A stretch of 64,000 nucleotides of DNA from Chloroflexota bacterium (GTDB taxonomy: Bacteria > Chloroflexota > Anaerolineae > Anaerolineales > VGOW01). Each line of letters opens with the position of its first letter. Position 1 is the first letter of the stretch. Positions 1-64,000 of the stretch are shown here, piece after piece. The stretch is taken from assembly GCA_016213135.1 (NCBI GenBank), contig JACRBQ010000035.1, positions 1-64,000 on the forward strand. The letters run 5' to 3'. The notes beneath the pieces are model-generated. The model worked only from the letters and a program-made list of their open reading frames with translations, was not told the DNA's origin and did no database searches. The position numbers and the translations under genes are program-made.

Positions 1-89
1 GGATGAAGGATGAAGGATGAAGGATGAAGGATGAAGGATGAAGGATGAAGGATGAAGGATGAAGGATGAAGGATGAAGGATGAAGGATG
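1..89. repeat. Perfect 7-bp tandem repeat (GGATGAA)n, truncated by window edge
   Basis: Direct reading: ggatgaa repeated about 12.5 times. Confidence 0.98.
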
Positions 90-112
90 CGTGATACGTG
101 AGGAATGTTGAT

Positions 113-160
113 GGCTGAAAGCTGACTACTGACTACTGACTACTGACTCCTGACTACTGA
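113..160. repeat. 7-bp tandem repeat (ACTGACT)n, slightly degenerate
   Basis: actgact actgact actgact cctgact actgaaa. Confidence 0.9.
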
Positions 161-169
161 AACTATCCG

Positions 170-955
170 CTACGGACAACAATCATCCGTCGTCACGGTC
201 AGCGGTTGGCCGTCGCGCCACACGGTGAGGCGGCCGCCGTAGGCGGCGGCGAGGCGCTCCGGCGTCAGCACCGAAACGGCGGGGCCGTCGGCCAGCAGGC
301 GGCGGTTGAGCAGCAGCAAACGGTCGAACCGGGTGGTGGCCATTTGCAGATCGTGCGTCGAGAGCAGCACTGTCACCTCGCGCTCGCGCAGGTGATCCAG
401 TATTTCAAAGATGGCGGCCTGCGCTTCCATATCCACGCCGCTGAAGGGTTCGTCCAGCAGCAACACGTCGGCGCGCTGGGCTAGGGCGCGGGCGATGAAC
501 ACGCGCTGCTGCTGCCCGCCGGAGAGGTCGGCGATGGGGCGCACGGCTTGCGGCGTCATGCCCACTTGTTCCAGCGCGGCGCGGGCGGCCTCGCGGTCGG
601 CGCGGCCCGCCCGGCGCAGCCAGCCGATTTCCTTCACCCGGCCCATCATCACCACATCCATCACCGTCACCGGAAAGCTCCAGTCCACCGCTTCGCGCTG
701 CGGTACGTAGCCAATGGATGGGCAATCGCCGGCATGGTGCGAGTGCCCGTGCACCAGCACATCGCCGGCGGTGTGCGGCATCAAACCGACGATCACTTTG
801 AACAGCGTGGACTTGCCCGCGCCGTTCGGCCCCACGATGGCCGCGCGCTCGCCGGGGGCCACCGTAAAGCTCACCTCTTCGAGGGCCGGCTTGCCGTTGC
901 CGTACGAGGCGGCAATGGCGGTGAGGGCCAGGGCGGGGGCGTCGTGAATGTGCAT
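170..955 (-). CDS. Metal (Zn/Mn-type) ABC transporter ATP-binding protein
   Basis: Walker A GPNGAGKST, signature LSGGQQQR, Walker B LLLDEPFSGVD; next to a ZnuA-like binding protein. Confidence 0.92.
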   Translation of the reverse strand: MHIHDAPALALTAIAASYGNGKPALEEVSFTVAPGERAAIVGPNGAGKSTLFKVIVGLMPHTAGDVLVHGHSHHAGDCPSIGYVPQREAVDWSFPVTVMDVVMMGRVKEIGWLRRAGRADREAARAALEQVGMTPQAVRPIADLSGGQQQRVFIARALAQRADVLLLDEPFSGVDMEAQAAIFEILDHLREREVTVLLSTHDLQMATTRFDRLLLLNRRLLADGPAVSVLTPERLAAAYGGRLTVWRDGQPLTVTTDDCCP

Positions 956-1051
956 GGTATCTTCTCAAAATGGTGGGGGCGAACCTGTGTGTTCGCCCAG
1001 GGCAGACACATGGCGCACAGGCCACCTATGACAGGTCTGCCCCCACCCCAT

Positions 1052-1957
1052 TTATTTGAGCAGGGCGGCCACAATAGTCAGCACGTTGGAGCGCATCATC
1101 TTTTCGTATGTTTCGCCCCCGGAGCCGGCGGGGCCGAGGGCATCGGTGTATAGCGTGGTGACGGCTTTCACCCCGGCTTCGTCGGCCACTTGCTGCAACA
1201 GCGAATTGTTGGTGACATTCTCGCCAAAGATGGCCGGGACGCCCGCCGCCTTGACCGCCTCGACCAGCGCCGCCACTTGCTGCGCCGAGGGCGACGCGCC
1301 TTCGGTGGAGGTGGGCAGCACCGTGCCAATGATCTGGAAGCCATACCGCTTTGCCAAATAGCCGAACGAGTCGTGCGTGGTCACCAGCTTGCGGCGGTCT
1401 TCCGGCAGCTTGTTCACTTGCACGTACACCCACGTATCCAGTTCCTGCAGCCGCGCAATGAACACGCCGGCGTTGGATTTGTAGGCGGTGGCGTTCTTGG
1501 CGTCGGCGCTCACCAGTTCGTCGCGGATGGCGCGCACGGCCTGCACGGCATAGGTCACGTCGTGCCAGATGTGCGGGTCGGTCACCGTTTGGCTGTTGTC
1601 TTCCACGGTGAGAGGAGTGATGCCTTTGGACACGACCACTCGCGCCGCTTTGGAGCCGGACGAGGTGTACAGGGCATCGAGCCACGGCTCGAACTGCAAG
1701 CCGTTTTCAAAAACAATGTCGGCATCGGCCACGGCGGCGGTGTCGGCGGCGGTGGGCGAAAAGGTGTGGCTATCCACCCCCGGCCCGGCCAGGGTGGTGA
1801 GTTGAATCTCATCGCCACCCACGATGGCCGCCAGATCGCCAAGCACGCTGAACGTGGCGACGACTTTGAGCTTGTGGCTTCCCAACCCGGACGCGCCGCC
1901 ACAGGCGGAGAGCAAAAGGCTAATAAGCAACATCGAACGGAGTAAGTTTCGGAGCAT
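1052..1957 (-). CDS. Metal ABC transporter substrate-binding lipoprotein (ZnuA/TroA family)
   Basis: Lipobox LLLSACGG; VDSHTFSPTAADTAAVADADIVFENGLQFEPW and DPHIWHDV motifs; start reassigned to MLRNLL. Confidence 0.9.
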   Translation of the reverse strand: MLRNLLRSMLLISLLLSACGGASGLGSHKLKVVATFSVLGDLAAIVGGDEIQLTTLAGPGVDSHTFSPTAADTAAVADADIVFENGLQFEPWLDALYTSSGSKAARVVVSKGITPLTVEDNSQTVTDPHIWHDVTYAVQAVRAIRDELVSADAKNATAYKSNAGVFIARLQELDTWVYVQVNKLPEDRRKLVTTHDSFGYLAKRYGFQIIGTVLPTSTEGASPSAQQVAALVEAVKAAGVPAIFGENVTNNSLLQQVADEAGVKAVTTLYTDALGPAGSGGETYEKMMRSNVLTIVAALLK

Positions 1958-1965
1958 GGGTTTCC

Positions 1966-2385
1966 TCAGCGGCAGTTGGGGCACAGGCCGAACAGTTCCA
2001 GCCAGTGCTCTTGAATTTTGTATCCGGTGCGGCGCTGGACGGTTTTCAACAACTCGGCCAGATCGCACTCCTCGAATTCGACGACGGCGTGGCACTGCCC
2101 GCAGATGACGTGGTGCGCGTGGCCTGCGCTGGCGGGCGCATACGAATGGCAGCCGTCCTCGCCGTGCACGCGGCGCACCGCGCCGCACTCGGCCAGCAAG
2201 TCCAGCGTGCGATACACGGTGACCAACCCGGTGTGCGGGTGAAACTTTTTGGCGCGGGCGTGTATTTGCGCCGGGCTGAGGCCGGCCCCGGCCTGCGCGA
2301 CCACTTTGAGCACCGCGCGGCGTGGGCGGGTGAGTTTGTATCCCCGGGCGGTGAAGGCCTGGGCCAGCGACGATTCGGACAGCAT
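1966..2385 (-). CDS. Fur family transcriptional regulator (Zur/Fur-like)
   Basis: RAVLKVVAQ...HTGLVTVYRTLDLLAECGAV; HHVICGQCHAVVEFE; CPNCR. Confidence 0.92.
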   Translation of the reverse strand: MLSESSLAQAFTARGYKLTRPRRAVLKVVAQAGAGLSPAQIHARAKKFHPHTGLVTVYRTLDLLAECGAVRRVHGEDGCHSYAPASAGHAHHVICGQCHAVVEFEECDLAELLKTVQRRTGYKIQEHWLELFGLCPNCR

Positions 2386-2482
2386 GGGCTAATTGAAAAC
2401 AGTTTTCAGTGTGATGCGGGGCAGAATATCACGGCGGCGGAAGGTCTGTCAAGGGTCGGCCTTCCCGTGCTACACTACTCCC

Positions 2483-3336
2483 ATGCCTCCCGCAGCGCGT
2501 CGCCTCGGAATTATCGACCTCGGCTCCAACTCTGCCCGGCTGCTGGTGGCCGAATACACCCCCGGCCACTCGTTCCGCTTTGTGGCCGTGCTCAGCCGCC
2601 GCGTGCGCCTCAGCGAGGGCATGGGCGCGGGCAACGTGCTTACGGCTGCGGCCATGGCTCGCGCCGTGGACGCGCTGGCCCGCTTCCGCCGCTACTGCGA
2701 GGCCCACGGCGCGCGCATTGTGGCCGTGGCCACGGCGGCGGCGCGCGATGCGGTGAACTGCCGCGAGTTTTTGGCGCAGGCGCGAGCGGCGGCGACACGC
2801 CCGAGGCGGCGTGTACAGCGGAAGCGGCGCTGGGTTTGTTCGATGCGCTGCGGGCCACGGGGAAGTTTGGGTTGGGCGCGGCGGAGCGCGAGTGGCTATG
2901 GGCGGCGGCGCGGTTGTGCGCCATCGGCCGGGCGGTGGATCACATGGACGAGGGGCGGCACGCGGCGTATTTGATTCTCAACAGCGGCCTGCCGGGATAC
3001 TCTCACCGTGAGTTGGCGCTGGTGGCGTTGACCTGCCGCTTTGCCTCCGCCGGGACGCCGAAGCTTGGCGCTCATGATCATTTGTGCGCCGCGGGCGATG
3101 CCGGGCGGCTGCCGAGGCTGGCGGCGCTGCTGCGTGTGGCCGCCGGGTTGGCGAGCAGTGCAACGCCGGCGAGCGGTTCCGGGCTGAGGGTGCGCGTCAC
3201 TGCGGACTCGGTGCGGGTGGAGACACAGGCGGGCGCACACAGCCGGGCCGTGTGGCAAGCGTCACCGGCTTTTGTCAACAACGATTTGTTTGCCCGGGTG
3301 TTCGGGCGGGCCATCGAAGCGCGAACGGAGGAATGA
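2483..3336 (+). pseudogene. Ppx/GppA phosphatase remnant (frameshift plus loss of the central catalytic region)
   Basis: GIIDLGSNSARLLV in one frame to about 2790, then C-terminal ...LFDALRATGKFGLGAAEREWLWAAARL...HAAYLILNSGLPGYSHRE in another frame. Confidence 0.75.
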
Positions 3337-3434
3337 CGAATGGCGACACTGTCGGGCGGGGCGACGTTGCCCGGCAGGATGAGCGCCGGCGGCGTGCCAC
3401 TGCAACCAGAAGGCTTCGACGGGGCCGAGCATGG

Positions 3435-3959
3435 TTACCCCGGGACGGGGCGGACGATGGCCGACCCGTAAGCCGTGGTGGTCTGCGGATTGGGGGCGCG
3501 GTTGACAAGCACGGCGGCAATGGCCTGGTCGAGGTAGATGACGCGGGGGATGCGTCGTTGGGCGGTGGCGTCGTCGAGCGCGCCGATATAGCGGATAAGT
3601 CCTTTGGCATCCACCACGAAAAAGTGCGGCGTCACTTCAGCCTGGTAGTGGTTGGCCACATTCTGATCTGAGTCGACGGCAATGGGGTAGCTCACGCGGC
3701 GGAAGTCTGCTTCGTAGCGAAGCTCGGCTTCGGGTTCGTTGAGGCTGGAGGCCACGCCGATGACGGCGATGCCCTGTGCGACCAATGCTTTGTTGCGGTA
3801 AGACAGCACGAGATCGGCGCGGCGGCTCCACGGGCATTCCGCCGACCAAAAGTTGACGATGACGACGTGGCCGAGATGCTCAGACAGTTTGAACCGCCCG
3901 CCGTTGAGGGTGGGAAGCGAGAAGTCGGGCGCGGCGCGGTCGAGCAGGCGGTGGGGCAT
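3435..3959 (-). CDS. Redoxin/AhpC-TSA thioredoxin-fold protein
   Basis: APDFSLPTLNGGRFKLSEHLGHVVIVNFWSAECPWSRR. Confidence 0.85.
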   Translation of the reverse strand: MPHRLLDRAAPDFSLPTLNGGRFKLSEHLGHVVIVNFWSAECPWSRRADLVLSYRNKALVAQGIAVIGVASSLNEPEAELRYEADFRRVSYPIAVDSDQNVANHYQAEVTPHFFVVDAKGLIRYIGALDDATAQRRIPRVIYLDQAIAAVLVNRAPNPQTTTAYGSAIVRPVPG

Positions 3960-4037
3960 TGGGAGGTGGGAAGTGGGAAGTGGGAAGTGGGAAGTGGGAA
4001 GTTTGGAATTTGGAGTTTGCAGTTTGTAGTGTGTAGT
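3954..4037. repeat. Degenerate 7-bp array (GGGAAGT drifting to TTGGAAT/TTGTAGT)
   Basis: gggcatt gggaggt (gggaagt)x5 ttggaat ttggagt ttgcagt ttgtagt gtgtagt. Confidence 0.95.
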
Positions 4038-4040
4038 TTA

Positions 4041-5465
4041 CTACGGTATCCATTCCGGCAGGTAGCCGCCGGGGGCCAGTTCCGTTTCGCCGGCACCGCT
4101 GATGTCGATAATCCATACGGTGGGCAGTTCGCTGAGGGCGGCGACGTTGAAGCGCATATACACCAGCCGCGCCGAGTCGGGGCTCCACACAAAGGCGCTG
4201 TGGTTGTCGAAGGGGTCGCTGGTGAGGGCGCGGGCGTCTTGCCCGTCCGCGCGCATGAGCCACAACTGGCGGCCCGGTGTCCACTGGTTCTGCACAAGCT
4301 GCTTGCGGGCAAAGGCCAGCCACTGGCCGTCCGGCGAATACACGGGTGAGGCGTCTTCGACGAGATTGCTGCCGGAGAGGTCGTCGGCCTTGTTGGTGGA
4401 TACGGTGACGCGCAGCAGGTTGCTGTAAAAGCGGTCACTGTTCTCCGGCTCGGCGGTGGGGGTCTGGGGGATGGCGCCCGTGGCGGTGGGCGCGGGAGTG
4501 GGTTCGGGCGGGAACACAATCTCCGGGTAAACGATGAAGTTGCCGTCGGGCGACCACGTGCCCATTTCGCCGGAGGTGTTGGGGATGTAGGTTGCGGTGC
4601 GAGAGGCAAAGTCAAACACGGCAATGGCCTGCAGGGTGGAATCGAGGTAGGCCAGGCGGCCATCGGCGGCGAAGCGCGGGCTGCGGGTGGCATGCGCGGG
4701 GTCTTGCGCCGGGATGGTGAGTTGGCCGCTGGCGGGGTCGAGCACTTGCACTTTGGGGTCGCCGGTCTGGCCGTCGGGCTGCACGGGCGAACGCTCGAAG
4801 GCGAGTTGCGCGCCGTCGGCAGAGAATTGCGGTGCGCTGCACAGGTCAGTGTGGCAGGCCAGCACGGTGGTCGCCGGGCCGCCGTCGCGGCTCGTGCGCC
4901 GCAAGTCCGCGCCGCCATCGGGGCGCAGGGCGGCATACACTATTTGCGTGCCGTCGGGGCTGACGACGAAGTCGTCCACGCCGGCGGCTTCGCTGGTGAG
5001 CTGGGCTGCCGCGCCGCCCTCGGCGGGCACAGCCCACACGTTGGCGATGTCGTCGGTTTTGAGGAGGAAGGCCACGCGAGCCGCGCCGACGGTGAAGCTC
5101 CAACTGCGCCCGAACAGCATGGGAAGGCCGCGACTGGTTTTTCCCCCCAATGCCAGCGACACGGTAACCGTTCCGGGGGGCCACGTGCCATCGGGAGTGA
5201 AGCGCAGTTCGTTCCCCGACCAGCTCACCGCCCCGGCGGATGGCGGCTGGATGCTGAGGCGGCTTTCGACCGAGGCCTGGTCCATCGGGTGATTGAAGCT
5301 GAGGGTGACGGGCGCGCGCGAGGAGGCGCTGTCGCCCTGCGGCGACACGGCCAGCACGCGCGGCAGGCCGAAGAATGCGGCCATGGCGAGGCCGATGAGG
5401 ATTCCGGCAAGGGCCAGCAGAACGAGTTGCGGCGCGGCGGAGGGGCGACGATGGCGGTACATCAT
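4041..5465 (-). CDS. Membrane-anchored protein with Ig-like domain and TolB/PD40 beta-propeller repeats
   Basis: N-terminal TM; repeated SPDGxxIVY / SPDGQWLAFAR motifs. Confidence 0.75.
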   Translation of the reverse strand: MMYRHRRPSAAPQLVLLALAGILIGLAMAAFFGLPRVLAVSPQGDSASSRAPVTLSFNHPMDQASVESRLSIQPPSAGAVSWSGNELRFTPDGTWPPGTVTVSLALGGKTSRGLPMLFGRSWSFTVGAARVAFLLKTDDIANVWAVPAEGGAAAQLTSEAAGVDDFVVSPDGTQIVYAALRPDGGADLRRTSRDGGPATTVLACHTDLCSAPQFSADGAQLAFERSPVQPDGQTGDPKVQVLDPASGQLTIPAQDPAHATRSPRFAADGRLAYLDSTLQAIAVFDFASRTATYIPNTSGEMGTWSPDGNFIVYPEIVFPPEPTPAPTATGAIPQTPTAEPENSDRFYSNLLRVTVSTNKADDLSGSNLVEDASPVYSPDGQWLAFARKQLVQNQWTPGRQLWLMRADGQDARALTSDPFDNHSAFVWSPDSARLVYMRFNVAALSELPTVWIIDISGAGETELAPGGYLPEWIP

Positions 5466-5480
5466 GGGACGGATTATAGT

Positions 5481-6137
5481 TCACGTCGCTACTTCGATGA
5501 ACAGGTTGGCCGCCATGTCTGCGCCCAGCACTTGCTCGCCCACAGGGGTTTTAAGCCGCACCGGGCCATCGAAGGGGGCGCGGTTGAGCAGCGTGATGGG
5601 CGTGCCGGGTGTGAGGCGAATTTCGGCGAGGTACCGGAGCTTGTCCGGGGTGTGTCGGCGAATGCGGCGCAGTATGCCCCGCGTGCCCACCGGAAAGGTG
5701 AGCAGGCTGGCTTCGCTCAACGCGGGCATGCGCCCGTCTTTGGTGGGGATGGGGTCGCCGTGCGGGCAGCGGGCGGGGTAGCCGGCGAGTTCGTCCATGC
5801 GATCTTCAAACTGATCGTTGATGGCTGCCTCGAGGTCGTGCGCGTGCGTGTGCACCTCGTCCCAGCCGAACTTCATGACGGTGACGAGGAAGGCCTCGAG
5901 CAAACGATGGCGGCGGATGGAGCGCAGGGCCTCGCGCTCGCCCTTGGGCGTGAGGCGCACGCCCTTGTAGGGCTGACGGCGCAGGTAGCCCTCGTGCGCC
6001 AGCAGCCGCATCATCTTCACCGCTGCCGGGGGCGACACCTCCAGCCGCGCGGCCACCGCGGTGGTGGTCACCGGTACCTCGGTGGACGATTGCAGGCGAT
6101 AGATTTCCGCAAGATAATCACGCCGGGCATGGCTCAT
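5481..6137 (-). CDS. DtxR/MntR-family metal-dependent regulator
   Basis: LEVSPPAAVKMMRLLAHEGYLRRQPYKGVRLTPKGE...EVHTHAHDLEAAINDQFEDRMDELAGYPARCPHGDPIP; start set at MSHARRDYL. Confidence 0.9.
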   Translation of the reverse strand: MSHARRDYLAEIYRLQSSTEVPVTTTAVAARLEVSPPAAVKMMRLLAHEGYLRRQPYKGVRLTPKGEREALRSIRRHRLLEAFLVTVMKFGWDEVHTHAHDLEAAINDQFEDRMDELAGYPARCPHGDPIPTKDGRMPALSEASLLTFPVGTRGILRRIRRHTPDKLRYLAEIRLTPGTPITLLNRAPFDGPVRLKTPVGEQVLGADMAANLFIEVAT

Positions 6138-6357
6138 GGCCTCGGTGGCTGAGTCGGCGCCCGTCAGTGAGTTGAGGGCGGCGGCCACAGGAGTCGGCTT
6201 CCCGTCCAATCCACACAGCCCTGGGGTTTTACTCTGGTTAATTTCCAAGTTGTCCTCGAGGAAGCCCAAGTTTAACGGGCAAGTCTTGATAATTCTGATA
6301 TTTGTCACTAATATTACCCTAACTATACAACCCTTTCAAGAACTGGAGAAAAGAGGC

Positions 6358-7200
6358 ATGTGGGTATCTTTGCTGTTGACGTTGCGTGAGGGGCTTGAGG
6401 CGGCACTGATTGTGGGCATTGTGTTCGGCTACTTGCGCAAGATTGACGGGTTGCAATACGCGCGCACGGCCTGGGCGGGTGTGTTGAGCGCGGTGCTGTT
6501 GAGCGCGGCGCTGGCCGTGGGTATCATGGCCGTGGGGGCGGAGCTTACGGGCCGCGCCGAGCAGTTGTTCGAGGGCGCGACGATGCTGTTGGCGGTGACC
6601 GTGCTGACGTGGATGATCTTTTGGATGCGGTCACAGGCGCAGCACTTGAAGGCCCGGCTGGAGGGCAAGGTACAAAAGGCAGTGGCTGCCGGAGTGGGCG
6701 GCGCGGCGTGGGGGCTTTTTGCGATGACGTTCATCGCCGTGTTTCGCGAGGGGGTGGAGACGGCGCTGTTGCTCGGGGCGGCGGCCTTCCAAACCAACGG
6801 GATGGACACGTTGATCGGCGCGGTGACCGGCCTGGCCATGGCGGCAGCCATCGGCTATGCGGTGTACGCCTCCACGGCGCGGCTCAACGCGCGGCTGTTT
6901 TTCGACGTGACCAGTTTGCTGCTGCTGGTGTTTGCCGCCGGGCTGTTCATGCACGGTGTGCATGAGTTTCAAGAGGCCGGGCTGCTGCCGGAGATCGTCG
7001 CCGACGTGTGGGACACGAGCGCGCTGATCAGCAAAGAGTCGGTGCCGGGGCAGTTCCTGCGAACGCTCGTCGGCTACACCCCCAAGCCCTCGCTGGTGGA
7101 AGTGCTGGCCTACGTGGGTTACTGGCTCGCCACACTGGGCGCGGTGCGCTGGTGGAACAGCCGGCTGGCGGCCCGCCACGAATTTATTCCTGCGGAGTGA
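6358..7200 (+). CDS. FTR1-family iron permease
   Basis: Two REGxE motifs (REGLEAAL, REGVETAL), multiple TM helices. Confidence 0.9.
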   Translation: MWVSLLLTLREGLEAALIVGIVFGYLRKIDGLQYARTAWAGVLSAVLLSAALAVGIMAVGAELTGRAEQLFEGATMLLAVTVLTWMIFWMRSQAQHLKARLEGKVQKAVAAGVGGAAWGLFAMTFIAVFREGVETALLLGAAAFQTNGMDTLIGAVTGLAMAAAIGYAVYASTARLNARLFFDVTSLLLLVFAAGLFMHGVHEFQEAGLLPEIVADVWDTSALISKESVPGQFLRTLVGYTPKPSLVEVLAYVGYWLATLGAVRWWNSRLAARHEFIPAE

Positions 7201-7204
7201 TTTC

Positions 7205-7762
7205 ATGGAACTCTTCGACGCCATCCACACCCGCCTGTCTATCGGCAAAGTAAAACCCGACCCCGTGCCGCGCGAACTGATTGAGAAGATGCTGAGCGCG
7301 GCGGTGCAGGCGCCGAACCATCACAAAGTGCGCCCGTGGCGATTTGTGGTGCTCACGGGCCAGGCCCGCGAACGGCTCGGCGACGTGTTCGCCGCCTCCT
7401 TCCGCAAGCGCCACCCGGAGGCCATGGAGGAGGCCGTGACGGTGGCGCGGGGCAAGGCGCTGCGCTCACCGGTGCTGATTGTGGTGGGCGTGGACAAGCC
7501 CGCCACCGAAAAAGTGGTCGAACTTGAGAACGTGTGCGCGGCGGCGGCAGCGGCGCAAAACATGCTGCTGGCGGCGCACGGGCTGGGGCTGGCAGCCAAA
7601 TGGAACACGGGCGATAATGCGACTGACGATTTGATCAAGGCGTTTTTCGGCCTCGCGCCGGATCAGCACTTGCTGGGATTTATCCACATTGGCTATCCGA
7701 TGGTCAGGCCGCAAGCTGTGGAGAGGCCTTCGTTTGAAGACCGGACGGTGTGGATGGAGTGA
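7205..7762 (+). CDS. Nitroreductase family protein
   Basis: IHTRLSIGKVKPDPVPRELIEKMLSAAVQAPNHHKVRPWRFVVL. Confidence 0.9.
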   Translation: MELFDAIHTRLSIGKVKPDPVPRELIEKMLSAAVQAPNHHKVRPWRFVVLTGQARERLGDVFAASFRKRHPEAMEEAVTVARGKALRSPVLIVVGVDKPATEKVVELENVCAAAAAAQNMLLAAHGLGLAAKWNTGDNATDDLIKAFFGLAPDQHLLGFIHIGYPMVRPQAVERPSFEDRTVWME

Positions 7763-7765
7763 GAC

Positions 7766-7985
7766 ACAAGGAAGGAGGTGATGCAACTGCAAAGCGCGCG
7801 CGCAATTAAAAAGTGAGAGGGCCATAGGCTTGCGCCTAGACCCTCCCAGTGGTGCGAGAGGCATGGCGGGAACCAAGAACCTCTCGACGGAAACAATCAT
7901 AACATATTCACAAAATCGTTGCCCTGAAACCCCTGAAGGTCTGTGAGACCACCGGGGTCTGGCAACGCAACTTAGGAGAAGAGCT
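7766..7985 (+). promoter_or_regulatory. Structured 5' leader of the iron ABC operon: short ORF MQLQSARAIKK (7781-7816) plus several hairpins
   Basis: AAGGAGG preceding atgcaactgcaaagcgcgcgcgcaattaaaaagtga; inverted repeats agggccataggc/gcctagaccct, cgagagg/cctctcg, CGTTGCC...GGCAACG. Confidence 0.45.
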
Positions 7986-7988
7986 AAC

Positions 7989-9080
7989 ATGTTTCGCAAA
8001 CTTCACCGGGCGGTGGTCGCATTTACGGTCGTCGCCTTGATCATTACTGCGTGCGGAACGGCGGCGACGCCGACCGCTCAACCGACGGCAGCGCTCGAAC
8101 CGGCGACGGTGGCGCCCACTCTCGCGCCGACCGAAGCGCCGGTGACCGGCGCGCTCGTCGTGTATTCCGGCCGCAAAGAGCCGCTCATTCAGCCGGTGCT
8201 GGATGCGTTCAAAGCGAAGTACCCGGACGTGGAGATTGTGCTGAAGAGCGGGAGCAACAGTGAGCTGGCTAATGCTCTGATCGAAGAAAAGGCCAACCCG
8301 CAAGGCGACGTGTTCATCACAACAGAAGTGTTCACCGTGCAGGCCCTTTACGCCGAAGGTGTGTTCGAGAATTACGTTTCGCCCAACGCGGCGGATATCC
8401 CGGCGCAGTATCGGCAAGTAGACGGCGGCTGGACAGGCGTGACGGCGCGGGCGCGGGTGATCATGTACAACACGACTCTGGTCAAACCGGAAGACGCGCC
8501 GCAGTCCATCTTCGATCTCACGGATCCAAAGTGGCAAGGGCAGGTGGCCGCCGCTGGGAGCGCGAATGGCTCGATGCAAGCGCAGGTCGCAGTACTGCGC
8601 GAACTGGTGGGCGAGGGGGCGACCGAAGACTGGCTGGCCGGTTTGGTCGCTAACGAGGTGACGTTCTTCGACAGCCACACGGACGTGCGGAAAGCCGTGG
8701 GCGCGGGCGAGTTCAAGATCGGGTTGGTCAATCACTATTACTACTATCTGCAACAGGCCGAAGGCAGTCCGGTAAGTGTCGTTTTCCCGGATCAGGGCGA
8801 CGGGCAGATCGGGGTGATTGTCAACGCGACGGCGGCGGGCATTGTCAAGGGCGGGCGCAATCCGGAGGCGGCAAAGGCGCTGGTGGACTTTCTGCTTTCC
8901 GGGGAGGGCCAAAAGCTGTTCGCCGAGTTGAATTACGAATATCCGCTGGTTCCGGGCGTTGCGCTGCACCCCGACGTGCAGTCGCTCGACGGCTTGCGCT
9001 TGGCGGATGTAAATCTTGCCGAGGCGACGGTTGATCTGGATGCGACGTTTGATTTGATGGAGAAGGTTGGACTGCCGTAG
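7989..9080 (+). CDS. Fe(3+) ABC transporter substrate-binding lipoprotein (FbpA/FutA-like)
   Basis: Lipobox LIITACG; LVVYSGRKEPLIQPVLDAFKAKYPDVEIVLKSGSNSELANALIEE. Confidence 0.9.
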   Translation: MFRKLHRAVVAFTVVALIITACGTAATPTAQPTAALEPATVAPTLAPTEAPVTGALVVYSGRKEPLIQPVLDAFKAKYPDVEIVLKSGSNSELANALIEEKANPQGDVFITTEVFTVQALYAEGVFENYVSPNAADIPAQYRQVDGGWTGVTARARVIMYNTTLVKPEDAPQSIFDLTDPKWQGQVAAAGSANGSMQAQVAVLRELVGEGATEDWLAGLVANEVTFFDSHTDVRKAVGAGEFKIGLVNHYYYYLQQAEGSPVSVVFPDQGDGQIGVIVNATAAGIVKGGRNPEAAKALVDFLLSGEGQKLFAELNYEYPLVPGVALHPDVQSLDGLRLADVNLAEATVDLDATFDLMEKVGLP

Positions 9081-9086
9081 TTTGTG

Positions 9087-9150
9087 ACAAGGTGACATGG
9101 TGACAAGGTGGCAGTGAGTCACCTTGTCACCCCTTCACCGTGTCACCTGT
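9087..9150. repeat. 8-bp-period inverted array (ACAAGGTG then TCACCTTG-like units)
   Basis: acaaggtg acatggtg acaaggtg gcagtgag tcaccttg tcacccct tcaccgtg tcacctgt. Confidence 0.9.
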
Positions 9151-9158
9151 CGTTCCCC

Positions 9159-10820
9159 ATGGACTCTGCCGCGCAACTCTCCGCGCCTTCTCGCTGGCGC
9201 TTTTATTCCAACATCGGCAAACGACCGATGCCGTTGCCGCTATTGCTGGCCGCTTTAGCGGTTGCGGCTTTCATTGCCACACCGCTCGTTTATATTGCCT
9301 ATCGCGGCGCGGCGGGCGGCGCGGACGTGTGGCTGAGGTTGGCGCAGACTCGCTTGGCGGGGTTGATGTTCAACACGCTGTCGCTCGCCGTTGCAGTGAC
9401 GGGCGGCACGCTGGTCATTGGCGTGACTCTGGCCTGGCTGGTCGAGCGAACCGATCTGCCGGGGCGCACGCTGTGGCGGTGGCTGTTGGCAATGCCGCTT
9501 TCGATTCCGGCGTTCATCGGCGCGATGGTGCACGTGGCGCTGTGGCGGCCGCGCGGCGGCATGGTGCCGCAGCTGCTTTCGGGCTGGCTTGGCTATCCGG
9601 TGGATACGCCGAGTCCGTTTGGTTTTATCGGCGCGGCGGCGATGCTGACGCTGTTCATGTATCCGTATGTTTTTTTGCTCAGCGCGGCGGCATTTCGGAC
9701 ACTGCACGCTTCGCTGGAAGAGGCGGCGCGGTCGCTGGGGCGCGGGCCGTGGGGCGCGTTGTGGCACGTGATCTTGCCGGCGCTCAAGCCGGGCCTCGGC
9801 GCAGGCGCATTGCTCGTCGCGTTGGATATTCTGGCCGAATACGGCACGGTTGTGCTGCTGCGCTATCAAACGTTCAGCTCGGCGATCTTTTTGCAGTTGA
9901 GCGGGCGGTATGATCGCTCGGCGGCGGCGGTCCTGAGCGCGGTGCTGATCGTGCTGGGTGGCGCGCTGCTGTGGGGCGAGGTCAAATTTCAGGGGCAGGC
10001 GCGTTTTTATCAAATGACGGGCAGTTGGCGGCCCGCGCCGCCGACTCCGCTGGGGCGCTGGACTCCGCTGGCGCTGGCCCTGGTGTTGCTCGTCGTCGGC
10101 ATGAGCCTGGTGGTGCCTGTCGTCGTGCTTGTGGGGTGGACACTTCAGGGCTGGCTCGATACGTCGTACGCGGCGTCGGTGTGGCGGTTCTCGGCGCAGG
10201 GCGTATGGGGTTATGCCTTCAATAGCGTGTGGAGCGCGGGGCTGGCCGCCGTTCTTGCCGTAGCGCTTTCTCTGCCGGTTGCTTATCTTTCGGCGCGTTA
10301 TCCACGCCGCACATCGCAAGCCCTGGCGCGGCTGTGCCAGGTGGGGTATGCCCTGCCGGGTGTGGTGATTGCGCTGAGCTTGATCCTGCTCGTCAATCGG
10401 GCACTGCCATTCTTGTATACGACTCCGCTCATCGTCGTGCTGGCGTACGTGCTGCGCCACATGCCGCAGGCGGTGCGGAGCAGTGAGGCGGCGCTGGCGC
10501 AAGTCGCGCCAACGATGGAGGAGGCGGCGCGCAGTTTGGGCCGCCCGCCTCTGCGCGCGTTCGTCAATGTCACTTTGCCGCTCATCCTGCCGGGGCTGTT
10601 CGCGGGGGGCGCGTTGGTGTTTCTGACTTCGCTCAAGGAATTGCCCGCCACGCTGTTGTTGCGTCCGGCAGGCTTCGACACCCTTTCGGTGCGGGTATGG
10701 ATCACGGCCAGCGAAGGCGTGTATACTCAGGCCGCGCCGGCGGCATTATTGCTCATTTTGTGCGCGGCGGCGCCGCTGTATTTTCTGTTGAAGCGCGAAA
10801 TGAGAAAACGTGATGCGTGA
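9159..10820 (+). CDS. Iron ABC transporter permease (FbpB-like, duplicated permease halves)
   Basis: Two BPD-transporter cores EEAARSLGRGPWGALWHVILPALKPGL and EEAARSLGRPPLRAFVNVTLPLILPGL. Confidence 0.92.
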   Translation: MDSAAQLSAPSRWRFYSNIGKRPMPLPLLLAALAVAAFIATPLVYIAYRGAAGGADVWLRLAQTRLAGLMFNTLSLAVAVTGGTLVIGVTLAWLVERTDLPGRTLWRWLLAMPLSIPAFIGAMVHVALWRPRGGMVPQLLSGWLGYPVDTPSPFGFIGAAAMLTLFMYPYVFLLSAAAFRTLHASLEEAARSLGRGPWGALWHVILPALKPGLGAGALLVALDILAEYGTVVLLRYQTFSSAIFLQLSGRYDRSAAAVLSAVLIVLGGALLWGEVKFQGQARFYQMTGSWRPAPPTPLGRWTPLALALVLLVVGMSLVVPVVVLVGWTLQGWLDTSYAASVWRFSAQGVWGYAFNSVWSAGLAAVLAVALSLPVAYLSARYPRRTSQALARLCQVGYALPGVVIALSLILLVNRALPFLYTTPLIVVLAYVLRHMPQAVRSSEAALAQVAPTMEEAARSLGRPPLRAFVNVTLPLILPGLFAGGALVFLTSLKELPATLLLRPAGFDTLSVRVWITASEGVYTQAAPAALLLILCAAAPLYFLLKREMRKRDA

Positions 10821-10857
10821 TGCGGGACAACCTTTCACGGATCACGCATCACGGATT
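10809..10857. repeat. 7-bp-period inverted array (CGTGATG / ACGGATC-ACGCATC)
   Basis: cgtgatg cgtgatg cgggaca acctttc acggatc acgcatc acggatt. Confidence 0.85.
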
Positions 10858-10870
10858 AGGCTGTTGGTTA

Positions 10871-11917
10871 ATGAATGCTTTAGAATTAGAAGGCGTCACC
10901 AAACAATACGCGCCAGGCACACCCCCCGCCGTCGCCGATGTGTCGCTGTCGGTGGCGAAAGGTGAAATTCTTGCGCTCATCGGCCCCAGCGGGTGCGGCA
11001 AAACGTCTACACTGCGGTTGATCGCCGGATTTGAGCGGCCGGATTCGGGAACGGTGGTGATCGGTGGACGGGTTGCGGCCAATGGCCGGGCCTGGATTCC
11101 GCCGGAGCGGCGCGGCGTCGGAATGGTCTTTCAAGATTACGCGCTGTTCCCGCATCTCACGGTTGCCGAAAACACCGGCTTTGGTCTTGATGAACTGAGC
11201 CGGGACAAGCGCCAGCCGGAAGTGGATCACTTGTTGCAGTTGGTGGGGCTGGAAAAATTCGGCCGGCGGTATCCGCACGAGTTGTCGGGCGGGGAGCGGC
11301 AGAGGGTGGCTCTGGCGCGCGCGCTCGCGCCCAAGCCGGTGGTGGTTCTGCTCGATGAGCCTTTCAGTAATTTGGACACCGACCGCCGCGCGGAGATGCG
11401 CGAGCAGGTGCGCGCAATTCTAACAATGTTAAGCGCGACGGCGATCTTCGTCACGCACGATCACGAAGAGGCGCTGTTCATGGGCGACCGTGTGGCCGTG
11501 CTGAATAACGGACGGCTGGAACAAATCGGCGCGCCGGAAAGTATTTTTCATTCGCCGGCTTCGCATTTCGTGGCCGAGTTCATGGGCCACACCGATTTTC
11601 TGCCGGGCCGCGTCGTCTCCAATGGAATCGAAATGGAGATCGGTTTGTTGCCTCAGCGCGTCGATCTGCCGGAAGGCACAGCGGTGGAGATCGCCTTCCG
11701 TGCCGACGACGTGTCGCTCACGCCCGATCGCACCGCGTCGGCGCGGGTGCTGGCCCGTCACTTCAAAGGCGCGGTTAATCTCTATCGTGTGCGTTTGCCG
11801 TCCGGCCAATTAATTCACAGCCTGCAACCGCACACGCTGCAGATGGCACCTGGAACAGCGGTGCGGGTGTGGGCCGCGCCGGGGCATGCGCTGGCGTGTT
11901 ATCCGGTTGATCAATGA
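10871..11917 (+). CDS. Iron ABC transporter ATP-binding protein (FbpC-like)
   Basis: GPSGCGKTSTLRLIAGFERPDSG, LSGGERQRVALARALAPKP, LLDEPFSNLD. Confidence 0.93.
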   Translation: MNALELEGVTKQYAPGTPPAVADVSLSVAKGEILALIGPSGCGKTSTLRLIAGFERPDSGTVVIGGRVAANGRAWIPPERRGVGMVFQDYALFPHLTVAENTGFGLDELSRDKRQPEVDHLLQLVGLEKFGRRYPHELSGGERQRVALARALAPKPVVVLLDEPFSNLDTDRRAEMREQVRAILTMLSATAIFVTHDHEEALFMGDRVAVLNNGRLEQIGAPESIFHSPASHFVAEFMGHTDFLPGRVVSNGIEMEIGLLPQRVDLPEGTAVEIAFRADDVSLTPDRTASARVLARHFKGAVNLYRVRLPSGQLIHSLQPHTLQMAPGTAVRVWAAPGHALACYPVDQ

Positions 11918-12933
11918 AACTCGACGTCGCCATCTCCCCTTTCTCTCTCTCCGAAGTCTCCGCGCTCGCGCGCCGCATCGAGGCGCTGGGCGCGGATGGA
12001 CTGTTCACCACCGAAACCCAACACGATCCATTTCTGCCGCTGGCCCTTGCCGCCGGGCACACGACGCGGCTTGAACTGGGCACGGCAGTGGCCATTGCCT
12101 TTGCCCGCAGCCCGATGACCGTGGCCCACACGGCGTGGGATTTGGCCGCGCACTCCGGCGGGCGGTTTCTGCTCGGCCTCGGCACGCAGGTCAAACCGCA
12201 CATCGAGCGGCGTTTTGGCATGGCGTGGCCCGAGTCGCCCGTGGGCCAACTGCGCGAGTTCATCGCCGCCGTGCGGGCGGTGTGGCAGTCGTGGCAAACG
12301 GGCGAGCGGCTCAACTTCCGGGGCGAGCGTTACAAGCTCACGCTCATGACGCCGTTTTTCAATCCCGGCCCCATCGAGCATCCGCGCATCCCCATTTACA
12401 TTGCCGGGGTCAACGCCCCGCTCATCAAACTGGCCGGTGAAACCGCCGACGGATTTCACGTTCACCCCTACCACACCCGGCGCTATCTGGCCGAAGTGGT
12501 TGCGCCGAACATCGAGGCCGGGGCAACCAAAGCCGGGCGCGCCCGCGCCGATGTGACCCTGGCTGGGACGGCCTTTGTGGCCGTGGGCGACGGCGAGGCG
12601 GCCCGCGCCCCCATGCGCGAGGTGATGCGCTCGCAAATTGCTTTTTACGCCTCCACGCCCACCTATCGCCCGGTAATGGCGCTGCACGGTTGGGAAGCGC
12701 AGGCCGGGCAGCTTTCGGCGCTGGCGGCCAAAGGACAGTGGGGCGAGATGCCCGCTGTGCTTACCGACGACATGCTGGCCGAATTTTTGGTCGAAGGCTC
12801 GTGGGCCGACCTCGGCGGCAAACTGCGCGCCCGATACGACGGTTTGCTGGATCGGGTGGCGCTGTATCTGCCGTTTTCGCCGGGTGAAGATGATGAGAGG
12901 TGGGGGAGGGTGGCGAGGGCGATTCGAGGGTGA
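11914..12933 (+). CDS. LLM-class (F420-dependent type) oxidoreductase
   Basis: GADGLFTTETQHDPF..., RFLLGLGTQVKPHIERRFG, IPIYIAGVNAPLIKLAGETADGFHVHP. Confidence 0.88.
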   Translation: MKLDVAISPFSLSEVSALARRIEALGADGLFTTETQHDPFLPLALAAGHTTRLELGTAVAIAFARSPMTVAHTAWDLAAHSGGRFLLGLGTQVKPHIERRFGMAWPESPVGQLREFIAAVRAVWQSWQTGERLNFRGERYKLTLMTPFFNPGPIEHPRIPIYIAGVNAPLIKLAGETADGFHVHPYHTRRYLAEVVAPNIEAGATKAGRARADVTLAGTAFVAVGDGEAARAPMREVMRSQIAFYASTPTYRPVMALHGWEAQAGQLSALAAKGQWGEMPAVLTDDMLAEFLVEGSWADLGGKLRARYDGLLDRVALYLPFSPGEDDERWGRVARAIRG

Positions 12934-13135
12934 CTTGCTCAACGGATCGCCTTTCAGCGGATTGAAAACGAAAAAGCGGATGGGAGCGCAGTCGCCATCC
13001 CCTTTCGCGGAGCGGCTTAATCATCCGTTGGAAGTTTATTCTCGACTTTGCGTTCTTGTGCCTTCTTCCATATAATCCTGCACACGGGAGCGGCTTGCCG
13101 CCGCTGTCTGATGAGTGTGGTTAGCAGGAGGACGT

Positions 13136-16018
13136 ATGAGCAACGATCCACAACAGCCGGGAACGGAGATTTTGAAACGGATCGTCGAGAAGCTCAAGGT
13201 ACAAGAATTCCTATTTGCGCTCGGACTTGTCGTTGCCTTGGCAGTCTTCGGCGGATTTATCCTGCCCGATTACATCCCCTTGATCTATTTGGCGACAGGC
13301 GTGGCGTTGATCTTGTATACCGTCACGGTGGTGACGACGGCCTACCGCAAAGTGCGCGACGCGAAAGAGGGCGCGACGCAAGCCCGGCGCGAGCCGTCAA
13401 CCGTCATCGTCACCGTGTTGCCGCCTGCGCCGTCTGTTGAGCCGGTACGCCCGGCGCTGTCCGAATTCGAGCAGTTGACGATGTATCTGGATCGGGTCAG
13501 AAATACCAACAACATCTTGCGGCTGGTCGGGATCAGCGCCGAGGCCAGTGACCCGCAGAAATCGAGCGCGGAAGCGCGCACCCCGACCTCTTTATCGGAC
13601 GTATTCATCTCACTGCGAATTGATCGTTATCGCGGCGAACCCGAAGAGCAGGCGCAGGGCAAACCGGATCGTGAACACCAGCAAGAGATGGCGCGGTTAT
13701 TGGAGCGGGAACGCAAGCAATTGACGGCCATCGAAGCGTTGAGCGATCCCAAAGTCTTGCGCTGTGTGATGTTGGGGCAGCCGGGATCGGGCAAATCGTC
13801 GGTGCTGCGTTACGCGGCGTATCGCCTGGCCGAGTCGTTCCTTTCCCCCGAACGACTGAAAGAGACGATGCCCGAATGGCAGGCCGGAGAAATGCTGTCC
13901 GTGCTGGCGCCGTTGGCGCTTTTGGCCGAGTCGCTGCCGGCGCGCGCCCAGGGCGGGAAACTGGACGATCACGTGGTTGCGTTTGTCCAGGCGCAAGTGG
14001 AATGGTGCGCCGAAATGAACGGCTTTGCCCGGCGCGTGTGGCGCGAGGCGCGCGAGCGCGGCGTGCTGTTTTTGTTCGACGGCCTGGACGAAGTGGCGCC
14101 GGAAAAACGCGCCGTCGTCAAAGAGGCGATAGACGAGTTTCTTTCGGCGCGGGGCAAATGTCGCGCCGTCGTCACCTGCCGCACGTACAGTTACGGCGAC
14201 GACAAGTGGCGGCTGGAAGGCTGGCCGGCTTACAACATCGAGCCGCTTTCGCGCGGCGAACAAGAATCGTTCATACAGAAGTGGTACCAAACGCTGATCC
14301 AAAACGACGCCCCCTCGCGCCCGCTGTACGAGAAGAAAGCACAGTCGCTCGAGGGCGCGATTTTCTCCGGCGACGCCCGGCAACTGCATCAAATCTCGGG
14401 CACCCCCCTGCTGTTGACGCTTATCGCCATCGTGCACACGCATCAAGAAGAACTGCCCCGCTCGCGCATTTTGATTTACCGGGAGTGCGTCAACCTTCTG
14501 CTTCTGCGCTGGCAAAAGCGGCGGCAGGTCGGCGACGCGCTGAAGTCCATCGCCGAACGGATGAAAGATGCCGCGCCCACGGCGAGCGGGCTGGCCGACA
14601 AAGTGCTGGAGGGGCTGGCCGAGGTGGCGTATCAAGCCCGCGACCGGGACGCGATGAAGCATGGCGACTCCATGTTGATAGACCTGTATCTCCTGCGGCA
14701 AGTGATGATGCGCTATCTGCCCGAAGCCGCCCTGTCCGTCTTTGAAGATTATTGCTTGAATGCCAATGGCTTGCTCCTGGCCATTGGCTCGCGCCGCCTG
14801 CGGGATCGCCCGGCCCACGAAGAGCCGGTGATGTGCTTCGCCTTCCCGCATCTCTCTTTTGAAGAATACCTAGCCTCGCAATACATCGCCACGCTGGACA
14901 ACCCGGAAGAGGCGCTGGCACAGCGCAACGCGGCCAGCGACCGCTGGTTTTACGCCGGGCTTTTCCTGGGCGAGCAGTACGCGCTCGTCACGCCCAAACG
15001 CGCCAGGAATATGCTGGAGATGTTTCACCAACTACTCAAGGACGGCGCAGCTTGGCGCAACGTTTGGCTGGCGGGCGTGTTGTGGCCGCTGTTCTGCGCG
15101 GAATTTCCCGAGAGGCGCGGCGACCCTGCCGAGTTGGAGGGGCGCGTCCGTGAGCGCCTTACAACTTTGTGCGCGACGGGGCAACTGTTGCCGCACGAAC
15201 GCGCCGACGCCGGGCGCGTGCTGAGCGAGATGGGCGACCCCCGTGACCTCGAAGAACTCGTCGCCATTCCCAAAGGCCCGTTCATTATGGGCAGCAAGGA
15301 AGAAGGCCCCTGGCTCGACGAGCGCCCTCAACACGAAGTCGTCATTCCCGGCGATTACAGGATTGGAAAATACCCGGTGACGGTGAAATTGTGGAAGCGG
15401 TTTGTGGATGAGGCGAAATACGATCCGCGCGTTCCGGATTCGCTCAAAGGCTACGACAACCATCCCGCGCACGACGTTTCCTGGCACGACGCTTGCAACT
15501 TCTGCGAATGGCTGACGGACGTATGGCGAAAGGAAGGGAAGATCGGCGAGAATGAAGAGGCGCGCTTGCCCACGGAAGCGGAGTGGGAGCGCGCGGCGCG
15601 CGACACAGACGGGCGCGAATGGCCTTGGGGCAACACATTTGAGGAGAATCGCGCGAACACATCTGAAAGCGGAATCAGGCGCACCACCGCTGTTGGCATA
15701 TTTCCTGCCAAGGAAGTACCGACAAAATGTTTGGATATGATTGGCAATGTGTGGGAGTGGACTATCAGTTTGGGGGCCGAGTATCAGGATAAGAGTTACG
15801 CGAAGCGCGTGCGAGAGTTCAAATATCCGTATGATCCAGGAGATGAGCGAGAAGATATGCGGGCCGCTGATAACTTTTCCCGCGTGGTGCGCGGCGGCTC
15901 GGGCGGCAGTCCCGGGTTCGCGCGCTGTGCCTGCCGCGGCGGCTACCTCCCGTTCTATCGGGGCGGCAACGTCGGTTTTCGGGTGGTGGTCTCCCCTATC
16001 TCGCTTTTGAATCCCTGA
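13136..16018 (+). CDS. DGR target: two-TM NACHT NTPase with C-terminal formylglycine-generating-enzyme/SUMF1-like (CLec fold) domain
   Basis: Walker A GQPGSGKSS, NACHT Walker B VLFLFDGLDEVAPEK; FGE-like IPKGPFIMGSKEEGPWLDERPQHEV...LPTEAEWERAARDTDGREWPWGN...DMIGNVWEWT...VVRGGS...GFRVV. Confidence 0.93.
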   Translation: MSNDPQQPGTEILKRIVEKLKVQEFLFALGLVVALAVFGGFILPDYIPLIYLATGVALILYTVTVVTTAYRKVRDAKEGATQARREPSTVIVTVLPPAPSVEPVRPALSEFEQLTMYLDRVRNTNNILRLVGISAEASDPQKSSAEARTPTSLSDVFISLRIDRYRGEPEEQAQGKPDREHQQEMARLLERERKQLTAIEALSDPKVLRCVMLGQPGSGKSSVLRYAAYRLAESFLSPERLKETMPEWQAGEMLSVLAPLALLAESLPARAQGGKLDDHVVAFVQAQVEWCAEMNGFARRVWREARERGVLFLFDGLDEVAPEKRAVVKEAIDEFLSARGKCRAVVTCRTYSYGDDKWRLEGWPAYNIEPLSRGEQESFIQKWYQTLIQNDAPSRPLYEKKAQSLEGAIFSGDARQLHQISGTPLLLTLIAIVHTHQEELPRSRILIYRECVNLLLLRWQKRRQVGDALKSIAERMKDAAPTASGLADKVLEGLAEVAYQARDRDAMKHGDSMLIDLYLLRQVMMRYLPEAALSVFEDYCLNANGLLLAIGSRRLRDRPAHEEPVMCFAFPHLSFEEYLASQYIATLDNPEEALAQRNAASDRWFYAGLFLGEQYALVTPKRARNMLEMFHQLLKDGAAWRNVWLAGVLWPLFCAEFPERRGDPAELEGRVRERLTTLCATGQLLPHERADAGRVLSEMGDPRDLEELVAIPKGPFIMGSKEEGPWLDERPQHEVVIPGDYRIGKYPVTVKLWKRFVDEAKYDPRVPDSLKGYDNHPAHDVSWHDACNFCEWLTDVWRKEGKIGENEEARLPTEAEWERAARDTDGREWPWGNTFEENRANTSESGIRRTTAVGIFPAKEVPTKCLDMIGNVWEWTISLGAEYQDKSYAKRVREFKYPYDPGDEREDMRAADNFSRVVRGGSGGSPGFARCACRGGYLPFYRGGNVGFRVVVSPISLLNP
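15880..16004 (+). repeat. DGR variable repeat (VR), 3' end of the NACHT-FGE gene
   Basis: Aligns to 17589-17716 with 24 substitutions, all at template adenines, and one 3-nt gap. Confidence 0.97.
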
Positions 16019-16041
16019 TCCCTGAAAACTCTGATCCATGT

Positions 16042-16082
16042 GGGGGTGGGGGTCTGGGGGCGGGGGTTTCCCCCGCCCCCAG
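16042..16082 (+). promoter_or_regulatory. G-quadruplex motif overlapping a perfect 13-bp hairpin downstream of the VR
   Basis: GGGGGTGGGGGTCTGGGGGCGGGGG (16042-16066); CTGGGGGCGGGGG-TTT-CCCCCGCCCCCAG (16054-16082). Confidence 0.85.
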
Positions 16083-16109
16083 CCGGGGCAAGAAGCGCGG
16101 CGGCGCACC

Positions 16110-17198
16110 ATGAAACCTTACACGAATCTCTACCCCAAAATATGCGCCTGGGAAAACTTGGAGCTGGCCTATTACAAGGCGCGGCGGGGCAAGCGCGGCC
16201 TGGCGCCGGCGGCAAGTTTCGAGCGCAAGTTGGAAGACAATTTGGTTGCTTTGCAAGACGCACTGCTCTCGCAAACCTACGCGCCGGGAAAATATCACAG
16301 TTTTTACATCCACGATCCCAAGAAGCGTTTGATCTCCGCCGCGCCGTTCCGGGATCGAGTGGTTCATCACGCACTGTGCAACATCATCGAGCCGATCTTC
16401 GAGCGCAGTTTCATTGACGACTCTTACGCTAACCGCGTGGGCCAAGGCACGCACCGCGCGCTGGATCGCTGTCAGCAATTCTCGCGCCGCTATCGCTACG
16501 CTTTGCAACTCGATGTCGTGCAGTATTTTCCGGGCATTGACCACGCAATTCTGCGCGAGACGTTGGCGCGAAGGATTGGCGATGAAGCGGCTCTCAGACT
16601 GTGTGAGGTAATTATCGAGAGCGGGCGCGGCGTGCTGGCGGAAGAATACAACATGGTCTATTTTGACGGCGACGACCCTTCGACGGGCTCAGGGCAGGGT
16701 CTGCTGGCCGTCAACCGCCCGCGCGGCTTGCCTATCGGCAACCTGACCTCGCAGTTTTGGGCAAACGTCTATCTCAACTCGTTTGATCACTTTGTCAAGC
16801 GCGAACTCAAATGCAAAGCGTATCTGCGTTACGTGGACGATTTCATCCTGTTTGCCGACGACAAGCAAACATTATGGGCATGGCGCAAGGAGACTGTGGA
16901 TTACCTTGCCCGCTTGCGTTTGACGCTTCACATTGAGCGCGTTCACCCGCGCCCCGTAACTGAAGGCGTGATGTTTCTCGGCTTCAACGTCTTTCCGACT
17001 CATCGCCTGCTCAAGGCGAAGAAGGCGATCTCGTTCCGAAGAAAGCTCAAGGCAATGCGCCGCCAATTGGCAGAAGGCGAGATCGGGTTAGGGATGCAGC
17101 ACGCCTCGGTCAGAGGCTGGGTCAACCACGTACGCTATGGGGATACGTGGGGCCTGCGCCGCGCAATTCTGGGCGCGAATCCGATTACGTGGAATTGA
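16110..17198 (+). CDS. Diversity-generating-retroelement reverse transcriptase
   Basis: RGLPIGNLTSQFWANVYLNSFDHFVKRELKCKAYLRYVDDFILFADDK: SQ motif typical of DGR RTs plus YVDD catalytic motif. Confidence 0.96.
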   Translation: MKPYTNLYPKICAWENLELAYYKARRGKRGLAPAASFERKLEDNLVALQDALLSQTYAPGKYHSFYIHDPKKRLISAAPFRDRVVHHALCNIIEPIFERSFIDDSYANRVGQGTHRALDRCQQFSRRYRYALQLDVVQYFPGIDHAILRETLARRIGDEAALRLCEVIIESGRGVLAEEYNMVYFDGDDPSTGSGQGLLAVNRPRGLPIGNLTSQFWANVYLNSFDHFVKRELKCKAYLRYVDDFILFADDKQTLWAWRKETVDYLARLRLTLHIERVHPRPVTEGVMFLGFNVFPTHRLLKAKKAISFRRKLKAMRRQLAEGEIGLGMQHASVRGWVNHVRYGDTWGLRRAILGANPITWN

Positions 17199-17201
17199 CC
17201 C

Positions 17202-17546
17202 TTGCCAAACGAATCTCCCCTTTTCTCCCGCACGTTTGATTTTCTCTCTTGGCTCTTGCAGCGCTCACAAAGTTTTCCGCGCCCGCACCGTTTTGGAGCA
17301 ACGCAGCGCCTGCAGAATGCGGCCATGGATTTCCAGGAGTTGATCGTCGAGGCTGAATCGCTGCGCGGCGCGGAAAGGCTGGAGCGATTGCGGCGCGCGG
17401 ACGCCGAACTGGGGAAAGTGCGATTGTATTTACGCCTGTGCCGCCAGTGGGATTGGTTGACGGCCGGGCAATATGAGCATGCCTCGCGCATGATCGCGGA
17501 AATGGGGCGATTGCTGGGAGGATGGCTCAAAGCAACCGGCACGTAA
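17202..17546 (+). CDS. avd: Avd-like four-helix-bundle accessory protein of the DGR
   Basis: FDFLSWLLQRSQSFPRPHRFGATQRLQNAAMDFQELIVEAESLRG...ADAELGKVRLYLRLCRQWDWLTAGQYEHASRMIAEMGRLLGGW. Confidence 0.88.
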   Translation: MPNESPLFSRTFDFLSWLLQRSQSFPRPHRFGATQRLQNAAMDFQELIVEAESLRGAERLERLRRADAELGKVRLYLRLCRQWDWLTAGQYEHASRMIAEMGRLLGGWLKATGT

Positions 17547-17588
17547 GGCCGCAATTTGCCTTGTTGTGTAGGGCTGCGCCGATGGAGG

Positions 17589-17716
17589 CCGCGTGGTGCG
17601 CGGCGGCTCGTTCAACAACAATCACAGGAACGCGCGCTGTGCCTGCCGCAACGACAACCACCCGAACAATCGAAACGACAACATCGGTTTTCGGGTGGTG
17701 GTCTCCCATAACTCGC
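17589..17716 (+). repeat. DGR template repeat (TR), adenine-rich AAY codons
   Basis: ccgcgtggtgcgcggcggctcgttcaacaacaatcacaggaacgcgcgctgtgcctgccgcaacgacaaccacccgaacaatcgaaacgacaacatcggttttcgggtggtggtctcccataactcgc. Confidence 0.97.
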
Positions 17717-17830
17717 AGAGGCCGCCGGAAATGCAGTTTGGCTTTTGGGCTGAACTGCCGAGGCGCAAATACGAGATAGCGCGGCGCACGCCCTGCCCGC
17801 GGCGGCCTCCGCCCGGGCGAATACAGAATT

Positions 17831-17876
17831 GACTCGCGCTTTGTTCTTCGGTGAACTCAGCGCGAGTCTTTTCTTT
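17831..17876 (+). terminator. Rho-independent terminator closing the DGR cassette
   Basis: GACTCGCGCT...AGCGCGAGTC followed by ttttcttt. Confidence 0.85.
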
Positions 17877-18017
17877 CGACTCGGGGTTGTTGTGAAGTCG
17901 CTGCCCACGGATTACGGGAACCGCTTCGCGTTGAGCGGATGAGGCGCGACGGAATCCGTTCAATCCGTTCCGAATAATCCGTTGACAGCTTTTCCTGTGG
18001 TAAAATCTCAACAGCCG

Positions 18018-18105
18018 GGAGGGATGGCTGAGTGGTTTAAAGCGACGGTCTTGAAAACCGTTGTGGGGCCTGTCCTCACCGGGGGTTCGAATCCCTCTCC
18101 CTCCG
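18018..18105 (+). tRNA. tRNA-Ser (anticodon TGA)
   Basis: ggagggatggctgagtgg...cttgaaa...ggttcgaatccctctccctccg; acceptor GGAGGGA/TCCCTCC, long variable arm. Confidence 0.97.
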
Positions 18106-18161
18106 CTGTAAAGACGCCGCAGGCAAGATATTGTCTGCAACGCCTCTACTGGAAGAACCTG

Positions 18162-18255
18162 GGGAGGTGCCGGAGTACGGCTGATCGGGAGCGCCTGCTA
18201 AGTGCTTGTACGGGCTTTTAAACCTGTACCGAGGGTTCAAATCCCTCCCTCCCCG
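18162..18255 (+). tRNA. tRNA-Ser (anticodon GCT)
   Basis: Acceptor GGGGAGG/CCTCCCC, cctgctaag anticodon loop, long variable arm, ggttcaaatcc T-loop. Confidence 0.95.
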
Positions 18256-18290
18256 CCACCACGCTCATAAGGGCGACGTTCGCGTCGCCT

Positions 18291-19427
18291 TTATGCTTTA
18301 ACCGGCAGGTAGCGCGCGATCTCCTCGGCAATCTCCATGGCGGCCGTGGGGCGGGCCAACCGCCGCGCGTTGGCCGCCGCCTGGGCCAACGCCTCCGGGC
18401 CGCCGCCGATAAGCTGCCGCACGGCACTGGCTACCTTTTCCGGTCCCGGCGCCCACAGCCCCGCGCCGTTCTCCACCACAAACCGCACGTTGCCTTCCTC
18501 TTGCCCCGGCAGCGCGCCGCTGAGCACGATGGGCAGCCCGGCGTTGATGGCCTCGATGACCGACGACGGCCCGGCTTTGGTCACAAAGAGATCGGCCGCG
18601 CGCATGAGGTCGGGCATGTTGGCGGCGAAGCCGTAAATGTGCGCCGGGATTTCCCACTGCACGGCGCTGAGTCGCGCGCGCAGCGCTTCGTTGCGCCCAG
18701 CCACGACCGCCAGTTGCAGCGGGTGCCAGCCGTTGGCCGTGGCGGCAATGCCCCGGGCGATCTCGAAAAGCGGCCCCATGCCCTCGCCGCCGCCCACCAC
18801 CAGCACGGCCACGGCCTCGGGCTGCCAGCCCAGTTGGGCGCGCAAGGCCAACTTGTCGCCGGCGGGCGCGCTGAACTTTTGCGAAACGGGCAGGCCGATC
18901 ACCTTCAACTTGTCCAACGGCACTTTGAACCGCAGCGCCCGCTGGCAAGCGCCCTCCGTGGGCACAATGATGCGATCCACTTTGGGGTAAAACCAGAACG
19001 CGTGCGCCGACACCAGATCGGTGACCACGGTGATCACCGGCGGGCGGCTTCGGCCCAGCGCCCGCACGGCGGGCATGGTGAGCAGGGGGTGCACGCTGAC
19101 GTACAAATCCGCGGGGTGGTCGCGCAGCATTTTGCGGAAGGCCGAACGGGTGTAGGGGTACACAGCCCCCACCAGCGCCCGCATGCGCCGCGCCCCGTCG
19201 CTCACCCGGAAGCCCGGCCCCCACAGCCGCGAGCCACGGGCGATGATGGTGGGATACCACGCCGGGAAGCGATTGAACGGATAGGGAGTGTAGGCCTTGA
19301 AGACGTCGACCAGTTCCACTTGCAGCGCCTCGCCGTACTTCATGCTCAGCGCCTCTTGAATGGCCTCTGCTGACGCGCGATGCCCGCCGCCGGTATCGGA
19401 CATGAGGATGACGATGTGTTGAATCAT
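18291..19427 (-). CDS. MGDG-synthase/UgtP-like glycosyltransferase
   Basis: IVILMSDTGGGHRASAEAIQEAL; VTKAGPSSVIEAINAGLPIVLSGALPGQEEGN. Confidence 0.9.
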   Translation of the reverse strand: MIQHIVILMSDTGGGHRASAEAIQEALSMKYGEALQVELVDVFKAYTPYPFNRFPAWYPTIIARGSRLWGPGFRVSDGARRMRALVGAVYPYTRSAFRKMLRDHPADLYVSVHPLLTMPAVRALGRSRPPVITVVTDLVSAHAFWFYPKVDRIIVPTEGACQRALRFKVPLDKLKVIGLPVSQKFSAPAGDKLALRAQLGWQPEAVAVLVVGGGEGMGPLFEIARGIAATANGWHPLQLAVVAGRNEALRARLSAVQWEIPAHIYGFAANMPDLMRAADLFVTKAGPSSVIEAINAGLPIVLSGALPGQEEGNVRFVVENGAGLWAPGPEKVASAVRQLIGGGPEALAQAAANARRLARPTAAMEIAEEIARYLPVKA

Positions 19428-19431
19428 AGAG

Positions 19432-19632
19432 CTAGGGGGACGCGGGAGCAGGGGGGAGCTTGGCTTTGAGTCGCTTTTCCAAATCGCGGCGCGAGAGCAG
19501 CACGTAGCGCCCGCAGGTGTCGCACTTGAGGCCGATGTCGGCCCCCAGCCGCACCACCGTCCATTCGTATCCGCCGCAAGCGTGCGGTTTGCGCAATCTC
19601 ACGCGGTCGTTCAGGGCCAGTTCCAACGGCAT
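19432..19632 (-). CDS. DUF951 family protein
   Basis: [48 protein letters not shown]. Confidence 0.88.
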
Positions 19633-19711
19633 AGGAGCGATTATAGCAGAGGGCGGGGTGATATAATCTCTTCGCGAAATAGCCCGATTGACAAGGACAA
19701 GTGCCCCGACG

Positions 19712-20698
19712 ATGAATCTCCCCCTTTTCGAAGAGCCGAAGCAAATTCGCGGCCATTACGCTCCGGATACTAATCTGGTTTTGCATTGTGGCGACGCCCA
19801 GGATTTCCTGGCTACGATCCCTGATGATTCGGTGAGCCTCGTTGTTACCTCTCCGCCTTACAACATGGGCAAAGACTACGAAGACCGCGTGTCTATCGAA
19901 GCCTATCTCGAAACGCAGACGCAAATCATCGAGCAACTCTACAGAGTGCTTCGCCCGGACGGGAGCATTTGTTGGCAGGTTGGGAATTTTGTCGAGAAGG
20001 GCGAAGTGTATCCGCTCGATATCTATTACTACGGCATCTTCAAGAAGCTGGGGATGTTTCTCCGTAACCGAATAGTCTGGCATTTCGGGCACGGGCTGCA
20101 TGCCTCCAAACGCTTCTCGGGCCGATATGAGACCGTGCTCTGGTTCACAAAAAGCGACGAGTACGTCTTCAATTTGGATCCGGTTCGTGTGCCGTCCAAG
20201 TATCCGGGCAAACGCCACTATAAAGGCCCGAACAAGGGAAGGCCATCTGGAAATCCGAACGGCAAAAACCCTTCAGACATATGGGAAGTGGTAGCCAGGG
20301 ATTGGGAAGATGGGCTGTGGGATATCCCCAACGTGAAATCGAATCACCCGGAGAAGACCTCTCACCCCTGCCAGTTCCCGGTTGAATTGGTGGAGCGGTG
20401 TGTTCTTGCCCTGACGAATGAAGATGATTGGGTCTTGGATCCATACGCCGGCGTAGGCTCAACGTTGATCGCCGCTTCTATGCACAACCGCCGGGCGCTG
20501 GGCAGCGAAAAAGAGTCCGGGTATGTGAAAATTGCTCGTGGCCGGCTTCAGGCGCTGTTTAATGGTACGCTCAACATTCGACCCATAGGCAGACCCGTTT
20601 TTGTCCCCACGGGTCGAGAGAAGGTTTCTCAGATTCCCGATGAGTGGCGAGAGCCTCCACAGAAGAGACTGCTTGAAAAGAAAAGGAAATACGGATGA
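19712..20698 (+). CDS. Type II DNA methyltransferase (N4/N6, TSPPYN class)
   Basis: SLVVTSPPYNMGKDYED; VLDPYAGVGSTLIAASMHNRRALGSE. Confidence 0.92.
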   Translation: MNLPLFEEPKQIRGHYAPDTNLVLHCGDAQDFLATIPDDSVSLVVTSPPYNMGKDYEDRVSIEAYLETQTQIIEQLYRVLRPDGSICWQVGNFVEKGEVYPLDIYYYGIFKKLGMFLRNRIVWHFGHGLHASKRFSGRYETVLWFTKSDEYVFNLDPVRVPSKYPGKRHYKGPNKGRPSGNPNGKNPSDIWEVVARDWEDGLWDIPNVKSNHPEKTSHPCQFPVELVERCVLALTNEDDWVLDPYAGVGSTLIAASMHNRRALGSEKESGYVKIARGRLQALFNGTLNIRPIGRPVFVPTGREKVSQIPDEWREPPQKRLLEKKRKYG

Positions 20699-21264
20699 TT
20701 ATTGCCGGAGTGTATTCTTTCAACGGTGGGAAGGAAGAAATAGAATCGAAGTTCGGCGTAGAACTTCGAGAAGTAGAGCAGATTATCGCGACGGTAAGAA
20801 GCGGGACTCATAAAACGAAGACCAGTCTCGAAAAAACGAAGGCCGGGAGAATTCTTTATAGCCCAAGCTCATTGAACAAAGCATTCAAGCGAGGATTTGC
20901 GAAGCAGCACTGGCAAAACCACAGAGTGCATTGTGACTATCCAACCCAGTACTACCGCCCCGGTTATAAACCCGTGCGCTCGGCGAAAGGCGCGTACCGC
21001 GAGATGGATTTTGTGAAAAACAGAGTCGGGGTCGAAGTGCAGTTGGGCAAATATGCCTTTATGGTTTACAACGTTTGCGCCAAGATGACCATCTTTCACA
21101 ATATGGACGTGATTGACGTGGGGGTAGAAATTGTGCCGGTAAAAGACTTCGCCGCCGATATGTCATCGGGGGTTTCCTATTTTGAGCAATTTGTGTGGGA
21201 CCTCGAACAGCGAGGGGTCTCTGACATTGATATTCCCGTGCTCATATTGGGCGTGGCCGTTTAA
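20695..21264 (+). CDS. Type II restriction endonuclease, BglII/BstYI-like
   Basis: REMDFVKNRVGVEVQLGKYAFMVYNVCAKMTIFHN; overlaps the methyltransferase stop. Confidence 0.85.
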   Translation: MIIAGVYSFNGGKEEIESKFGVELREVEQIIATVRSGTHKTKTSLEKTKAGRILYSPSSLNKAFKRGFAKQHWQNHRVHCDYPTQYYRPGYKPVRSAKGAYREMDFVKNRVGVEVQLGKYAFMVYNVCAKMTIFHNMDVIDVGVEIVPVKDFAADMSSGVSYFEQFVWDLEQRGVSDIDIPVLILGVAV

Positions 21265-21276
21265 GGATCACTGATC

Positions 21277-21960
21277 ATGGATTTCTACGTCTCCCTCGGC
21301 ATCACCCTCGTCATCGCCATCACCGTCCACGAGTTTTCGCACGCGTTTGTGGCCGACCAGTTGGGCGACGACCTGCCGCGCCGCCAGGGACGAGTGACGC
21401 TGAACCCGCTGGCCCACCTCGACCCCATGGGCTCGCTGCTGTTCATCGTGTCCGGTTTTGGCTGGGGCCGGCCCGTGCTCACCAACCCCTACAACTTCCG
21501 GCGACGGTCCGGCCCCTCGGGGGACAACCCCATCATCGCCGGCATTCTCAACTCCGGTGACCCGGTGCGCACCGGCATGGCCCTCGTGGCCGCCGCCGGG
21601 CCGTTTTCCAATTTTGTTATGGCACTGGTGGCGGCCATCCCAATCAAACTCGGCCTGGTCAACGTCATTTCCTTTAGCGGCAACAGCATCATTCCTTCGC
21701 TATCGTATTTCCTGCTGATATTCATCTCCGTCAACATCGGCCTCATGTTGTTCAACCTCATCCCCATTGCCCCGCTCGACGGGTTTAAGGTGGCGCTGGG
21801 GTTGCTGCCCGACCAATGGGCGGATGCGTTGGCCAGGCTTGAGCAGGTCGGGCCTATCCTGTTGCTGTTGCTCATCGTCGGCGGCCGCTTCGGGTTCGAC
21901 TTCCTTGGTGTGCTCATCGGCCCGGCGCGCGATACGCTCATGCGGTTGATCGTTGGCTGA
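21277..21960 (+). CDS. Site-2 protease family (M50) membrane metalloprotease
   Basis: VHEFSHAFVADQLGDDLPRRQGRVTLNPLAHLDPMGS. Confidence 0.93.
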   Translation: MDFYVSLGITLVIAITVHEFSHAFVADQLGDDLPRRQGRVTLNPLAHLDPMGSLLFIVSGFGWGRPVLTNPYNFRRRSGPSGDNPIIAGILNSGDPVRTGMALVAAAGPFSNFVMALVAAIPIKLGLVNVISFSGNSIIPSLSYFLLIFISVNIGLMLFNLIPIAPLDGFKVALGLLPDQWADALARLEQVGPILLLLLIVGGRFGFDFLGVLIGPARDTLMRLIVG

Positions 21961-22469
21961 TGCCCGGCGCGCGCTATCGTGTTACGCAATTTGCTCGGCT
22001 GTTCACCGGCAGGCTCACACTGCAGGCTCGCGCCGAGGCGCAAACTTGGCTGGCCCCGCCGCTCTTTGAACTCTTTTGCCGGATGACTCCCGCCGAGCAG
22101 TATCATGCTTATGAAGTGAGACAAACGCTTGCGGCGCAACGGCAGGTTGATCCGGATTTGCTCACTGCCGCGCTGCTCCACGATGTGGGAAAGACCCGGA
22201 TGCCATTGGCCGCATGGGAGCGTGCGCTGATCGTGCTGGGCAACCATCTCGCCCCCCAAGCCGCCGATGCGTGGGGGCGCATGGGCGGCAGCCCCTTGTG
22301 GTGGCGGCGTCCCTTCGTGGTGTCGCGGCAGCACCCGGCCTGGGGTGCCGAAATGGTGCGCGTGGCGGGCGGCGCCCCCCGCACAGTGGAATTGATCTTG
22401 CATCATCAAAATAATCACCCGCTTGACCCCATGCTGCAAGCCCTTCAATCCGCCGACAACTCCAACTGA
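21960..22469 (+). CDS. HD-domain protein
   Basis: QVDPDLLTAALLHDVGKTR; start overlaps the previous stop. Confidence 0.8.
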   Translation: MPGARYRVTQFARLFTGRLTLQARAEAQTWLAPPLFELFCRMTPAEQYHAYEVRQTLAAQRQVDPDLLTAALLHDVGKTRMPLAAWERALIVLGNHLAPQAADAWGRMGGSPLWWRRPFVVSRQHPAWGAEMVRVAGGAPRTVELILHHQNNHPLDPMLQALQSADNSN

Positions 22470-22471
22470 TC

Positions 22472-22510
22472 CATTCATCATTCATCATTCATCACTCATC
22501 ATTCATCATT
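22472..22510. repeat. 7-bp array (CATTCAT)n
   Basis: cattcat cattcat cattcat cactcat cattcat catt. Confidence 0.95.
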
Positions 22511-22517
22511 TTTTATC

Positions 22518-23486
22518 ATGCCTCTTCAAATCACTATCATCGGACTCGGACGCATCGGCGCAAGCATTGGGCTGGCCCTTAGGCAACGCGCCCCCGGGCA
22601 GTTCACGGTGATCGGCCACGACCGCGCCCCGGAAGCGAGCAAGCGCGCGCAGGCCGCGGGCGCGGTGGACAAGGCCGAATGGAACCTGCCGAATGCCATT
22701 GAACATGCGGCCATCATCGTGCTCGGCGTGCCGCTGTCGGCGTTGCGGCAAACGATGATCGACATTGCCCCGATGGTCCCGGCGGGATGCGTGGTCACGG
22801 ATACTGCGCCGCTCAAAACGCCCGCCTCGGAGTGGGCGCGCGAGCTGCTGCCGGCGGCGGTTCATTACGTGGGCGGCAGCCCCATCCTCAACCCAGCCTA
22901 CTTGCACGAGGCCGGCGACACGCCCCGCGCCGACCTGTTCGCGGGCGGCCTGTGGGCGCTGATCAGCGATGCGGCCACGGGCGAGTCGGCGCTCACCGCC
23001 GTCGGGGGGATGGCTCGGCGCGTGGGCGCGGAACCGTTTTACATTGAACCCGGTGAGTTCGACGAATTGATGGCCGGGCTGTCCACCGTGCCGACGCTGC
23101 TGGCTGCGGCGTTGATGCGGGCCGTGGGCAATGCGGAAGGGTGGAAGGATGGCCGCAAACTGGCCGACCGGGCCTTTGCCACCGGCACTACACCCATCGG
23201 GGTCGTGCGGCCCGACGCGGCCATGGCTGCCGCGCTGTCGAATTCGGCCAATACGCTGCGCTCGCTGGATGCGGTGCTGGCGCAGTTGCAGTCAATCCGC
23301 AAGGCAGTGGCCGAGGGCGACGCGGCCTCGCTGGAGGCGGCGCTGGCGGAGGCTGTGCTGCTGCGCGACGAGTGGCTCACCCAGCGGCGCCTTGGCAACT
23401 GGGCTGCCGAAGAGTCGCCCAAAGTGGATATGCCGTCGGCGGGGCAACTCATGCGGCAGATGATCGGGTTTGGCGGCAAGAAGTAG
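22518..23486 (+). CDS. tyrA: Prephenate/arogenate dehydrogenase
   Basis: ITIIGLGRIGASIGLALRQR; VVTDTAPLKTPASEWA; HYVGGSPI. Confidence 0.85.
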   Translation: MPLQITIIGLGRIGASIGLALRQRAPGQFTVIGHDRAPEASKRAQAAGAVDKAEWNLPNAIEHAAIIVLGVPLSALRQTMIDIAPMVPAGCVVTDTAPLKTPASEWARELLPAAVHYVGGSPILNPAYLHEAGDTPRADLFAGGLWALISDAATGESALTAVGGMARRVGAEPFYIEPGEFDELMAGLSTVPTLLAAALMRAVGNAEGWKDGRKLADRAFATGTTPIGVVRPDAAMAAALSNSANTLRSLDAVLAQLQSIRKAVAEGDAASLEAALAEAVLLRDEWLTQRRLGNWAAEESPKVDMPSAGQLMRQMIGFGGKK

Positions 23487-23508
23487 GATTTGGCGTTTGG
23501 GGTGTCCA

Positions 23509-23757
23509 ATGCCCTTTTGCTACATTCTCGAATGCGCCGATGGCACGCTTTACACCGGCTGGACCACCGACCTCGACCGGCGGCTGAAGGCGCACAACGC
23601 GGGGCGCGGGGCCGCGTACACTCGGCTGCGCCGCCCGGTGCGGCTGGTGTATTCCGAAAGCCTGCCCGACCGCTCCGCCGCGCAGAAGAGGGAACTGGCG
23701 ATCAAGCGATGGCCGCGAGAGAAGAAGATTGCGTTGGTTCGGGACAACGAGCAATGA
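23509..23757 (+). CDS. GIY-YIG nuclease family protein
   Basis: CYILECADGTLYTGWTTDLDRRLKAHNAGRGAAYTRLRRPVRLVYSE. Confidence 0.93.
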   Translation: MPFCYILECADGTLYTGWTTDLDRRLKAHNAGRGAAYTRLRRPVRLVYSESLPDRSAAQKRELAIKRWPREKKIALVRDNEQ

Positions 23758-23826
23758 ACAATGAACAATGAGATAATGAACAAGGCAAAACAAAACTCAA
23801 AATTCAAAACTAAAAATTCAAAATTC
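23752..23826. repeat. Degenerate 7-bp array (CAATGAA then AAATTCA)
   Basis: caatgaa caatgaa caatgag ... aaactca aaattca aaactaa aaattca aaattca. Confidence 0.85.
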
Positions 23827-23840
23827 AAACGGAGCATCGT

Positions 23841-25049
<1,209 letters not shown>

Positions 25050-25064
25050 ATACACCGCTGAGAA

Positions 25065-25122
25065 CACAGAGAACACGGAGAGAAAGAGACAAAGATTCTC
25101 AGTGCTCTCCGTGTTCTCTGTG
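25065..25122. repeat. 17-bp perfect inverted repeat between genes (possible terminator/dispersed palindrome)
   Basis: CACAGAGAACACGGAGA ... TCTCCGTGTTCTCTGTG. Confidence 0.9.
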
Positions 25123-25140
25123 GTAAATCTGGAACAGACT

Positions 25141-25713
25141 ATGCTTGACTTTGCTTCCGTACGGAACAAACAAATGACGATAGCCCAACTGGCCTCCACG
25201 CTCACCCCTGCCGACCTGCCGGGGCTGACGGATGAGATGATCGATACCATGCTCGGCCTCATTGCCGGCTGCACCGACGCGGACGTGGCCTTTGTGCCCG
25301 ATGACCCCGAGGCGCACGACGCCTTTGCCGACGACCCCAGCGAAGGGAGCCTGGCCTGGACGTTGGGGCACGTCATCGTGCACACCACTGCCTCGGCGGA
25401 GGAGAGCGCGGCGTTGGCCGCCGAACTGGCCCGGGGCGTGGCCCACCATGGCCGCTCGCGCAGCGAAGTGCCGTGGCAAACGGTGACAAGTATTGAACAG
25501 TGCCGCGAACGGCTGGAGGAGAGTCGCCGCATGCGGCACGCCAGCCTGCAAATGTGGCCGGGCGCGCCGCGCCTCGACAATACCTATCAGCCCTCCGAAA
25601 ACATCGAGCCGATCAACGCCGTCAATCGCTTCATTCGCGGCCTGTCGCACGACGACGGCCACCTGGCCCAAATTGCGGAGATTGTGCGTCAGGCCAAAGC
25701 CGTGCGGGCGTGA
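25141..25713 (+). CDS. DinB-like family protein
   Basis: [26 protein letters not shown]...[36 protein letters not shown]. Confidence 0.75.
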
Positions 25714-25748
25714 GGGGACGACCTTTGTGGTAATAACCTCCTAACTTG

Positions 25749-26588
25749 ATGGCTGAAACCGCCCCAGCCCGGCCCTTTCTCAAATGGGCGGGCGGCAAAA
25801 GCCGCCTGCTCAGCCAGCTTGAACCGCTGTTCCCCAAAACCTTCACCGGCTACCACGAGCCGTTTGTGGGCAGCGGCGCGGTGTACTTTCGCCTGCGCGC
25901 CCTGCGCCCCGGCCTCCGCCGCGTCCGGCTCACCGACTCCAATGAAGAACTGATCAACTGCTACAGCGCCCTGCGCGACTCGGCCGAGGCCGTCATCCGG
26001 CTGCTGGCGCGCCACAAGCAGCAGCACTCGCGCGACCACTACTATGCCGTGCGCGCCCAACCGCCGGACGGGTTGGACAGCGCCGCCCGCGCCGCCCGAT
26101 TTATCTACCTCAACAAAACCTGTTACAACGGCCTCTACCGTGTGAACCAGAGCGGCCAGTTCAACGTGCCCATGGGCCGGTACGTGAACCCGACCATTTT
26201 TGACGCCGGCGAACTGCGGCAAGCAAGCGCCGCGTTGCAAAACGTGGCGCTGAACGTAGCCGACTTTTGGGGCGTGACCCGCCTCGCCCGGCGCAGCGAC
26301 TTTGTGTACTTCGACCCGCCCTACCACCCCCTCTCGCCCACGGCCAACTTCACCAGTTACACCGCCGCCGCTTTTGGCGAGCCGCACCAGCGCCAACTGG
26401 CCGACGTGTATCGCGCGCTGGATCGCAAAGGCTGCCGGGTGATGCTCAGCAACTCGTGGACGCCGTTTGTGTTGCAGTTGTACAAAGGCTACGAGCGGAT
26501 CGAAGTGAAAGCGGCGCGGGCCATCAATTCCAAATCGGCCCGGCGCGGCAAGGTGAGCGAAGTGGTGGTGTTGAACTACAGGCCGTGA
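25749..26588 (+). CDS. D12-class (Dam/DpnM-like) DNA adenine methylase, orphan
   Basis: PFLKWAGGKSRLLSQLEPLFP; EPFVGSGAVYF; VYFDPPYHPLS. Confidence 0.93.
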   Translation: MAETAPARPFLKWAGGKSRLLSQLEPLFPKTFTGYHEPFVGSGAVYFRLRALRPGLRRVRLTDSNEELINCYSALRDSAEAVIRLLARHKQQHSRDHYYAVRAQPPDGLDSAARAARFIYLNKTCYNGLYRVNQSGQFNVPMGRYVNPTIFDAGELRQASAALQNVALNVADFWGVTRLARRSDFVYFDPPYHPLSPTANFTSYTAAAFGEPHQRQLADVYRALDRKGCRVMLSNSWTPFVLQLYKGYERIEVKAARAINSKSARRGKVSEVVVLNYRP

Positions 26589-27088
26589 GCGGGCCGCCCC
26601 CCGCTGTTGTCGAAATACTGGACGGGGCCTTGCCAGTTGTCCTCTTTGAAAAACGTCTCCGAAAAATTCCCGCCGGTGTAATCGCGGATGGCTGCCCGCC
26701 AGAACGCGTGCGCCGCCACATTCGTGTCCAACTCCTGCACCTCCCACTTGCCGGGCAGCGCATCGAACACCGCAAACGCCGCTGCCCGCCCAACACCCTG
26801 CCGCCGGTAGCGGCGCATCACAAAAAACTCGGCGATGGATCGCTCGTTGCCCGGCAGAAACGTGTGGGCATTCACCAGCACAAACCCCGCCGGCTTGCCA
26901 TCCACCCGCACGAGGAAAGGATGGTGGCCCGCCTCCGTCCAATACAAATCCAAATACGGATAGCCGAACAGTCCCTGCTCGTCGAGGTCCAGCTTCTCGA
27001 TCTCGGTGAAGTCGTAAATGTACAACTCGATCATTCGTTGGAGGATCGGCTTCTCATCGGATGCGGCGGGCAGCACGGATAGTTTCAT
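26576..27088 (-). CDS. GNAT family N-acetyltransferase
   Basis: FFVMRRYRRQGVGRAAAFAVFDALPGKWEVQELDTNVAAHAFWRAAI. Confidence 0.85.
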   Translation of the reverse strand: MKLSVLPAASDEKPILQRMIELYIYDFTEIEKLDLDEQGLFGYPYLDLYWTEAGHHPFLVRVDGKPAGFVLVNAHTFLPGNERSIAEFFVMRRYRRQGVGRAAAFAVFDALPGKWEVQELDTNVAAHAFWRAAIRDYTGGNFSETFFKEDNWQGPVQYFDNSGGRPAHGL

Positions 27089-27193
27089 CGGGCACGTGGT
27101 GGGGTGGTGGGGGCGTTGAGCCACGGACACATGCGCCCATCGTAGCCGGGGCGGCCATTTCCCGCAACCCGGCCTTCGTGGTACATTACCCGC

Positions 27194-27877
27194 ATGTCCG
27201 GTGAACTCATCTTTCTGGTGGACGACGAAGCCAACATCATCGAATTGGCCCGGCTTTATTTGGAGCGCGAAGGTTTCCGCGTGGCCTCCGCCGGCGACGG
27301 CGGGCAGGCGCTGGAGGCCATCCGCAAAGAAAGCCCGGCGCTGGTGGTGCTCGATTTGATGCTGCCCGGAGTGGACGGCTACGAAGTGTGCCGCCGCCTG
27401 CGCGCCGAGTCCGAAGTGCCCATCATCATGCTCACCGCCCGCGACGACGACATCGACAAAGTGGTAGGCCTCGAACTGGGCGCGGACGACTACATGACCA
27501 AACCGTTCAACCCGCGCGAACTGGTGGCCCGGGTGAAGGCCATTCTGCGCCGCAGCGAACGGACGGCCAAAGCCGCCGGGACGCGCGGCCCCATCCACCT
27601 CGGCAGCTTTACCATTGACGAGGCCCGCCACGAAGTGACCGCCAACGGCCGGCCGCTGAACCTGCGGGCCAAGGAGTTCGATTTGCTGCTCACACTGGTG
27701 GAGCATCGCGGCATAGTGCTCAGCCGCGAGCAATTGCTCAGCCTGGTGTGGGGCTTTGATTTCTACGGGCAAACGCGCACCGTGGATGTGCACGTGGCCC
27801 ACCTGCGCAAGCGGCTCGTCGGGAGCAGCATCAGCATCGAAACCGTTACCGGCGTGGGTTACAAGTTGGTGGGATAG
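27194..27877 (+). CDS. OmpR/PhoB-family response regulator
   Basis: LVDDEANIIELARLYL; VLDLMLPGVDGYEVCRRLR; MLTARDD; DDYMTKPFNPRELVARVKAILRR. Confidence 0.96.
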   Translation: MSGELIFLVDDEANIIELARLYLEREGFRVASAGDGGQALEAIRKESPALVVLDLMLPGVDGYEVCRRLRAESEVPIIMLTARDDDIDKVVGLELGADDYMTKPFNPRELVARVKAILRRSERTAKAAGTRGPIHLGSFTIDEARHEVTANGRPLNLRAKEFDLLLTLVEHRGIVLSREQLLSLVWGFDFYGQTRTVDVHVAHLRKRLVGSSISIETVTGVGYKLVG

Positions 27878-27926
27878 TGTTGGCCAGACCGACGCGGTCT
27901 TTGAGACCGCGCCGGTCTGGTGATAT

Positions 27927-29369
27927 GTGATGCTCAACTCCATCCGCTCCCGGCTGTTTGCTTCCTATATCCTCGTCATCTTCGTCTGCCTGTTCTTCAT
28001 CGGCGTGTCGCTGCTGTTTTTTCTGCGCTCCAACTCCATCGTCGAGCGGCTCGACTACACCCGCCTCACCGAAGCCGTGCGCACCGCCGTGCGCTCCGGC
28101 CTGCCCGCCCGCACGGCCACGCTCGATGATCTCAAAACCTATGCCGCCCGGTTTGCCGCTAACGAAGGTATTCGCGTGCTGTTTGTGGACCCGACCGGCG
28201 CAGTGTTGGTGGATAGCGCCGTGCTGTCGGGCGCGGTGGCCGCCGGCGATGTTCCGAAGGTGAGCGGCCTCACCCTCGGCGGACTCGAGCTGCGCCGGGC
28301 CACGGTGCGCGATTCGTCGCGGCAGGCGTGGGTGCTGGCCTATCGCGCCGCCGGGCCAAGCGGTTGGTTTGTGGCCTTTGCCCGCCCGCGCACGGCCCCG
28401 CTGGATTTTCTGCGCGACAGCCTGCTGGCCCCCCTGGGGCAGGCGGCGGCGGTGGGCATCGGCCTTTCCGTCGTCTTGTCGCTGCTCATCACCCAGTGGG
28501 TCACCCGGCCGCTGCAAAACGTCGCCAAAGCCGCCAGCGCCATTGCTCGCGGCAACTTCGATCAGATCGCGCCCGTCAGCGGCCCCACCGAAGTGCGGTC
28601 GCTGGCCCAGTCGTTCAACGACATGGCCGGGCGCGTTAAAGGCAGCCAGCTGGCCCAGAGCGATTTTGTGGCCAACATTTCGCACGAACTGAAAACCCCG
28701 CTCACGTCCATTCAAGGCTTTTCGCAAGCCATCCTCGACGGCGCGGCTACCGAGCCGGAGGCAGTGCGCCGCGCGGCGCGCATCATCAACGACGAAACCG
28801 AGCGCATGCGGCGGCTGGTGGAGGGCTTGCTCGATCTGGCCCGGCTGGATGCCGGGCAGGCGGCGGTGAACCGCGCCCCCACCGATCTGGCCGCCATACT
28901 GCGATCCACTGCCGAGAAGCTCAGCCTGAGGGCCGCCGAGAGCCGCGTGACTCTGCGCACCGCCATCGGCCCGTTGCCAACCCTGGTGGCCGACGGCGAC
29001 CGGCTGGCGCAGGTGTTCACCAATTTGCTCGACAACGCGCTGCGGCACACCCCCGCCGGGGGCACGGTGACGTTGGCGGCGCATGTGAACAACGGGGCGG
29101 GGGGCGGGGTGGAGATCACGGTGACCGACACCGGCACAGGCATTCCCGCCGAAGACCTGCCGCGCATCTTCGAGCGCTTTTATCGCGTGGACAAATCGCG
29201 CGCCGCCACCAAAGGCTACGGGCTGGGGTTGACCATTTCCAAAGAGATCGTGCAAGCCCACAAGGGAGTCATTTCGGCCGAGAGCGTGGTCAATTTGGGA
29301 ACCAAGTTTACCGTGCGCCTGCCGGCGGCCCAGAGCACTGATACCACCGTGGTGCGCCGCAAGACGTAA
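27927..29369 (+). CDS. Sensor histidine kinase (HAMP, HisKA, HATPase)
   Basis: FVANISHELKTPLTSIQGFSQAI; NLLDNALRHTP; GTGIPAEDLPRIFERFYRVDKSR. Confidence 0.96.
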   Translation: MMLNSIRSRLFASYILVIFVCLFFIGVSLLFFLRSNSIVERLDYTRLTEAVRTAVRSGLPARTATLDDLKTYAARFAANEGIRVLFVDPTGAVLVDSAVLSGAVAAGDVPKVSGLTLGGLELRRATVRDSSRQAWVLAYRAAGPSGWFVAFARPRTAPLDFLRDSLLAPLGQAAAVGIGLSVVLSLLITQWVTRPLQNVAKAASAIARGNFDQIAPVSGPTEVRSLAQSFNDMAGRVKGSQLAQSDFVANISHELKTPLTSIQGFSQAILDGAATEPEAVRRAARIINDETERMRRLVEGLLDLARLDAGQAAVNRAPTDLAAILRSTAEKLSLRAAESRVTLRTAIGPLPTLVADGDRLAQVFTNLLDNALRHTPAGGTVTLAAHVNNGAGGGVEITVTDTGTGIPAEDLPRIFERFYRVDKSRAATKGYGLGLTISKEIVQAHKGVISAESVVNLGTKFTVRLPAAQSTDTTVVRRKT

Positions 29370-29404
29370 CACATTGCCCGCGCCGTCGTTATCATAGGCA
29401 GCAC

Positions 29405-29974
29405 GTGCCAGCGATGCCACTCACATCCAACGATCCGGCTGCCGAGGCCCGCCTCGTCCAACGGGCGGTCTCCGGCGACGCCGACGCCTTCGCCCGACTG
29501 TATGACAGCTACGCCGATCGGGTGTTCCGGTTTGTGGCGATTCGCGTGAGCGATGCCCGGCTTGCGGAGGACGTGACGGCGCAGGCTTTCCTCAAAGCCT
29601 GGGAGAATCTGGATCGCTACGAGTGGCGCGACGTGCCGTTTGGGGCGTGGTTGTTCCGCATCGCGCGCAATCTGGTGATTGACCATTACCGCACGCGCAA
29701 AGAGCAGGCCTCGCTGGATGAGGTTGTGGAGCAGCCCGCGCCCGCGCCCGATGTGGACGCGCAGATTGACATGGGGCGGATGATCGCCCAACTGCACGCG
29801 GCTATGCACACACTGACCGACGACCAGCGGCAGGTGCTGGTGATGAAGTTTATGGACGGACTGACCACCGAGGAGATTGCGCGGCATATGGGCAAGCAGC
29901 CCGGCGCGATTCGCGCGCTGCAAATGCGCGGCCTGCAAGCCCTGGCCGGTGTGATTGACAAACCCGATGATTGA
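29405..29974 (+). CDS. ECF-type RNA polymerase sigma factor
   Basis: DAFARLYDSYADRVFRFVAIRV; AFLKAWENLDRYEW; MDGLTTEEIARHMGKQPGAIRALQMRGLQAL. Confidence 0.93.
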   Translation: MPAMPLTSNDPAAEARLVQRAVSGDADAFARLYDSYADRVFRFVAIRVSDARLAEDVTAQAFLKAWENLDRYEWRDVPFGAWLFRIARNLVIDHYRTRKEQASLDEVVEQPAPAPDVDAQIDMGRMIAQLHAAMHTLTDDQRQVLVMKFMDGLTTEEIARHMGKQPGAIRALQMRGLQALAGVIDKPDD

Positions 29975-30812
29975 TTTGGACACTGCCCTCGATGATTGCC
30001 TCACGCGGCTGGCGAACGGCACAGCCACCGTGGACGACTGCCTGCGCCTTTACCCCGAGCACGCCGCCGAACTGCGCCGCATGTTGGCCGCCGCCTCCAC
30101 GCTTGAGCGCGGGCGGGCCGTGCGGCCCTCCGACTCGTTCAAAGCCGACGCCCGCGCCCGGCTGGTGGCGCACATGAAGGCCAACCCGCGACGGCGCGCG
30201 CAACCCGCTGCTGCCTTCGGTTGGGCTTTGCGCTTTGGCCTCGCCGCGCTGGCCGTTGCCATTGCCTCCGTGAGCGCGGCGCAAGCGGCCCTGCCCGGCA
30301 ACCCGCTCTACAGCCTCAAGCTCGTCACCGAGTCCGTGTGGCGTATGGCCCAACCCAATCCGCTCGCCGCCGATCTTGCGCTCGCCGACCGGCGCGCCGC
30401 CGAGTTGGCGCAAACGCCCCCCGGCAGCCCCGCCGTGCAATTAGCGTTGCAGGGTTACGAACGCGCGCTGGCGCAACTTGCGCGCTACACCAGCCCCGCC
30501 GACCGCGCCACTATTATGAATGTATTAGCCGCGCAGAAGGAAATACTCTCGCGCGTGGATGTGGTGGTGCCTGCGCTGGAACAATGGATCGGTGTGACGC
30601 CGCCAGCCACATCTGTTGCCCCAACGCCAGTGGTCACATCCGTGCCCACCCTGCCCGCCGTGGTGCTACCCACAGTATCCGGTCAGCCCACGGTTACCGT
30701 GCCGGTCCTCACTGCGTTGCCTATCGTCGCCACCCGCACACTCGTGCCCCCCGTGATTGTCACAGCTCTCCCCACGGCGTTGCCGGGCAACCCGTTGCCC
30801 ACCCCGCCGTAA
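29967..30812 (+). CDS. DUF5667-like protein, probable sigma-factor-associated membrane protein
   Basis: N-terminal LDDCLTRLANGTATVDDCLRLYPEHAAELRRML, one TM, translationally coupled to the sigma gene. Confidence 0.65.
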   Translation: MIDLDTALDDCLTRLANGTATVDDCLRLYPEHAAELRRMLAAASTLERGRAVRPSDSFKADARARLVAHMKANPRRRAQPAAAFGWALRFGLAALAVAIASVSAAQAALPGNPLYSLKLVTESVWRMAQPNPLAADLALADRRAAELAQTPPGSPAVQLALQGYERALAQLARYTSPADRATIMNVLAAQKEILSRVDVVVPALEQWIGVTPPATSVAPTPVVTSVPTLPAVVLPTVSGQPTVTVPVLTALPIVATRTLVPPVIVTALPTALPGNPLPTPP

Positions 30813-30940
30813 CCCTCCCGAGTCGCGTAACACATTTGCCTGCGCGTCGTTGTTCATGGTAACGGCGCAGGTTCGACGGAACGGCGCCCAACGCGGCCCC
30901 GGCTTGCGCTGAAAAACTATTCCCTACTCAGGAGGTTACA

Positions 30941-31462
30941 ATGTTCACTATCAAATCGTTGTTCACTATCATGGTATCGGCGGCCCTGGGCGTGAGCCTG
31001 GCCACAGCGCGCCCGGATGTGCGCGCCCGCGCCGAACACGCCGCGGCGCACGCTCGAGCCGCCACTACCCAGGCCGCTGTGAGCCTTGAAAATCGCGTGT
31101 CCGCGCTTGCCGATCGATTGCGCGGCACACTCGGCGGCCTTTTCACTGCCGACACGGGCGTGACTGTGAGCGCAGACTCCGGGCTGGGGCTGAACGCGGC
31201 GCTGGGCGGCGCGCAGGCGGGGGCCGGCGTCAATGCTGCCGCCGATGTCTCTGTGACCGGTAACCTGCAGGCGAGCGACTTCGCCGCGCAACAGCAGTCT
31301 ACTTTCAACACCGTAGCGTCGGGGGCCGTCAGCCCGGTCGCGGCCAACGCCACGGCGCAGACCTCACCCAGTGGCGCCGTTCAAACGGTGGCTGGCGGCG
31401 CTGTGCAGGGAACTGTGAGCGGGTCCACCGACACCACTGTAAGTCTGCTCGGCGGCAAGTAG
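30941..31462 (+). CDS. Small secreted protein of unknown function
   Basis: N-terminal signal-like segment, AGGAGG upstream, low-complexity Ala/Val/Thr. Confidence 0.55.
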   Translation: MFTIKSLFTIMVSAALGVSLATARPDVRARAEHAAAHARAATTQAAVSLENRVSALADRLRGTLGGLFTADTGVTVSADSGLGLNAALGGAQAGAGVNAAADVSVTGNLQASDFAAQQQSTFNTVASGAVSPVAANATAQTSPSGAVQTVAGGAVQGTVSGSTDTTVSLLGGK

Positions 31463-31508
31463 CACACGGCTCAAAGGCTCGCCACTGAAAGCCGGTGGCC
31501 GGCTGTTA

Positions 31509-31556
31509 CGGCGGGGAAGCCGGGTTCGGGGCCGGTTTCCCCGCCGATTTGTTTGT
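31509..31556 (+). terminator. Rho-independent terminator
   Basis: CGGCGGGGAAGCCGG...CCGGTTTCCCCGCCG then atttgttt. Confidence 0.8.
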
Positions 31557-31814
31557 GGCTGCGTCCCATCCGATCCCTGAAACCCAGGGCTTCGCCAAAG
31601 TCCATTGACAGGCGCTTCGACAGGACACTGTCAGCGGATTTCTGGAACTGATTGAACGGATATTGCGCCGCAATCCGCTCAACGCGAAGCGGCTCCCCGA
31701 ATCCGTTGACAGTACTTCGCCGGCAAAGCCTTATCGTGACTTTGGAAAGGCCCTGCGTTGAAACCGCAGACTTCTTGTCAAAGCCCAGTCAACTCGGTAT
31801 AATGCCCACACCGA

Positions 31815-31888
31815 GGGCGGTTAGCTCAGTTGGTTAGAGCACTCGCTTGACATGCGAGAGGTCGTAGGTTCGAGCCCTATACCGCCCA
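31815..31888 (+). tRNA. tRNA-Val (anticodon GAC)
   Basis: gggcggttagctcagttggttagagcactcgcttgacatgcgagaggtcgtaggttcgagccctataccgccca; acceptor GGGCGGT/ACCGCCC. Confidence 0.98.
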
Positions 31889-31964
31889 CTGCAACCGTAA
31901 GGGCGTTCATCTGTGTGCTTGTTGGGGCGTTCAATTGAACGCCCTTACGATATGAACGCCCTGG

Positions 31965-32241
31965 ACAAGCGCGATGACCGGGATGAGTAATCGGCCGCAC
32001 GGCTGACAGGGAGAGGGGATCGACGACTGCAAGTCCCCTCCAGCCGGGCCCGATGAACACCCCCCGCGAGCGTGAACCTGAACCGTAGGGGCGACCCTGG
32101 TGGTCGCCCGGCGCAGTAGGGTGAACGGGCCGGCCCGTTACAGCCGCAAAGAGGGTTTGCCCGTTGGCCGGCAAACCGAATTGGGTGGAACCGCGTGAGC
32201 AAAGCTCTCGCCCCATGCTTATTGGGCGAGGGCTATTTGTT
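31965..32241 (+). promoter_or_regulatory. T-box riboswitch leader of thrS
   Basis: GCGATGACCGGGATGAGTA stem I start; T-box core GGGTGGAACCGCG (32183-32195); terminator gctctcgcccc...gggcgagggc-tatttgttt; plausible ACC specifier at 32059-32061. Confidence 0.87.
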
Positions 32242-32253
32242 TAAGGAGAAACC

Positions 32254-34053
32254 ATGTCTGTAAAACAAAGCATTCCTTACGAGCAAACAGAGCTATACAA
32301 GATTCGCCATTCGACGGCGCACGTGATGGCGCAGGCCGTGATGGAGATGTTCCCCGGCCAGGCCAAAATTGCCATCGGGCCGCCCATCGCCGACGGCTTC
32401 TACTACGACTTCGATCTGCCGCGTTCGCTGACGCCCGAGGATTTGGCCGCCGTCGAGAAGCGCATGCGGCAAATCATCGCCGCGCGGCACAAGTTTCAGC
32501 GCCGAGAGGTCAGCGCCGACGAGGCCCGGGCCGAATTCAAAGATCAGCCCTACAAGGTGGAGTTAATCGACGGGCTGGACAAGGGCGGGGTGGACGAATA
32601 CGGCAACCCCACGAACGAGAAGCCCGTCATCTCGTTTTACACCCACGACACGTTCACCGATTTGTGTCGCGGGCCGCACGTGGAACACACGGGCCAGATC
32701 AACCCCTCGGCGATCAAGCTGATGCACATCGCCGGGGCCTACTGGCGCGGCGACGCCAACCGGCCGCAGCTGCAACGCATCTACGGCACGGCGTGGAAGA
32801 CGGCGGATGAACTAAAGGACCACCTCTGGAAACTGGAAGAGGCCAGGAAGCGCGACCACCGCAAGCTGGGCAGGGAACTGGGCTTGTTCTACTTCTCCGA
32901 CGACGTAGGCCCCGGCCTGCCGCTGTTCACGCCCAAGGGTGAAATGCTGCGGCATCTTATGGAAGGCTACGTGCGCGATACGCAGACGCGCTATGGCTAC
33001 CAGCACGTATGGACGGGCCACCTCGTCAAAGAGGACCTTTACCGCCGGTCGGGGCATTACGACAATTACAAAGACTCCATGTTCCCGCCGATGGAAGATG
33101 AGGGCGTCACGTTCCGCCTCAAGCCTATGAACTGCCCCAGCCACATGACGCTGTACAAGGAAATGGGCACGCATTCGTACCGCGACCTCCCGCTGCGCTT
33201 CGCCGAATTCGCCACACTCTATCGCTACGAGAAGACCGGCGAACTGAGCGGCCTCACTCGCGTGCGCGCCCTGACGCAGGACGATTGCCATATCTTCTGC
33301 CGCCCGGATCAAATTCAATCGGAATTCGCGTTGTGCCTCAATCTCATCCGCGAAGTGTTGAGCCGCTACAAGTTCACCGATTACCGCGTGCGGCTTTCGC
33401 TGCGCGGCAGCGAGGGCAAGTACGTGGCCGACGACGAAAAGTGGGCGCTGGCGACGGACGCGCTCAAAGCGGCGCTGGATGCCAACGGGGTGGAATACGA
33501 GGCCGTTGAGGGCGAGGCCGCTTTCTACGGTCCCAAAGCCGACTTCCTCGCCCGTGACGTGCTGGGCCGCGAGTGGCAACTATCCACCATCCAGGTTGAC
33601 TTCATTCAACCGGCGCGGCTGGGGTGCGAATATGTGGCCGAGGACGGCCAGCCGCACACGCCCGTGCTGCTGCACCGAGCGGTCACCGGATCCACCGAGC
33701 GTTTCCTCGGGGTCATCATCGAGCATTTTGCCGGGGCGTTCCCGGTGTGGCTGTCGCCGGTGCAAGCCGTGATCATCCCCATTGCCGACCGGCATGCGGA
33801 GTACGCCAACAAAGTGGCTGAGCAGCTCCAGGCTCATGGATTTCGCGTGGAAGTGGACGCGCGCGGCGAGCGCATGCAAGCCAAGATACGCGATGCGCAA
33901 CTGCAAAAGATTCCGTATATGCTCGTGGCCGGAGACAAGGAAGCCGAAGCCGGAGCGGTAGCCGTGCGTCTGCGCTCGGGCGAAGACCTCAAGGCCAAGC
34001 CGGTAGCCGAGGTCATCGAGATGATGAAGTCGGCAGTGGTCAACGGCGATTAG
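32254..34053 (+). CDS. thrS: Threonyl-tRNA synthetase
   Basis: HSTAHVMAQAV; GPPIADGFYYDFD; FRLKPMNCPSHMTLYK; FGA-type class II motifs; LHRAVTGSTERFLGVIIEH. Confidence 0.97.
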   Translation: MSVKQSIPYEQTELYKIRHSTAHVMAQAVMEMFPGQAKIAIGPPIADGFYYDFDLPRSLTPEDLAAVEKRMRQIIAARHKFQRREVSADEARAEFKDQPYKVELIDGLDKGGVDEYGNPTNEKPVISFYTHDTFTDLCRGPHVEHTGQINPSAIKLMHIAGAYWRGDANRPQLQRIYGTAWKTADELKDHLWKLEEARKRDHRKLGRELGLFYFSDDVGPGLPLFTPKGEMLRHLMEGYVRDTQTRYGYQHVWTGHLVKEDLYRRSGHYDNYKDSMFPPMEDEGVTFRLKPMNCPSHMTLYKEMGTHSYRDLPLRFAEFATLYRYEKTGELSGLTRVRALTQDDCHIFCRPDQIQSEFALCLNLIREVLSRYKFTDYRVRLSLRGSEGKYVADDEKWALATDALKAALDANGVEYEAVEGEAAFYGPKADFLARDVLGREWQLSTIQVDFIQPARLGCEYVAEDGQPHTPVLLHRAVTGSTERFLGVIIEHFAGAFPVWLSPVQAVIIPIADRHAEYANKVAEQLQAHGFRVEVDARGERMQAKIRDAQLQKIPYMLVAGDKEAEAGAVAVRLRSGEDLKAKPVAEVIEMMKSAVVNGD

Positions 34054-34228
34054 CCGAGGCCAAGCGGTGGCCGTTCACGTGCGCCCCCCCCCCCCCAAGA
34101 TGTGGCGAGGGGCGTACATTAAAAATAGAACATCTGTCTTGACATTCTTCGCGGCTTGGCGTAATATATTGGCAATCGAGATCCGCCTGCGGCGTAGCAG
34201 GCGGTGATTTAGACAAAGGAGACTCCCC

Positions 34229-34654
34229 ATGTACCAAAAAATCATTGTCGCTGGCAATCTCGGCAAAGACCCGGAGATGCGCTATGCCCCCAACGGCGAC
34301 GCCGTGACGAGCATGAGCGTGGCCACCAACCGCAAGTACACCGACAAGGCCGGGCAAGCGGTCAAGGAAACCACGTGGTTCCGCGTGTCGGTGTGGGGCA
34401 AGCAAGCCGAAACGTGCAACCAGTATCTCAAGAAGGGCAGCGCGGTGCTGGTCGAAGGGCGGCTGCAGGCCGACAAGGCCACCGGCGGCCCGCGCATCTT
34501 CCAGCGCAACGACGGCACCAATGGCGCCTCGTTTGAAATCACCGCCGAGAGTGTGCGCTTCCTGAGTAGCGGCCAGCGCGATGGCGAAGGCGGCGCCTCG
34601 GGCGGGCAAGCCGTGCACGATGCCCCGGCCGATGAAGAGAACATCCCGTTCTAA
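34229..34654 (+). CDS. ssb: Single-stranded DNA-binding protein
   Basis: MYQKIIVAGNLGKDPEMRYAPNGDAVTSMSVATNRKY; acidic tail ending ENIPF. Confidence 0.95.
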   Translation: MYQKIIVAGNLGKDPEMRYAPNGDAVTSMSVATNRKYTDKAGQAVKETTWFRVSVWGKQAETCNQYLKKGSAVLVEGRLQADKATGGPRIFQRNDGTNGASFEITAESVRFLSSGQRDGEGGASGGQAVHDAPADEENIPF

Positions 34655-34693
34655 CGCCGGCCTGATCGTGCAGTAAACAGGGTGACGAATTGA

Positions 34694-34733
34694 AAACAGC
34701 CGTCGGTCAAAGGGCCGGCGGCTGTTTGTTCTT
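34694..34733 (+). terminator. Rho-independent terminator after ssb
   Basis: AAACAGCCGTCGG...CCGGCGGCTGTTT gttcttt. Confidence 0.8.
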
Positions 34734-34745
34734 TGGAGGAACCAT

Positions 34746-35087
34746 ATGAGTGACGAACCGGCAAGCCCCGCCCCTCAACCTTCACCCCAGCCCGTGCAGC
34801 CCACGGCTGTGGCGCTTGAGTTGCCTGCCAGCCTGGACGCATCTTACTCCAACTTCGCCGTGATCACCCATTCACCGTCGGAGCTGGTCATCGACTTTGC
34901 GCGGGTGCTGCCCAACACGCCCAAAGCCCGCGTGGTCTCGCGCATCATTCTCACACCCATGAACGCCAAGTTGTTGCTGCGGGCGCTCACCGAGAACCTT
35001 GGCAAATTCGAAGCGCAGTATGGCCCCATCATCCTGCCCACCGGCCTGGCCGAACAGCTTTTCAAATCGCCCAAGCCGCCGGAATAG
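34746..35087 (+). CDS. DUF3467 family protein
   Basis: SNFAVITHSPSELVIDFARVLPNTPKARVVSRIILTPMNAKLLLRALTENLGKFE. Confidence 0.88.
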   Translation: MSDEPASPAPQPSPQPVQPTAVALELPASLDASYSNFAVITHSPSELVIDFARVLPNTPKARVVSRIILTPMNAKLLLRALTENLGKFEAQYGPIILPTGLAEQLFKSPKPPE

Positions 35088-35152
35088 TCGCGGCTATTCT
35101 TGACAACGGATGGAACCGCTGCGCGTGGGAACGGATGTTATGATAGTGACCT

Positions 35153-35584
35153 ATGGCTAAGGTCGAAACGCCGCATGACGAGTTGACGTACAAGATCATC
35201 GGCCTGGCGATGAAAGTGCACAATGAGTTGGGGCCGGGGTTGCCGGAAGAGGCCTATCAAAAGGCGATGGCGATCTTATTGACCGAGGAAGGCGCGCATT
35301 GCGATTACGAATTTGCGGTTGAAGTCACTTTTCGCGAGCGTGTAGTAAGCAAATTCGAATTGGATTTGGTTGTCGATCGGAAAGTCATTCTTGAACGTAA
35401 GGCCGTCGCTGCGTTAGCTCCCGTTCACGAACAGCAAACGCTCACCTATCTGGCCGCCTCCGGCCTTGAAGTTGCCTTGCTCATCAACTTCGGCTCGGCG
35501 CGTCTCGAATACAAACGGCTTTTTCCCTCGAAAGCCGTACAATCAAGCCCTGCATACCAAGCACGCCAAGCCTCCAGAAAATAG
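35153..35584 (+). CDS. GxxExxY family protein (PD-(D/E)XK-like)
   Basis: LTYKIIGLAMKVHNELGPGLPEEAYQKAMAILLTEEG...LDLVVDRKVILERKA. Confidence 0.92.
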   Translation: MAKVETPHDELTYKIIGLAMKVHNELGPGLPEEAYQKAMAILLTEEGAHCDYEFAVEVTFRERVVSKFELDLVVDRKVILERKAVAALAPVHEQQTLTYLAASGLEVALLINFGSARLEYKRLFPSKAVQSSPAYQARQASRK

Positions 35585-35648
35585 AATCGAGAAAGCCATT
35601 ATCCGTTAAAATTCGTTCCATCCGTTGTCAAAAAACCGTTGACGAAAA

Positions 35649-36281
35649 ATGAATAACCTCCCCGAGATCGCCACCCGCATCCGCGAAAACTTCACCGCCA
35701 AAAACGCCGCTCGCGACACCGCCCTCGAACGGTCGCGCTCGCTCATCCGCTACTGCGCCCTCTCCATTCGCGCCACGCACCGCGACGAGCGCGACGAGGC
35801 CCGCGGCCTGCTGGCTGAAGCCCGCAAAATTGTGGACGCCATCCGCGCCGATCTGGCCGCCTACCCCGACCTTTATCACGCCGGATACACGCAGGATGCG
35901 CTGAAGGAATTTGCCGAGGCCAGCATTGTGCTGGCGCTGGTGGTCGACGACCCCCTGCCCGAGCCGGAGGCGCTAGGCGTGGAATACGCCGCTTACCTCA
36001 ATGGGCTGGGCGAAGCCGCAAGTGAAATGCGGCGGCGCTGCCTCGACATCATCCGCCACGACCACACCATCGAGGCCGAGCGTTTGCTGAATGCGATGGA
36101 TGAGATATACAGCCTGCTGGTCACAGTGGATTATCCCGACGCCATTACCGGCGGATTGCGGCGGACAACGGATTTGGTGCGCGGCGTCACCGAGCGCACC
36201 CGGGGCGATTTGACGATGAGTATGCGCCAACAGCGCCTGCAAGAAGCGTTGAAACAGCATGAAAGCGGCCCGGTCAGTTGA
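35649..36281 (+). CDS. Translin family protein
   Basis: Helical protein with GLGEAASEMRRRCLDIIRHD...AERLLNAMDEIYSLLVTVDYPDAITGGLRRTTDLVRGVTERTRGDLT. Confidence 0.78.
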   Translation: MNNLPEIATRIRENFTAKNAARDTALERSRSLIRYCALSIRATHRDERDEARGLLAEARKIVDAIRADLAAYPDLYHAGYTQDALKEFAEASIVLALVVDDPLPEPEALGVEYAAYLNGLGEAASEMRRRCLDIIRHDHTIEAERLLNAMDEIYSLLVTVDYPDAITGGLRRTTDLVRGVTERTRGDLTMSMRQQRLQEALKQHESGPVS

Positions 36282-36371
36282 TGCTCAGCCGTTTTACAAT
36301 GATTTTACAACCCGAGGCTTGTTTGATTACGGTGGGCGGCTAATATGCCAGCATACAAGGAGAAACAAATC

Positions 36372-36938
36372 ATGAAAGCCTCGACTCTTATTTCCAAGAT
36401 CATGACCAGCGTGCTGAGCGGCCTGACCGTGCTCGGCCTCACCACTGCGGCAATGGCGTTGGCGCCCGTGGCCGTCGCTTCTGCGGCGACCCCAAACCCG
36501 AACGCGGGAATTGCGCCGTTCGCAGGCTTAGAAGAGATCTACGCCAATACTCGGACGATCTATCAGGGCCAGGAGACCCGGATTTCCTCCGTGGCGCTGC
36601 AAATCGCCGCCGATGCCCAGAAGTTCATTGACATTCAAAAGGCCATCGGCCGAGACACCAGCAGCCTCGACGCTGCGCTGGCAAACTACAACGCGCAGAT
36701 CGCCAGCGCCCAAACGGCTCACAATCAGGCCGGGAGTATTTTGAGCGCCCACGCCGGCTTCACCGCCAACGGTCGCGTAGCCAATCCTGCGCTGGCCAGG
36801 CAAACACTGAACTCGGCTCGGGACTACATGCGCCAGGCGCACAACCTCATAGCAAGCAGCGGCAAGGACTTAAACGCGGCCCTGCGCGCCTTCCATCAGG
36901 CGAACAACGCCCCAGCCCTCGCCGTGTCTCAGCCGTAG
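36372..36938 (+). CDS. Secreted helical protein, paralog of 37629-38171
   Basis: Signal peptide; SSLDAALANYNAQIASAQTAHNQA shared with the second copy. Confidence 0.7.
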   Translation: MKASTLISKIMTSVLSGLTVLGLTTAAMALAPVAVASAATPNPNAGIAPFAGLEEIYANTRTIYQGQETRISSVALQIAADAQKFIDIQKAIGRDTSSLDAALANYNAQIASAQTAHNQAGSILSAHAGFTANGRVANPALARQTLNSARDYMRQAHNLIASSGKDLNAALRAFHQANNAPALAVSQP

Positions 36939-36952
36939 CCAGAGCCTGAAAG

Positions 36953-37339
36953 ATGACCCGAATGAAAGCTCGCCCTTTATCTTCGACGAAGATTGCCCTT
37001 GCCGCGCTGGTCGCCGTGGGCCTCATGCTCACTGCATGCCAACGGCGAGTGCAAAAGCCGCTGGTCACTCCGCCGCCCGGCGCGGCCGTCACAGAGGCGC
37101 CGCTTCCGGCGGCCACAGCCGCCCCAACGGCTTCAACGGCTGCCGAGTTGCCCACAGTCACCCCGCCGCCGGCGCCGGCGGCTCAGCAGCCTGCCACCGA
37201 CGTGGCGGCAACGCAGCAAGCCTCTTCGCTGGCCGCTACCGCCGAGGCGCTAGGCGCTCAACTGGATCAAAGTCTGCAGCAGTTCATTGCAACCAACGAC
37301 GCCGAGGGGCAGGCGATAAACGCCTTGCCGACCCCGTGA
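36953..37339 (+). CDS. Putative lipoprotein
   Basis: LMLTACQRR lipobox, Pro/Ala/Thr-rich linker. Confidence 0.6.
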   Translation: MTRMKARPLSSTKIALAALVAVGLMLTACQRRVQKPLVTPPPGAAVTEAPLPAATAAPTASTAAELPTVTPPPAPAAQQPATDVAATQQASSLAATAEALGAQLDQSLQQFIATNDAEGQAINALPTP

Positions 37340-37340
37340 G

Positions 37341-37536
37341 TTAGCGGGCAATCGATGAGGACATAGGGCGACGGGCCATTCGAGTGGCCGCAGCAGCAAT
37401 AAACACCGACCAGAGAAGGGCCGGCCTGATGGGCCGGCATTTCTGATTCGTCGAACGGGTGCGCGTCACGCAGGCCGCGCCCGCCGCCTGTGCAAGTGAG
37501 CGGATAATCGTTGTTGCCGCGGTCTTGCGCCATCTG
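37341..37536 (-). pseudogene. Truncated copy of the methyltransferase at 38215-38856 (C-terminal part only)
   Basis: AQDRGNNDYPLTCTGGGRGLRDAHPFDESEMPAHQAGPSLVGVY vs AQDLGNNDYLLTWKTGGRSLRYVHQFDDAELERLAHQASLSLVDIF. Confidence 0.85.
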
Positions 37537-37628
37537 GCTGACACTCATTCGTTTTACAGCTTTTTTGCATCGCGAGGCTTGCAAGGTTACAGCGCGCGGC
37601 TAATATGTCTGCATAGGAGAAACAAATC

Positions 37629-38171
37629 ATGAAAACATCACCTCTCATTTCCAAGATCGTTACTACCGTGCTGAGTGGTCTTGCCGTACTCGGCCTCAGC
37701 GCCGCTGCGTTTGCCTGGGCCCCGGATGCCATTGCTGCGACGCCGGCGCCCGGCGAGGACTACAGCCATCTCGAAATGGCATACGGCAACGCGCAGGTAG
37801 CGTTGAAGGGTCAGCAAAACCGGATCGACCTTGCAAAGCAGATTGCAGCCAACGTGCAGACGTTCATTGATGCGCAAAAGGCCAACGGCAAAAACACCAG
37901 CAGCCTTGATGCCGCTCTGGCGAATTACCGCGCGCAGTTCGCCAGCGCCCAAACGGCTCACGATCAGGCCGCGAGCGTTTTGAGCACCCACGCCGGGTTT
38001 GACGCCAACGGCACTGTGACCGACAGCACGCAGGCCAAACAGACCCTGCGGTTGGCGCGGGACCACATGCGACAGGCGCGCACGCTCATCGCGAGCAGCG
38101 GCAGGGCGTTGCATGCGGCTCTGAGGGTCTTCCGCCAGGCCAACAGGCCCGTAGCCGCACCGCAGCCGTAG
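37629..38171 (+). CDS. Secreted helical protein, paralog of 36372-36938
   Basis: SSLDAALANYRAQFASAQTAHDQAASVLSTHAGFDANG. Confidence 0.7.
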   Translation: MKTSPLISKIVTTVLSGLAVLGLSAAAFAWAPDAIAATPAPGEDYSHLEMAYGNAQVALKGQQNRIDLAKQIAANVQTFIDAQKANGKNTSSLDAALANYRAQFASAQTAHDQAASVLSTHAGFDANGTVTDSTQAKQTLRLARDHMRQARTLIASSGRALHAALRVFRQANRPVAAPQP

Positions 38172-38214
38172 CGGGCGCTTCAAAGGTTGGCATCCACGGC
38201 GGTTCGCTCGACAG

Positions 38215-38856
38215 TCAGCGGGCAGTGAAGATGGCGTAGAGCGAGAGATCGTTCGAGTGGCTGTCGGAATAGAATATATCGACGAGTGAAAGGCTGGCCT
38301 GATGCGCCAGCCTTTCTAATTCTGCGTCGTCGAACTGGTGCACGTAGCGCAGGCTGCGTCCGCCGGTTTTCCACGTGAGCAGGTAGTCGTTGTTGCCGAG
38401 GTCTTGCGCGATCTTGCGGCGCATGCGCGCGCTGTGCGTGAAGCGCCACACCGACAGGGCCAGCTTGCCGCCAGGGCGCAGCACCGAAGCTAGCGAATGC
38501 ATCAGCGGCTGGCGCAGCGGCCCCGGCAGGTGGTGCATCACCGCGTAGCACACCACCGTGGGGAACGAGTGCGGGGCAATAGGGAGGGGGTGCGAGAGGT
38601 CGGCCAGCACAAAGGGGTGGGGGGCAGACAATGCGGCCCGCCCGATCAGTTTGGCGCTGAAGTCTAGCCCGAGATAGCGGCAGTCGGCAGGCAGCACACC
38701 GCTCACGCGCCCATCCCCGCAGCCCACATCCAGCACGGCTGAAAGGTCGAGCGCGGCCAACGTGCGGCGGATGCCGTCGTTGATCACGGCGCGCGAGCCG
38801 GAGAACTCGGCGGCGAAGGAGTTGTAGAAATCGCGGTTGAGCCGTACCCAATCCAT
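38215..38856 (-). CDS. Class I SAM-dependent methyltransferase
   Basis: SAVLDVGCGDGRVSGVLP; VVCYAVMHHLPGPLRQPLMHSLASVLRPGGKLALSV. Confidence 0.9.
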   Translation of the reverse strand: MDWVRLNRDFYNSFAAEFSGSRAVINDGIRRTLAALDLSAVLDVGCGDGRVSGVLPADCRYLGLDFSAKLIGRAALSAPHPFVLADLSHPLPIAPHSFPTVVCYAVMHHLPGPLRQPLMHSLASVLRPGGKLALSVWRFTHSARMRRKIAQDLGNNDYLLTWKTGGRSLRYVHQFDDAELERLAHQASLSLVDIFYSDSHSNDLSLYAIFTAR

Positions 38857-38902
38857 TGTCCTGTATCCCGTAGCAGACCGGATTTGTATTATACTGGCAC
38901 GC

Positions 38903-40588
38903 ATGACCGACATTGGCCGCTGGATTGAGGCCCACACTTTGGACGACAGCTACGACCCGCACATTCTGCCGATTGTGCAGGCCGTGCGCGCCCTGCCGGA
39001 GTGTTCGGCTACGGACTTGCACGACATTTTGCGCCGGTGCCCCAAGCCGGCTGGCGGGGCGTTCAGCAAAAACCACATTGTGCAGAGCTACCGGCGCATG
39101 TGCGCGGCGGGCGTTTTGCCGTTCGAGCGCGAGACGCTGCGCCGTTTGCAGATGAAGCCCACCCGCACCATCTCGGGCGTGACGCCGGTGACGGTGCTGA
39201 CCAAGCCATACCCGTGCCCAGGCAAGTGCATCTTTTGCCCCACCGATGTGCGCATGCCCAAGAGTTATTTGCACGACGAGCCGGGGGCCATGCGGGCCGA
39301 GCAGCATCAGTTCGATCCGTTTGCGCAGACGGCGGCGCGGATTGAAACGTTCGAGAGCCTGGGGCACAGCGCCGCCAAAGTGGAGTTGCTGATACTGGGG
39401 GGCACGTGGTCGTCGTACCGGCGCGATTATCAGGAGTGGTTCATCCAACGCTGCCTCGATGCGATGAACGGCTGCGACTCGTCGTCGCTGGAGGAAGCCC
39501 AGCGCTGGAATGAAACGGCGGCGCACCGCAACGTGGGCCTCGTCGTCGAGACCCGGCCCGACCACGTGACGTGGGACGAGATTCGGTGGCTGCGGCGATT
39601 GGGCGTGACCAAAGTGCAAATGGGGGCGCAGAGCCTTGACGATCAAGTTTTGGAAATCAACCAGCGCGGCCACTCGGTGGAAGAGACGCGGCAGGCGGTG
39701 ACGCTGTTGCGGGCCGCTGGGTTCAAGATCGCGCTGCACTGGATGCCCAACCTGCTCGGGGCAACACCGGAAGCGGATCGGGCGGATTTCCGTAAGCTGT
39801 GGGACGACGAAGCCTTGCGGCCCGACGAGCTAAAAATTTACCCGTGCTCACTGCTCGCCAACGCCGAGTTGTACCTCAACTGGCAGCGCGGCGAATACCA
39901 CCCGTATGCCGACGACGAGTTGACCGAGCTGATTGTCGAGTGCAAGCGGCACGTGCCGCGTTACTGCCGGATTAATCGCGTCATCCGCGACATCCCGGCA
40001 TCAAACGTGGTGGCGGGCAGCACGCGCTCCAACCTGCGGCAGGACGTGCACCGGGTGATGCGCGAGCGTGGCCTGCGGTGCCATTGCCTGCGTTGCCGCG
40101 AAGTGCGCGGCACGAGCGTGGACGCCGACGAGTTGCGGCTGGCTGTTGAAACCTATGCCACGCGCGTGGGGATGGAGCATTTTGTTTCGTTGGTGACAGA
40201 CGAAGATCGTGTGGCGGGGTTCGTGCGGCTCAGTCTCCCCTCTCGCAGAGGGAGAGGGGCAGGGGGTGAGGGTGAACTTCCAGAGATCGCCCACGCCGGG
40301 ATGATCCGCGAGTTGCACGTGTACGGCCCGTCACTCGAACTGGGCGACGGCAGCGTGGGCGAGGCCCAGCATATTGGGTTAGGCACGCGCCTGCTGGCCC
40401 AGGCCGAGAGGATGGCGCGCGCGGCCGGGTACGGCAAGCTGGCCGTCATCGCCGCCATTGGCACCCGCGAGTATTACCGCAAGCGCGGATTTGCGGTGGA
40501 GGGGCTGTACATGACAAAGGTGATCCCATCAACGCCCGTTGCACGCGAAGCGGTTCCATCCGTTGACGAAAAACTCCATGGCCTCTAA
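38903..40588 (+). CDS. elp3: Elp3 family tRNA U34 carboxymethyltransferase (radical SAM-GNAT)
   Basis: KPYPCPGKCIFCPTDVRMPKSYLHDEPGAMRA; GLVVETRPDHVTWDEIRWLRRLGVTKVQMGAQS; C-terminal GNAT. Confidence 0.95.
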   Translation: MTDIGRWIEAHTLDDSYDPHILPIVQAVRALPECSATDLHDILRRCPKPAGGAFSKNHIVQSYRRMCAAGVLPFERETLRRLQMKPTRTISGVTPVTVLTKPYPCPGKCIFCPTDVRMPKSYLHDEPGAMRAEQHQFDPFAQTAARIETFESLGHSAAKVELLILGGTWSSYRRDYQEWFIQRCLDAMNGCDSSSLEEAQRWNETAAHRNVGLVVETRPDHVTWDEIRWLRRLGVTKVQMGAQSLDDQVLEINQRGHSVEETRQAVTLLRAAGFKIALHWMPNLLGATPEADRADFRKLWDDEALRPDELKIYPCSLLANAELYLNWQRGEYHPYADDELTELIVECKRHVPRYCRINRVIRDIPASNVVAGSTRSNLRQDVHRVMRERGLRCHCLRCREVRGTSVDADELRLAVETYATRVGMEHFVSLVTDEDRVAGFVRLSLPSRRGRGAGGEGELPEIAHAGMIRELHVYGPSLELGDGSVGEAQHIGLGTRLLAQAERMARAAGYGKLAVIAAIGTREYYRKRGFAVEGLYMTKVIPSTPVAREAVPSVDEKLHGL

Positions 40589-41141
40589 GCCCGCTCGCCA
40601 AACCCAGATCACCGCTGCCGAAAAGCTCTTCCGGCAGAAAGGCTATCTGGCGACGACTGCCCGCGATTTGGCAAAGGCGAGCGGCGTGCGCGGGGCCGAC
40701 GTGGATAAAGAAAAACTGTTGTGGGCCATCGCCAGCCGCGCCGCCGACGAGTTTTTTGCCGCCCTGCGTCCCATAGTCGAGTCGGACGAGCCGGCCCAAC
40801 TGAAGCTGCGCCATGCCATCATCGCCCACGTGGGCGTCATCACGCGCAATCTAGACGCGGCGGCGGTTTATTTCAACGAGTGGCGGCATCTCGGCGTCCG
40901 GCGGCGTAACCGGTTTGCCAGGCGCCGCGATGAGTACGAAGCCTTGTTTCGCGCCATCCTGCGTGAAGGCATCAACGCCGGACTGTTCACGCCGGTGGAC
41001 GAGAAGTTTGGCTCGCTGCTGATCCTTTCCGCCCTCAACTGGACTCATCAATGGTACAAGCCCGATGGCCCGTTGACCGCCGAGGAAGTCGGGCGGACGC
41101 TGGCGGATTTTCTAATGAACGGGCTGTATCGAACGGCGTGA
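40578..41141 (+). CDS. TetR/AcrR-like transcriptional regulator
   Basis: ITAAEKLFRQKGYLATTARDLAKASGVRG...KEKLLWAI; next to paa genes. Confidence 0.8.
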   Translation: MASKPARQTQITAAEKLFRQKGYLATTARDLAKASGVRGADVDKEKLLWAIASRAADEFFAALRPIVESDEPAQLKLRHAIIAHVGVITRNLDAAAVYFNEWRHLGVRRRNRFARRRDEYEALFRAILREGINAGLFTPVDEKFGSLLILSALNWTHQWYKPDGPLTAEEVGRTLADFLMNGLYRTA

Positions 41142-41146
41142 AATAG

Positions 41147-41188
41147 ATGACGAATGACGAATGGGAAATGACGGATGACGAATGTTGA
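41147..41188. repeat. 7-bp array (ATGACGA)n
   Basis: atgacga atgacga atgggaa atgacgg atgacga atgttga. Confidence 0.93.
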
Positions 41189-41216
41189 ATTGGCTATCGC
41201 CTGAGGAGTGACGAGG

Positions 41217-42170
41217 ATGTACGGCTCGACAACTTTCACCGACGTAAAAACGTCCCCCATTGCCAATGAAGACCCGGACAAGCTGGCCGTGTTCGAGGCG
41301 CGCATTGCCCGCGGCGAAAAGATCGAGCCGCCGGATTGGATGCCCGCCGAATACCGCCGCCAACTGATCCGCATGATTGAACAGCACGGCCACAGCGAGA
41401 TCATGGGGGCGCTGCCGGAGGGCAAGTGGATTCCGCACGCGCCCGGCTTCCGGCGCAAGCTGGCGCTGGTGGCCAAGGTGCAGGACGAAGTGGGCCACGC
41501 CCAACTGCTTTACCGCGCCGCCGAAACGCTGGGCAAGAGCCGCGAGCAGATGATTGACGATCTGCTGTCCGGCAAATCAAAATATTCCAACGTGTTCAAC
41601 TACCCCACGCCCACTTGGGCCGACACGGCGGTGATCGCCTGGCTCATCGACGCGGGCGCGATCATCAACCAGAACGCCAACGCCGAAGGCTCCTACGGCC
41701 CCTATTGCCGGGCCCTCAAGCGCATTTGCTACGAGGAGTCGTTCCATCTCAAGTACGGTTACGACAGCGTGCTCACGCTGGCCAACGGCACGGCAAGGCA
41801 GCGCGCCATGCTGCAGGACGCGCTCACCCGCTGGTGGAAGCCCATCATGCACTTCCACGGGCCGCCGGACAAAATGTCGGCCCACACGGAAATCCTCATG
41901 CGCTGGAAGGTGAAGATCCGCAGCAACGACGACATGCGGCAGGAGTTTCTCGACCAGTACGTGCCCAAGATTTGGGAGCTGGGCCTGACCCTGCCCGATC
42001 CCAACCTGCACAAAAACCCGGCCACCGGCCTGTGGGAATTCTCCGATCCCGATTGGGATGAGTTCAAACGAGTTATCAACGGCGATGGGCCGTGCAACGC
42101 CGAACGCATGAACATCCGGCGCATGGCCCACGAAGACGGGGCCTGGGTGCGGGCGGCATTGAATTGTTGA
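41217..42170 (+). CDS. paaA: 1,2-phenylacetyl-CoA epoxidase subunit PaaA
   Basis: [63 protein letters not shown]. Confidence 0.95.
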
Positions 42171-42246
42171 TTGCCGATTGCTGATTGTGGATTGTGGATT
42201 GTGGATTGAGAATTCTTAATCAGCAATCAACAATCAAGAATCAAAA
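42170..42246. repeat. Eleven-unit 7-bp array that inverts half-way (ATTGTGG to ATCAACA)
   Basis: attgccg attgctg (attgtgg)x3 attgaga attctta atcagca atcaaca atcaaga atcaaaa|atg. Confidence 0.95.
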
Positions 42247-42549
42247 ATGGACACCCAGTGGCCCCTCTACGAAGTCTTTCACCAAAAAGCGCGCGGCGAG
42301 CACCACGTGCACGTGGGTGCGGTGCATGCCCCCGATGCCGAGATGGCGCTGGTGCTGGCCAAAGAGCAATACGGGCGGCGCATGGCCTGCGTGAATCTGT
42401 GGGTGGTGCGGGCCGATCAAATCCACGCCAGCGACTATTCCGACTCGGACATGTTTGCCCACGCCACTGACAAAAGCTACCGCGAAGCATTCGGGTACAA
42501 GGTGGGCGAGAAGGTGAAGAAGAAGCGGAAAGATGCGGCGAAGCAATAA
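42247..42549 (+). CDS. paaB: Phenylacetyl-CoA epoxidase subunit PaaB
   Basis: WPLYEVFHQKARGEHHVHVGAVHAPDAEMALVLAKEQYGRR. Confidence 0.93.
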   Translation: MDTQWPLYEVFHQKARGEHHVHVGAVHAPDAEMALVLAKEQYGRRMACVNLWVVRADQIHASDYSDSDMFAHATDKSYREAFGYKVGEKVKKKRKDAAKQ

Positions 42550-43295
42550 TGAACGATACTGCCCTCAAGAATCTCCTCTTTCGCCTGGCCGACGATGAAT
42601 TGATCACCGGCCACCGCAACTCGGAATGGACCGGCGTGGCCCCCATCCTCGAGGAAGACATTGCCCTGTCGTCCATCGCGCAGGATGAGATCGGGCACGC
42701 CCAAGCCTATTACACACTGCTGGCCGACTTGGGCGCGGGCGAGCCGGACGCGTTCGCTTTTTTGCGCGACGCCTCCCGCTTTGTAAACGCCCAACTTTGC
42801 GAACTACCGACCGGCGACTGGGCGTTTGCCGTGGCCCGGCAGTATTTGTACGATGCCGCCGAGAGCGTCCGGCTGGCTGCGCTGTCACGCTCCAATTACG
42901 CGCCGCTGGCGCAACTGGCTCGCAAGCTGAGCGGCGAAGAGAAGTATCATCTGCTGCACGGGAAGACGTGGATCAACCATCTGGGCCGGGGAACCGACGA
43001 GAGCCGCGCCCGGTTGCAAGCGGCGCTTGAGTCTGCGTTTTCGTACGCGCTGGGCCTGTTCGAGACCCCTGCCGACGAGGCCGAACTCACGGCAGCGAAT
43101 ATTCAACTGCCCGAAGCGGAACTGCGCCGCCAATGGCTAACGGTGGTGGCGCCGGTGTTGGATGGCGCGGGGCTTACCGTGCCCGCTGGCCGCGCGGTGG
43201 AGGGCGGCAGATGCGGCGAACACACCGAGCATCTGGCGAAGCTGCTGGACGATATGCAACTCGTTTTTCGCAGCGACCCGGAGGCCGAGTGGTGA
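42549..43295 (+). CDS. paaC: Phenylacetyl-CoA epoxidase subunit PaaC
   Basis: LADDELITGHRNSEWTGVAPILEEDIALSSIAQDEIGHAQAYY. Confidence 0.94.
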   Translation: MNDTALKNLLFRLADDELITGHRNSEWTGVAPILEEDIALSSIAQDEIGHAQAYYTLLADLGAGEPDAFAFLRDASRFVNAQLCELPTGDWAFAVARQYLYDAAESVRLAALSRSNYAPLAQLARKLSGEEKYHLLHGKTWINHLGRGTDESRARLQAALESAFSYALGLFETPADEAELTAANIQLPEAELRRQWLTVVAPVLDGAGLTVPAGRAVEGGRCGEHTEHLAKLLDDMQLVFRSDPEAEW

Positions 43296-43364
43296 ACAGT
43301 GGATTGTGAGTAGTGGTCAGTGGGCAGCGACCATCCACTATCCACCGACCACTACCCACTCATT
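43288..43364. repeat. Eleven-unit 7-bp array, inverts half-way (nnnnGTG to ACnnnCC)
   Basis: agtggtg aacagtg gattgtg agtagtg gtcagtg ggcagcg accatcc actatcc accgacc actaccc actcatt. Confidence 0.88.
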
Positions 43365-43369
43365 CCAGA

Positions 43370-43849
43370 ATGATTACTGAAGCTCAGATTCTCACCGCCC
43401 TCCAGAACGTCCACGACCCCGAAATCCCTACGCTGTCGGTGGTGGAACTGGGGCTGATTGCCGAAGTGCAGGTGAGAGACAATGCGGCCCACGTGAAAAT
43501 GACGCCGACGTTTGCCGGCTGCCCGGCCGTGGAAGTGATGCGCCGGGCGATGGAGGATGAACTCCTGTCACTGGGGCTGGGCGAGGCGCGCGTTACGGTC
43601 ACTTATGATCCGCCCTGGAACTCCAACCGCATTACGGAGGAGGGCCGCCGCAAGCTCAAAGAGTTTGGCTTTGCCCCGCCGGCGCCGTACACGGGCGAGT
43701 TGAATCTCATCCAAATCATGGACGCTCGATGCCCGTTCTGCAACTCGCACGACACCGCGCTCGAATCCGCCTTCGGCCCCACGCTGTGCCGCTCTATTCA
43801 TTATTGCAACCAGTGCCGGCAGTCGTTCGAGCAGTTCAAGGCTTTGTAA
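43370..43849 (+). CDS. paaD: Phenylacetate degradation protein PaaD (DUF59 plus Zn ribbon)
   Basis: ALQNVHDPEIPTLSVVELGLIAEV; CPFCNSHDTALESAFGPTLCRSIHYCNQCRQSFEQFKAL. Confidence 0.94.
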   Translation: MITEAQILTALQNVHDPEIPTLSVVELGLIAEVQVRDNAAHVKMTPTFAGCPAVEVMRRAMEDELLSLGLGEARVTVTYDPPWNSNRITEEGRRKLKEFGFAPPAPYTGELNLIQIMDARCPFCNSHDTALESAFGPTLCRSIHYCNQCRQSFEQFKAL

Positions 43850-43944
43850 TTCCCCGGTTATGGCTCGCCCGCTCGCCGTTTGGGCAGGTGGCCGCTGATG
43901 CTCCTCTAATGCTTTCAACGCACAATGGGCTATAATTCTTACGG

Positions 43945-44301
43945 ATGAGCGCCGAACGGCTGTCGAGTCAACGCAATATCTGGGTGGCCACGGTGCGGCC
44001 CGATGGCCGCCCGCACCTTGCGCCGGTGTGGTTTGTTGCCGAAGGAAAAGCGCTTTACTTTGTCACCGATCCCAAAAGCGTCAAGGCTCGAAACTTGCAG
44101 CGCAACCCGAAGGTAGCCGTGTCGCTCGAAGACGGCGACGCGCCTTACATCGTGGAAGGCCTGGCCGTTGTTGTCGAGCCGTCTGCCGAAGTGATCGCCT
44201 TATTCAAGCATAAATACGATTGGGACATTACGACGGACAAACAATATACTCAGGTGTATGAAGTGAGTGTGAAGAAGCGAGTGATGGATCATGGCCGTTG
44301 A
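43945..44301 (+). CDS. Pyridoxamine 5'-phosphate oxidase-like flavin/F420 protein
   Basis: RNIWVATVRPDGRPHLAPVWFVAEGKALYFVTDPKSVKARNLQRNPKVAVSLED. Confidence 0.9.
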   Translation: MSAERLSSQRNIWVATVRPDGRPHLAPVWFVAEGKALYFVTDPKSVKARNLQRNPKVAVSLEDGDAPYIVEGLAVVVEPSAEVIALFKHKYDWDITTDKQYTQVYEVSVKKRVMDHGR

Positions 44302-45802
44302 ACCGGAAACGAAGTGGCAACCAATTGCCGATTTACCCGACAACTGGCGCGAGTGGGTTATCCCTGAATTGTCCTCCCTCGCCGGTGTGTGGATGGAGCA
44401 ATACGATAGGCTGAAAGAGTCTCAGGCGGTGAAGGAATTTAATGACCGCCTCCGCCGTGAATGGTCCATTGAAACTGGAATTCTCGAGCGTCTCTACACT
44501 ATTGATCGCGGCGTTACCCAACTTCTCATTGAGCAAGGAATAGATGCGGCGCTGATTCCGCATGGCGCGACAGATCGCCCGCCGGAAGAAGTGATTCGTA
44601 TCCTACAGGATCACGGCGAGGCTTTGGAGGGCGTTTTTAGTTTTGTCGCTCAACGGCTGTCACTCACGACAAGCTATATTCGCCAGTTGCACCAGGTTCT
44701 CACGCGTCATCAGTTGAATGTCGAGGCATTAGACCAATTCGGAAAACTAACAACCATCCCTTTGGCGAAGGGAGAATGGAAAAAATGGCCGAACAACCCG
44801 ACTCGGCCCGACGGCTCAATACACGAATACTGCCCTCCGCTGCAAGTTGCCGGGGAAATGGAACGCTTGCTGGACTTTTACCAAAGCCACCAGCGCAGCG
44901 TTCCGCCTGAAGTTCTTTCGGCTTGGCTGCATCATCGTTTCACTCAAATTCATCCCTTTCATGATGGCAATGGTCGTGTGGCGCGAGCGTTGGCGACCAT
45001 TGTGTTTTTACAGGCCGGATGGTTCCCGCTGGTTGTCAATCGCGATCAACGTGGCGACTATATAGTGGCGCTGGAGGCGGCTGACGGTGACGATTTGGGC
45101 CCGTTGGTTAAGCTGTTTGGGCAGAACGCCAAACGCGCTTTTGTTCGCGCTTTGAGCCTGTCGGAAGACGTGTTACGCGGCGATGCGGTTGTTTCTTTGG
45201 CTCGCCTCGTGGATGGGCTGGTAAGCGTATATAAAGCTCGCCGCCGCTCGCCGGAAGAAAAATATCAACGGCTTGAGGCGCTGGCTGAGCAATTGAGTGG
45301 AGAGGCTTCTTCCGTTTTGGAAGAGACGGCTAGAGAGATCAGGTCGAAATTCGCCAGTGTAGACCCCCCCGTCATTTCCCGAGTTTATGCCAGCCATGAC
45401 CGCAATGCTCATTACTATACTGCCCAGATTATCTCAGTAGCTAAGGACCTTAATTATTTCGCAAACCTGGCACGCCCAAGACGTTGGGTGAGATTACATT
45501 TGATAGACGGGCAAAAGACGCATATTGTTTTCTCTTTCCATTATTTAGGTAAAACCAATCAGGGGGTGGCGGTTTGTGTGGGCTTCGTCTATTTCCCGGA
45601 AACCAAGCTTGAAACTCGGCCAGAAAGCGGCCTCGAGGCAGACCCTGAACTGTATTTTGGCGAGACACGCCGGATTTGCAGCGAACCTTTCACCTTCTCA
45701 TATACGGATGAGACGCGACTAGACGGACTAAAATCCGATTTTCGCAAATGGCTCAACACGGCTGTTGCTGTTGGGCTAGCCGAATGGGGACAAAGATTGT
45801 GA
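44291..45802 (+). CDS. Fic family protein
   Basis: Fic core [22 protein letters not shown]; upstream [16 protein letters not shown]. Confidence 0.93.
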
Positions 45803-45830
45803 AAACCCGATTTGCAGAGGATTATCAACC

Positions 45831-48299
<2,469 letters not shown>

Positions 48300-48320
48300 C
48301 GCGCAACACACGCCAACACA

Positions 48321-48352
48321 AAAGGGCGGGCCGCGAGCCTGCCCTTATTGTT
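48321..48352 (+). terminator. Rho-independent terminator
   Basis: aagggcgggc-cgcga-gcctgcccttattgttt. Confidence 0.75.
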
Positions 48353-49082
48353 TAATTGCCAGGCCTACAATGTGGATTTTGCGTTGCGCCGGGATGGCGC
48401 GCTCCAGCAGCGCGGAGACTCGAAAGAGGGCGTCGTTGAACGCCGTGTAAGTCGGGTCGCCAATGCAGCGGAGGGCAACGGCGAATCCTGCACGTCGCCC
48501 CAGCGCGAGAAGCTGGTGGGGCGTGTTGGCTTTGTACCGCACGGGGAACGTGTCCGCCTCGCTGCGGGCATACAGGCGCGGCACCAGCCGCCGTTGCAGC
48601 CTGGGCGCAAGCTGGCTCACCCGGTTGGCGACGATCAATGGGTGGCCGGCGTTGGGGGTGAGGAACACAAAGCGCCCCCCCGGTTTCCCTGCCCTGGGGT
48701 CGGGGCTTCGGAGCACCCGGTTCACTTCGGCGAACACGATTTCCGGCGCGGTCAAATGCTCCAACAGCCACGAGGCGGTCACCACGTCGAAACAACCCGC
48801 CGGAAAGGGCAGCGCATCGGCCAGCCCGCAAGTGCGGGGCAGGGCCGGCACGCGATGCTCGCGCAGCGAGGGCCAGTCGGGGTCGAGGGCCGCGGTCAGC
48901 GCCGCGTTGCCGTGCAGCAGTTCCACCAGCCCGCCGCGCCCGCCGCCGAGGTCGAGCCAGCGCGCGCCCGGCCACAGTGACTCGCGCACGAGCCGCTCGT
49001 ATACCTCGCCGCTGGGTTGCCAGCCGGGAGTGAGGGCCGCGTAACGGCGGCGATATTCGTTTTGGCGGGAAAGGGGGAGCAA
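48345..49082 (-). CDS. Class I SAM-dependent methyltransferase
   Basis: WLDLGGGRGGLVELLHG; FDVVTASWLLEHLTAPEIVFAEVNRVLR. Confidence 0.87.
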   Translation of the reverse strand: MLPLSRQNEYRRRYAALTPGWQPSGEVYERLVRESLWPGARWLDLGGGRGGLVELLHGNAALTAALDPDWPSLREHRVPALPRTCGLADALPFPAGCFDVVTASWLLEHLTAPEIVFAEVNRVLRSPDPRAGKPGGRFVFLTPNAGHPLIVANRVSQLAPRLQRRLVPRLYARSEADTFPVRYKANTPHQLLALGRRAGFAVALRCIGDPTYTAFNDALFRVSALLERAIPAQRKIHIVGLAIKQ

Positions 49083-49162
49083 GGCTTGGATGAAGAATAT
49101 CTGAGCCGAGGCGATTTCAGGCCGGCAAATCGCGCGCCAAGCGCCCGCCCTGTCGGCGCTTT

Positions 49163-49381
49163 CTACGCAGCGACATTGGGCGTGACTTGATACGTAACGG
49201 GCAATAGCTTGTCGAGATTGAGGTGCCGCGAGGCGTCAAGGATTTCGATCCCGACAAGTTTCTCTCCCTCGCCAACGTCCAACACAATATCATCAGAGAG
49301 TCGCCTATTGATGACCGCTTGTTTTTGATCGTCCAGACGGATGTAGAGAAGGTCTTTGTTGACGTCATAGAGAATCTGCAT
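49163..49381 (-). CDS. DUF2283 family protein (antitoxin-like)
   Basis: MQILYDVNKDLLYIRLDDQKQAVINRRLSDDIVLDVGEGEKLVGIEILDASRHL. Confidence 0.85.
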   Translation of the reverse strand: MQILYDVNKDLLYIRLDDQKQAVINRRLSDDIVLDVGEGEKLVGIEILDASRHLNLDKLLPVTYQVTPNVAA

Positions 49382-49646
49382 TTTCGCCCTCCCATTTCCC
49401 GAAGAACACGTAGACCGTCACCGTGACGATAGTATCCTTCTCCAGAGTATAAATCACTTCCACCCTTTTTTGGTCGTAGTATTTGTCGTGCCGCTTCTGT
49501 TTGAAGTCGTAGACCTTCGCTTTTCCAAGTCGGCCAGGCCTTGCGGTAATCACAGCTCCCGAATTGATCACGTCTTTGATTTCTTCTTCACTCGCTCCAC
49601 GCTCTTCGGCGCGTTCAAGCGTGTGCGGATCGATCTGGATTTTCAT
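49365..49646 (-). CDS. DUF4258 family protein (RelE-fold toxin-like)
   Basis: HTLERAEERGASEEEIKDVINSGAVITARPGRLGKAKVYDF...VEVIYTLEKDTIVTVTVYVFFGKWE. Confidence 0.82.
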   Translation of the reverse strand: MKIQIDPHTLERAEERGASEEEIKDVINSGAVITARPGRLGKAKVYDFKQKRHDKYYDQKRVEVIYTLEKDTIVTVTVYVFFGKWEGENADSL

Positions 49647-49679
49647 CTCACTATCTCACTTGGATGACGAATTCCGCCG

Positions 49680-51437
49680 TCACCTCGCCCTTGCTGCCTT
49701 GCCCCCCTTTTCTGCTGCCACCATTTGCAGAAGTTCCTCCGCGCTCTGCCGCGCCGCCTGGCCTTCGGTGCCGAGCATTTGCGTAATCTCGTCCACGCGC
49801 TTCTCGGCGTCCAGCGGGCGCACGTCGGTGGTGGTGCGGTCGCCGCTGATGCGCTTGGCTACTTTGAAATGCGCGTCGCCATACCCGGCCAGTTGGGGCA
49901 GGTGGGTGATGCACAGCACTTGATGGTTGCCCGACAGCCCCCACAGCTTGCGGCCCACCACCGCGCCCACGCGTCCGCCGATGCCCTGATCGATCTCGTC
50001 GAAGATGAGCGTGGGCGTGCGGTCGGCGCGGGCCAGTACGCCTTTGAGGGCCAGCATGAGCCGCGCCGTTTCCCCGCCGGAGGCGATCTTCACCATCGGC
50101 TTCAGCCCTTCGCCGGGGTTGGGGGCGATGAGGAACTCGATGCGGTCAATGCCGGTGCTGTCGAAGGCCACCCGCTTGCCGTTGCCTTCGGCAAACGCGC
50201 CGTCGTCGGCTTCTTCCCACTGCACATCCACGGCAAACTGCGCGCCGTCCATCCGCAAATCCTTCAACTCGGTTTCAATGCTGTGGGCCAGCCGTTCGCC
50301 CGCCGAGCGCCGCGCTTTGGAGAGCGCCGCGCCCAGCTTGCCGATCTGCCGCAGCATCGTTTGCTCCTGCTTACGCAGGGCCTCGATGCGCTCACCGGCG
50401 TGGGTGACGTTGTTGAGGTCGGCCTGCGCCTGCTGCCCAAAGGCCGTCACTGCCTCGATAGTGCCGCCGTATTTGCGCTGGAGGGATTTGATCATCTCCA
50501 GCCGTTCTTCCACTTGATCCAGCCGTTTGGGATTGAACTCGATGGACTCGTGATACGTTTGCAGGTCGCGGGCCAGCTCGGCCAATTGCTCGGCCAGCGA
50601 TTGCGCCGTGTCGCGATGGGTGGCCAGCGCCGGGTCGATTTTGGCCAGGCTGTTGAGGGCGCGCACAGTTTGCCCCAGCAGATCGGTGGCAGAGGGCTGC
50701 CCCTCGCCTTCCGCGCCCTCGGCGGCGCGAATTGCTTCCTCGGCCAACGAGGCCAGCTTTTCGGCGTTGGCCAGGCGGGTGCGCTCCTCGAGCAGAGTCT
50801 TGTCCTCGCCGGGTTTGAGCTTGGCGGCAGTGATTTCGTTGATCTGAAAATTGAGCAGGTCTATCCGCCGGGCGGCGTCTTTTTCGCTGCGCACCAGTTC
50901 GGCCAGTTCGCGGCGCACGGCGTTCAACTCGCGCGCCACGGCGGCCAGTTCGGCGCGCTGAGTCTCCAGCCCGGCGTAGCGGTCGAGCAAATTCAAATGC
51001 TCGCGCACGCGCAACAGTGAAAGATGCTCCGACTGGCCGTGAATGTCCACCAGTTGCTGGCCGATTTCTTTGAGGATGGCGAGGCTCACCGTACGCCCGT
51101 TCACCCGGCACACGTTGCGGCCCTCGCGCCGCACTTCGCGGGCCAGCGCCAGGGCGCCGCCGTCGTCGTCGGCTTGCAGTTCTTCGCGCTCGAGGATGGG
51201 GTCCACGGCGGCGCGCAGTTCGCCATCCAACGTGAAGAGGCCCTCCAGCTGCGCCACGTCGGCCCCGGCGCGCACCATGCTGGCGTCGCTGCGCCCGCCG
51301 AGCAGCAGGCTCACTGCGTCGATGATGATCGACTTGCCGGCCCCGGTTTCGCCGGTAAGCACGTTGAACCCCGGCGCAAAGGTAAGCGAAAGGGCGTCAA
51401 TAATGGCGAAATTGGAGATGGTGAGTTCGGAGAGCAT
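49680..51437 (-). CDS. recN: DNA repair protein RecN
   Basis: MLSELTISNFAIIDALSLTFAPGFNVLTGETGAGKSIIIDAVSLLLGGR; FDEIDQGIGGRVG. Confidence 0.97.
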   Translation of the reverse strand: MLSELTISNFAIIDALSLTFAPGFNVLTGETGAGKSIIIDAVSLLLGGRSDASMVRAGADVAQLEGLFTLDGELRAAVDPILEREELQADDDGGALALAREVRREGRNVCRVNGRTVSLAILKEIGQQLVDIHGQSEHLSLLRVREHLNLLDRYAGLETQRAELAAVARELNAVRRELAELVRSEKDAARRIDLLNFQINEITAAKLKPGEDKTLLEERTRLANAEKLASLAEEAIRAAEGAEGEGQPSATDLLGQTVRALNSLAKIDPALATHRDTAQSLAEQLAELARDLQTYHESIEFNPKRLDQVEERLEMIKSLQRKYGGTIEAVTAFGQQAQADLNNVTHAGERIEALRKQEQTMLRQIGKLGAALSKARRSAGERLAHSIETELKDLRMDGAQFAVDVQWEEADDGAFAEGNGKRVAFDSTGIDRIEFLIAPNPGEGLKPMVKIASGGETARLMLALKGVLARADRTPTLIFDEIDQGIGGRVGAVVGRKLWGLSGNHQVLCITHLPQLAGYGDAHFKVAKRISGDRTTTDVRPLDAEKRVDEITQMLGTEGQAARQSAEELLQMVAAEKGGKAARAR

Positions 51438-51444
51438 GTTGTTG

Positions 51445-51531
51445 AAGGCTCAATGCACAAGGCTCAATTCACAATGATGGCGTGAGGATGGCTGGCATTG
51501 TGCCTTGTGAATTGTGCATTGTCAATTGATT
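51445..51531. repeat. 7-bp-period inverted array (AATTCAC/AAGGCTC then ATTGTGC)
   Basis: aaggctc aatgcac aaggctc aattcac aatgatg ... attgtgc cttgtga attgtgc attgtca attgatt. Confidence 0.88.
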
Positions 51532-52091
51532 CCGATTCCCCGCATACGGTAATACACGGTGCTGGCGCACAGGGCTACGTACACTACCGGCCAGATGAGG
51601 CGGAGCAGAGAACCGAAGTTCATGAAGCTGCCATCGCCGACAAACAGGCCGGCGACGAGAGCCAGCATAGGCAGGGCGCAAAGCGCCAGCCCGCCCAGCG
51701 CGGCCCCACCGGCGGCTATCCACGGCAGGTACCGGCTCCGCCGCTTGCGCATGGCGCGGAAGATGACTTCGGCAATCACGCTCCCGGCCATGGGCGCGAG
51801 GATTATCACGAACCAGCCCAGCGCCGTGACCAACGCGCCCCCCACGGCTGAGAGCGCCGTGGACAGCACGAAGGCGATGACGAGGTCGTACCACTGCGCC
51901 GTCTCAAATAGCTGCTGATGCTGGTTCACGCACTCTTTGCAGCGGTAGCCGATGGGCGTGCGCCGCGCGCATTTGACGCAAATGGGCTTGCCGCATTTAT
52001 TGCACCGCAGAGTCGTTTCGCGGTCGGGGTGGTTGGCGCAGAAAACGCGCTCGGCGATGGGAGAGGGGGTGGGGGTGAGGTCAGGAGTCAT
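51522..52091 (-). CDS. B-box-type zinc finger membrane protein
   Basis: CANHPDRETTLRCNKCGKPICVKCARRTPIGYRCKECV followed by TM helices. Confidence 0.78.
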   Translation of the reverse strand: MTPDLTPTPSPIAERVFCANHPDRETTLRCNKCGKPICVKCARRTPIGYRCKECVNQHQQLFETAQWYDLVIAFVLSTALSAVGGALVTALGWFVIILAPMAGSVIAEVIFRAMRKRRSRYLPWIAAGGAALGGLALCALPMLALVAGLFVGDGSFMNFGSLLRLIWPVVYVALCASTVYYRMRGIGIN

Positions 52092-52107
52092 GAGGGAGGC
52101 ATTTTGG

Positions 52108-52178
52108 AATGACAAATGACAAATGACGAATGGCGGGTGGTGAAATGCTCATTTCCCATTTTCCATTGGGCATTCGTC
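52108..52178. repeat. 7-bp-period inverted array (AATGACA ... ATTCGTC)
   Basis: aatgaca aatgaca aatgacg aatggcg ggtggtg ... atttccc attttcc attgggc attcgtc. Confidence 0.92.
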
Positions 52179-53037
52179 ATTTAGCCTTATTCGCCGTCGG
52201 GTTTTTCATCATCCGCTCGGCGAGCATTTGGTAAAAGTGGGTGGGGGGAGTCATCCGCACGAAGCGGGCCACATAACGGCTCGCGCGCACGCGCACGGCC
52301 TCGTGGTCTTGCAGGGGTGTGCTGGTCTGGCCGTCGGAGCTGAAGATGGCCTGATGCTCGGTGCGCACCGTGACTTCCACCACCATGTCTGCCGGCAAAA
52401 TGATGGGCCGCTCCAGCGAGAGGTGCGGGGCGATGGGCACGAGCAGAATGTTCCTGGCCTCCGGCGGCAGCACCGGCCCCCCGGCAGCCAGCGCATACGC
52501 CGTGGAGCCGGTGGGCGTGGCGATAATGAGTCCATCGGCCACGTAGGTGGTGAGGGGCGTCCCGTCCACCGAGGTGTGCAATCGAATGGGCCGCACCACC
52601 GTGCCGCGCGAGATCACTGCTTCGTTGAGCACCTCGTGCGAGCGCAGCGTGGCGCCGTTTTGCACGTGCGAGGCGTGCAGCATCATCCGCTCTTCCAAAT
52701 GAAAATCGCCGCGCAGCACGCGCAACAGCATCTCGCGCCATTCGTCGGGCTGCACGTCCACCAAATAGCCCAGCCGCCCCAGGTTGATGCCCAGCACCGG
52801 CTGATTGTTGAACGCGCCCGTGCGCCCGGCGCGCAGCATGGTGCCATCGCCGCCGAGGGCAATGAGCATGTCGGCCTCGCCGGCCTGCGCCCGCCGCGCC
52901 TCGTCGTCGATGGAACTGTATTGCGCCGAGCCGCCGCTCTTCTGGATGAACGCGGTCATCTCCTCGGCCAACGCCAGCGAGTTCTCCACCTTGGGGTGAT
53001 GAAAGATCACAAAGGTCCTGGGCGGCACGGGGTTCAC
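52177..53037 (-). CDS. nadK: NAD kinase
   Basis: LIALGGDGTMLRAGRTGAFNNQPVLGINLGRLGYLVDV; ATPTGSTAYALAAGGPVL. Confidence 0.95.
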   Translation of the reverse strand: MNPVPPRTFVIFHHPKVENSLALAEEMTAFIQKSGGSAQYSSIDDEARRAQAGEADMLIALGGDGTMLRAGRTGAFNNQPVLGINLGRLGYLVDVQPDEWREMLLRVLRGDFHLEERMMLHASHVQNGATLRSHEVLNEAVISRGTVVRPIRLHTSVDGTPLTTYVADGLIIATPTGSTAYALAAGGPVLPPEARNILLVPIAPHLSLERPIILPADMVVEVTVRTEHQAIFSSDGQTSTPLQDHEAVRVRASRYVARFVRMTPPTHFYQMLAERMMKNPTANKAK

Positions 53038-53081
53038 GATGGAGTATTATAACGGAGAATGAATGGAGGCCGATTGATTTT

Positions 53082-53552
53082 ATGGATGACACACCCGTGA
53101 CTCGCATCCTGGGGGCGCTGGGCATTCCGTTTCGCACGTTTCGCCACCCCGGGCCGATTGCCTCGCTGGAGCAGGCCGCTGCCGAGCGTGGTCAGCGGCC
53201 CGGGCAGGTGGTGCGCAGTATCGTGTTCCGCGTGGGCAAGGGCGAGTTTGCCATGGTGCTCATGGCCGGGGCGCGGCAAGTGAGCTGGCCCGCGCTGCGG
53301 CGGCACATGGGGCAGTCGCGGCTCACGATGGCGAGCGAGGCCGAGTTGCGCGAGGCCACTGGCTACGAGGTCGGCGCGGTATCGCCCTTTGGCTTGCCCG
53401 CGCCCATGCCGGTGCTGGTTGATGAGGCGGTGTGGGCCGAGGAGGAAGTGTCCATCGGCTCGGGGGTGCGAGGCACCACGGTAATTTTGCGAACCGAGGA
53501 GCTGCGGCGGGCGTTGGGCCAGTTCACCACGGGCCAGTTTGCCGGGGGCTGA
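53082..53552 (+). CDS. YbaK/ProX-type aminoacyl-tRNA deacylase
   Basis: RPGQVVRSIVFRVGKGEFAMVLMAGARQVSWPALRRHMGQSRLTMASEAELREATGYEVGAVSPFGLP. Confidence 0.9.
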   Translation: MDDTPVTRILGALGIPFRTFRHPGPIASLEQAAAERGQRPGQVVRSIVFRVGKGEFAMVLMAGARQVSWPALRRHMGQSRLTMASEAELREATGYEVGAVSPFGLPAPMPVLVDEAVWAEEEVSIGSGVRGTTVILRTEELRRALGQFTTGQFAGG

Positions 53553-53555
53553 GAG

Positions 53556-54980
53556 TCACGGCTGGCGAGAGTCAAAAATCACTTCGGGATAGGCGGGCGA
53601 GGGGCCGTCGAGCAGCGGCTCGGCCAATCCCTTGAGGTGCTTGTCAAAAAAGGCCAGCATGTAATCGGTGACGATTTGGATGGCGCGGTTGCCTTCGAGT
53701 GGGCCTTTGAGTTTGAGGTACGGGGCCAGCGGTGTGAGCAGCGGCAACAGGGTGAAGTCGTAGTGGCCCGTGCCTTTGATGGTGAGGCGATAGGCGCTGC
53801 CCGTCAGAACGTTGTATAGCACGTCGAGCCGGGCTTTGTTTTTGTCGGTGGCCCACACTTCGCTGCGCATGAACATGAACGACTGGGCAATCGGGCCGGG
53901 AACCACGCTGGCCGGGATGGGCACCACCCAGGCATCCATGCCCAGCCCGGCGGTGCAGCGCGGGTCGAGGCTGCACGCCAGCACAACGGCGCCGCCGCCG
54001 GTGGAGTGGCCGAACAGCCCCGCGCGAGTCATGTCCAATCGCCCGGCAAAGCGGCCATCGCCGCTGCCCGCGTTCCACTGCTCCAGTTGATCCAGGACGA
54101 AACGAATATCGGCGGCGTAAGTGGCCTCCACCGTCTCGCTGTCTTTTTGATATTCGTCGGGGGGCGCGTTGTCGGGCAGGGCATCGGGGTTGTTGAGGGC
54201 CACGCGCCCATCGGGGAACACGGTGAACATGGCGCCATAGGTGTGGTCGATGCTCACGGCGATGTAGCCGTGGCTGGCGAGGGCTTCCATCTGATTGGTG
54301 TTCACGGCGCGGAAGCCGTTCCAGCCGTGCGAATAGACGACGACAGGGTAACGGGCCTGGCCCTCGGACACGGGCGCGTCGGGATATGAGTTGGTGCGGA
54401 CGAGGCCGGCGTGGTCGAGGGCAAACGAGGGCAGGTTGATATAGCGGGCGATGATGGGGCCGGTGAGATCGAGGCGGTCAAGCCACGGGCCGGTGCGCGC
54501 GCCCGGAGCGGGTGACGCCGGATACCATACCTGCACCATGATCTCGCGTTTGTCGTCGGGGGCGGGCGTATATGTTTCGGCGCGCGAGGGGTCGAGCAAG
54601 TCGTAGGAGACCGTGCCGACTTTGTAGGGGCCGGTGGGCGTAGGGAAGCGCAGCACGGGGAACAGCACGGGTGCGGCAGCCGCGACGACCACGGCCGGCA
54701 CGCCCACTGCGCCGACAAGCAGAGCGCGCACGCGGCCCGGCGCAGCGGGCGGGGCAGGGCGGCGCAGGCGCGGCAGGGTGAGCAAAAAGACGACGCCGGT
54801 GAGCGCATACGCGGGAACCATTTGCCAGCGGTAGCGCTCGACGACGAGATGCAGGATGACGAGGCCGACGTTGACCGCGGGAACGTAGGCCCACCCTCGC
54901 GCATTGGGGCGGAAGGCGATGAGCGGCCCGGCGATGGCGACGAGGTTGAGGGCGAGGATGGCGATTTCGAGTGGGCGCAT
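53556..54980 (-). CDS. Membrane-anchored PAF-acetylhydrolase/alpha-beta hydrolase family protein
   Basis: YPVVVYSHGWNGFRAVNTNQMEALASHGYIAVSIDHTYG; GLFGHSTGGGAVV nucleophile elbow; start reassigned to MRPLEIAIL. Confidence 0.85.
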   Translation of the reverse strand: MRPLEIAILALNLVAIAGPLIAFRPNARGWAYVPAVNVGLVILHLVVERYRWQMVPAYALTGVVFLLTLPRLRRPAPPAAPGRVRALLVGAVGVPAVVVAAAAPVLFPVLRFPTPTGPYKVGTVSYDLLDPSRAETYTPAPDDKREIMVQVWYPASPAPGARTGPWLDRLDLTGPIIARYINLPSFALDHAGLVRTNSYPDAPVSEGQARYPVVVYSHGWNGFRAVNTNQMEALASHGYIAVSIDHTYGAMFTVFPDGRVALNNPDALPDNAPPDEYQKDSETVEATYAADIRFVLDQLEQWNAGSGDGRFAGRLDMTRAGLFGHSTGGGAVVLACSLDPRCTAGLGMDAWVVPIPASVVPGPIAQSFMFMRSEVWATDKNKARLDVLYNVLTGSAYRLTIKGTGHYDFTLLPLLTPLAPYLKLKGPLEGNRAIQIVTDYMLAFFDKHLKGLAEPLLDGPSPAYPEVIFDSRQP

Positions 54981-55006
54981 GGGTTTATCCGATGATGGAA
55001 AATCCG

Positions 55007-56311
55007 TCAGAACAGCCATGCCGTCGCCAGTGTCACAAACGCCGCCCATCCAAAGTAGGCCACGCTCGCCACGCTGAACGTGGAGTGCAGCGACTCGATC
55101 CACCTGGCCTTGCCGCCCTTGCCCTGCCGGTAGAGCAACAGCCCCAACAGCCCGATATTGATCGCGTTCCAGCCGATGATGGTCAGCCGGTTGATCGTCA
55201 GCCGATCCTGCACGGTGCGATACACAATGGCCGCCAGCGCGTACACGCTCACCAGCACCACCAGCGCCGCCACGGCCACAATGCCCCGCCGCAGCCACGT
55301 CTGGTAGCTCTCGGAGAGATCGTCCGCGCTCACCGGCGTGGCCCCGACCAGCAGGCCAAATACCGCAAACAGCATCATGTTGTAGGTGATCAACACGTTG
55401 CGGTCGCGGAACGGCTGCATGAAGTTGGCCGGGATGAAAGCGATGTACACCACCAGCACCACCAGCGTCAACACCAGCATCAGCCGGGGCAGCGTGGTCA
55501 CCATTTTGCTCAGCCCGCGCCGGAAGTCCTGCGCCTCCGGCGGCGACGCGGGGTCGTACACGCTGGCTACGGCAATCATCGGCATCAGCCCCGCCCCGCC
55601 GAGGAAGAGCAGGCGGTTCACCGACTCCGACACGGTGATGCCTAGCGTCTGGAACATCTGCATCGTGATCCCGGCAAAGGCCACCGCGGCCATCGCGTAC
55701 ACGCCCGTAACCACCGTCACCTCGACCGATTTGGCAAGGAAGGCAAAGCGGTTCTTGGCGCCGGCCCGCACGCCCATGAGGCACACGCCCGCCGCGGCCC
55801 ACGAAAGCAGCGGCAAGTGCGCTGACGCAATCTGCCGGTAGTTGATATCCTTCACCGACAGCCACATGGCGTATGCCGTCACCACGGCCAGCCCCACGCC
55901 CAGCGCCGTCGGCAGGCTGTAGCCCTGCTTGCGCGTCACGGCGAAGAAGGCCAGCGCTATCAGCGCAATGACTGGAGTGATCAGCACGAAAAGATAGGGC
56001 GCGTTGGAGTGTGGTGTGTCTTGAAATACAAACTGATTGCCCGACAACCACCACAGCACCAGCCCGGTGAGCAAGCTCAGCGGAATCGCCAGCGCCCAAT
56101 TGATGGGCCGCCGCTCGCCCGCGTCGGCAGCGGCGTGCGCGAAGCGGTAATGCCACGCCGCCAGCAGCACGCTCTCCGGCGCGGCGGCATACGCGGCCTC
56201 CATGTCGTCCCGGAACTCGGCGGCGTCATTCCCCTTCAGCGACGCCCCGTAGAGCGCTTCCAGCGTTTGCGGCGCGCCCTGCCCGGCCCGGATTTGCGAT
56301 AGATATTTCAT
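55007..56311 (-). CDS. Multi-TM membrane protein of unknown function
   Basis: About ten hydrophobic segments; soluble N-terminal MKYLSQIRAGQGAPQTLEALYGASLKGNDAAEFRDDMEAAYAA. Confidence 0.7.
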   Translation of the reverse strand: MKYLSQIRAGQGAPQTLEALYGASLKGNDAAEFRDDMEAAYAAAPESVLLAAWHYRFAHAAADAGERRPINWALAIPLSLLTGLVLWWLSGNQFVFQDTPHSNAPYLFVLITPVIALIALAFFAVTRKQGYSLPTALGVGLAVVTAYAMWLSVKDINYRQIASAHLPLLSWAAAGVCLMGVRAGAKNRFAFLAKSVEVTVVTGVYAMAAVAFAGITMQMFQTLGITVSESVNRLLFLGGAGLMPMIAVASVYDPASPPEAQDFRRGLSKMVTTLPRLMLVLTLVVLVVYIAFIPANFMQPFRDRNVLITYNMMLFAVFGLLVGATPVSADDLSESYQTWLRRGIVAVAALVVLVSVYALAAIVYRTVQDRLTINRLTIIGWNAINIGLLGLLLYRQGKGGKARWIESLHSTFSVASVAYFGWAAFVTLATAWLF

Positions 56312-56344
56312 CGGTTCACTCCTTTCGTTGGCAAACGAATTGTG

Positions 56345-56680
56345 TTAGCCTTTGCCCTCACCGAACACGTATTCGCCGAAGGCGACGGCAATGAACATTA
56401 CCACCAGTGTGATGATTCCGGCAAGCTGGGCAAATTGCAGCATTTGGCTCTCGCGGACTTCGGTTTCGCGCAGCGAGCGCGCGGCCAGCACGAAGCCCTG
56501 CGACGACCCGCTGTAGCTGACGACCACGGCAGCCACGCGCACGTCGGGCGGTTCGGGCGACCACGTGACGCGGTCTTCGCCGTGTTGCCGGGTGTAGTCG
56601 AGCACGCCGGAGGGCAGTGCCGGCGGCTGCCCGCGCAGTTGCGCGGAGGAAGCCACCAGATTTTTGCTGCCGTCGTACAC
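56345..56680 (-). pseudogene. 5'-truncated membrane protein fragment
   Basis: ORF starts with no signal/TM; in-frame TAA four codons upstream; C-terminal TM remains. Confidence 0.35.
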
Positions 56681-57339
56681 TACTTGAGTTTAGAGCGCAA
56701 AGTCAGCTCAGTGTAATCTGATCTGATTGAACCTTATCAATTCCATAGAGTTTTTGTCTCAAGTAAGTGCGACAACCACTCGATTTTGCCGCTTGGAGAT
56801 CACCGGACACTTCGCACGCGGTTGAGGTTTGCAACCCACTGCGCGTCCGGGAGTTTTTCCACTTTGGCCTGATGCCCCGCCGTGAGCCGGATGACCTTGC
56901 CGAAGAACGCTACCCGATTGCAGGCAGGTTATTCTCTTTTCCGACAGTTTGCCGCTTGACGGGCAAAGCACAAGCGGGCTTGCCGATGCGCTATTCATTG
57001 GCGCGGGCGTACCTGTGGGCGCGTGACGGGGCAAGGCGAGGCCGGGAGCCATTCTGTGGGCCGTGAGGATACTTCACGCCCTTTGTGTTCACTGCGGGGC
57101 CGCTGTCGCCCGCACGCACGGAGGCGCGGGTGGCGAGCCGGTCGCGCTCCGGGGCGGGGAGGGGCAGGGGGAACGAGTCGGTGTTGAGGTTTACTTTGCG
57201 CGAGACCGGCGGCAGTTTGGGCGGCAGGCCGTTGGCAGGCGGTTCGGGTTCGTAGGGTTGAGTGGGTTCGTCGCGCGGATCGGTAGCCATGAGGGCGATT
57301 ATAGCCGAGAGTGAACCGATCCGCAGACTACGGCACTGG

Positions 57340-57452
57340 CCTAGTAGGTCGCCAAGCCTAAATTGATGGGTGTCTGATCCGCCGCAGTTGTACTGCGGCG
57401 CGGGCGGCAGTGCAACTGCCGCCCATCACAATAGGCTTGGCGGACTACTAGG
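57340..57452. mobile_element. MITE-like element, 113 bp, 21-bp terminal inverted repeats (19/21 match)
   Basis: CCTAGTAGGTCGCCAAGCCTA ... TAGGCTTGGCGGACTACTAGG with internal palindromes. Confidence 0.75.
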
Positions 57453-57732
57453 TTGAAGATGCGGGGCGATCTTTTTCGCGAGCCGGACTTTCGCAAATCC
57501 GGCGAACGACGAATTGCTGACCCCGACGCGGAAAGGCCTGGTGCGAATAAGCCAGATGAGGCGGGCCCAGACTCAGCTCAAGGCGGCGGGCCACCTGATC
57601 CTCCGGCCGGGGCAGCTGGGCTTGAAACACCGTTTCGGACGAGCCGATGTCCGGTATAATCCTTCGTGATGTTCACCCTGCCGCTGGCGTAGTTCGGCCT
57701 TTGGGTTTTGGCCTTTTGGCTTTGGGACCTGC

Positions 57733-59046
57733 ATGAACCCCTTCTTCCACCGTGGCCCGGTACGCGATCCGGCCTACTTCTTCGGGCGGACGAGAGAGAT
57801 CGAGTATGCGGCCGATCTTCTGCGGGAGGGCCAGAGCCTGGCCGTGAGCGGTCCGCGCCGGATCGGCAAGACCTCGCTTCTCTTTCACCTCGGGCACCCC
57901 GCCGTCGCCGCCGCGTTGGGCCTCGGCCCAGACACGACTCGCTGGGCCTACCTCGACGGCGGCGCGCTCGACGGGCTGGACGAAGAGTGGTTCTACGGAT
58001 CGGTTGACCGCACCCTCGGCGGGGACGCTGATGCCGTGCCCTTTGCCCGATTCGTCGAACGACTGCGCGACTTGCAGGCACACGGGCTGCGCCTCGTCCT
58101 CGCCATTGACGAATTCGAACTCGTCGCCGCCAACCCGCGCTTCGGCCCGGCGCTGTTCAACCGCCTGCGCGGACTGGCAGCGCAATTCCCGCTCCAGTTC
58201 GTTACTGCCTCCAAAGACCCGCTCCTTCAACTCACCTTCGCCCACCGTGATACGCTGAGTTCGCCCTTCTTCAACATCTTCGCCCCGCTCAGACTCGGCC
58301 TGCTGACGGACGGCGAAGCCGCCGATCTACTGGCCGTGCTCTCGACGCGCGCCGGGCGGCCCTTCGGCCAGCCGGCTGTCGCGCATTTGATGGAATTCGC
58401 CGGCCCGCACCCGCTCTTCCTGCAAGTCGCCGGTTATCGATCGTTGGAAGCCCGGCTCGCTGACGAGACGGCATCCCCACAGACGGTCGACGATCGCATC
58501 CTCGACGACCTCTGCCCGCATCTTCAATACTACTGGGCCAACCTCGACCCCGAAGCGCAATACTCACTCGCCACGCTCCCGCTGGCCGAGGCAGATTCGT
58601 CGGCGCTCACCCGGCTTCGAGAGGCCGGGCTGGTGCGCGAGACAGCATACCTCGGCGCGGTCTTGGAGGGATTCGTCCGGCGGCAGAAGGTCGAGGGCCT
58701 CTTGCAGGGTGGGCCGTTCCTCATGGATCAGCGGCGCGGGCTGGCGGCGGTGGGGGGGCGCGCCGTCCATCTCACGCCGACCGAGTTCACCGCGTTGCAA
58801 CTATTCCTCGAACACCCTGGGCAGATGCTCACCGCCGAGCAAATCGAGGCCGCGCTGTGGCCGGACGAGCAGTCGCCCGACCCCGAGCGCGCCCGCGGCG
58901 TCGTCAAGAAGCTCCGCGCTGCCCTTGGGCCGGCCGGCGAGGCGATTGTGAATCGGAGAGGACAAGGCTACTTACTTGCCCCGTCCCCCTTCACCCCCTT
59001 TCCCGAAGCGGGCGGTTTGGCTTCGGGAGAGGGCGCCCGGGGGTGA
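57733..59046 (+). CDS. AAA/STAND-type ATPase with C-terminal OmpR-type winged helix
   Basis: YFFGRTREIEYAADLLREGQSLAVSGPRRIGKTSLLFHLG; C-terminal VHLTPTEFTALQLFLEHPGQMLTAEQIEAALWPDE...VVKKLRAAL...NRRGQGYLL. Confidence 0.88.
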   Translation: MNPFFHRGPVRDPAYFFGRTREIEYAADLLREGQSLAVSGPRRIGKTSLLFHLGHPAVAAALGLGPDTTRWAYLDGGALDGLDEEWFYGSVDRTLGGDADAVPFARFVERLRDLQAHGLRLVLAIDEFELVAANPRFGPALFNRLRGLAAQFPLQFVTASKDPLLQLTFAHRDTLSSPFFNIFAPLRLGLLTDGEAADLLAVLSTRAGRPFGQPAVAHLMEFAGPHPLFLQVAGYRSLEARLADETASPQTVDDRILDDLCPHLQYYWANLDPEAQYSLATLPLAEADSSALTRLREAGLVRETAYLGAVLEGFVRRQKVEGLLQGGPFLMDQRRGLAAVGGRAVHLTPTEFTALQLFLEHPGQMLTAEQIEAALWPDEQSPDPERARGVVKKLRAALGPAGEAIVNRRGQGYLLAPSPFTPFPEAGGLASGEGARG

Positions 59047-59126
59047 AAGTCGACCCGCAATCGCCCCCCAATCGCCCTGCTCCCGCCCTTTTTACCCGCC
59101 GCGATCTGTCGTAAGCTGGAGGCCAA

Positions 59127-62100
59127 ATGCAGGCGGCACCCACTCTGTCATCCATCCACCCTTCGCTGACCTCCTCGACCGCCCTGCGCGGCCGTTGGCT
59201 TTGGCTCGCCCGCGCTATTTGGGTCGCCGGAGCCGTACTGGCCCTCGTCGTCCTCGTCGCCGCCGTCCCGGTCCGTCACGAGCAACTGCTGGCGGTCTGC
59301 GCCGGCAGTGGGTGTGTTCCCGACCAACTCGATCCCGGCACGTATGCCGCGCTGAATTCCCTCGGCCTCTCCACTCGGCCGTACGCCGTCTACTTCCTGA
59401 TCCTCGACCTTTCGTTCGCGGTCGTCTCGATTGCCACGGCCCTCATCATCTTCATCGTCAAGTCGGACGACTGGGTGACGTTGCTCGTTTCTTTCGCGCT
59501 CATCACGCTAGCGACAGTGGTGCCGTCGCTCGAGGAAGCCTTGGCGCGTGCCCAGCCGGTGTGGAATACACCGGTGGCCGCCCTGGGAGGCCTGGCCGTT
59601 GCCTCATTTTTCATCCTCCTCTATACCTTCCCCGATGGGCGCGTCGTCGCGCGCCGGACGCGCTGGATGATCCTGATCACCGGTGTGTGGGCTTTGGCCT
59701 ACTTGCTCTTCCCGGTCTGGCCGATCAACCCCGACGAGTGGCCGGTCTGGCTCCAGTTCGTCGCCACCATTGTATTTCGTTCCGGCCTCAACCAGCTGCC
59801 TGAGGGCCTGCGCGCCCTTCGCACCGCCGGCCTGACGCTCATGTTCCTGATCTGGTTCGGCATCGGGTTATACAGTCAGATCTATCGCTACTACCACGTC
59901 GCCAGTCCTGCCCAGCGCCAGCAGACCAAGTGGGTCGTATTCGGTCTCGCCGCGACTTTCGCCGGACAAGTCTTAAGCCAATTGCTCGTCCTAGCCATAC
60001 CGTCCATACGAGAGCCGGGGCTGCACCGTTTGCTCTACAGTTTGATCGGTATCCCGCTCTTCTTCACCATCCCCCTGCTCATTCTGCCTCTGTCCCTCGC
60101 CAACTCGATCCTGTCCTACCGGCTGTGGGATATTGACACGATCATCTACCGCGTGGTGATCTACGGCACACTGACGGGCGCGCTGGGGACGATCTACTTC
60201 GGCAGTGTCGTGCTTTTGCAGAGCGTCGTCCGGCGGCTGACCGGCCAGACGTCCGATTTTGTCGTGGCGGCTTCGACGCTGATCATCGCCTCCCTTTTCC
60301 AGCCTCTGCGCCGGCGGCTACAACACTCGATTGACCGCCGTTTCTACCGCGAAAAGGTAGACTTCCGCCGGGCGATCACCGAATTCTCGCGCGAAGTCCG
60401 CACCATTCTCGAGCTGCCGGAATTGCTGCGCGCGCTCGTTGGGCGCGTGACCGATCTGCTCCACATCTCGCACGGCGCCGTCTATCTGCGGCGGGCCGAC
60501 GGCTCGTTCGACCGCGCCGAGGCACACCACCTGCCAGCCGTCGCGGCCGAGCGCTTGGCCTTCGACGGTCGCACCATCGAGCGATTGCAGTCCGGCTCAT
60601 CGGTCTTTCAACCGCACGACAAAACCTTCCCGCTGCTCGTTCCGCTGATTGCGCCACAAGCCCGAACGGGCGGGCTTCCGCCGACCTCGGTTCTGGTGGG
60701 CATTTTGGCGCTCGGTCCGCGCCTCTCCGGGCAGCCCTACACACGCGGCGAGCAGCCGCTTCTGATCGGCCTGGCCGATCAGGCCGGGACGGCCATCTAC
60801 GTCGCCCAGCTGATCCAGGAACGGCAGGCCGAGGCTTCGCGGCGCGAAGAGGCCGAGCGACGGCTGGCCACTCACCGCAACTCGCCCATTGGTCGCGCTG
60901 AGGCGCTGGCGCAGACTCTCGTGGCGAAACCAGAAACCGCGCTGATGGCTCTGCACGATCTCACGCAACAGGCCGGACACGACCGCGACTCGGCCAGCCT
61001 GCTGGAGCATCTGCCCATGGCTTTGCGAATGCTCGATGGCGCCGACACACCGCTGATCGCCGGGCTGGCTGAAGGCTACCATTTCATCCTGTCCAGCCAA
61101 TCCGCGCCCGAACTCCTGAGCGTGGGCCTGCGCGCGCTGACCGACAGCCTCGAACAGCCGCGCGCCGCGGCCATGCAGTGCGCTCCCGATCAGCTGGCTC
61201 TGTACCGCCTGTGTCTGCTGGCCTTCGAAGCCGACTCCATCGCCCAGATCACCGAACTGCTTTCGACTCTCCGCGACGAGATCGACCGCCGCGTCGCCGA
61301 GCCGGACTGTCAACCCGGCGGGCCGTTTAGCGGCCTGATTCACGTCCTCGCCGAGATCGCCTCCGCCTCCGCCGCCTTGCACGCCTACGAGCGCGTGGAC
61401 ACCTCGCGGGACAAACTCGCCTACCTCGCCCGCGCCGTCGAACTTCTCAGCCGCGCCGACCGGCTGGCTCGCACCGACTTGGGCGCCGCCGACCGGCCTA
61501 TCGTCCGGCGCATTGCCGAGCGCTGGCTCGGCGTCGTCACCGGCGCCATGAGCGAACTCCAGACGCGCGCCCAGATCGTCTGTCGGCTGCTCACACGCCA
61601 CACGTGGCACGAGGAAATCGTGTCGGTGGCCCTCAATCTCCGCAACGACGGGCGCGGCGCCGCCGTCAATCTCCAGATCGGCCTGGCCCCAACTGACGAA
61701 TACACCGTGTTAGACGAGATTGCCCGCATCCAGCGGCTGGCTCCCGGCGAGGAGGCGCAGGTCGAGATCCGGGTGCGGCCTCGCCCGGCCGCCGGCTCCG
61801 ATCAGTTCCGCGCCCGTTTCGTGGTTCAATACGCCGACCCGCGCGGCCCCGATCAAATCGAGCACTTCGCCGACGTCGTTTACCTGCTGACCGGCGCGGG
61901 TGAATTCCAGTTCATCCCGAATCCCTACGTCATCGGCACGCCGCTGCAGACCGGCTCGCCGCTTTTCTTCGGGCGCGAGGACATCGTGCAGTTCGTGCAG
62001 GCGAGCCTCAGCGCGGCCCATCGCAATAACCTTGTCCTGATCGGCCAGCGGCGCACGGGCAAGACCTCGTTGCTCAAGCAATTGCCCGCCCGGCTGGGCG

Positions 62101-63074
62101 AGGATTACCTGGCGGTGTACCTCGACGGGCAAACGCTCGGCCTCGACCCCGGCCTGCCCAACTTCTTCCTCACGCTGGCCACCGAGATCGCCTTCGCGTT
62201 GGAAGACCGGGGCTTGGGCGTCGAGCCGCCCGAATTGATCCAATTCGCCGACAGCCCGGCCTCGGCTTTTGAGCGGCAGTTCCTCCCCCGCGTGCGGGAG
62301 GCCATCGGCTCGCGCCACCTGCTGATCATGTTCGACGAATTTGAGGAACTCGAAGGCTCGGTGCGCCGCGGGAATCTCGATCCGTCGGTCTTCGGCTTCC
62401 TGCGCCACCTGATCCAGCACTCACGCGATCTCAGCGTCATCTTCTGCGGCACGCACCGGCTCGAGGAACTGGCCGCCGATTACTGGAATGTGCTGTTCAA
62501 CATCAGTTTGTACCGGCACGTGGGTTTCCTGGAACAGGCCGAGGCGCTGCGGCTGATTCAGGAGCCGGTGGCCCGCTATCACATGCAATACGACGACCTC
62601 GCGCTGGAGAAAATGTGGCGCGTGACGGCGGGACATCCGTACTTTCTGCAACTGCTCTGCCACAGCCTCGTCAACCGGCACAACCAGACTGAGCGCAACT
62701 ACCTCACCGTGGCCGACGTGAACGCCGCGCTGGACGACATCCTGGCTTCCGGTGAGGCGCACTTCGTGTATCTCTGGACAGAGGCCGCCGTCGACGACCG
62801 GCTGGTGCTCACCGCCTTGAGCCGCGTCCTGCCGCTCACGGGGCAAACCACCCCGGTGCAGTTGGTGGACTACCTGGCCGAACGCGGCGTGACCGTCGAG
62901 CGGCGGGCCGTGACCGAGAGTCTGCGCCGCCTCGTCTTGCGCGACGTGCTGGCAACCGCCGCCGATGGCGGCAACGACCTCGGTGAAACCTACCGCTGGA
63001 AACTCGGCCTGCTGGGGCTGTGGGTGGGGAAATACAGATCGCTGAGTCGGGTGGTGGATGAGGCGAAGCAATAG
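59127..63074 (+). CDS. 1315-aa multi-TM sensor / GAF / C-terminal STAND-type ATPase
   Basis: N-terminal TM segments, RRFYREKVDFRRAITEFSREVRTILELPELLRALVGRVTDLLH GAF entry, C-terminal LFFGREDIVQFVQASLSAAHRNNLVLIGQRRTGKTSLLKQLPARL. Confidence 0.85.
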   Translation: MQAAPTLSSIHPSLTSSTALRGRWLWLARAIWVAGAVLALVVLVAAVPVRHEQLLAVCAGSGCVPDQLDPGTYAALNSLGLSTRPYAVYFLILDLSFAVVSIATALIIFIVKSDDWVTLLVSFALITLATVVPSLEEALARAQPVWNTPVAALGGLAVASFFILLYTFPDGRVVARRTRWMILITGVWALAYLLFPVWPINPDEWPVWLQFVATIVFRSGLNQLPEGLRALRTAGLTLMFLIWFGIGLYSQIYRYYHVASPAQRQQTKWVVFGLAATFAGQVLSQLLVLAIPSIREPGLHRLLYSLIGIPLFFTIPLLILPLSLANSILSYRLWDIDTIIYRVVIYGTLTGALGTIYFGSVVLLQSVVRRLTGQTSDFVVAASTLIIASLFQPLRRRLQHSIDRRFYREKVDFRRAITEFSREVRTILELPELLRALVGRVTDLLHISHGAVYLRRADGSFDRAEAHHLPAVAAERLAFDGRTIERLQSGSSVFQPHDKTFPLLVPLIAPQARTGGLPPTSVLVGILALGPRLSGQPYTRGEQPLLIGLADQAGTAIYVAQLIQERQAEASRREEAERRLATHRNSPIGRAEALAQTLVAKPETALMALHDLTQQAGHDRDSASLLEHLPMALRMLDGADTPLIAGLAEGYHFILSSQSAPELLSVGLRALTDSLEQPRAAAMQCAPDQLALYRLCLLAFEADSIAQITELLSTLRDEIDRRVAEPDCQPGGPFSGLIHVLAEIASASAALHAYERVDTSRDKLAYLARAVELLSRADRLARTDLGAADRPIVRRIAERWLGVVTGAMSELQTRAQIVCRLLTRHTWHEEIVSVALNLRNDGRGAAVNLQIGLAPTDEYTVLDEIARIQRLAPGEEAQVEIRVRPRPAAGSDQFRARFVVQYADPRGPDQIEHFADVVYLLTGAGEFQFIPNPYVIGTPLQTGSPLFFGREDIVQFVQASLSAAHRNNLVLIGQRRTGKTSLLKQLPARLGEDYLAVYLDGQTLGLDPGLPNFFLTLATEIAFALEDRGLGVEPPELIQFADSPASAFERQFLPRVREAIGSRHLLIMFDEFEELEGSVRRGNLDPSVFGFLRHLIQHSRDLSVIFCGTHRLEELAADYWNVLFNISLYRHVGFLEQAEALRLIQEPVARYHMQYDDLALEKMWRVTAGHPYFLQLLCHSLVNRHNQTERNYLTVADVNAALDDILASGEAHFVYLWTEAAVDDRLVLTALSRVLPLTGQTTPVQLVDYLAERGVTVERRAVTESLRRLVLRDVLATAADGGNDLGETYRWKLGLLGLWVGKYRSLSRVVDEAKQ

Positions 63075-63093
63075 CCGCGCCCGAACTCCAATT

Positions 63094-63149
63094 CTCAAAA
63101 CTCAAAACTCAAAACTCAAATCTCAAAACTCAAAACTCAAAACTCAAAT
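63094..63149. repeat. Eight-unit 7-bp array (CTCAAAA)n
   Basis: (ctcaaaa)x3 ctcaaat (ctcaaaa)x3 ctcaaat. Confidence 0.97.
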
Positions 63150-63182
63150 CACCATTTTCCAATCTCTGAAGGAGTGTTCACA

Positions 63183-64000
63183 ATGAAGCCTGTTACCCCA
63201 ACCCACCTGTTCCGCCTGCTGCTTCCGCTCGTGCTGCTGGCCGTCCTGTTCGGCGCGGCGGCCCCAGCGCGGGCCGTGGAAATCGACAACGACGGCACAG
63301 TCGCCGCGGGCGAGGTGGTCGACGACGATCTGATCCTCTCCGGCGAGAAGGTGACGATGGACGGGACGGTGAACGGCATACTCATCGCCTCCGGCGGCGA
63401 AGTGACGATCAACGGCACGGTCAATGGCGACCTGATCGTCAATGCCGGGATCGCCACGATCAATGGCACGGTCAGCGGCAACGTCTTTGCCGCCGGCAAT
63501 CAGGTGGAAATCAACGGTCCGGTCGAGGGAACCGTGTTCGCGGCGGGATATTCGGTTGCCCTCGGCCCCGAGGCGGCGGTCGAACGCAACTTGTTCGCTG
63601 CCGGGTTCGGCGTGCGGACAGAAGCCGGCTCAACCGTCGGGCGCGATGCTTTCGTAGCGGGCTATCAGGCTGTGCTGGGGGGCGAAATCGCGCGCGACCT
63701 CAAGGCCGGCGCCAGTGCGTTGGAGATCGATGGCCGCATTGGTCGTAACGTGGCAGCCGAGGTGGGCGAGCCTGGCCCCGCGGCGCAGGCGCCATCTTTC
63801 ACCGACTTCCCCGGCGCGGCTTCCGTCCAAATAGTCGCTCCCGGCCTGCGCGTGTCGGAGGGCGCGCAGATCGGCGGTAAACTGCACTACGTCAGCCCGG
63901 CGGAACAAGCCGGGGCTATCCGGTCTCTACCCGAGGGCGGCGTGGAGTTCGTGCTCAAGCAGGTTGACAAAGTTGGCAAACCGCCGGAAAGCATCGTCAC
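63183..64000 (+). CDS. Secreted bactofilin-like beta-helical (polymer-forming) protein, truncated by window end
   Basis: Signal peptide MKPVTPTHLFRLLLPLVLLAVLFGAAAPARA, then IDNDGTVAAGEVVDDDLILSGEKVTMDGTVNGILIASGGEVTINGTVNGDLIVNAG repeats; absent from the ORF track because no stop lies in the window. Confidence 0.85.
   Translation, partial: MKPVTPTHLFRLLLPLVLLAVLFGAAAPARAVEIDNDGTVAAGEVVDDDLILSGEKVTMDGTVNGILIASGGEVTINGTVNGDLIVNAGIATINGTVSGNVFAAGNQVEINGPVEGTVFAAGYSVALGPEAAVERNLFAAGFGVRTEAGSTVGRDAFVAGYQAVLGGEIARDLKAGASALEIDGRIGRNVAAEVGEPGPAAQAPSFTDFPGAASVQIVAPGLRVSEGAQIGGKLHYVSPAEQAGAIRSLPEGGVEFVLKQVDKVGKPPESIV

Follow-up and report, generated by a model that had tools for sequence, protein, structure and literature searches.

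A locus in the window (the whole stretch of DNA analysed, 64,000 nucleotides of contig JACRBQ010000035.1 from a Chloroflexota bacterium) is very probably a complete cellular diversity-generating retroelement (DGR), and this confidence covers both its anatomy and its mechanism. As read from the sequence, a target gene that ends in the variable repeat (VR) is followed by the reverse transcriptase gene (brt), the accessory gene avd, the template repeat (TR) and a spacer. The cassette belongs to a kind that has already been described, the STAND/CLec arrangement reported by Doré et al. in 2024 (PMC10907252). Its features, all on the forward strand, are the following.

13136–16018, + strand: DGR target gene, 960 aa (Pfam FGE 7.5e-45 and NACHT 4.9e-07; AlphaFold model; AGGAGG before the ATG at 13136)
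15880–16004, + strand: VR, 3′ end of the target gene (adenine-only alignment to the TR with one 3-nt gap)
15972–15996, + strand: IMH-like constant 3′ block with the TR-A/VR-C marker (15996) as its last position (lineage TR/VR pairs)
16041–16082, + strand: G-run stretch and 13-bp perfect hairpin, IMH-hairpin- or cruciform-like, also a G4 motif (stem enrichment)
16110–17198, + strand: DGR reverse transcriptase (RT), 362 aa, with LPIGNLTSQ and YVDD (RVT_1, PHROG, BPP-1 bRT, tree)
17202–17546, + strand: Avd accessory protein, 114 aa, TTG start (bAvd PF22296, PHROG 3206, PDB)
17589–17716, + strand: TR (alignment to the VR)
17724–17827, + strand: conserved RNA with a three-helix structure (model R1), directly adjoining the TR on its 3′ side (covariation and model match)
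17831–17873 (about), + strand: terminator-like 10-bp stem, then TTTTCTTT (predicted fold)

The target, RT, Avd, hairpin and terminator-like stem listed in the initial annotation are all present where it had placed them. That description overlooked the loss of a TTC codon from the VR, the separate nature of the two 3′-terminal substitutions and the structured RNA that follows the TR. The terminator-like stem is missing from a simple terminator scan because its loop is long. An open reading frame at 17522–17779, overlapping the TR, was discarded as a spurious frame.

Adenine-directed variation between TR and VR

Alignment of the TR (128 nt) with the VR (125 nt) revealed 24 substitutions, namely 14 A>G, 8 A>T and 2 A>C. 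All of them occur at TR adenines, of which there are 30, and none was found at any other base. The probability that 24 of 24 substitutions would fall on A by chance is 1.8e-20 (hypergeometric, if every base could have been substituted). The alignment bears out the limits of both repeats and the count of 24 changes at 30 adenines that had been proposed from codon pairs, and no substitution at another base appeared that would speak against them. The adenine-only pattern of that codon alignment stands as well; it left unmentioned a 3-nt gap in the VR, and the last two substitutions that it counted are probably not products of mutagenesis. The gap corresponds to the TR codon TTC (17611–17613), which has no VR counterpart. 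Since the TR and the VR of a sister locus on contig C17 both retain TTC, the codon was lost from this VR. The TR contains 19 adenine-bearing codons, none of which can be converted to a stop.

The two 3′-terminal substitutions were interpreted with the help of the related loci. Of the 56 lineage pairs, 52 have A in the TR and C in the VR after a constant block of 14 nt or more, in sequence contexts that include YCCAC and YCCAT; C is the outcome at 131 of the 843 other mutated adenines of the lineage pairs. Because random mutagenesis does not yield C in 52 of 56 cases, this fixed difference is, from sequence comparison, most likely an IMH*/IMH-like marker. In the window, the marker is the A>C change at TR 17708/VR 15996, and an A>T change lies beyond it at 17711/15999. 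Being located at or beyond the fixed marker, these two substitutions are therefore better read as an IMH*/IMH-like difference than as mutagenesis. Once they are set aside, the diversified adenines probably number 22 of 27. The diversified positions span VR 15902–15971, which encode residues 923–946 of the target.

The base that replaces a mutated adenine was scored in 61 TR/VR pairs (lineage loci L047–L138 and those of this genome, the fixed A/C marker set aside). The outcome was G in 45%, T in 39% and C in 16% of the cases, a clear base bias. Indels were observed in the VRs of 11 of these 61 pairs and of 15 of 128 phage DGRs (Fisher p 0.26). A lineage-specific diversification of VR length was rejected, since the phage rate is similar and slippage indels in AAC repeats have already been reported (PMC12875486). 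As the lineage relatives are mostly MAGs, single VR alleles may represent an assembly consensus. In one relative (L089, VR 5717–5853), an insertion of 19 nt resembles a repeated copy of the TR with adenine changes of its own, in the manner of a template jump.

Downstream of the VR, the hairpin at 16054–16082 is formed by a perfect stem of 13 bp closed by a TTT loop, with four G-runs before and within it. Stems with 8 or more base pairs, searched for in the 120 nt that follow the VR, were detected at 33 of 69 lineage VRs and in 16 of 313 control stretches, and the segment 16041–16082 is not a common repeat within the genome. The G4 motif was found at 8 of the 69 VRs and in 0 of the 313 controls; it was rejected as a conserved element, being restricted to those 8 and mostly nested in the hairpin arms. 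The hairpin of phage IMH has a GC stem of 7–10 bp and a GRNA tetraloop and is located 4–34 bp past the VR (Guo et al. 2011, PMC3240598). The window hairpin, with its 13-bp stem and three-nucleotide TTT loop about 50 nt past the VR end, falls outside this phage type: the class of position is alike, but the form is different.

The RT, Avd and the structured RNA downstream of the TR

The RT matches RVT_1 (5e-16) and PHROG 1423 (2.2e-117), and its best relative in the PDB is the bRT of BPP-1 (8ub7, E 2.7e-51). The LPxGxxxSQ and YVDD motifs expected from the initial annotation were found as LPIGNLTSQ, which is of the [ILV]GxxxSQ form in place of QGxxxSP, and YVDD; the two group II intron-type RTs of the genome carry QGG..SP. 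In a tree of 79 RTs, the window RT and the phage DGR RTs split from these two group II-type RTs on a 100% branch, and the window RT falls within one cellular group (support 93) together with RTs of Chloroflexota, Accumulibacter and Chloroploca. The tree and the bRT match agree in placing the enzyme among DGR RTs, the point on which the earlier reading of the cassette could have failed. At least 572 RT relatives were found in GTDB genomes, and those of the 80 kept were mostly from Chloroflexota. A viral origin of the RT was rejected, the search of IMG/VR having returned no relatives. The Avd protein matches bAvd (PF22296, 3.9e-17), PHROG 3206 ‘Avd protein of DGR’ (1e-23) and, in the PDB, Bbp7 (4dwl, 1.9e-6) and 8ub7_B (1.2e-5).

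The RT also carries an in-frame insert of eight residues, PSTGSGQG (16677–16700), which recurs in the RT of the C17 locus (about 9328–9347). It derives from a dispersed REP-like repeat, of which seven near-copies were counted in the genome and 0 with the reversed control pattern. The insert is confined to these two RTs and is absent from the other aligned relatives.

Directly 3′ of the TR, the R1 model of about 104 positions contains a GCC/GGC helix as its outer part, a hairpin inside and a second helix that ends at GGGCAAAUA. The seed alignment was built from TR flanks trimmed by regular expression. In 21 sequences, 53 two-sided changes were counted versus 18.2 in shuffled alignments and 12–26 in slid controls; in a larger set of 84 sequences, which were fitted to the model and hence lean to it, the count was 259 versus 88. 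Because of this fitting, independent support for R1 is taken from the positions of its matches and from its absence from phage loci. The match in the window scores 70.3 bits (E 1.6e-15), the window sequence being among those that built the model. R1 is present in 76 of 94 lineage loci (E 0.01 or better); among 149 genomes of the class, 24 carry it, and within its own genome it was found at the three TRs alone, plus one match at E 0.7. It starts 4–116 nt past the TR end in 55 of 56 matches with a called TR, and in 35 of 36 among the sequences outside model building. None of 79 phage DGR loci, BPP-1 included, contains R1; these loci, BPP-1-like and crAss-like, were picked as relatives of two phage RTs. 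No Rfam family matched at the R1 locus of the window. Two gene orders were seen among the lineage loci L047–L138, VR-RT-Avd-TR as in the window and VR-TR-RT, and R1 lies 3′ of the TR in both. Descriptions of a TR-adjacent RNA family or of the A/C marker were not found in the searchable literature, a scope outside which most subscription journals lie.

The spacer of BPP-1 folds, recruits bRT-Avd and primes cDNA synthesis (PMC12875486). Since its position 3′ of the TR parallels that of the BPP-1 spacer, R1 is a putative RT/Avd-binding and priming spacer and probably the lineage counterpart of that RNA; the two are alike in position but do not form one covariance-model family. We consider it rather likely that R1 and the fixed TR-A/VR-C marker constitute an apparatus for priming and directionality that is particular to the lineage, and that a search for the RNA would by itself suffice to find the TRs of cellular NACHT-type DGRs.

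The diversified target and its sister loci

The target protein is composed of predicted N-terminal membrane helices, a NACHT NTPase, a helical region and a C-terminal FGE-sulfatase/C-type-lectin domain. Its AlphaFold model (pLDDT 80) matches the FGE/ToxD fold and the folds of NLRC4, NLRP3 and NOD2. The FGE match and the ToxD/FGE structure matches indicate a C-type lectin fold at the VR-bearing C-terminus, and residues 923–946 fall in the last part of this fold. Among the lineage targets, FGE was detected in 32 of 32 and NACHT in 28 of 32, with TIR, SEFIR or EAD8 in a few. Taken together, the domain composition suggests that the target is most likely an NLR-like sensor with a diversified recognition surface.

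On the basis of this architecture we lean towards a role as a defence sensor, a function that Doré et al. have proposed for NACHT targets and call untested (PMC10907252). A service in kin or surface recognition or in signal transduction appears rather unlikely. It would fit the predicted membrane helices and the N-terminus, in which no effector domain was recognised, and signalling has been proposed for cyanobacterial relatives (cited in PMC10907252); but proteins with proven anti-phage action likewise combine STAND/NACHT with a sensor at the C-terminus (PMC10907252), and the TIR, SEFIR or EAD8 domains of some related targets also argue for defence. PADLOC models gave generic RT matches alone and 0 matches to the target, and no conflict genes were found among the direct neighbours examined, which comprise ABC transport, luciferase-like and MGDG-synthase-like genes and a tRNA-Ser pair.

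The genome (3.8 Mb, 147 contigs), searched in pieces, contains two further TR/VR loci, on contigs C17 and C99. The C17 locus (5637–10494) is a second complete cassette with the order target, VR, hairpin, RT, Avd, TR and R1 RNA, and its RT is 74–75% identical to that of the window. A deletion of 5 nt in its VR puts the FGE C-terminus out of frame; an adenine-only placement removes five bases around ACCGC. The C99 locus (8700–12444) comprises a third target, VR and TR with the R1 RNA. Here a TR AAG became TAG in the VR, a nonsense codon; a stop-capable TR codon is unusual. As the contig stops 257 nt past the TR and many relatives have the order VR-TR-RT, the RT of C99 probably lies off the contig; the reading of C99 as an RT-less satellite DGR is unsupported given this contig end. 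Each of the three TRs fits its own VR alone without non-A mismatches. Action in trans among the loci is unsupported, since cross pairs require 4–12 non-A changes.

It is quite improbable that recent inactivation has turned the cassette into a relic, one that no longer retrohomes and whose VR is a frozen product. The codon missing from the window VR, the C17 frameshift, the C99 TAG and an RT insert that stems from a genomic repeat and is absent from other relatives would agree with such a loss; yet the three TR/VR pairs are free of non-A substitutions, RT, Avd and the RNA beside the TR have stayed intact, and the insert is shared by both paralogous RTs, whose VRs have diversified independently. 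We prefer to regard the cassette as possibly active at present. That the A-biased repeats arose by chance or by ordinary gene-family duplication has a negligible probability and is already refuted: FGE domains occur widely and the TR too scores as a fragment of one, but all 24 changes fall on A, at the chance level given above, and RT, Avd and TR-adjacent RNA occur together in dozens of relatives.

A genome of the same genus (L295) has the same flanks, with the luciferase-like gene, the two tRNA-Ser genes and the MGDG-synthase-like gene, and no DGR between them. The same flanks enclose different genes, and the DGR site is therefore a variable site beside tRNA genes. In L295, the place that corresponds to window 12940–18000 is occupied by PAS/HD-GYP-like and transporter-like genes, as judged by eye.

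Proposed mechanism and relation to known DGRs

By analogy with BPP-1, a transcript would carry the TR with the folded spacer RNA at its 3′ side, and this RNA would hold the RT-Avd complex and serve as the primer from which the cDNA starts at the TR 3′ end. Misincorporation by the RT would occur at template adenines, and the mutated cDNA would then replace the VR. Three elements would give this transfer its direction, namely the constant 3′ block, the A/C marker and the hairpin past the VR. The outcome would be reshuffled ligand-binding loops (residues 923–946) in the FGE/CLec domain of the NACHT protein, a diversified sensor probably used in anti-phage defence. The first and the last genetic states of this scheme are read from the sequence; we infer the steps between them from the BPP-1 analogy.

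The nearest known systems are the clade 5D DGRs of Doré et al. 2024, such as DGR 3 and DGR 6 of Thiohalocapsa PB-PSB1 (PMC10907252). They share with the window locus a central STAND/NACHT, a single C-terminal FGE/CLec domain with the VR, the presence of several loci per genome with degenerate ones beside complete ones, and an RT clade with Chloroploca and Accumulibacter, the label ‘5D’ being given here by architecture and tree neighbours and not by the published RT tree. In contrast to these systems, the window host is of Chloroflexota type, an assignment based in this analysis on the relatives of the RT, the cassette has one target with predicted membrane helices, no protease or EAD gene was found among the neighbours examined, and the TR, placed 3′ of avd, is accompanied by a structured RNA and a terminator-like stem of its own. 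With the DGR of Bordetella phage BPP-1 the locus shares homologous RT and Avd, adenine-only mutagenesis, a hairpin past the VR and an RNA 3′ of the TR. The order of BPP-1 is mtd-VR, avd, TR, spacer, brt, whereas that of the window is target-VR, brt, avd, TR, spacer.

To our knowledge, there is hardly any biochemical study of cellular DGRs. R1 and the A/C marker offer mutable parts with which cDNA priming and template preservation could be probed in these elements, and the R1 covariance model provides a way to locate cellular DGR templates where neither RT nor VR has been called. The cassette itself would stand as a Chloroflexota-type example for the view that NLR-like sensors are hypermutated by bacteria.

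Follow-up and report, generated by a model that had tools for sequence, protein, structure and literature searches.

A G-rich hairpin with a predicted third strand follows hypermutation targets of diversity-generating retroelements in a Chloroflexota bacterium and its relatives

We found that the gene segment rewritten by a diversity-generating retroelement (DGR) in a Chloroflexota bacterium is followed directly by a G-rich DNA hairpin, whose neighboring G-tract appears suited to wrap back as a third strand, and that the same layout recurs, with changed but matching letters, behind targets of this kind across related bacteria. Thus, the element is probably a homing signal made of triple-stranded DNA, although both its folding and its mechanism are inferred. 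We began from an original prediction that a G-quadruplex motif (G5-T-G5-TCT-G5-C-G5) overlaps a perfect 13-bp hairpin, located 38 nt after the end of the DGR variable repeat (VR) and 27 nt before the start of the reverse transcriptase (RT) gene, and that these structures are mutually exclusive states of a homing site, which could expose single-stranded DNA or control RT expression. The sequence observation was exact. The interpretation was supported only in part: the evidence supports a homing structure downstream of the VR, but does not support a quadruplex as the conserved alternative state, nor control of RT expression as the conserved role.

We first examined the element within the window (the entire 64-kb stretch of DNA analyzed), the features of which are collected in Table 1. 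The inverted repeat is 100% complementary with a 3-nt loop, and is the only copy in the window even if 3 mismatches are allowed (0 expected in shuffled sequence); it is also the only occurrence of GGGGGCGGGGG-N2-8-CCCCCGCCCCC in the 3.8-Mb genome. The DGR itself is sound, with an RT, an accessory protein, a target with a C-type-lectin-like domain, and a VR that differs from the template repeat (TR) at 22 positions in the longest ungapped part of the repeat, all of which are TR adenines. The last base of the VR is identical to that of the TR. Two features were not part of the original prediction: the left G-tract and the 5' arm of the hairpin form a mirror repeat, and the spacer between VR and hairpin carries YTCTG-like repeats; both recur at other DGR targets. 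A comparison with Rfam returned only tRNAs.

Table 1. Features of the DGR locus in the window (all on the + strand)
Coordinates	Feature	Basis
13115..16018	DGR target gene: NACHT (STAND NTPase) protein with C-terminal FGE-sulfatase / C-type-lectin-like domain	Open reading frame; Pfam FGE-sulfatase 7.6e-45, NACHT 4.9e-7
15880..16004	Variable repeat (VR)	Repeat of 17589-17716 (3 nt shorter near its 5' end) with mismatches at TR adenines
16013..16033	YTCTG-like array, three units: CCCTG 16013-16017, CCCTG 16020-16024, CTCTG 16029-16033	Spacing 7 and 9; family-wide array has spacing 7/8/9
16042..16052	G-tract 1, GGGGGTGGGGG, proposed third strand of the triplex	Mirror of 16056-16066; 10 of 11 triplets standard, center T.C-G
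16053..16055	TCT between G-tract 1 and the purine arm	Sequence
16054..16066	5' arm of the hairpin; proposed purine strand of the triplex is 16056-16066, GGGGGCGGGGG	Inverted repeat with 16070-16082, 13 bp
16067..16069	Hairpin loop TTT	Sequence
16070..16082	3' arm of the hairpin; proposed pyrimidine strand of the triplex is 16070-16080, CCCCCGCCCCC, followed by AG at 16081-16082	Inverted repeat with 16054-16066, 13 bp
16110..17198	DGR reverse transcriptase	RVT_1 5e-16; relatives at 50-75% identity
17202..17546	Accessory variability determinant (bAvd-like)	Pfam bAvd 3.9e-17
17589..17716	Template repeat (TR)	No triplex motif after it

To find out if the element is conserved, we carried out RT-seeded searches, which yielded about 170 loci, and searched these for TR/VR pairs, defined by mismatches at TR adenines only. 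The first pass gave 105 non-redundant VRs and the second gave 139 (88 from Anaerolineae, 28 from other Chloroflexota classes and 23 other hits); flanks sharing a 28-mer were counted once. A similar RT-seeded scan of viral contigs gave no hit. We found that a GC-rich hairpin follows VRs but not TRs: the median score of the best perfect hairpin was 21 in the 120 nt after the 105 VRs, compared to 13 after TRs, 10 at VR+200-320 and 0 in shuffles. The letters at the base of the stem vary and match (CT/AG, GT/AC, TT/AA, GCA/TGC, CCAGA/TCTGG and others), although complementarity was the selection rule in this case, and thus the comparison with TR flanks and shuffles is the real control. Among the 77 hairpins in the set of 139 in which the G-rich arm comes first, loops are 3 nt in 50 and GRNA in none, unlike phage DGRs, and the median start is +69. 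The remaining 62 of 139 VRs have no G-first hairpin by our criteria, and several of these have C-first hairpins with no third strand; thus, the element is not essential to every DGR.

In 58 of 61 G-first hairpins of the first set, a G4+ tract lies within 14 nt upstream of the stem, and in 73 of 77 of the larger set the upstream tract is the mirror image of the 5' arm, interruptions included. Plain G-runs are uninformative as to direction, but interrupted ones are not: GGGGGAGAG-ttt-GAGAGGGGG (locus L078; L numbers denote fetched loci), GGGGGAAGGGG-ttt-GGGGAAGGGGG (L117), GAGGGGG-tgca-GGGGGAG (L147), GGGGGTGGG-tgt-GGGAGGGGG (L131, with T facing A) and AAAGGGG-cgt-GGGGAAA (L160) are all mirror images. 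Over the 73 loci, duplex G faces G in 429 of 430 positions, A faces A in 25, T in 7 and G in 1 (A or T in 32 of 33), and C faces T in 2 and C in 1, which is the code of a purine-motif triple helix. When third strands were permuted among loci, coincident non-G positions fell from 35 to 16.8±3.0 (maximum 25 in 300 permutations) and code-conforming positions fell from 32 to 10.3±2.6; in this test the axis was chosen on G:G matches only, and the null went through the same choice. Similarly, the mirror score was 397.5 compared to 322.8±6.6 when permuted, while the score for a direct repeat, in which the C arm would pair instead with the left tract, was 374 compared to 351±6.6. We rejected this alternative pairing since it fits much less well than the mirror; moreover, across 249 genomes a mirror GA pattern occurs in 28 and the direct one in 6, although many of those mirror copies are dispersed repeats outside DGRs.

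We then asked if the flanks satisfy the published ITxF rule for class-I intrastrand triplexes (stems of 6-15 nt, loops of 1-6 nt, AAT/GGC/TAT triplets, at most one mismatch in stems of 7 or more; PMC4666352). The rule is satisfied on the sense strand by 44 of 105 VR flanks, compared to 1 of 105 on the antisense strand, 0 of 105 TR flanks, 0 of 101 regions at VR+160-320 and 0 of 315 shuffles. The copy in the window, which is the only class-I motif in its 64 kb, conforms with 11-nt stems, loops TCT and TTT, and one mismatch in which T faces C-G; T is, as far as is known, the best tolerated third-strand base opposite a C-G inversion in this motif. The four G-runs originally taken for a quadruplex are the two interrupted purine strands of this predicted triplex. 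In nearly 1 Mb of fetched loci, both strands considered, 61 motifs lie in VR flanks and 4 elsewhere, three of which resemble undetected VR flanks. However, class-I motifs are not exclusive to DGRs: some genomes, including those of Anaerolineae, carry dispersed copies that are apparently unrelated to DGRs (such as GGGGAGTACGAGGGGTATCCCCTC; about 203, 35, 16 and 13 copies in the genomes we label G062, G022, G016 and G154, respectively), and other genomes show many copies of the reversed, class-II-like order. Thus, the motif alone does not prove a DGR target everywhere.

The third strand and the hairpin arm also changed together in evolution (INDEPENDENCE). On a tree of 117 RTs, the two kinds of arm interruption arose about 10 and 7 times, and the upstream tract changed in the same way in 5.4 of 6 and 4.5 of 6 independent pairs, never in the opposite way, although the independent pairs are few (median P 0.06 and 0.125). 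The nearest RT to that in the window (75% identical) belongs to a second complete DGR of the same genome (contig C17, positions 4500-13500, locus L070; also L003), which has its own CLec-type target, its own array, and an element with different letters but the same logic, GGGGATGGGG-ttt-GGGGAAGGGG-ctttg-CCCCTTCCCC. Two more distant RT relatives lie on contigs C105 and C120 of this genome.

We also examined which genes follow the element at other loci. VRs with both triplex motif and array are followed by RT (18), by Avd (10), or by neither within 500 nt (20) (VRs were not de-duplicated in this count). Moreover, a motif-first pattern search of 396 genomes that ignored RT gave 30 fetched loci (L229-L258), 22 of which have a CLec-type target domain ending shortly upstream on the same strand, most with no RT in the fetched 2-3 kb; a reversed control pattern found nothing. 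These are probably remote DGR targets, an assignment that rests on motif and domain rather than on a matching TR. Thus, the element follows targets irrespective of the next gene, which argues for a role of the DNA at the target and against regulation of RT or Avd expression as the conserved role.

Between the VR end and the hairpin lies an array of [CT][TC]CTG units, with 415 units in 80 nt of the 105 flanks compared to 58±7 in shuffles, and 3.95 units per flank compared to 0.40 after TRs; the spacing is 7 (152), 8 (70) or 9 nt (31). At least three units occur in 77 of 88 Anaerolineae VRs, but in only 4 of 28 from other Chloroflexota classes. A locus with the full Anaerolineae-style array and triplex hairpin (L226) was found in a genome outside Chloroflexota (G922, from a search of the class of the Thiothrix genome), due either to horizontal transfer or to a misbinned contig. 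We considered that the array might pair with the RNA after the TR, but found no enrichment of CAGRR after TRs; likewise, TRAP-like binding of the array by an Avd pentamer remains speculation, since the unit number is not fixed at five (4 to 7 are all common). In addition, an A3+T4+ tract occurs within 160 nt in 32 of 105 VR flanks (including those of L086, L078, L017 and L007), typically just past the hairpin, but in 0 of 105 TR flanks; the window lacks this tract after its hairpin. A protein site is a guess for both features, and an unstructured loading site is a further possibility for the array.

We infer with fair confidence that the feature is the cis-acting target-site element of the DGR, in which the hairpin already described downstream of VRs has gained a third strand in this Chloroflexota lineage, such that the sense strand can fold as a class-I purine-motif intrastrand triplex (third strand - purine - pyrimidine) preceded by the YTCTG array. 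The sequence comparisons themselves establish the position after VRs and absence after TRs, the sense-strand bias, the mirror coupling that obeys the G.GC / A.AT / T.AT code, and the presence at targets without a neighboring RT. In contrast, it is inference that the element folds in the cell when the sense strand is single (as lagging-strand template or in supercoiled DNA), that it stalls the polymerase copying the sense strand towards the VR, that it has any effect on homing, and, most tentatively, that it so keeps the VR sense strand open for the antisense cDNA and leaves a nascent 3' end beside it. This view is based on evidence that BPP-1 needs its target hairpin for efficient homing and forms it as DNA (PMC3240598), that loss of the stem-loop severely impairs editing, and that in E. 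coli the same DGR prefers targets whose sense strand, the complement of the cDNA, is the lagging-strand template (PMC12875486). A structure on that strand just 3' of the VR would be met by the polymerase before it enters the VR, and triplex-forming sequences are known replication impediments (PMC7613824). The strand bias (44 to 1) fits this idea, but GC skew of the window gave no usable replication direction.

We considered three other explanations, each of which we think unlikely. The one that survives best is that only the hairpin or cruciform matters, as in BPP-1, and that the upstream G-tract serves another purpose, such as a protein site or a DNA:RNA hybrid quadruplex formed from two sense-strand G-runs during transcription. 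Indeed, BPP-1 and the other phage DGR hairpins sampled lack the tract, and two G5-6 runs on the non-template strand would suit a hybrid quadruplex. However, neither function explains why interruptions in the tract mirror those in the arm with A or T opposite A, or why the tract stays about 3-4 nt from the purine arm. The quadruplex/hairpin switch is slightly less likely. The window has a perfect four-run motif, the second DGR of the genome also has four G4 runs, and ViennaRNA gives an RNA quadruplex of -58.8 compared to -31.0 kcal/mol for the RNA hairpin, although quadruplex energies are uncertain; thus, a quadruplex may still form in this particular copy. In contrast, only 11 of 105 VR flanks have a quadruplex motif ((G3+N1-7)x4), nearly all with interrupted triplex arms, while typical copies have two G5-6 runs, or an arrangement such as that of L078, which cannot easily make a three-tetrad intramolecular quadruplex yet retain mirror-matched interruptions that a quadruplex does not require; the occurrence after VRs without RT also argues against the switch. 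Least likely is a generic dispersed triplex repeat or transcription terminator at gene ends, since, although intrastrand triplex repeats are common in bacterial intergenic DNA (PMC4666352) and dispersed in some Anaerolineae genomes, the element is single copy in this genome, 61 of 65 motifs in fetched loci are in VR flanks and none follows the 105 TRs, copies differ in sequence between loci and are tied to the array, and no GC stem followed at once by a T-run was found at 15900-16300.

A hairpin whose third strand co-evolves by the purine-triplex code points to a non-B structure as the signal, and bears on how DGR cDNA enters its target and what the target hairpin does. It would also give a function to a class of natural DNA triplexes that so far has none, and provide a motif-first way to find DGR targets far from any RT. 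In a bolder reading, which we consider about as likely as not, Chloroflexota DGRs mark their targets with a bipartite DNA signal, a phased YTCTG array and a strand-specific intramolecular triple helix; this would be a natural bacterial DNA triplex with an assignable function, directing targeted hypermutation, and would suggest that DGR hairpins work as polymerase roadblocks on the lagging-strand template. In the literature searched, which includes few subscription papers such that novelty is not certain, no paper mentioned DGRs together with G-quadruplex or mirror repeat, and two mentioned them with triplex (a hankyphage paper and a group II intron review, one occurrence each).

Among known systems, the closest is the target hairpin/cruciform of BPP-1-type DGRs (Guo et al. 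2011, PMC3240598), which is likewise a GC-rich inverted repeat just downstream of the VR, with the G-rich arm first on the sense strand and a stem sequence free to vary. The element in the window differs in its 13-bp stem (7-10 bp in the BPP-1 type), its 3-nt TTT loop (4-nt GRNA), its distance of 49 nt from the VR (4-34), and the addition of a mirror G-tract and a YTCTG array. Class-I purine-motif intrastrand triplex motifs (Holder et al. 2015, PMC4666352, and earlier work of Hoyne and Maher cited there) share the order of strands, the stem and loop lengths and the triplets, and are likewise intergenic and G/C-rich, but those were dispersed repeats without known function, and the E. coli one is class II, whereas here the motif is tied to DGR targets, on one strand, with locus-specific sequences. 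Finally, group IIC introns that target terminator-like stem-loops (as discussed in PMC3240598) are related retroelements that also recognize a DNA stem-loop at the target, but no third strand has been reported for them, and the outcome is insertion of an intron rather than mutagenic copying of a VR.
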